Assembly (NCBI GenBank): GCA_026225435.1
Contig: JAMFST010000887.1
Location: 1 to 13,586 of the forward strand
Origin: Labilithrix luteola
GTDB lineage: Bacteria > Myxococcota_A > Polyangia > Polyangiales > Polyangiaceae
Reading direction: 5' to 3'
Length of the DNA: 13,586 nt
Of the stretch, positions 1-13,586 are shown piece by piece. Below the pieces are notes generated by a model. It made no database searches. It had not been told where the DNA came from and worked only from the letters and a program-made list of their open reading frames with translations. The position numbers were made by a program, and so were the translations under genes. The first letter of the stretch is position 1; every line of letters starts with the position of its first letter.

Positions 1-167
1 ATGAATGCCTTGATGTCCTCGCGCCCGCGCCGAGGCTCGTGCAGCGAGTAGTGCAACAGCATGTCGGGTGCGGCGATCTCGTCGACGATCTTCAGGTCGC
101 AGTTTTCACCCCAGAAATCGGTGAACCAGCGGCCGACGACTGCCTTGTTCTCATCTTGCTTGGACAT
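1..167 (-). CDS. SnoaL-like / NTF2-fold polyketide cyclase-type protein, N-terminal part (cut by window edge)
   Basis: The 55 visible residues begin MSKQDENKAVVGRWFTDFW and continue with a helix-rich start and a D-E-I-A-A-P-D-M-L-L-H-Y stretch, then HEPRRGREDIKAF. This is the typical opening of the SnoaL-like ester-cyclase or nuclear transport factor 2 superfamily, small cone-shaped alpha+beta barrels of about 130-150 residues that bind a hydrophobic ligand. Many members are uncharacterised, so the fold is more certain than the reaction. The ATG at 167-165 is preceded by GGAG seven bases upstream, which fixes the start. The rest of the gene, including the usual active-site residues, lies outside the window. 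It diverges from the MFS exporter at 515 across a 347-base gap, and such proteins are often paired with transporters or regulators of small-molecule stress. Recognised from the sequence pattern only. Confidence 0.75.
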   Translation of the reverse strand, partial: MSKQDENKAVVGRWFTDFWGENCDLKIVDEIAAPDMLLHYSLHEPRRGREDIKAF

Positions 168-191
168 GACGTTCTCCACGTTGGTGTTGGA

Positions 192-211
192 GCGAAGGCG
201 AAAGCCTTCGC
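192..211. repeat. perfect 8-bp inverted repeat with 4-base loop
   Basis: The arms are GCGAAGGC and GCCTTCGC with GAAA between them on the plus strand (TTTC on the minus strand). It sits 25 bases upstream of the SnoaL-like start, so it would probably be in the 5' leader of that mRNA or be a protein-binding site. There is no T-run on either side, so a classical intrinsic terminator is not supported. Confidence 0.6.
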
Positions 212-227
212 GGTGTCGTCGGGAAAC

Positions 228-376
228 CTAATTTCGGCGCTCGACCGCCGCGCTCCGGTTCTTGCTCTGCAATCCGGAGAGCGTCTCCGCGCGCGCGCGG
301 TCGACGTCGGGGCTGCGGTAGGCGACCTCGGGGATGTGGCTCAGCTAGGTTCGATATCGACGCAGGTGGCCTGCAT
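228..376 (-). pseudogene. possible short gene remnant or leader ORF in the divergent gap
   Basis: An ATG at 376-374 has a good ribosome-binding site (GGGAGAAC, six to eight bases upstream) very similar to that of the SnoaL-like gene. It opens an 11-codon ORF, MQATCVDIEPS, ending with TGA at 343-341. In a shifted frame the sequence then continues with G/C-ending codons (HIPEVAYRSPDVDRARAETL and onward) to TAG at 230-228. Together this looks like the start and tail of a small coding sequence broken by a frameshift, but it could equally be chance in GC-rich DNA. No family is recognised. Confidence 0.2.
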
Positions 377-416
377 GAGCGTTCTCCCTTTGGTGTGGAC
401 GAGCACACCTTCCGTG

Positions 417-428
417 ATCGCGCGCGAT
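417..428. repeat. 12-base perfect palindrome ATCGCGCGCGAT
   Basis: A perfect palindrome lies about 87 bases before the MFS start. The position suits an operator for the exporter, but the core is a CG alternation that arises easily in this DNA. No second copy was seen near other starts. Confidence 0.3.
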
Positions 429-514
429 GCGACGCTCCACTTCTTGCTTCCGAACCGGTAGGGCGGCGCCGCGCCCGTCGACACCGCCGGAGAGCTCAGG
501 GCATCCAAGGCCCG

Positions 515-2026
515 ATGAGCACCGCCACGTCGACTCCCATCGCCCCCGCCGAAGCCAGCCTCGATCCACGCCTGCTGCGCACGGCCGCGGTGGTGATCCT
601 CGGCACGTTCATGTCGATCCTGGACACGACCATCGTCAACGTGGCGATGCGGGAGCTGTCGAAGAAGTTCGGCGCGCCGCTGGCGACGACCCAGTGGATC
701 TCGACCGGTTACATGCTCGCGCTCGCCACCGTGATTCCGCTGACCGGGTGGGCAGCCGATCGCTTCGGTACGAAGCGACTGTACATGGGCGCGATCGGCA
801 TGTTCGTTCTCGGCTCGGGGTTGTGTGGCGCGGCGTGGTCGGCCGGTTCGCTCATCGTCTTTCGTGTGCTGCAGGGGCTGGGCGGCGGCATGATCATGCC
901 CGCCGGTATGACGATACTGACGCACGCGGCGGGGCCGAAGCGGATGGGGCGGGTCATGGGCATCGTCGGCGTACCGATGCTCCTCGCGCCCATCGTCGGG
1001 CCGATTCTCGGCGGCTGGCTGGTGGACGACGTGTCCTGGCGCTGGATCTTCTTCGTGAACCTGCCGCTCGGGGTAGTTGCGCTGTTCGCCGCGCAGCGCG
1101 TGTTCGAGCGCGACGAGCCGAAGCCGAACCACTCGCTGGACTGGACCGGGCTGCTGATGCTGTCGCCGGGGCTGGCGATCTTCGTTTACGGACTGGCGCA
1201 AACGGCGGCCGGCGCGGGGCTCGATGCGCTGGGCGGCGGTGGTGCGATTCTGGTCGGACTGGTGCTGGTCATCGCCTTCGTCCTGCACGCGCGCGTCCGC
1301 CCCGGCGCGCTGATCGACGTGAAGACGTTCGCCCGGCGCGCCGTCGGTGCGCCCGCGCTCGTGGTGTTTCTCTTCTGCACGGCTTTCTTCGGAGTCGCGC
1401 TGCTGATGCCGCTCTACTTCCAGCTGGTGCGCGGTGACTCGGCCCTGCACTCCGGCCTGCAGATGTCCGCACAGGGAATTGGCGCCATGCTCTCGATGCC
1501 GATCGCGGCGCGCTTGACGGACAAGATGGGGGCGCGCCGCATCGTCACGTTCGGCCTGTCGCTCGTGACGCTGGGGATGTTGAGCCTCAGTCAGATCTCG
1601 GGCGGCACCACCACGCTGCAGATGGAGCTGACGCTCTTCGTGATGGGGGTGGGCATGGGGTCCACCATGATGCCGGCGATGAGCGCGGCGCTCTCCTCCC
1701 TCGAGCGCCACGCGGTGGCGCGCGTGAGCGCCGGGCTCAACGTGCTGCAGCGGGTCGGCGGCTCGATCGGCACGGCGCTGCTGGCGGTGGTTCTGTCCCA
1801 CGAGCTTGCCGCGGTCGTGCCGGCGTCATCGAGCGCGGCTCTGCACGGCGAAGGGGCGATTGCCGTGGGCGCGGCCGCCGCAGCTCCTGCGCTGGGCGTT
1901 GCCTTCGGCCGCACCTTCACGTGGTCGCTCGCTCTCGTGGTCTTCGCGCTGGTGGCTGCGTTCTTCATCCGTCGCGCCCCGGCCGATGCGACGGGGGCCG
2001 GCGCCGCGGAGCTCATCGTCGACTAG
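515..2026 (+). CDS. MFS drug/small-molecule exporter, DHA2 (EmrB/QacA) family, 14 transmembrane segments
   Basis: This 503-residue inner-membrane proton-driven antiporter shows the classic motifs. These are LDTTIVNVAM in the first membrane helix (residues 36-45), GWAADRFGTKRLY in the loop after helix 2 (78-90), RVLQGLGGG (117-125), and the antiporter motif GPILGGWLV (162-170), followed by WRWIFFVNLPLG. Length and helix pattern fit the 14-helix DHA2 group, which exports hydrophobic drugs, dyes or self-made metabolites. An open frame extends upstream to 395, but the added residues are Arg-rich and not coding-like. The ATG at 515 has AAGG just upstream and gives the normal short cytoplasmic N-terminus (MSTATSTPIAPAEASLDPRL). 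It ends 21 bases from the convergent phosphopantetheinyl transferase gene. Export of the product of the neighbouring acyl-ACP locus is possible but is inferred only from proximity. The substrate is unknown. Confidence 0.93.
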   Translation: MSTATSTPIAPAEASLDPRLLRTAAVVILGTFMSILDTTIVNVAMRELSKKFGAPLATTQWISTGYMLALATVIPLTGWAADRFGTKRLYMGAIGMFVLGSGLCGAAWSAGSLIVFRVLQGLGGGMIMPAGMTILTHAAGPKRMGRVMGIVGVPMLLAPIVGPILGGWLVDDVSWRWIFFVNLPLGVVALFAAQRVFERDEPKPNHSLDWTGLLMLSPGLAIFVYGLAQTAAGAGLDALGGGGAILVGLVLVIAFVLHARVRPGALIDVKTFARRAVGAPALVVFLFCTAFFGVALLMPLYFQLVRGDSALHSGLQMSAQGIGAMLSMPIAARLTDKMGARRIVTFGLSLVTLGMLSLSQISGGTTTLQMELTLFVMGVGMGSTMMPAMSAALSSLERHAVARVSAGLNVLQRVGGSIGTALLAVVLSHELAAVVPASSSAALHGEGAIAVGAAAAAPALGVAFGRTFTWSLALVVFALVAAFFIRRAPADATGAGAAELIVD

Positions 2027-2029
2027 CGG

Positions 2030-2045
2030 GGACGGCGAGCCGTTC
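2030..2045. terminator. weak hairpin in convergent gap after MFS gene
   Basis: The 21-base gap between convergent stop codons can form a six-pair stem (GGACGG / CCGTTC, one G-U pair) closed by CGAG. There is no T-run. It is a possible two-way transcription stop on position alone. Confidence 0.25.
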
Positions 2046-2047
2046 GG

Positions 2048-2734
2048 TCACCCCACCGGAGCGTAGAGCGTCATCACCGTACCTGGACGAAGCCGCCCGA
2101 AGCGAACGTCGCAAGCACGTCCAGCGCGGTAGCCGTCAGCCAGCGATTCAGTCATGGTCAGCACGATGTGGCCGGACTCCGCGTCGAAGTCCGTCACGCG
2201 CGCGGCCGTGAAGCCGAACCAGCGTCCGACCTCGTCGAACGCCGCCTTGAAGAGGCTCTCCTTCGCGGAGAACGCGATCGTCACTCTCTCGCTGATGGAA
2301 GTCGCGTTGCCCGCTCTCTCGAGGAGCTGCAGCTCTTGCGCGTCCAGCGCGCGCCTCGTGAGCGCGACGCGAGCCTCACTACCGACGACCTCCTCGACAT
2401 CGACGCCGAGTGCCGCGCAGTCCGTCGTGCGCGTCACCGCCGCTACCGCGAGATCGTGGACATGAGAGATGGTGCCGAGAACGCGGCTGGGCCATAGCGG
2501 TTGCCGGGAGTCGCCCATTCCGATGGGAGCGTCTGCCACCGAGTCCCCTAGCTGGCGCAGCGCGTGCTTCGCGGCGAGCCTGCCACACAAGAACTCGACC
2601 TGCCTCTTGTGCGCGCTGCGCGCGATCGACGGTGGACACTCGACCCCCAGGCGATCGAACGACTCGACCCGATAGTCCGACCGCGCGAACGGCAGCGCGA
2701 CTCGACCGGCCCACCACGTTCCCGCGGCTCGCAA
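2048..2734 (-). CDS. 4'-phosphopantetheinyl transferase, EntD/Sfp type
   Basis: Transfers phosphopantetheine from coenzyme A to the conserved Ser of carrier proteins. Visible motifs are FLCGRLAAKHALRQLG (residues 48-63), the substrate-side TISHVHDLAVAA (88-99), the Mg-binding GVDVEE (110-115, Asp112 and Glu114) and FSAKESLFKA (155-164, Glu159 and Lys163). These four in this order define the EntD subgroup, and the 228-residue length fits. The only start that keeps this frame near the expected N-terminus is TTG at 2734-2732, without a clear ribosome-binding site. The upstream hydrolase instead ends in an ATGA overlap whose ATG (2787) lies in another frame, so the true N-terminus is uncertain (see findings). 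Last gene of the operon radical SAM - hydrolase - transferase. It would arm the free ACP (10103-10351) and the ACP domain of the FAAL gene. Confidence 0.9.
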   Translation of the reverse strand: MRAAGTWWAGRVALPFARSDYRVESFDRLGVECPPSIARSAHKRQVEFLCGRLAAKHALRQLGDSVADAPIGMGDSRQPLWPSRVLGTISHVHDLAVAAVTRTTDCAALGVDVEEVVGSEARVALTRRALDAQELQLLERAGNATSISERVTIAFSAKESLFKAAFDEVGRWFGFTAARVTDFDAESGHIVLTMTESLADGYRAGRACDVRFGRLRPGTVMTLYAPVG

Positions 2735-2783
2735 GGCCAGAGCGTAGACAGGTCCAGAACGCGCGCTCCCGCGACGGCCGACG

Positions 2784-3680
2784 TCATCGCGGTGATGCGC
2801 GCTCCGTCAGCCAGCGGGCGATGAGCGGATAGACCTCGTCGCGCGCGCGGCGGCTCGCGATGAGACGAGAGTGCGTGTAGTCCTCGCCGAAGCCGTGCGC
2901 GGTGCCGCACGTCACGAACGTCTTGTCCGCCGAGCCGAGGGCGTGGAACAGCCGCTCGACACCGGACGGCGGCGCGATGAGCGTGTCGCCTGCGCCGGCC
3001 AGCGACAGCGTGGGGAGGGTGATGCCCTTCATCGCCGCCATGTAGTCGAACCCGTCGTGGCCCACCCACTTGCCGCGCCAGCTCCAGCCGAACCACTGAT
3101 GCATGACCCCTTTGAGCTCGTTCTCGGGGCCGACGCGCAGCGCTCTGCCGGGGAACCGTCCGAGCAGCTGGGTGACCACGGCGGCGGTGGCCACCGTGAG
3201 TCGATTCCTCCACGAACGCGCAGCGTCGGTGGTCTGTGAGGCGAGCGTGACGAGGCCGGCGATGTGCTCGGCAGCCTCGGGGGTACGCGCGAGGTGAATG
3301 AGCGGCAACAAGCCGCCGCCGCTGTGACCGACCCAGAAGGCGGCGCTACCCGTCCGCGCACGCACCGCTGCCAGCGCTGCGGGCACGTCGCACTGCGCCA
3401 GTTGCTCGAAGTTCGGCTCGACCTCGGCACGACCGCTCTCGCCGTGCGCTTGCCACTCGAGCACGTAGCAGTCGAACCCTTCGAGAGCGAGCACCTGCGC
3501 CAGCATGTTGCAGACCTGGGCGTTCGACGACGTGCCGTGCGTGACGATGACGGGCACGGGGTGGGTGACGTCTCCCCATACGCGGTGGAGCGCCAGCGTG
3601 AGGCCGCCGGCCGCGGGAATGTCGAGGCGATGACGCTGGAGCGAGTCCAGCGGCACGGCGATGAGACCACGTCCGCCCAC
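2784..3680 (-). CDS. alpha/beta-hydrolase (esterase/thioesterase-like)
   Basis: A 298-residue soluble hydrolase with the nucleophile elbow GHSGGG (Ser120), an oxyanion-side HGTSSN (residues 48-53), a likely acid Asp in AGAGDTLIAP (Asp232), and a catalytic His in GTAHGFGEDYTHS (His262 or His270). HGESG (79-83) precedes the elbow as in many family members. There is no signal peptide, so it is probably cytoplasmic. It starts with GTG at 3680, immediately after the TGA of the radical SAM gene. A second in-frame GTG (codon 9) is possible. Its end overlaps an ATG by the ATGA type. Within an acyl-ACP locus it could release the product from a carrier as a thioesterase, edit mis-loaded carriers, or hydrolyse an ester, but its substrate cannot be read from sequence. 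Confidence 0.88.
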   Translation of the reverse strand: MGGRGLIAVPLDSLQRHRLDIPAAGGLTLALHRVWGDVTHPVPVIVTHGTSSNAQVCNMLAQVLALEGFDCYVLEWQAHGESGRAEVEPNFEQLAQCDVPAALAAVRARTGSAAFWVGHSGGGLLPLIHLARTPEAAEHIAGLVTLASQTTDAARSWRNRLTVATAAVVTQLLGRFPGRALRVGPENELKGVMHQWFGWSWRGKWVGHDGFDYMAAMKGITLPTLSLAGAGDTLIAPPSGVERLFHALGSADKTFVTCGTAHGFGEDYTHSRLIASRRARDEVYPLIARWLTERASPR

Positions 3681-5144
3681 TCACGCCACCGTGGGCAATC
3701 GGCGCGGCGTCACGGGCGCGGGAGGCACGAACATCTCGGCCTGCTGCTTGCGAATGTCGACCACGCGATCCATGGCAATCAGCGTCTGTAACAGCGGCAC
3801 GTAGAAGGGGCCATCCCCGACGAGGCGGATGCCGTGCTCGTCCTGTTCGAGCCAGCCGCGACGCTCGAAGGCTTGCCACACGGTCGCGAATTCATCGTGG
3901 AGCGAGGTGCCGAACAGCGACGCGAACTCGCGGCCGTCGAGCCAGCAAGACTGCATCCGCTGGAAGATCCAGTTGAGCATCAAGTCCGGCAGCTCGTACT
4001 GGTAGGCGCGCTCGATGGGGAAACGCCCGGCATCGAGGTGCGCGTAGTATTCGTCGATGCGGGTGGCGTTCATGATCGCCCAGCCGGGGGAGGACGGCGT
4101 CCCCACGAAGTAGCTGCAGCCCGCAAAACCCCACCCCCACGTCTCGTAGCCGTGGGCACCGCGCTCGGCGTCGGGGGTGAGGAAGCCGCGCATCTGTTCT
4201 TCGTAGACGTAGCGGCCGGCGCCGATCGCCTCTTCCTCCGTCGCCGTCTTGGCCCAGTCGTAGACGGTGTCCTGGTGATACCCCTGCGCCCGCAGGTACT
4301 CGCGCGACGCCTTGTACATCTCGAGGTTCTGCGCCGACGAGGGGAGCGTCGCTGCGTGATTCATCGCGAAGTCGCTCCGGCCCGCGACGTTGAGCTCGTA
4401 GTGCGTGATGTGCTGCACGCCCGCGCCCACGACCTGCCGCAGATCATCGAGCATTCGCTCGACGGTCTGCCCCGGCCACCCGAAGATGAGATCGACGCTG
4501 GTGGCGAGCCCGAGCTCGTTGCAGATATCGAGGTTCTGGAAGACCTGCTTCGCGGTCTGCTTGCGACCACTCAGCTTGATCATGTCGTCCTGCAGCTGCT
4601 GCACGCCCATGCTGATGCGATTGAAGCCAGCAGCCTTCATCCGTTCGAGCTTGGGTCGATTGAACAGCTGGGGGATTCCCTCGAGCGTCACCTCGATGTT
4701 CCCGGGAATCTGGCCGAACACGTCGCGCACGATGTCGAGCAGCTTCGGATACACGTCGGCGCGATACAGGTTGGCCGTGCCGCCGCCGAAGTAGATGCTG
4801 CCGAGCTGCGACTGCGCGAACCAGGACCTGTACATCTCGCCCTCGCGCTGGAGGTATCGCAGGTAGGTCTCCAGCTCCGCCTGCCCGGTGAACACCTCGC
4901 TCGGGAACAGGCAGAACCCGCAGCGATCGGGATCCGTCGGAAGGCAGTAGGGCGTCGCCACGTACAGGCTCACGTGCTTCGGCGCCACCATCTGCGCGCG
5001 CGCGCGCTCCGCCTGGATCTGCGTCATCGGCGGATCGCGGTGGTTCCACAGGAGCGGCGATGGATGGCCGTGCAGCACCTTGTTACTGTGCCGACGACCG
5101 TGCTGGCGCTCGATGTGAGCTTCGACCTCTTCTACGGTGAGCAT
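3681..5144 (-). CDS. HemN/HemW-like radical SAM enzyme with atypical CX7CX2C cluster motif
   Basis: A 487-residue protein of the coproporphyrinogen-oxidase-like (class C methyltransferase type) radical SAM group. Visible are YVATPYCLPTDPDRCGFC (cluster Cys67, Cys75, Cys78), the SAM-binding IYFGGGTANLY (residues 117-127), EVTLEGIPQLFNRPKLERMK (151-170), RISMGVQQLQDDM (176-188) and DLIFGWPGQT (218-227), all diagnostic of the HemN fold. HemN-like proteins carry CX3CX2C, but here the first spacing is seven residues. Known relatives include haem enzymes, C-methylases and cyclopropanases such as those of jawsamycin and CC-1065 biosynthesis. The ATG at 5144 is preferred over GTG at 5150 because GGAG lies five bases before it. 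First gene of the minus-strand operon with the hydrolase and transferase, and divergent from the acyl-CoA dehydrogenase. Its partners argue for modification of an acyl chain or carrier-bound intermediate rather than haem synthesis. Confidence 0.9.
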   Translation of the reverse strand: MLTVEEVEAHIERQHGRRHSNKVLHGHPSPLLWNHRDPPMTQIQAERARAQMVAPKHVSLYVATPYCLPTDPDRCGFCLFPSEVFTGQAELETYLRYLQREGEMYRSWFAQSQLGSIYFGGGTANLYRADVYPKLLDIVRDVFGQIPGNIEVTLEGIPQLFNRPKLERMKAAGFNRISMGVQQLQDDMIKLSGRKQTAKQVFQNLDICNELGLATSVDLIFGWPGQTVERMLDDLRQVVGAGVQHITHYELNVAGRSDFAMNHAATLPSSAQNLEMYKASREYLRAQGYHQDTVYDWAKTATEEEAIGAGRYVYEEQMRGFLTPDAERGAHGYETWGWGFAGCSYFVGTPSSPGWAIMNATRIDEYYAHLDAGRFPIERAYQYELPDLMLNWIFQRMQSCWLDGREFASLFGTSLHDEFATVWQAFERRGWLEQDEHGIRLVGDGPFYVPLLQTLIAMDRVVDIRKQQAEMFVPPAPVTPRRLPTVA

Positions 5145-5186
5145 GACCACTCCATGAATCGTTGAAGACGATAAAGTGAAAAGCCG
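5145..5186. promoter_or_regulatory. 42-base divergent promoter region with small inverted repeat
   Basis: This gap must drive both the radical SAM operon (minus) and the dehydrogenase (plus). It is A-rich relative to its surroundings (GATAAAGTGAAAAG). It contains ATCGT-TGAAG-ACGAT at 5158-5172, a five-base inverted repeat suited to a dimeric regulator. The radical SAM ribosome site GGAG lies at 5153-5150. The dehydrogenase has no clear one. Overlap of both start regions suggests shared control, or that part of the promoter lies inside the coding sequences. Confidence 0.4.
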
Positions 5187-6902
5187 ATGTCGATCCCCGC
5201 GCAGTACGCGAGCACCGAGGAACTAGAGAGCTTTCTGGGCAGCCCCTTCGCGCCCGGACCCTTCGCCTTCGAGAGCGCGATGGCGTTCGACGAGCGCGAG
5301 CAGCTCCCCGAGGAAGCGCTTCGCCTCCTCGACGATTGGGGGCTGCATCGGTTCTACGTGCCCGCCGCGCTCGGCGGTCGCCTCACCTCGTTCGAGGAGC
5401 TCGCGTCGCTGACCCGCGCGGTCTCTCGACGAGACCTCACCTTGAGCATCGCGCACTCGAAGACGATGCTCGGCGCGGTCATGACGTGGGTGGGTGGCAG
5501 CCGCGCGCTGCAGGAGCGCATGGCCGGGCTCATCGGCGGGCGTCACGCCATCGCGCTCGCTTTGACCGAGCGCGCTCACGGGAGCGACCTCATGGCCACG
5601 TCCACCGCGGCCACGAAGACGGCGGATGGCTACTCGCTGACCGGCGAGAAGTGGCTCATCAACAACGCGACGCGCAGCCGCGCGGTGACGGTGCTCGCGC
5701 GCACCGACGAGCGCGTCGGCCCGCGCTCGTTGACCCTCTTCGTGATCGACAAGGACTCGCTGGCCGAGGGGGCCTTCGAGCCGCTCCCCAAGGTGCGCAC
5801 GCTCGGCATTCGCGGCGCGGACATCAGCGGGCTGGTGCTGCGCGACGCCATCACCGGCGGCGATTCCGTCGTCGGTGCGCCGGGCCTCGGGCTCGAGCTC
5901 GTGCTCAAGGGGCTGTTCGTCACGCGCACCCTCACCGCCAACCTGTCGGTCGGCGCCGGAGACACGGCGTTGCGCGTGACGCTCGACTTCGCACGCGCGC
6001 GAGCGCTGTACCGAGGCACGGTGTTCGATCTGCCGAACGTTCGTACGGCGCTCGTGAACGGCTTCGTGTCGCTGCTCGTGGGCGAGTGCGCGTCCATCTG
6101 CGGGAGCCGCGCCATTCACTTCGTCCCCGAGGAGCTCGGCATCGTCTCGGCGGTGGCGAAGCATTTCATCCCCACGTCGATGGAGGCGCTGCTGCAGCGA
6201 CTCGCGGTCGTCCTCGGCGCGCGCCACTACCTGCGCGAGGGGCACGCGTCCGGCATCTTCCAGAAGATGCTCCGCGACAACGCCTTGACGAGCCTCTTCG
6301 ACGGCAGCACCGCGGTGAACCTGTCCGGCATCGGCCTGCAGCTCCGCGAGCTGCTGCGGCAGCGAAGGAGCACGACGGCGCTCGCCCTGTTCGACGTTCA
6401 TGCGCAGCCGCCCCCGTTCGCGCTCGAGCGGATCGAGCCCATCAGTCGTGGGAACGACACGATCCTGTCGACGGGCGCCACGATCGCGGCGCGCCTCGCG
6501 GAGAGCGGGCCCGAGCTCCTCGGGGACTGCGCGCGCCGCCTGGTGGCGCTCCTCGCGGAGCTGGAGCGCGAGGTCGAAGCGCTGACGAGCGGTTCGCGAC
6601 GACAGCTGCTCGAGTCACCGAGGATGTTCGCGCTCGCGGAGATGTATTGCCGCCTCCACGTCGCCGCCGCCTGTCTCGGCTTCTGGGAAGCAAACCGAGC
6701 ACGCGGGGACGAGTTTCTGCGCGATGGCGACTGGCTGGTGCTCGCGCTCGCACAGCTGCTCCTGCTCGAGATGGACGACGTACGCTTCGAAGCCGTCGTC
6801 GAGCGCGTCGCCGGCCGCTTGATCGACCTGCACGAGCGCGACGCGCTGTTCTCGCTGCTCCCGCTCCAGTGCGTGACGAGGCTGTCGCGCGGGTACGTGT
6901 GA
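5187..6902 (+). CDS. acyl-CoA (or acyl-ACP) dehydrogenase-like flavoprotein
   Basis: A 571-residue FAD protein of the acyl-CoA dehydrogenase superfamily, which forms an alpha,beta double bond in an acyl thioester. The N-terminal helical domain carries FYVPAALGGRLTSFEELA (residues 56-73). The flavin motif LTERAHGSDL (126-135) matches the family LTEPxxGSD, and LTGEKWLINNA (151-161) matches KxWITNA. The C-terminal helical domain has LFDGSTAVNLSGIGLQL (370-386), where the usual catalytic Glu of xxYEGT is Asp372. A further helical stretch of about 180 residues follows, longer than the usual 380-residue enzyme. The ATG at 5187 is the first in frame, with a weak ribosome site. It diverges from the radical SAM operon and converges on the FAAL gene. 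Given neighbours that make and use acyl-ACP, an ACP-bound substrate is a reasonable inference, as for other dehydrogenases of natural-product loci. Confidence 0.88.
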   Translation: MSIPAQYASTEELESFLGSPFAPGPFAFESAMAFDEREQLPEEALRLLDDWGLHRFYVPAALGGRLTSFEELASLTRAVSRRDLTLSIAHSKTMLGAVMTWVGGSRALQERMAGLIGGRHAIALALTERAHGSDLMATSTAATKTADGYSLTGEKWLINNATRSRAVTVLARTDERVGPRSLTLFVIDKDSLAEGAFEPLPKVRTLGIRGADISGLVLRDAITGGDSVVGAPGLGLELVLKGLFVTRTLTANLSVGAGDTALRVTLDFARARALYRGTVFDLPNVRTALVNGFVSLLVGECASICGSRAIHFVPEELGIVSAVAKHFIPTSMEALLQRLAVVLGARHYLREGHASGIFQKMLRDNALTSLFDGSTAVNLSGIGLQLRELLRQRRSTTALALFDVHAQPPPFALERIEPISRGNDTILSTGATIAARLAESGPELLGDCARRLVALLAELEREVEALTSGSRRQLLESPRMFALAEMYCRLHVAAACLGFWEANRARGDEFLRDGDWLVLALAQLLLLEMDDVRFEAVVERVAGRLIDLHERDALFSLLPLQCVTRLSRGYV

Positions 6903-6922
6903 CGAGGGCACATCAGCCCTCG
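6903..6922. terminator. perfect hairpin spanning the convergent ends of dehydrogenase and FAAL genes
   Basis: CGAGGGC and GCCCTCG form seven perfect pairs around a six-base loop ACATCA. The stem starts right after the dehydrogenase stop and covers the last codons and stop of the FAAL gene. No T-run follows on either strand. As the only structure in a 10-base convergent gap it could serve as a two-way terminator or protect both 3' ends. Confidence 0.5.
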
Positions 6923-8859
6923 AAGAGCGGCACGAGCTCACCACGTTCGAGCTTGGTGCGGCAGGCGCGACGTTGCACCTTCCCCGACGTGGTCTTGAGG
7001 ACCTCACCCGGACGCACGAGCAGGATCCGTCCGAGACGAAAGCCGAACTCGCGCGAGACGGCCGCGCGCAGGCCGGCGACGATCGCGCTGCCCCCTGCGG
7101 CCTCCTCGGGCGTGCGCAGCTCGGCCATCAGGCAGACCTCTTCGCGATCGTCCGCGTGGGTGGTGGTGAAGGCCGCGAGACACGAGGAGCGCAGCGCGGG
7201 CGTCACGCCTTCGCACAGAGCCTCGACGTCGTTCGGGTAGACGTTCCGCCCGTCGATGATGATGAGATCCTTGAGGCGGCTGCGAACGTAGACCTGGCCG
7301 TCGGTGAGGCTTCCGAGGTCGCCGGTGCGCAGCCACGTGCCGTCGAGCCCCTTGGCGCGCGCGGCGAACGTCGCGTCGCTGTCCTGGTTCCAGTACCCGC
7401 GGGCGACGCTCGGCCCCTGGAACCAGATCTCCCCGACCTCGCCGGGACCGCAGGGCACGAGGCGCTCGGGGTCGACGATCGCGACGCGGTGCCCTGGCAG
7501 CACTTCGCCACACGAGACGTGGCCATCGTGGGTGATCGGCTTGGCGGCGTGCTGCGGCACGCTGACCATCAGGGTCGCCTCGGCGAGCCCGTACGAGGGA
7601 CGGAGCGCGTCGACGCGAAAGCCGCACGGAGCGAACGCATCGGCGAAGCGGAGGAGCGTCGCTTCACGCACCGGCTCGGAGGCGTTGTAGACGCGGCGGA
7701 ACGTGCTCAGGTCCAGCGCGGTTCTCTGCTCGGCCGGGATGCGACGCACGCACAGGTCGAAGGCGAAGTTCGGCGCGCCGCTGGTGTGCGCCTTGTAGCG
7801 CGAGATGGCCTGGAGCCAGCGGAGCGGCCGCTGGATGAACGCGCCGGGCGGCATCAAGTAGCAGACGCCACCGCAGTACACCGCCGGCAGGCTGTGACCG
7901 ATGAGGCCCATGTCGTGGTACTGCGGCGCCCAGTTCACCAGCCGCAACCGGTCGCCCGGCGCGACGATCGGCGCATGATTCGTCGTCGCCATCCCGTGCA
8001 GGTTGGCGAGCAGACAGCCGTGTGTCACCACGACGCCCTTCGGCGAGCCCGTCGACCCGGACGTGTATTGCAAGAACGCGACGGTCGACTCGTTCGCCGC
8101 GAAGGGGACGAAGGACGCGACGTCGTCGCCCGACAGGCGCGGACCCGCGCGCATCGTGTCGGTGTCGATCCACGCCAGCGCGTCGAGAGAGTCGGCCGCC
8201 GATAGCCGCTCACGAGCCGCGAGCTGCTCCTTGGCGGTGGTGAGCACGAGCGCCGCATCGCAGTCCTTCACGACGGCCCGAAGACGGGTCAGCGAGCGAT
8301 CGACGGTCATCGGCACCGCGTAGATGCCGGCGTAGAGGCACGCGAAGAAGGCGACCATGAAGTCGAGGCCCGCCGGATAGAGCAGGAGCGCACGAGCACC
8401 CGGTGCGTACTCGGCGCTCAGCGATCGCGCGAGCTCGCGCGCGAGGCGATCGAGCTCCGCGTACGTGAGGTGGTCCGTCTCCGTCTCCCCGTCTTCGAGG
8501 AAGACGAAGGCGAGCTCGTCGCCGATGGTGCGGCTCCGCAGGCGAAGAACCTCGCCCAGGTCCTGCACCGAACGATGAGGGAGCTCCATGGTGGACCCCT
8601 TCGGCGCGGACACGGTGGCCAGGTACGCGGAGAGCGAGCGCAGCGTCGGGTAATCCCAGCCCAGCGTGGGAGGAAGGTCGACGTTCAACACCTCCTCGAG
8701 CTCGCTCGAGAGCGTCATCAGCTCGCGCGACGAGAGCCCCAGATCGACCAGCATCGTGTCCGGCTGGACTTCAGCGACGGTGATGCGCAGCTCGCGCGCG
8801 ACCCAGTCGGCGAGCCAGAGCGAGATTGCCTTCGAGTCGCCTTGCAGCTTGTCAGTCAT
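6913..8859 (-). CDS. ACP-FAAL fusion: fatty acyl-AMP ligase with N-terminal acyl carrier domain
   Basis: A 648-residue two-domain protein. Residues about 10-85 are an acyl carrier domain with DLGLSSRELMTLSSELEEVL, where Ser44 takes the phosphopantetheine. Residues about 95-648 are an ANL-family adenylating enzyme with YTSGSTGSPKGV (265-276), NWAPQYHDMGLIGHSL (309-324), RPSYGLAEATLMVS (420-433), GEIWFQGPSVARGYW (476-490), LRTGDLG (510-516), IIDGRNVYPNDVE (534-546) and the C-terminal Lys627 in KTTSGK. The WxPxYHDMGLIG and YGLAEATLMVS signatures are those of FAALs, which make acyl-AMP and pass the acyl group to a carrier instead of CoA. A longer frame runs upstream to 9522 but lies antisense-shifted inside the ketosynthase. 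The ATG at 8859 overlaps the ketosynthase stop (ATGA), giving translational coupling. FAALs are more often followed by a carrier domain than preceded by one. Likely the loading step of the locus. Confidence 0.93.
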   Translation of the reverse strand: MTDKLQGDSKAISLWLADWVARELRITVAEVQPDTMLVDLGLSSRELMTLSSELEEVLNVDLPPTLGWDYPTLRSLSAYLATVSAPKGSTMELPHRSVQDLGEVLRLRSRTIGDELAFVFLEDGETETDHLTYAELDRLARELARSLSAEYAPGARALLLYPAGLDFMVAFFACLYAGIYAVPMTVDRSLTRLRAVVKDCDAALVLTTAKEQLAARERLSAADSLDALAWIDTDTMRAGPRLSGDDVASFVPFAANESTVAFLQYTSGSTGSPKGVVVTHGCLLANLHGMATTNHAPIVAPGDRLRLVNWAPQYHDMGLIGHSLPAVYCGGVCYLMPPGAFIQRPLRWLQAISRYKAHTSGAPNFAFDLCVRRIPAEQRTALDLSTFRRVYNASEPVREATLLRFADAFAPCGFRVDALRPSYGLAEATLMVSVPQHAAKPITHDGHVSCGEVLPGHRVAIVDPERLVPCGPGEVGEIWFQGPSVARGYWNQDSDATFAARAKGLDGTWLRTGDLGSLTDGQVYVRSRLKDLIIIDGRNVYPNDVEALCEGVTPALRSSCLAAFTTTHADDREEVCLMAELRTPEEAAGGSAIVAGLRAAVSREFGFRLGRILLVRPGEVLKTTSGKVQRRACRTKLERGELVPLFEG

Positions 8860-10106
8860 AGCGTCGCGTCCATTTTCGAGAAAACGAGGGAGGTGTTGGT
8901 GCCGCCGAAGCCGAACGAGTTCGACAGTGCGACCGGCACGTCTTGCGTACGTGCGGCGCCCATCACGAAGTCGAGATCGCACCCCTTGCCCGGCTGCACG
9001 AGGTTCGCGGTGGGGTGGAGGCGGCCGTCGCGGATGCTGAGCGCAGTGACCGCGGCCTCGACGGCGCCAGCGGCTCCGCCGAGGTGGCCGATCATGGACT
9101 TGCTCGCGCTCACCGGTACCGCGTCGGCGTGGGTGCCGAACACGGAGCGAATGGCGCGCACTTCGTTGATGTCGCCCAGTGCGGTGCTGGTGGCGTGCGC
9201 GTTGACGTAGCGCACCGCCGAAGGCTCGATCTGCGCGTCGTCGATGGCCATGCGCATGGCACGCTCGGGCCCGTCCTGGGTGGGCTGGGTGACGTGGAAC
9301 GCGTCGTTGGAGACACCGAAGCCGAGCACCTCGCAGTAGATCGTGGCGCCGCGTTGCAACGCATGCGTGCGCTCCTCGAGGACGAGGACACCCGCACCTT
9401 CTCCCATCACGAACCCCGCGCGATCCACGTCCCACGGGCGCGAGGCGCTCTCCGGCGCGTCGTTGTTCACCGACAGCGCCTTGACCGCGTTGAAGGCGGC
9501 GATGCACACCCGGTTGACCCACGCTTCGCTGCCGCCGGCCACCATGAGCGTGGCGGTGCCGTGCTGGATCGCGCGCGCCGACTCACCGATGGCGTGCGCG
9601 CCCGAAGCGCACGCGCTGTTGGCCGTGTAGTTCAGGCCGCGAAGACCGAGGCGAATGGCCACTTGCGAGGACGCCAGGCTCGTCGCTGCCATCAGCAACG
9701 TGTAGGGCGAGAGCGCGCCGTGAACCGACAGCTCGGTGAATGCGGTCTCGAGCGCGTCCATGCCGCCCATCGAGATGCCGAGCACGCACCCCGCGCGGTC
9801 GGCGACGCCTGGACTCAAGGTCCCGAGCTTCGCGTCCTGCCACGCCAGCACGCTCGCGCCGATGGCGAGCTCGATGACGCGGCTCATCTCCCGACGCTTC
9901 CGTGGCTCGACGAACGCGTCCGCGTCCCAGTCCTTGATCTCGCCGGCGAAGCGAGTGAGGAGTCCCGCGGTGTCGAAGCGACGAATCGGTGCGATCCCTC
10001 CGCGCCCCTCGAGTAGCGAGCGCCAGGTGACCTCCGTGCCGATACCCACCGGCGTGATGAGCCCGATGCCCGTGACGACGACGCGGTGACCGGCGCCGGC
10101 CTTCAC
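8856..10106 (-). CDS. beta-ketoacyl-ACP synthase, FabF (KAS II) type
   Basis: This 416-residue thiolase-fold condensing enzyme joins an acyl chain to a malonyl-ACP-type extender. It opens with RVVVTGIGLITPVGIG. The nucleophile Cys166 lies in NSACASGAHAIGES, His304 in VNAHATSTALGD, and Lys336 and His341 in SKSMIGHLGGAAGAVE, so the Cys-His-His triad is complete. GFGGTNTSLVF is the usual C-terminal glycine loop. Length and motifs match discrete FabF proteins rather than modular polyketide synthase domains. The GTG at 10106 overlaps the TGA of the ACP gene (GTGA), and the gene ends in an ATGA overlap with the FAAL. An open frame continues upstream to 10484 but passes out of phase through the ACP gene, so it is not used. 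The ACP - KS - FAAL order and tight coupling point to a dedicated elongation unit instead of housekeeping fatty acid synthesis. Confidence 0.95.
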   Translation of the reverse strand: MKAGAGHRVVVTGIGLITPVGIGTEVTWRSLLEGRGGIAPIRRFDTAGLLTRFAGEIKDWDADAFVEPRKRREMSRVIELAIGASVLAWQDAKLGTLSPGVADRAGCVLGISMGGMDALETAFTELSVHGALSPYTLLMAATSLASSQVAIRLGLRGLNYTANSACASGAHAIGESARAIQHGTATLMVAGGSEAWVNRVCIAAFNAVKALSVNNDAPESASRPWDVDRAGFVMGEGAGVLVLEERTHALQRGATIYCEVLGFGVSNDAFHVTQPTQDGPERAMRMAIDDAQIEPSAVRYVNAHATSTALGDINEVRAIRSVFGTHADAVPVSASKSMIGHLGGAAGAVEAAVTALSIRDGRLHPTANLVQPGKGCDLDFVMGAARTQDVPVALSNSFGFGGTNTSLVFSKMDATL

Positions 10107-10351
10107 CGCGCCGCCGCTTGAAGGCCGCGCTCGTCGATGTACCGCACCACGTCTTCGACGCGCTGGAGGTCGCGCAGGGCTTCGTCGGGGATCGAGACCT
10201 TGAAGAGCCGCTCGAACTTGATCACCAGCTCGGTGAGAGCGAGCGAGTCGGCGCCCAGGTCTTGCACCAGGCTCGAACGCGGCTGAATCGACGCGGGGTC
10301 GACGCGGAGATCGGCGGCGATGATCGCCTGTATCTGCGAAAAGGTAGTCAT
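10103..10351 (-). CDS. acyl carrier protein (discrete)
   Basis: An 82-residue carrier protein, MTTFSQIQAIIAADLRVDPA at the start, with the phosphopantetheine site DLGADSLALTEL (Ser36) and the acidic helix II-III pattern of type II carriers. It carries growing or modified acyl chains as thioesters in the cytoplasm. A GTG seven codons upstream is in frame, but the ATG at 10351 has GAGG seven bases before it and gives the normal length. It overlaps the ketosynthase start and is the first gene of the ACP - KS - FAAL operon. The C-terminus ends in Ala-Ala-Ala-Arg, so it looks complete. It is a natural partner of the ketosynthase, the FAAL, the dehydrogenase and the transferase in this window. Housekeeping AcpP function is less likely given the neighbours. 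Confidence 0.95.
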   Translation of the reverse strand: MTTFSQIQAIIAADLRVDPASIQPRSSLVQDLGADSLALTELVIKFERLFKVSIPDEALRDLQRVEDVVRYIDERGLQAAAR

Positions 10352-10555
10352 GGGATCGCCTCGTTCCTGCACGAGCAGGGCAGCACGTGCTGATGCCGGG
10401 CTTGGACGCAGGCGCGGGCGATTCCTTGCAGACCTCCTCCCACTTTTTCGTACCGTCGGCGCACGTCACCTTCTCTGAGGCCACGACGCGGTGCAGCGCT
10501 CGGATGCTGCGCAGCGTCGCGGCCGGGGCGGATCTGGTAGGAGGAGCGGCTGCAA
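10352..10555. promoter_or_regulatory. divergent region between ACP operon and deacetylase gene
   Basis: This 204-base gap between divergent starts must hold both promoters. It contains the ACP ribosome site (GAGG, 10359-10362), the 12-base palindrome CAGCACGTGCTG (10381-10392) and the deacetylase ribosome site (AGGAGGAG, 10539-10546). A minus-strand Cys-rich open frame is described under findings. No clear -35/-10 pair was identified. Confidence 0.5.
10381..10392. repeat. 12-base perfect palindrome CAGCACGTGCTG
   Basis: Located 30 bases upstream of the ACP start in the divergent promoter region. It includes an E-box-like CACGTG core. Its position fits an operator for the ACP operon. There is no second copy in the window to support this. 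Confidence 0.35.
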
Positions 10556-11509
10556 ATGACGGCAGCGCGTTCGTGGATGTTCGCGGCAGCGGCGCTCTGC
10601 GCGCTCGTCGCGCAAGGGTGCATCGGCCGACCTGCCCCCGTTGGTGGCGGTCGAGAGGACCCGATCGAGGTCGCGCTGACCTTCGACGATCTTCCGAGCA
10701 ACGGTCCGCTCGTTCCGGGGGAGACGCGGCGGTCCATCATGGGAAAGATCCTCGCGACCTTGCGCAGGCACGGCATCTCGTCGGTGACGGGCTTCGCGAA
10801 CGGGCGACGTGTCGAGGAGCATCCCGAGGACGTCGCGGCGCTCACGGACTGGCTGGCGGCAGGACACCTGCTCGGCGACCACACGTATTCACACGCCGAT
10901 ATCAACGCGATTGGCCTCCAGGCTTATCTGGCCGACATCGACAAGAATCATGCATTCTTGAACAAGGTCGACCCCACCGACGCCGGGAGATTCTTTCGCT
11001 ACCCCTACCTGGAGGAGGGGCCCGATCTCGCGTCTCGTCACGCGATCCAGCAGCACCTGGCGTCCCTCGGATACCAGGCAACCGACGTCACGATCGATTT
11101 CTACGATTGGGCTTACGCAGAGCCGTACGCCCGCTGTCTCGCGCAGCACGATGGGGTGGCGATCGCGGCGCTGAAGACGTCGTACATCCAGAACGCCGAC
11201 ACGTTTCTCAACTGGTCAGTCGCGGCCGGGCGGCAGATCTATGGGCGATCCGTCCCCCAGATTTTGCTCCTGCACGTCAGTGCCATCGGCGCTGAGATGC
11301 TCGATCAGCTCCTGACCGATTACGCGCAGCGCGGCGTCGTCTACATCACGCTCGACCGCGCGCTACGGGACGCCATCTACCATCAGCCGGTGGACGTCGC
11401 CCCGACGCGCGGAGATACGCTGTACGAGAAGATGATCGAGGCGCGGCACGTCCCCTATCCTCCATTCCCGCTGCAACCCGATTCCCTTCTCAGCGTGATT
11501 TGCGACTGA
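10556..11509 (+). CDS. secreted polysaccharide deacetylase-like (NodB domain) protein
   Basis: A 317-residue carbohydrate esterase family 4-type protein. It removes acetyl groups from surface or wall glycans in characterised relatives. NodB motifs are all visible: LTFDDLPSNG (motif 1, Asp44 and metal Asp45), DHTYSHAD (motif 2, His109 and His113), FFRYPYLEEG (motif 3, Arg148), DFYDWAY (motif 4) and ILLLHVS (motif 5, His240). The N-terminus MTAARSWMFAAAALCALVAQGC is an export signal ending in a Cys at position 22. AQGC is only a loose lipobox, so a lipoprotein is possible but cleavage as a normal signal peptide cannot be excluded. The ATG at 10556 follows AGGAGGAG by about nine bases. It diverges from the ACP operon and lies 64 bases before the HxlR operator region. 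It has no obvious role in acyl-ACP chemistry and may be an unrelated insertion. Confidence 0.9.
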   Translation: MTAARSWMFAAAALCALVAQGCIGRPAPVGGGREDPIEVALTFDDLPSNGPLVPGETRRSIMGKILATLRRHGISSVTGFANGRRVEEHPEDVAALTDWLAAGHLLGDHTYSHADINAIGLQAYLADIDKNHAFLNKVDPTDAGRFFRYPYLEEGPDLASRHAIQQHLASLGYQATDVTIDFYDWAYAEPYARCLAQHDGVAIAALKTSYIQNADTFLNWSVAAGRQIYGRSVPQILLLHVSAIGAEMLDQLLTDYAQRGVVYITLDRALRDAIYHQPVDVAPTRGDTLYEKMIEARHVPYPPFPLQPDSLLSVICD

Positions 11510-11532
11510 ACGCGTCCTTGGAGGTGCCCGGG

Positions 11533-11560
11533 TTGACGTTACTATCGAAACGATAGTAAC
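11533..11560 (+). promoter_or_regulatory. putative HxlR operator overlapping a promoter
   Basis: A perfect inverted repeat with ten-base arms GTTACTATCG (11538-11547) and CGATAGTAAC (11551-11560) around AAA lies 13 bases before the regulator start. A -35-like TTGACG overlaps its left end (11533-11538), and a weak -10-like TAACAG follows at 11557. Arms of the TTACTAT/ATAGTAA kind in front of an HxlR gene are typical of autoregulated MarR/HxlR-type dimer sites. The block is conspicuously AT-rich against its surroundings. Binding by this protein is inferred. Confidence 0.75.
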
Positions 11561-11573
11561 AGCGAGGCTCACC

Positions 11574-12080
11574 ATGACTCTTTCCCCCTTCGCGACCCCA
11601 GAATGCCCCATCGGTCGAGCGCTCTCCCAGGTCGGCGATGCGTGGACCATGCTGATCTTGCGCGAGGCGCTGAAGGGCTGCCGGACGTTCGCGGGGTTCG
11701 AAGCGGCCCTCGGGGTCGCTCCCAGCACGCTCACGCGGCGGCTCGAGCAGCTGTGCGTCGACGGGCTCCTGGTGCGCTGTCGTTACCAGGAGCGGCCACC
11801 GCGCGATGACTACGAGCTGACGGAGAAGGGGCTCGAGCTGCTGCCCGTCCTCCTCGCGCTCGGGAGCTGGGGGAACCGCTGGCTCGCGCCGGACGGTGAG
11901 CTGATGGTTCCGGTGGATGCGGAGACGGGGGAGCCGCTCGACACCGTCGTCACCAATCGCCGCACCGGGAAGCCCGTCGGTCGGCGGAGGGTCGCGCTGG
12001 CCGCGGGGCGTGGGGCCAGCGATCAGCTGCGTCGAGCGCTGGCGACGCCGCTTCGTCTCGGCCCGGGGGCTCGGTCGTGA
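11574..12080 (+). CDS. HxlR-family winged-helix transcriptional regulator
   Basis: A 168-residue DNA-binding protein. Residues 11-104 form the HxlR winged helix: CPIGRALSQVGDAWTMLILR, then a recognition helix region GVAPSTLTRRLEQLCVDGLL (47-66) and the wing YQERPPRDDYELTEKGLELL (71-90), ending WGNRWL. Cys11 is the conserved N-terminal cysteine that senses oxidants or electrophiles in several relatives. A tail of about 60 residues (105-168) after the domain is longer than in the shortest members and becomes Arg/Ala-rich. The ATG at 11574 has GAGG six bases upstream. The perfect operator-like repeat just before it suggests autoregulation. Its last codons overlap the GTG of the downstream ketosynthase (GTGA), so the two are co-translated. 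HxlR genes usually sit beside reductases or transporters, so coupling to a condensing enzyme is unusual. Confidence 0.93.
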   Translation: MTLSPFATPECPIGRALSQVGDAWTMLILREALKGCRTFAGFEAALGVAPSTLTRRLEQLCVDGLLVRCRYQERPPRDDYELTEKGLELLPVLLALGSWGNRWLAPDGELMVPVDAETGEPLDTVVTNRRTGKPVGRRRVALAAGRGASDQLRRALATPLRLGPGARS

Positions 12081-13321
12081 ACCGCGCGCGCGTCGTGGTG
12101 ACCGGCATGGGGTGCGTGACGCCGGTCGGGAACGACATGGCGAGCACGTGGGCCGCGTTGATCGAGGGCAGGAGCGGCGCCGCCGGGATCACGCTGTTCG
12201 ATTCGGCGGCCTTCGCCGTTCGCTTCGCCTGCGAGGTGAAGGGGTACGACGCCGGCCTCTTCGTGGAGAAGAAGAGACGCAAGGAGATGGATCGCTTCAC
12301 CGAGTTCGCGATGGGCGCGGCCTCGATGGCCGTCACGGACGCGGGCCTGGTGCTGACGCAACAGGAAGAGACGCGCGCGGGGTGCTTCGTGGGCGTCGGT
12401 CTCGGCGGCCTCACCGCGCTGGAAAACGCCAAGGCAACGCTGGATGCCAAGGGGCCGTCGAAGCTGAGCCCGTACACGATCCCGCGGATCATCGCGAACA
12501 TCGCCGCCGGGCACATCTCGATCACCCATCGGCTCCGCGGGCCGAGCTATGCCATCACGAGCGCCTGCGCCACGGGAGCGCACGCCATCGGGGAGGCGGC
12601 CGAGTGGATCCGCCGCGGGCGCGCCGACGTGATGCTCGCGGGTGGGGCCGAGTCGACCATCACGCCCATCGCCATCGGCGGCTTCCAGGCGATGCACGCT
12701 CTCTCGCGACGAAACGACGCGCCCGAGCGCGCGAGCCGGCCGTTCGATCTCGGGCGCGATGGGTTCGTCTGTGGCGAAGGGGCCGGCGTGCTGGTGCTCG
12801 AATCCTACGAGCGAGCGACCAAGCGTGGCGCTCGTATCTACGCGGAGCTCACGGGCTACGGCGCGTCGAGCGACGCGTACCACCTCACGAGCCCGCCACC
12901 CGAAGGCGAAGGCTGCGAGCGGTCCATGAGCATGGCGCTGGACGACGCTCAGCTCTCTCCGGATTCGATCGACTACCTGAACGCGCACGCGACTTCGACC
13001 GACCTTGGTGACCGAGCCGAGACGGAGGGGATCGTCCACGGGTTCGGCGCGCACGCTACCGATCGCCGGCTGGCCGTCAGCTCCACGAAGAGCATGACCG
13101 GCCACCTGCTCGGGGCCGCCGGCGCGGTGGAAGCCATCTTCACCGCGCTCGCCGTCCATCATGGGGTCCTTCCGCCGACCATCAACGTCGACGAGCAGGA
13201 CCCGCGCTGCCCGCTGGACGTCGTGCCGAACATCGCGCGTCAGCGGCAGGTCCGGCATGCCCTCTCGAACGCCTTCGGGTTCGGCGGCACGAACGCGTCG
13301 CTCGTCTTCTCGCGAGTCTGA
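12077..13321 (+). CDS. second beta-ketoacyl-ACP synthase, FabF (KAS II) type
   Basis: A 414-residue FabF-like enzyme beginning RVVVTGMGCVTPVGNDMAST. The catalytic Cys164 lies in TSACATGAHAIGEA, His304 in LNAHATSTDLGD, and Lys338 and His343 in STKSMTGHLLGAAGAVE. GFGGTNASLVF closes the protein, so all active-site residues are present. It is a paralogue of the ketosynthase at 8856-10106, with the same spacing (His at 304 in both) and similar blocks such as the KxRRKEMDRFTEFAMGAA region. The GTG at 12077 overlaps the stop of the HxlR gene, which fixes the start and indicates translational coupling. Its sequence is closer than the first copy to the common FabF consensus (CATG, KSMTGHLLG), so it may be the more conventional condensing enzyme. 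It could work with the ACP of this locus or be a regulated supplementary KAS II. Its end is 20 bases from the convergent glutaryl-CoA dehydrogenase gene. Confidence 0.95.
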   Translation: MNRARVVVTGMGCVTPVGNDMASTWAALIEGRSGAAGITLFDSAAFAVRFACEVKGYDAGLFVEKKRRKEMDRFTEFAMGAASMAVTDAGLVLTQQEETRAGCFVGVGLGGLTALENAKATLDAKGPSKLSPYTIPRIIANIAAGHISITHRLRGPSYAITSACATGAHAIGEAAEWIRRGRADVMLAGGAESTITPIAIGGFQAMHALSRRNDAPERASRPFDLGRDGFVCGEGAGVLVLESYERATKRGARIYAELTGYGASSDAYHLTSPPPEGEGCERSMSMALDDAQLSPDSIDYLNAHATSTDLGDRAETEGIVHGFGAHATDRRLAVSSTKSMTGHLLGAAGAVEAIFTALAVHHGVLPPTINVDEQDPRCPLDVVPNIARQRQVRHALSNAFGFGGTNASLVFSRV

Positions 13322-13341
13322 CGCGGCCCGCGGCGTCCCTT

Positions 13342-13586
13342 TCAGGAGAAGGCGGAGATGCCGGTGATGGCGCGGCCGAGGATGAGCGCGTGCACGTCGT
13401 GCGTCCCCTCGTAGGTGTTCACCGTCTCGAGGTTCGCCGCGTGGCGCATCACCTGGTACTCGGCCTGGATGCCGTTGCCGCCGTGCATGTCCCTGGCCAT
13501 GCGGGCGATGTCGAGCGCCTTGCCGCAGTTGTTCCGCTTGATGAGCGAGACCATCTCCGGCGCGAAGCGGCCGTCGTCGAGGAGGC
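13342..13586 (-). CDS. gcdH: glutaryl-CoA dehydrogenase, C-terminal part (cut by window edge)
   Basis: The visible 80 residues are the C-terminal helical domain of an acyl-CoA dehydrogenase: [20 protein letters not shown], then [78 protein letters not shown] is the glutaryl-CoA dehydrogenase signature, and the Glu of YEGT is the catalytic base. The family oxidises and decarboxylates glutaryl-CoA to crotonyl-CoA in lysine and tryptophan breakdown. The stop is TGA at 13344-13342. The gene continues past the right edge, so the true start is not visible and the internal ATG at 13554 is not it. It converges on the second ketosynthase gene and is probably core metabolism outside the biosynthetic locus. 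Confidence 0.9.

Follow-up and report, generated by a model that had tools for sequence, protein, structure and literature searches.

A candidate acyl-ACP biosynthetic locus of Labilithrix luteola combining a putative fatty acyl-AMP ligase, an acyl-CoA-dehydrogenase-like enzyme and a HemN-like radical SAM enzyme

Gene content and organization

The window, i.e. the whole stretch of DNA analysed here, is the entire contig C168 (13,586 bp) and is open at both ends, so that genes past either end are out of view. The initial annotation had listed a fatty acyl-AMP ligase (FAAL), an acyl carrier protein (ACP), two FabF ketosynthases, a dehydrogenase, a radical SAM enzyme, a hydrolase and a phosphopantetheinyl transferase (PPTase). 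This inventory was borne out, since all these genes were full-length ORFs with clear profile matches. The Pfam scan covered 10 proteins; for ketosynthase KS2 and the truncated ORF at the end, only NCBIfam was used.

Three minus-strand genes, coding for the free ACP (10103..10372; PF00550, DSL motif), the FabF-type ketosynthase KS1 (8856..10106; TIGR03150, 499.5 bits for a cut-off of 493.75) and ACP-FAAL, an N-terminal carrier domain joined to a predicted fatty acyl-AMP ligase (6913..8859; PF00550 and PF00501), follow one another with a 4-bp overlap between ACP and KS1 and another between KS1 and ACP-FAAL. An ATG at 10351 is a possible alternative ACP start. An acyl-CoA-dehydrogenase-like enzyme of 571 aa (ACAD; 5187..6902, plus strand) and the HemN-like radical SAM enzyme (rSAM; 3681..5150, minus strand) are encoded divergently, with starts about 40 bp apart; translation of rSAM may in fact begin at the ATG at 5144. 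The gene of an alpha/beta hydrolase (2784..3680, minus strand; PF12146/PF00561) begins on the base right after the rSAM stop, and its product displays GHSGG, with Asp and His candidates downstream. About 50 bp further, on the same strand, lies the gene of an Sfp/EntD-type PPTase (2048..2734; PF17837 and PF01648), which reached 100.6 bits against the EntD model, below the cut-off of 169. It is convergent with the gene of a DHA2-family MFS efflux pump (395..2026, plus strand; PF07690; TIGR00711, 383 bits for a cut-off of 230).

On the other side, the plus strand carries a polysaccharide deacetylase gene (10556..11509; PF01522), an HxlR-family regulator gene (11574..12080; PF01638) and, overlapping the latter by 4 bp, the gene of the second FabF-type ketosynthase, KS2 (12077..13321; TIGR03150, 598 bits, NCBIfam). 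The deacetylase and the regulator lie within the span of the initial annotation but were absent from its title. Both ketosynthases kept the Cys-His-His residues. Among 14 fabF matches in the genome, four exceeded the cut-off, two of which are KS1 and KS2. KS1 matched its nearest FabF compared at 52%, and KS2 two other FabFs of its own genome at 67%. KS2 is thus a housekeeping-like paralogue whose link to the pathway is uncertain, and this closeness speaks against the core role first given to it. KS2, the regulator and the deacetylase probably do not belong to the core, and the deacetylase probably stands outside the pathway.

The radical SAM enzyme and its family

The rSAM displayed a Cx7CxxC motif (C69, C77 and C80) that was conserved in all 28 aligned sequences, and these three are the predicted cluster-binding cysteines. 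The same motif is reported for the jawsamycin and fuelimycin cyclopropanases and corresponds to C68, C76 and C79 in Jaw5 (PMC13389473). In two trees, rSAM fell into the Jaw5/Pfl2 family branch with a support of 100, apart from other HemN-like enzymes, and grouped with P0002 with supports of 99 to 100. The first tree comprised 44 of the 85 rSAM loci besides the window, together with 10 proteins and HemW; the second was built without the HemW, L070, L071, L072, L074, L080 and L082 rows. The window rSAM matched its S. albireticuli and S. longispororuber relatives at 40-42%. Across 45 rSAM rows (L070 left out of this count), 18 of them PKS-linked, 69 residues were invariant. Judged by its sequence, rSAM is a member of the Jaw5/Pfl2 cyclopropanase family.

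Conservation extended to the SAM pocket. In NocN, the residues contacting its two SAMs are Y34, Y96, R153, R171, D196 and S225 (PMC12871812). An alignment read by hand placed the first five on identical residues of rSAM (Y63, Y120, R178, R196 and D220) and the sixth on T249, a Ser-to-Thr change; NocN was not among the 50 rows of the VIA-align comparison. These six positions were unchanged across all 45 rSAM rows counted.

An ordinary HemN or HemW was ruled out, since heme-family models stayed below cut-off (TIGR00539, 142 bits for 205; TIGR00538, 119 bits for 325), the cysteine spacing is Cx7CxxC instead of CxxxCxxC, and the genome holds a separate HemN-like gene, L002, with CxxxCxxC, presumably HemW. 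The S. albireticuli relative scored like the window rSAM against the heme-family models.

The window rSAM branched outside the PKS-linked clade, and the deep branching order had no firm support in the second tree; another reaction is therefore possible. Class C radical SAM enzymes methylate, lactonise or cyclopropanate via the same methylene radical (PMC12871812), and rSAM might carry out other class C chemistry, e.g. C-methylation, yielding an unsaturated acyl chain that is methylated or modified in some other way. We consider this improbable, given the Cx7CxxC motif and the 69 invariant residues common to the window and the PKS-linked rows.

Searches recovered only the window itself in its own family (108 genomes) and in its own class (317 genomes, query P0002). 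Six matches were recorded among 377 genomes of the phylum, five of them at 33-34%, and four among 52 genomes of the class of G118, at 34-35%. A P0122 search run without a positive control gave no match in 95 genomes of the phylum of the Rokubacteria genome. Most rSAM relatives had neighbourhoods devoid of lipid genes among the proteins scanned. At locus L028, a FAAL-KS-DH-KR-ACP protein and a KS-AT-KR-ACP-C protein flank the rSAM relative, a placement that fits rSAM acting on enoyl-ACP, and the Rokubacteria contig L022 carries rSAM, KS and ACP in series. Ketosynthase matches and size, not Pfam, were the basis for calling the neighbours of PKS-linked rSAMs, of about 1,330 aa, iterative PKSs (iPKSs).

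Linkage of the dehydrogenase, the FAAL and the hydrolase

In ACAD, PF02770 and PF00441 exceeded their cut-offs and PF02771 remained just below. Position 246, adjoining R247, is Thr or Ser. An aspartate, D372, occupied the usual base position in 26 of 26 sequences, the catalytic Glu being absent there, which leaves both the activity of ACAD and the site of desaturation unsure. As for ACP-FAAL, FAAL models outscored CoA-ligase models, all of them below their own cut-offs, and its carrier part displays an LSS motif. In all six loci found, from five further genomes of the class, a FAAL lay within 10 kb of the ACAD relative. These genomes hold 1 to 14 FAALs, and the chance of such proximity was roughly estimated at 1e-10, one near-copy being dropped.

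Among the matches listed, the nearest relatives of rSAM (63%), ACAD (62%) and FAAL (57%) each lay on an NCBI contig of 295,670 bp. The identical size indicates that the set is very probably present in a second genome as well, and by eye no other contig size recurred among the rSAM, ACAD and FAAL matches listed. Together with the FAAL-ACAD proximity, this upholds the proposal that the genes of the locus are associated beyond this genome. The scattering named beforehand as a possible refutation was true of rSAM alone, most relatives of which occur elsewhere. The rSAM-ACAD pair was seen in two genomes only, and at E 1e-40 ACAD was missing from 39 of the 40 rSAM-bearing genomes tested.

A hydrolase relative was fused to, or directly 3' of, rSAM in 23 of the 80 loci examined; among the 120 protein relatives listed, 23 carried the fusion, which occurs in Methylomirabilota. 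The window might hold two independent neighbours, namely a FAAL-ACAD-ACP-KS1 lipid pathway of known type and a separate rSAM-hydrolase unit. The 23 rSAM-hydrolase loci indeed had no FAAL or ACAD match in stretches of 3.6 to 21 kb, and the six ACAD-FAAL loci of other genomes of the class were all without rSAM. Yet, the three nearest relatives share the 295,670-bp contig size, rSAM and ACAD are divergent at short distance, and the PPTase gene follows that of the hydrolase; we regard such a partition as improbable.

A putative route to cyclopropane fatty acids and its precedents

The gene set supports the proposal that this acyl-ACP locus is fed by a FAAL, includes a radical SAM enzyme and differs from the usual polyketide or fatty acid synthase cluster. 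The lack of ketoreductase (KR), dehydratase (DH) and acyltransferase (AT) was confirmed in the 10 Pfam-scanned proteins, a statement that holds for the contig only. The reading that we favour, tentatively and at somewhat short of even confidence, is that a ready-made fatty acid is converted by the locus, with no polyketide synthase, into a fatty acid or acyl-ACP building block bearing a cyclopropane. From the gene content we infer the following reactions, bond position and product. The PPTase would arm the carrier domains, and ACP-FAAL would convert a free fatty acid into acyl-AMP and pass it to its own carrier or to the free ACP. ACAD would introduce a double bond close to the thioester while the chain is on ACP (at C2=C3, or at C3=C4, the position predicted for TamT), a single step replacing the ketosynthase, ketoreductase and dehydratase of polycyclopropane polyketide pathways. 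Using one SAM, rSAM would form the 5'-deoxyadenosyl radical and, on a second SAM, a methylene radical; CH2 would be added across the double bond and the cyclopropane closed. Release from ACP would fall to the hydrolase. Either before or after these steps, KS1 may lengthen the chain, the reductase and dehydratase being borrowed from the fatty acid synthase of the cell.

KS1 is hard to place in the simplest form of this scheme and counts against it, as do the rarity of the rSAM-ACAD pair, the absence of rSAM from the other genomes of the class searched, its position outside the PKS-linked clade, the Asp at the ACAD base position and the lack of lipid genes among the scanned neighbours of most rSAM relatives. 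An alternative is a short type II polyketide-like pathway, where a FAAL-loaded starter is extended by KS1, perhaps also KS2, with malonyl-ACP, the host reductase and dehydratase provide 2-enoyl-ACP, and rSAM cyclopropanates every round as in jawsamycin, giving multiple rings; ACAD would tailor the starter or the end product only. KS1 has a complete active site and is translationally coupled to ACP and ACP-FAAL, an rSAM-KS-ACP series exists on one Rokubacteria contig, and PKS-linked rSAM relatives work with chain extension (PMC13389473). This pathway seems nevertheless unlikely, as the scanned proteins of the contig include no KR, DH or AT, and ACAD is hard to place in it although ACAD and FAAL co-occur with the nearest rSAM relative among the matches listed.

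The closest known systems for rSAM are those of jawsamycin (Jaw4-6), fuelimycin (Pfl1-4) and S. longispororuber (Log1-4), whose radical SAM enzymes are of one family with it and share Cx7CxxC and many invariant residues. Their iterative PKS pathways also act on carrier-bound substrates, as proposed here. Yet, they encode an iPKS and a KR with the cyclopropanase, whereas the open-ended window contig has FAAL and ACAD and neither of these. Pfl and Log, like the window, have a separate releasing enzyme, an alpha/beta hydrolase in the window versus the hotdog thioesterase described for Pfl4.

For the other half of the locus, MbtL-MbtM-MbtN of mycobactin form a trio of ACP, FAAL and acyl-ACP dehydrogenase. 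The window follows a similar logic, but its proteins match these models weakly (ACAD, 19.9 bits against MbtN, cut-off 700; ACP-FAAL, 228 bits against MbtM, cut-off 621). By context, the window also resembles tambjamine TamA-TamT-TamH, where an adenylation-ACP fusion loads a fatty acid that an ACAD-like enzyme desaturates on the carrier (PMC5939613). The ACAD relatives L121 and L122 adjoin a FAAL and an aminotransferase-reductase, PigE-like for L121. TamA differs in carrying its ACP at the C-terminus, versus the N-terminal carrier of ACP-FAAL, and the Pfam scan revealed no TamH-like transaminase-reductase gene in the window.

Two parallels drawn by the initial annotation were dropped, partner domains being missing and the motif different. 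JamABC of jamaicamide likewise combines FAAL, ACP and an oxidising enzyme (PMC11837247), but none of the 10 scanned proteins had a fatty-acid desaturase domain (PF00487), and the ACAD context is nearer to TamA/TamT. In CC-1065 biosynthesis, the HemN-like radical SAM enzyme of the C10P/C10Q system takes the methylene that it adds from a second SAM (PMC6050322), but with CxxxCxxC and a methyltransferase partner, a domain absent from the 10 scanned proteins. The HemN-like assignment of the initial annotation is narrowed here to the Jaw5/Pfl2 cyclopropanase family.

This radical SAM family is known from polyketide pathways making polycyclopropane antibiotics, and in the open-licence literature examined its cyclopropanases are described only within iterative PKS pathways (PMC13389473). 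No description of a FAAL-ACAD-rSAM cyclopropanation locus was found in open-licence PMC literature. It is conceivable, though we say so with reserve, that a polyketide-free route (FAAL loading, Asp-type ACAD desaturation, Jaw5-family cyclopropanation and hydrolase release) leads to fatty acids with a 2,3- or 3,4-methylene group. The PKS-linked enzymes would then be one branch of a far wider family of radical acyl cyclopropanases. This family would span Acidobacteriota, Methylomirabilota, Granulosicoccaceae and others, mostly without a dedicated polyketide synthase, so that a large portion of it would be uncharacterised. Engineering of PKS-pathway cyclopropanases for fuels is under way, and there the number of rings and the chain length are difficult to control (PMC13389473). 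The route would place a ring on any free fatty acid, uncoupling cyclopropanation from PKS programming, and would offer a simple in vitro system for the cyclopropanase mechanism. The MFS efflux pump, of uncertain membership in the cluster, is a possible exporter of the product.

Gene content and predicted route

The window is the complete contig C168 (13,586 bp) of a fragmented source genome (6.8 Mb, 80% complete), and the neighbourhood view ends at both of its ends. All genes named in the initial annotation, which had proposed an acyl-ACP biosynthetic locus, were borne out by ORF listing and profile scans. A DHA2 MFS pump gene on the plus strand is followed by PPTase, alpha/beta hydrolase and HemN-like radical SAM (rSAM) genes on the minus strand, the acyl-CoA-dehydrogenase-like ACAD on the plus strand (5187-6902), the carrier-ligase fusion ACP-FAAL, the FabF ketosynthase KS1 and ACP on the minus strand, and polysaccharide deacetylase, HxlR and a second FabF, KS2, on the plus strand. 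The contig breaks off within the last gene, a second acyl-CoA dehydrogenase of which only the C-terminal end is present. ACP and KS1 overlap by 4 bp, as do KS1 and ACP-FAAL, and the rSAM stop is followed on the very next base by the hydrolase start.

In the route tentatively favoured here, a fatty acid would be loaded by the fatty acyl-AMP ligase (FAAL), the ACP-bound chain would undergo flavin desaturation, a radical cyclopropanation would follow and hydrolysis would end the sequence. This scheme would stand in for the KS-KR-DH round that gives the double bond in polycyclopropane pathways. KS1, translationally coupled to ACP and ACP-FAAL, is probably used in the pathway and perhaps elongates the chain before or after ring formation. 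KS2 matched two other FabFs of the same genome at 67% and may be an unrelated paralogue. No pathway combining FAAL, ACAD and rSAM cyclopropanation was found in searches of the openly licensed PMC literature; the cyclopropanase is of a known type, and the proposed fatty-acid-fed setting is new.

Linkage of ACAD and FAAL

Among the matches listed, the top relatives of rSAM (63%), ACAD (62%) and FAAL (57%) were all located on NCBI contigs of 295,670 bp, a common length for which they were taken as one contig; the runners-up among these matches reached 57%, 46% and 43%, respectively. A search of 308 other genomes from the class of the window gave ACAD relatives (E 1e-80) in 5 of them, and a FAAL lay within 10 kb in each of their six loci (6/6). 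These genomes encode merely 1 to 14 FAALs each (E 1e-50), and a rough estimate, with the near-copy genome G431 left out, places the chance of such proximity at about 1e-10. The ACAD subfamily is further marked by an Asp at the base-Glu position of a solved relative (26/26 sequences).

Two loci from large-genome relatives in the family of the window (L121 and L122) each combine FAAL and ACAD genes with one for an aminotransferase-reductase (about 1,000 aa), a gene set resembling the tambjamine fatty amine cassette. Published work on that cassette (PMC5939613, PMC6667630, PMC9594044) assigns fatty acid loading to TamA and amine formation to TamH, with TamT as the predicted C3-C4 desaturase. The L121 aminotransferase-reductase is nearest to PigE, as is also reported for TamH.

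Distribution and partners of rSAM

Several findings count against the favoured route. Co-occurrence of rSAM and ACAD was seen in two genomes only. ACAD was not found (E 1e-40) in 39 of 40 rSAM-bearing genomes tested, and the lone match reached 33%. No rSAM copy was detected in the rest of the window's class among the genomes searched, and the phylum sample held distant forms only. Most of ten neighbour proteins scanned from other lineages were without link to lipid synthesis.

Of 80 loci, 23 have a relative of the window hydrolase either fused to rSAM or immediately following it: six from Methylomirabilota (fused ORF), one from Rokubacteria (L070, rSAM frame broken) and 16 from Granulosicoccaceae or a near relative. 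Hydrolase domains were likewise carried by 23 of the best 120 rSAM protein relatives listed. Such fusion and adjacency argue for a joint function, for which product release would be the simplest option.

Cyclopropanase-family rSAMs from Vicinamibacteria and other Acidobacteriota, Granulosicoccaceae and Methylomirabilota (L003-L043, L060, L065, L068-L070) had no PKS match nearby in nearly all cases, ketosynthases being present in L022 and L028; in many of them a fused or adjacent hydrolase was the sole companion. L022, a Rokubacteria contig, displays the order rSAM-KS-ACP. L028 (2862-17319) is an acidobacterial FAAL-PKS-NRPS assembly line whose rSAM is encoded between the first two proteins (FAAL-KS-DH-KR-ACP and KS-AT-KR-ACP-C), an arrangement that fits rSAM acting on an enoyl-ACP.

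A distant group of nine relatives (L072-L074, L077-L082), seven of them from planctomycetes, displays Cx6CxxC. Families of the window's phylum other than its own hold a separate Cx7CxxC group (L083-L087, about 34% identity); the fetched stretches of these loci gave no match to the remaining window proteins. PKS-linked cyclopropanase loci were also recorded in MAGs titled Planctomycetota, Rhodobacter, Anaerolineae, Labilibaculum and Acidobacteria (L047, L048, L052, L053 and L067), outside the actinomycetes known for polycyclopropanes; in the Rhodobacter MAG (L048), two rSAM genes of the cyclopropanase family adjoin one PKS-like gene.
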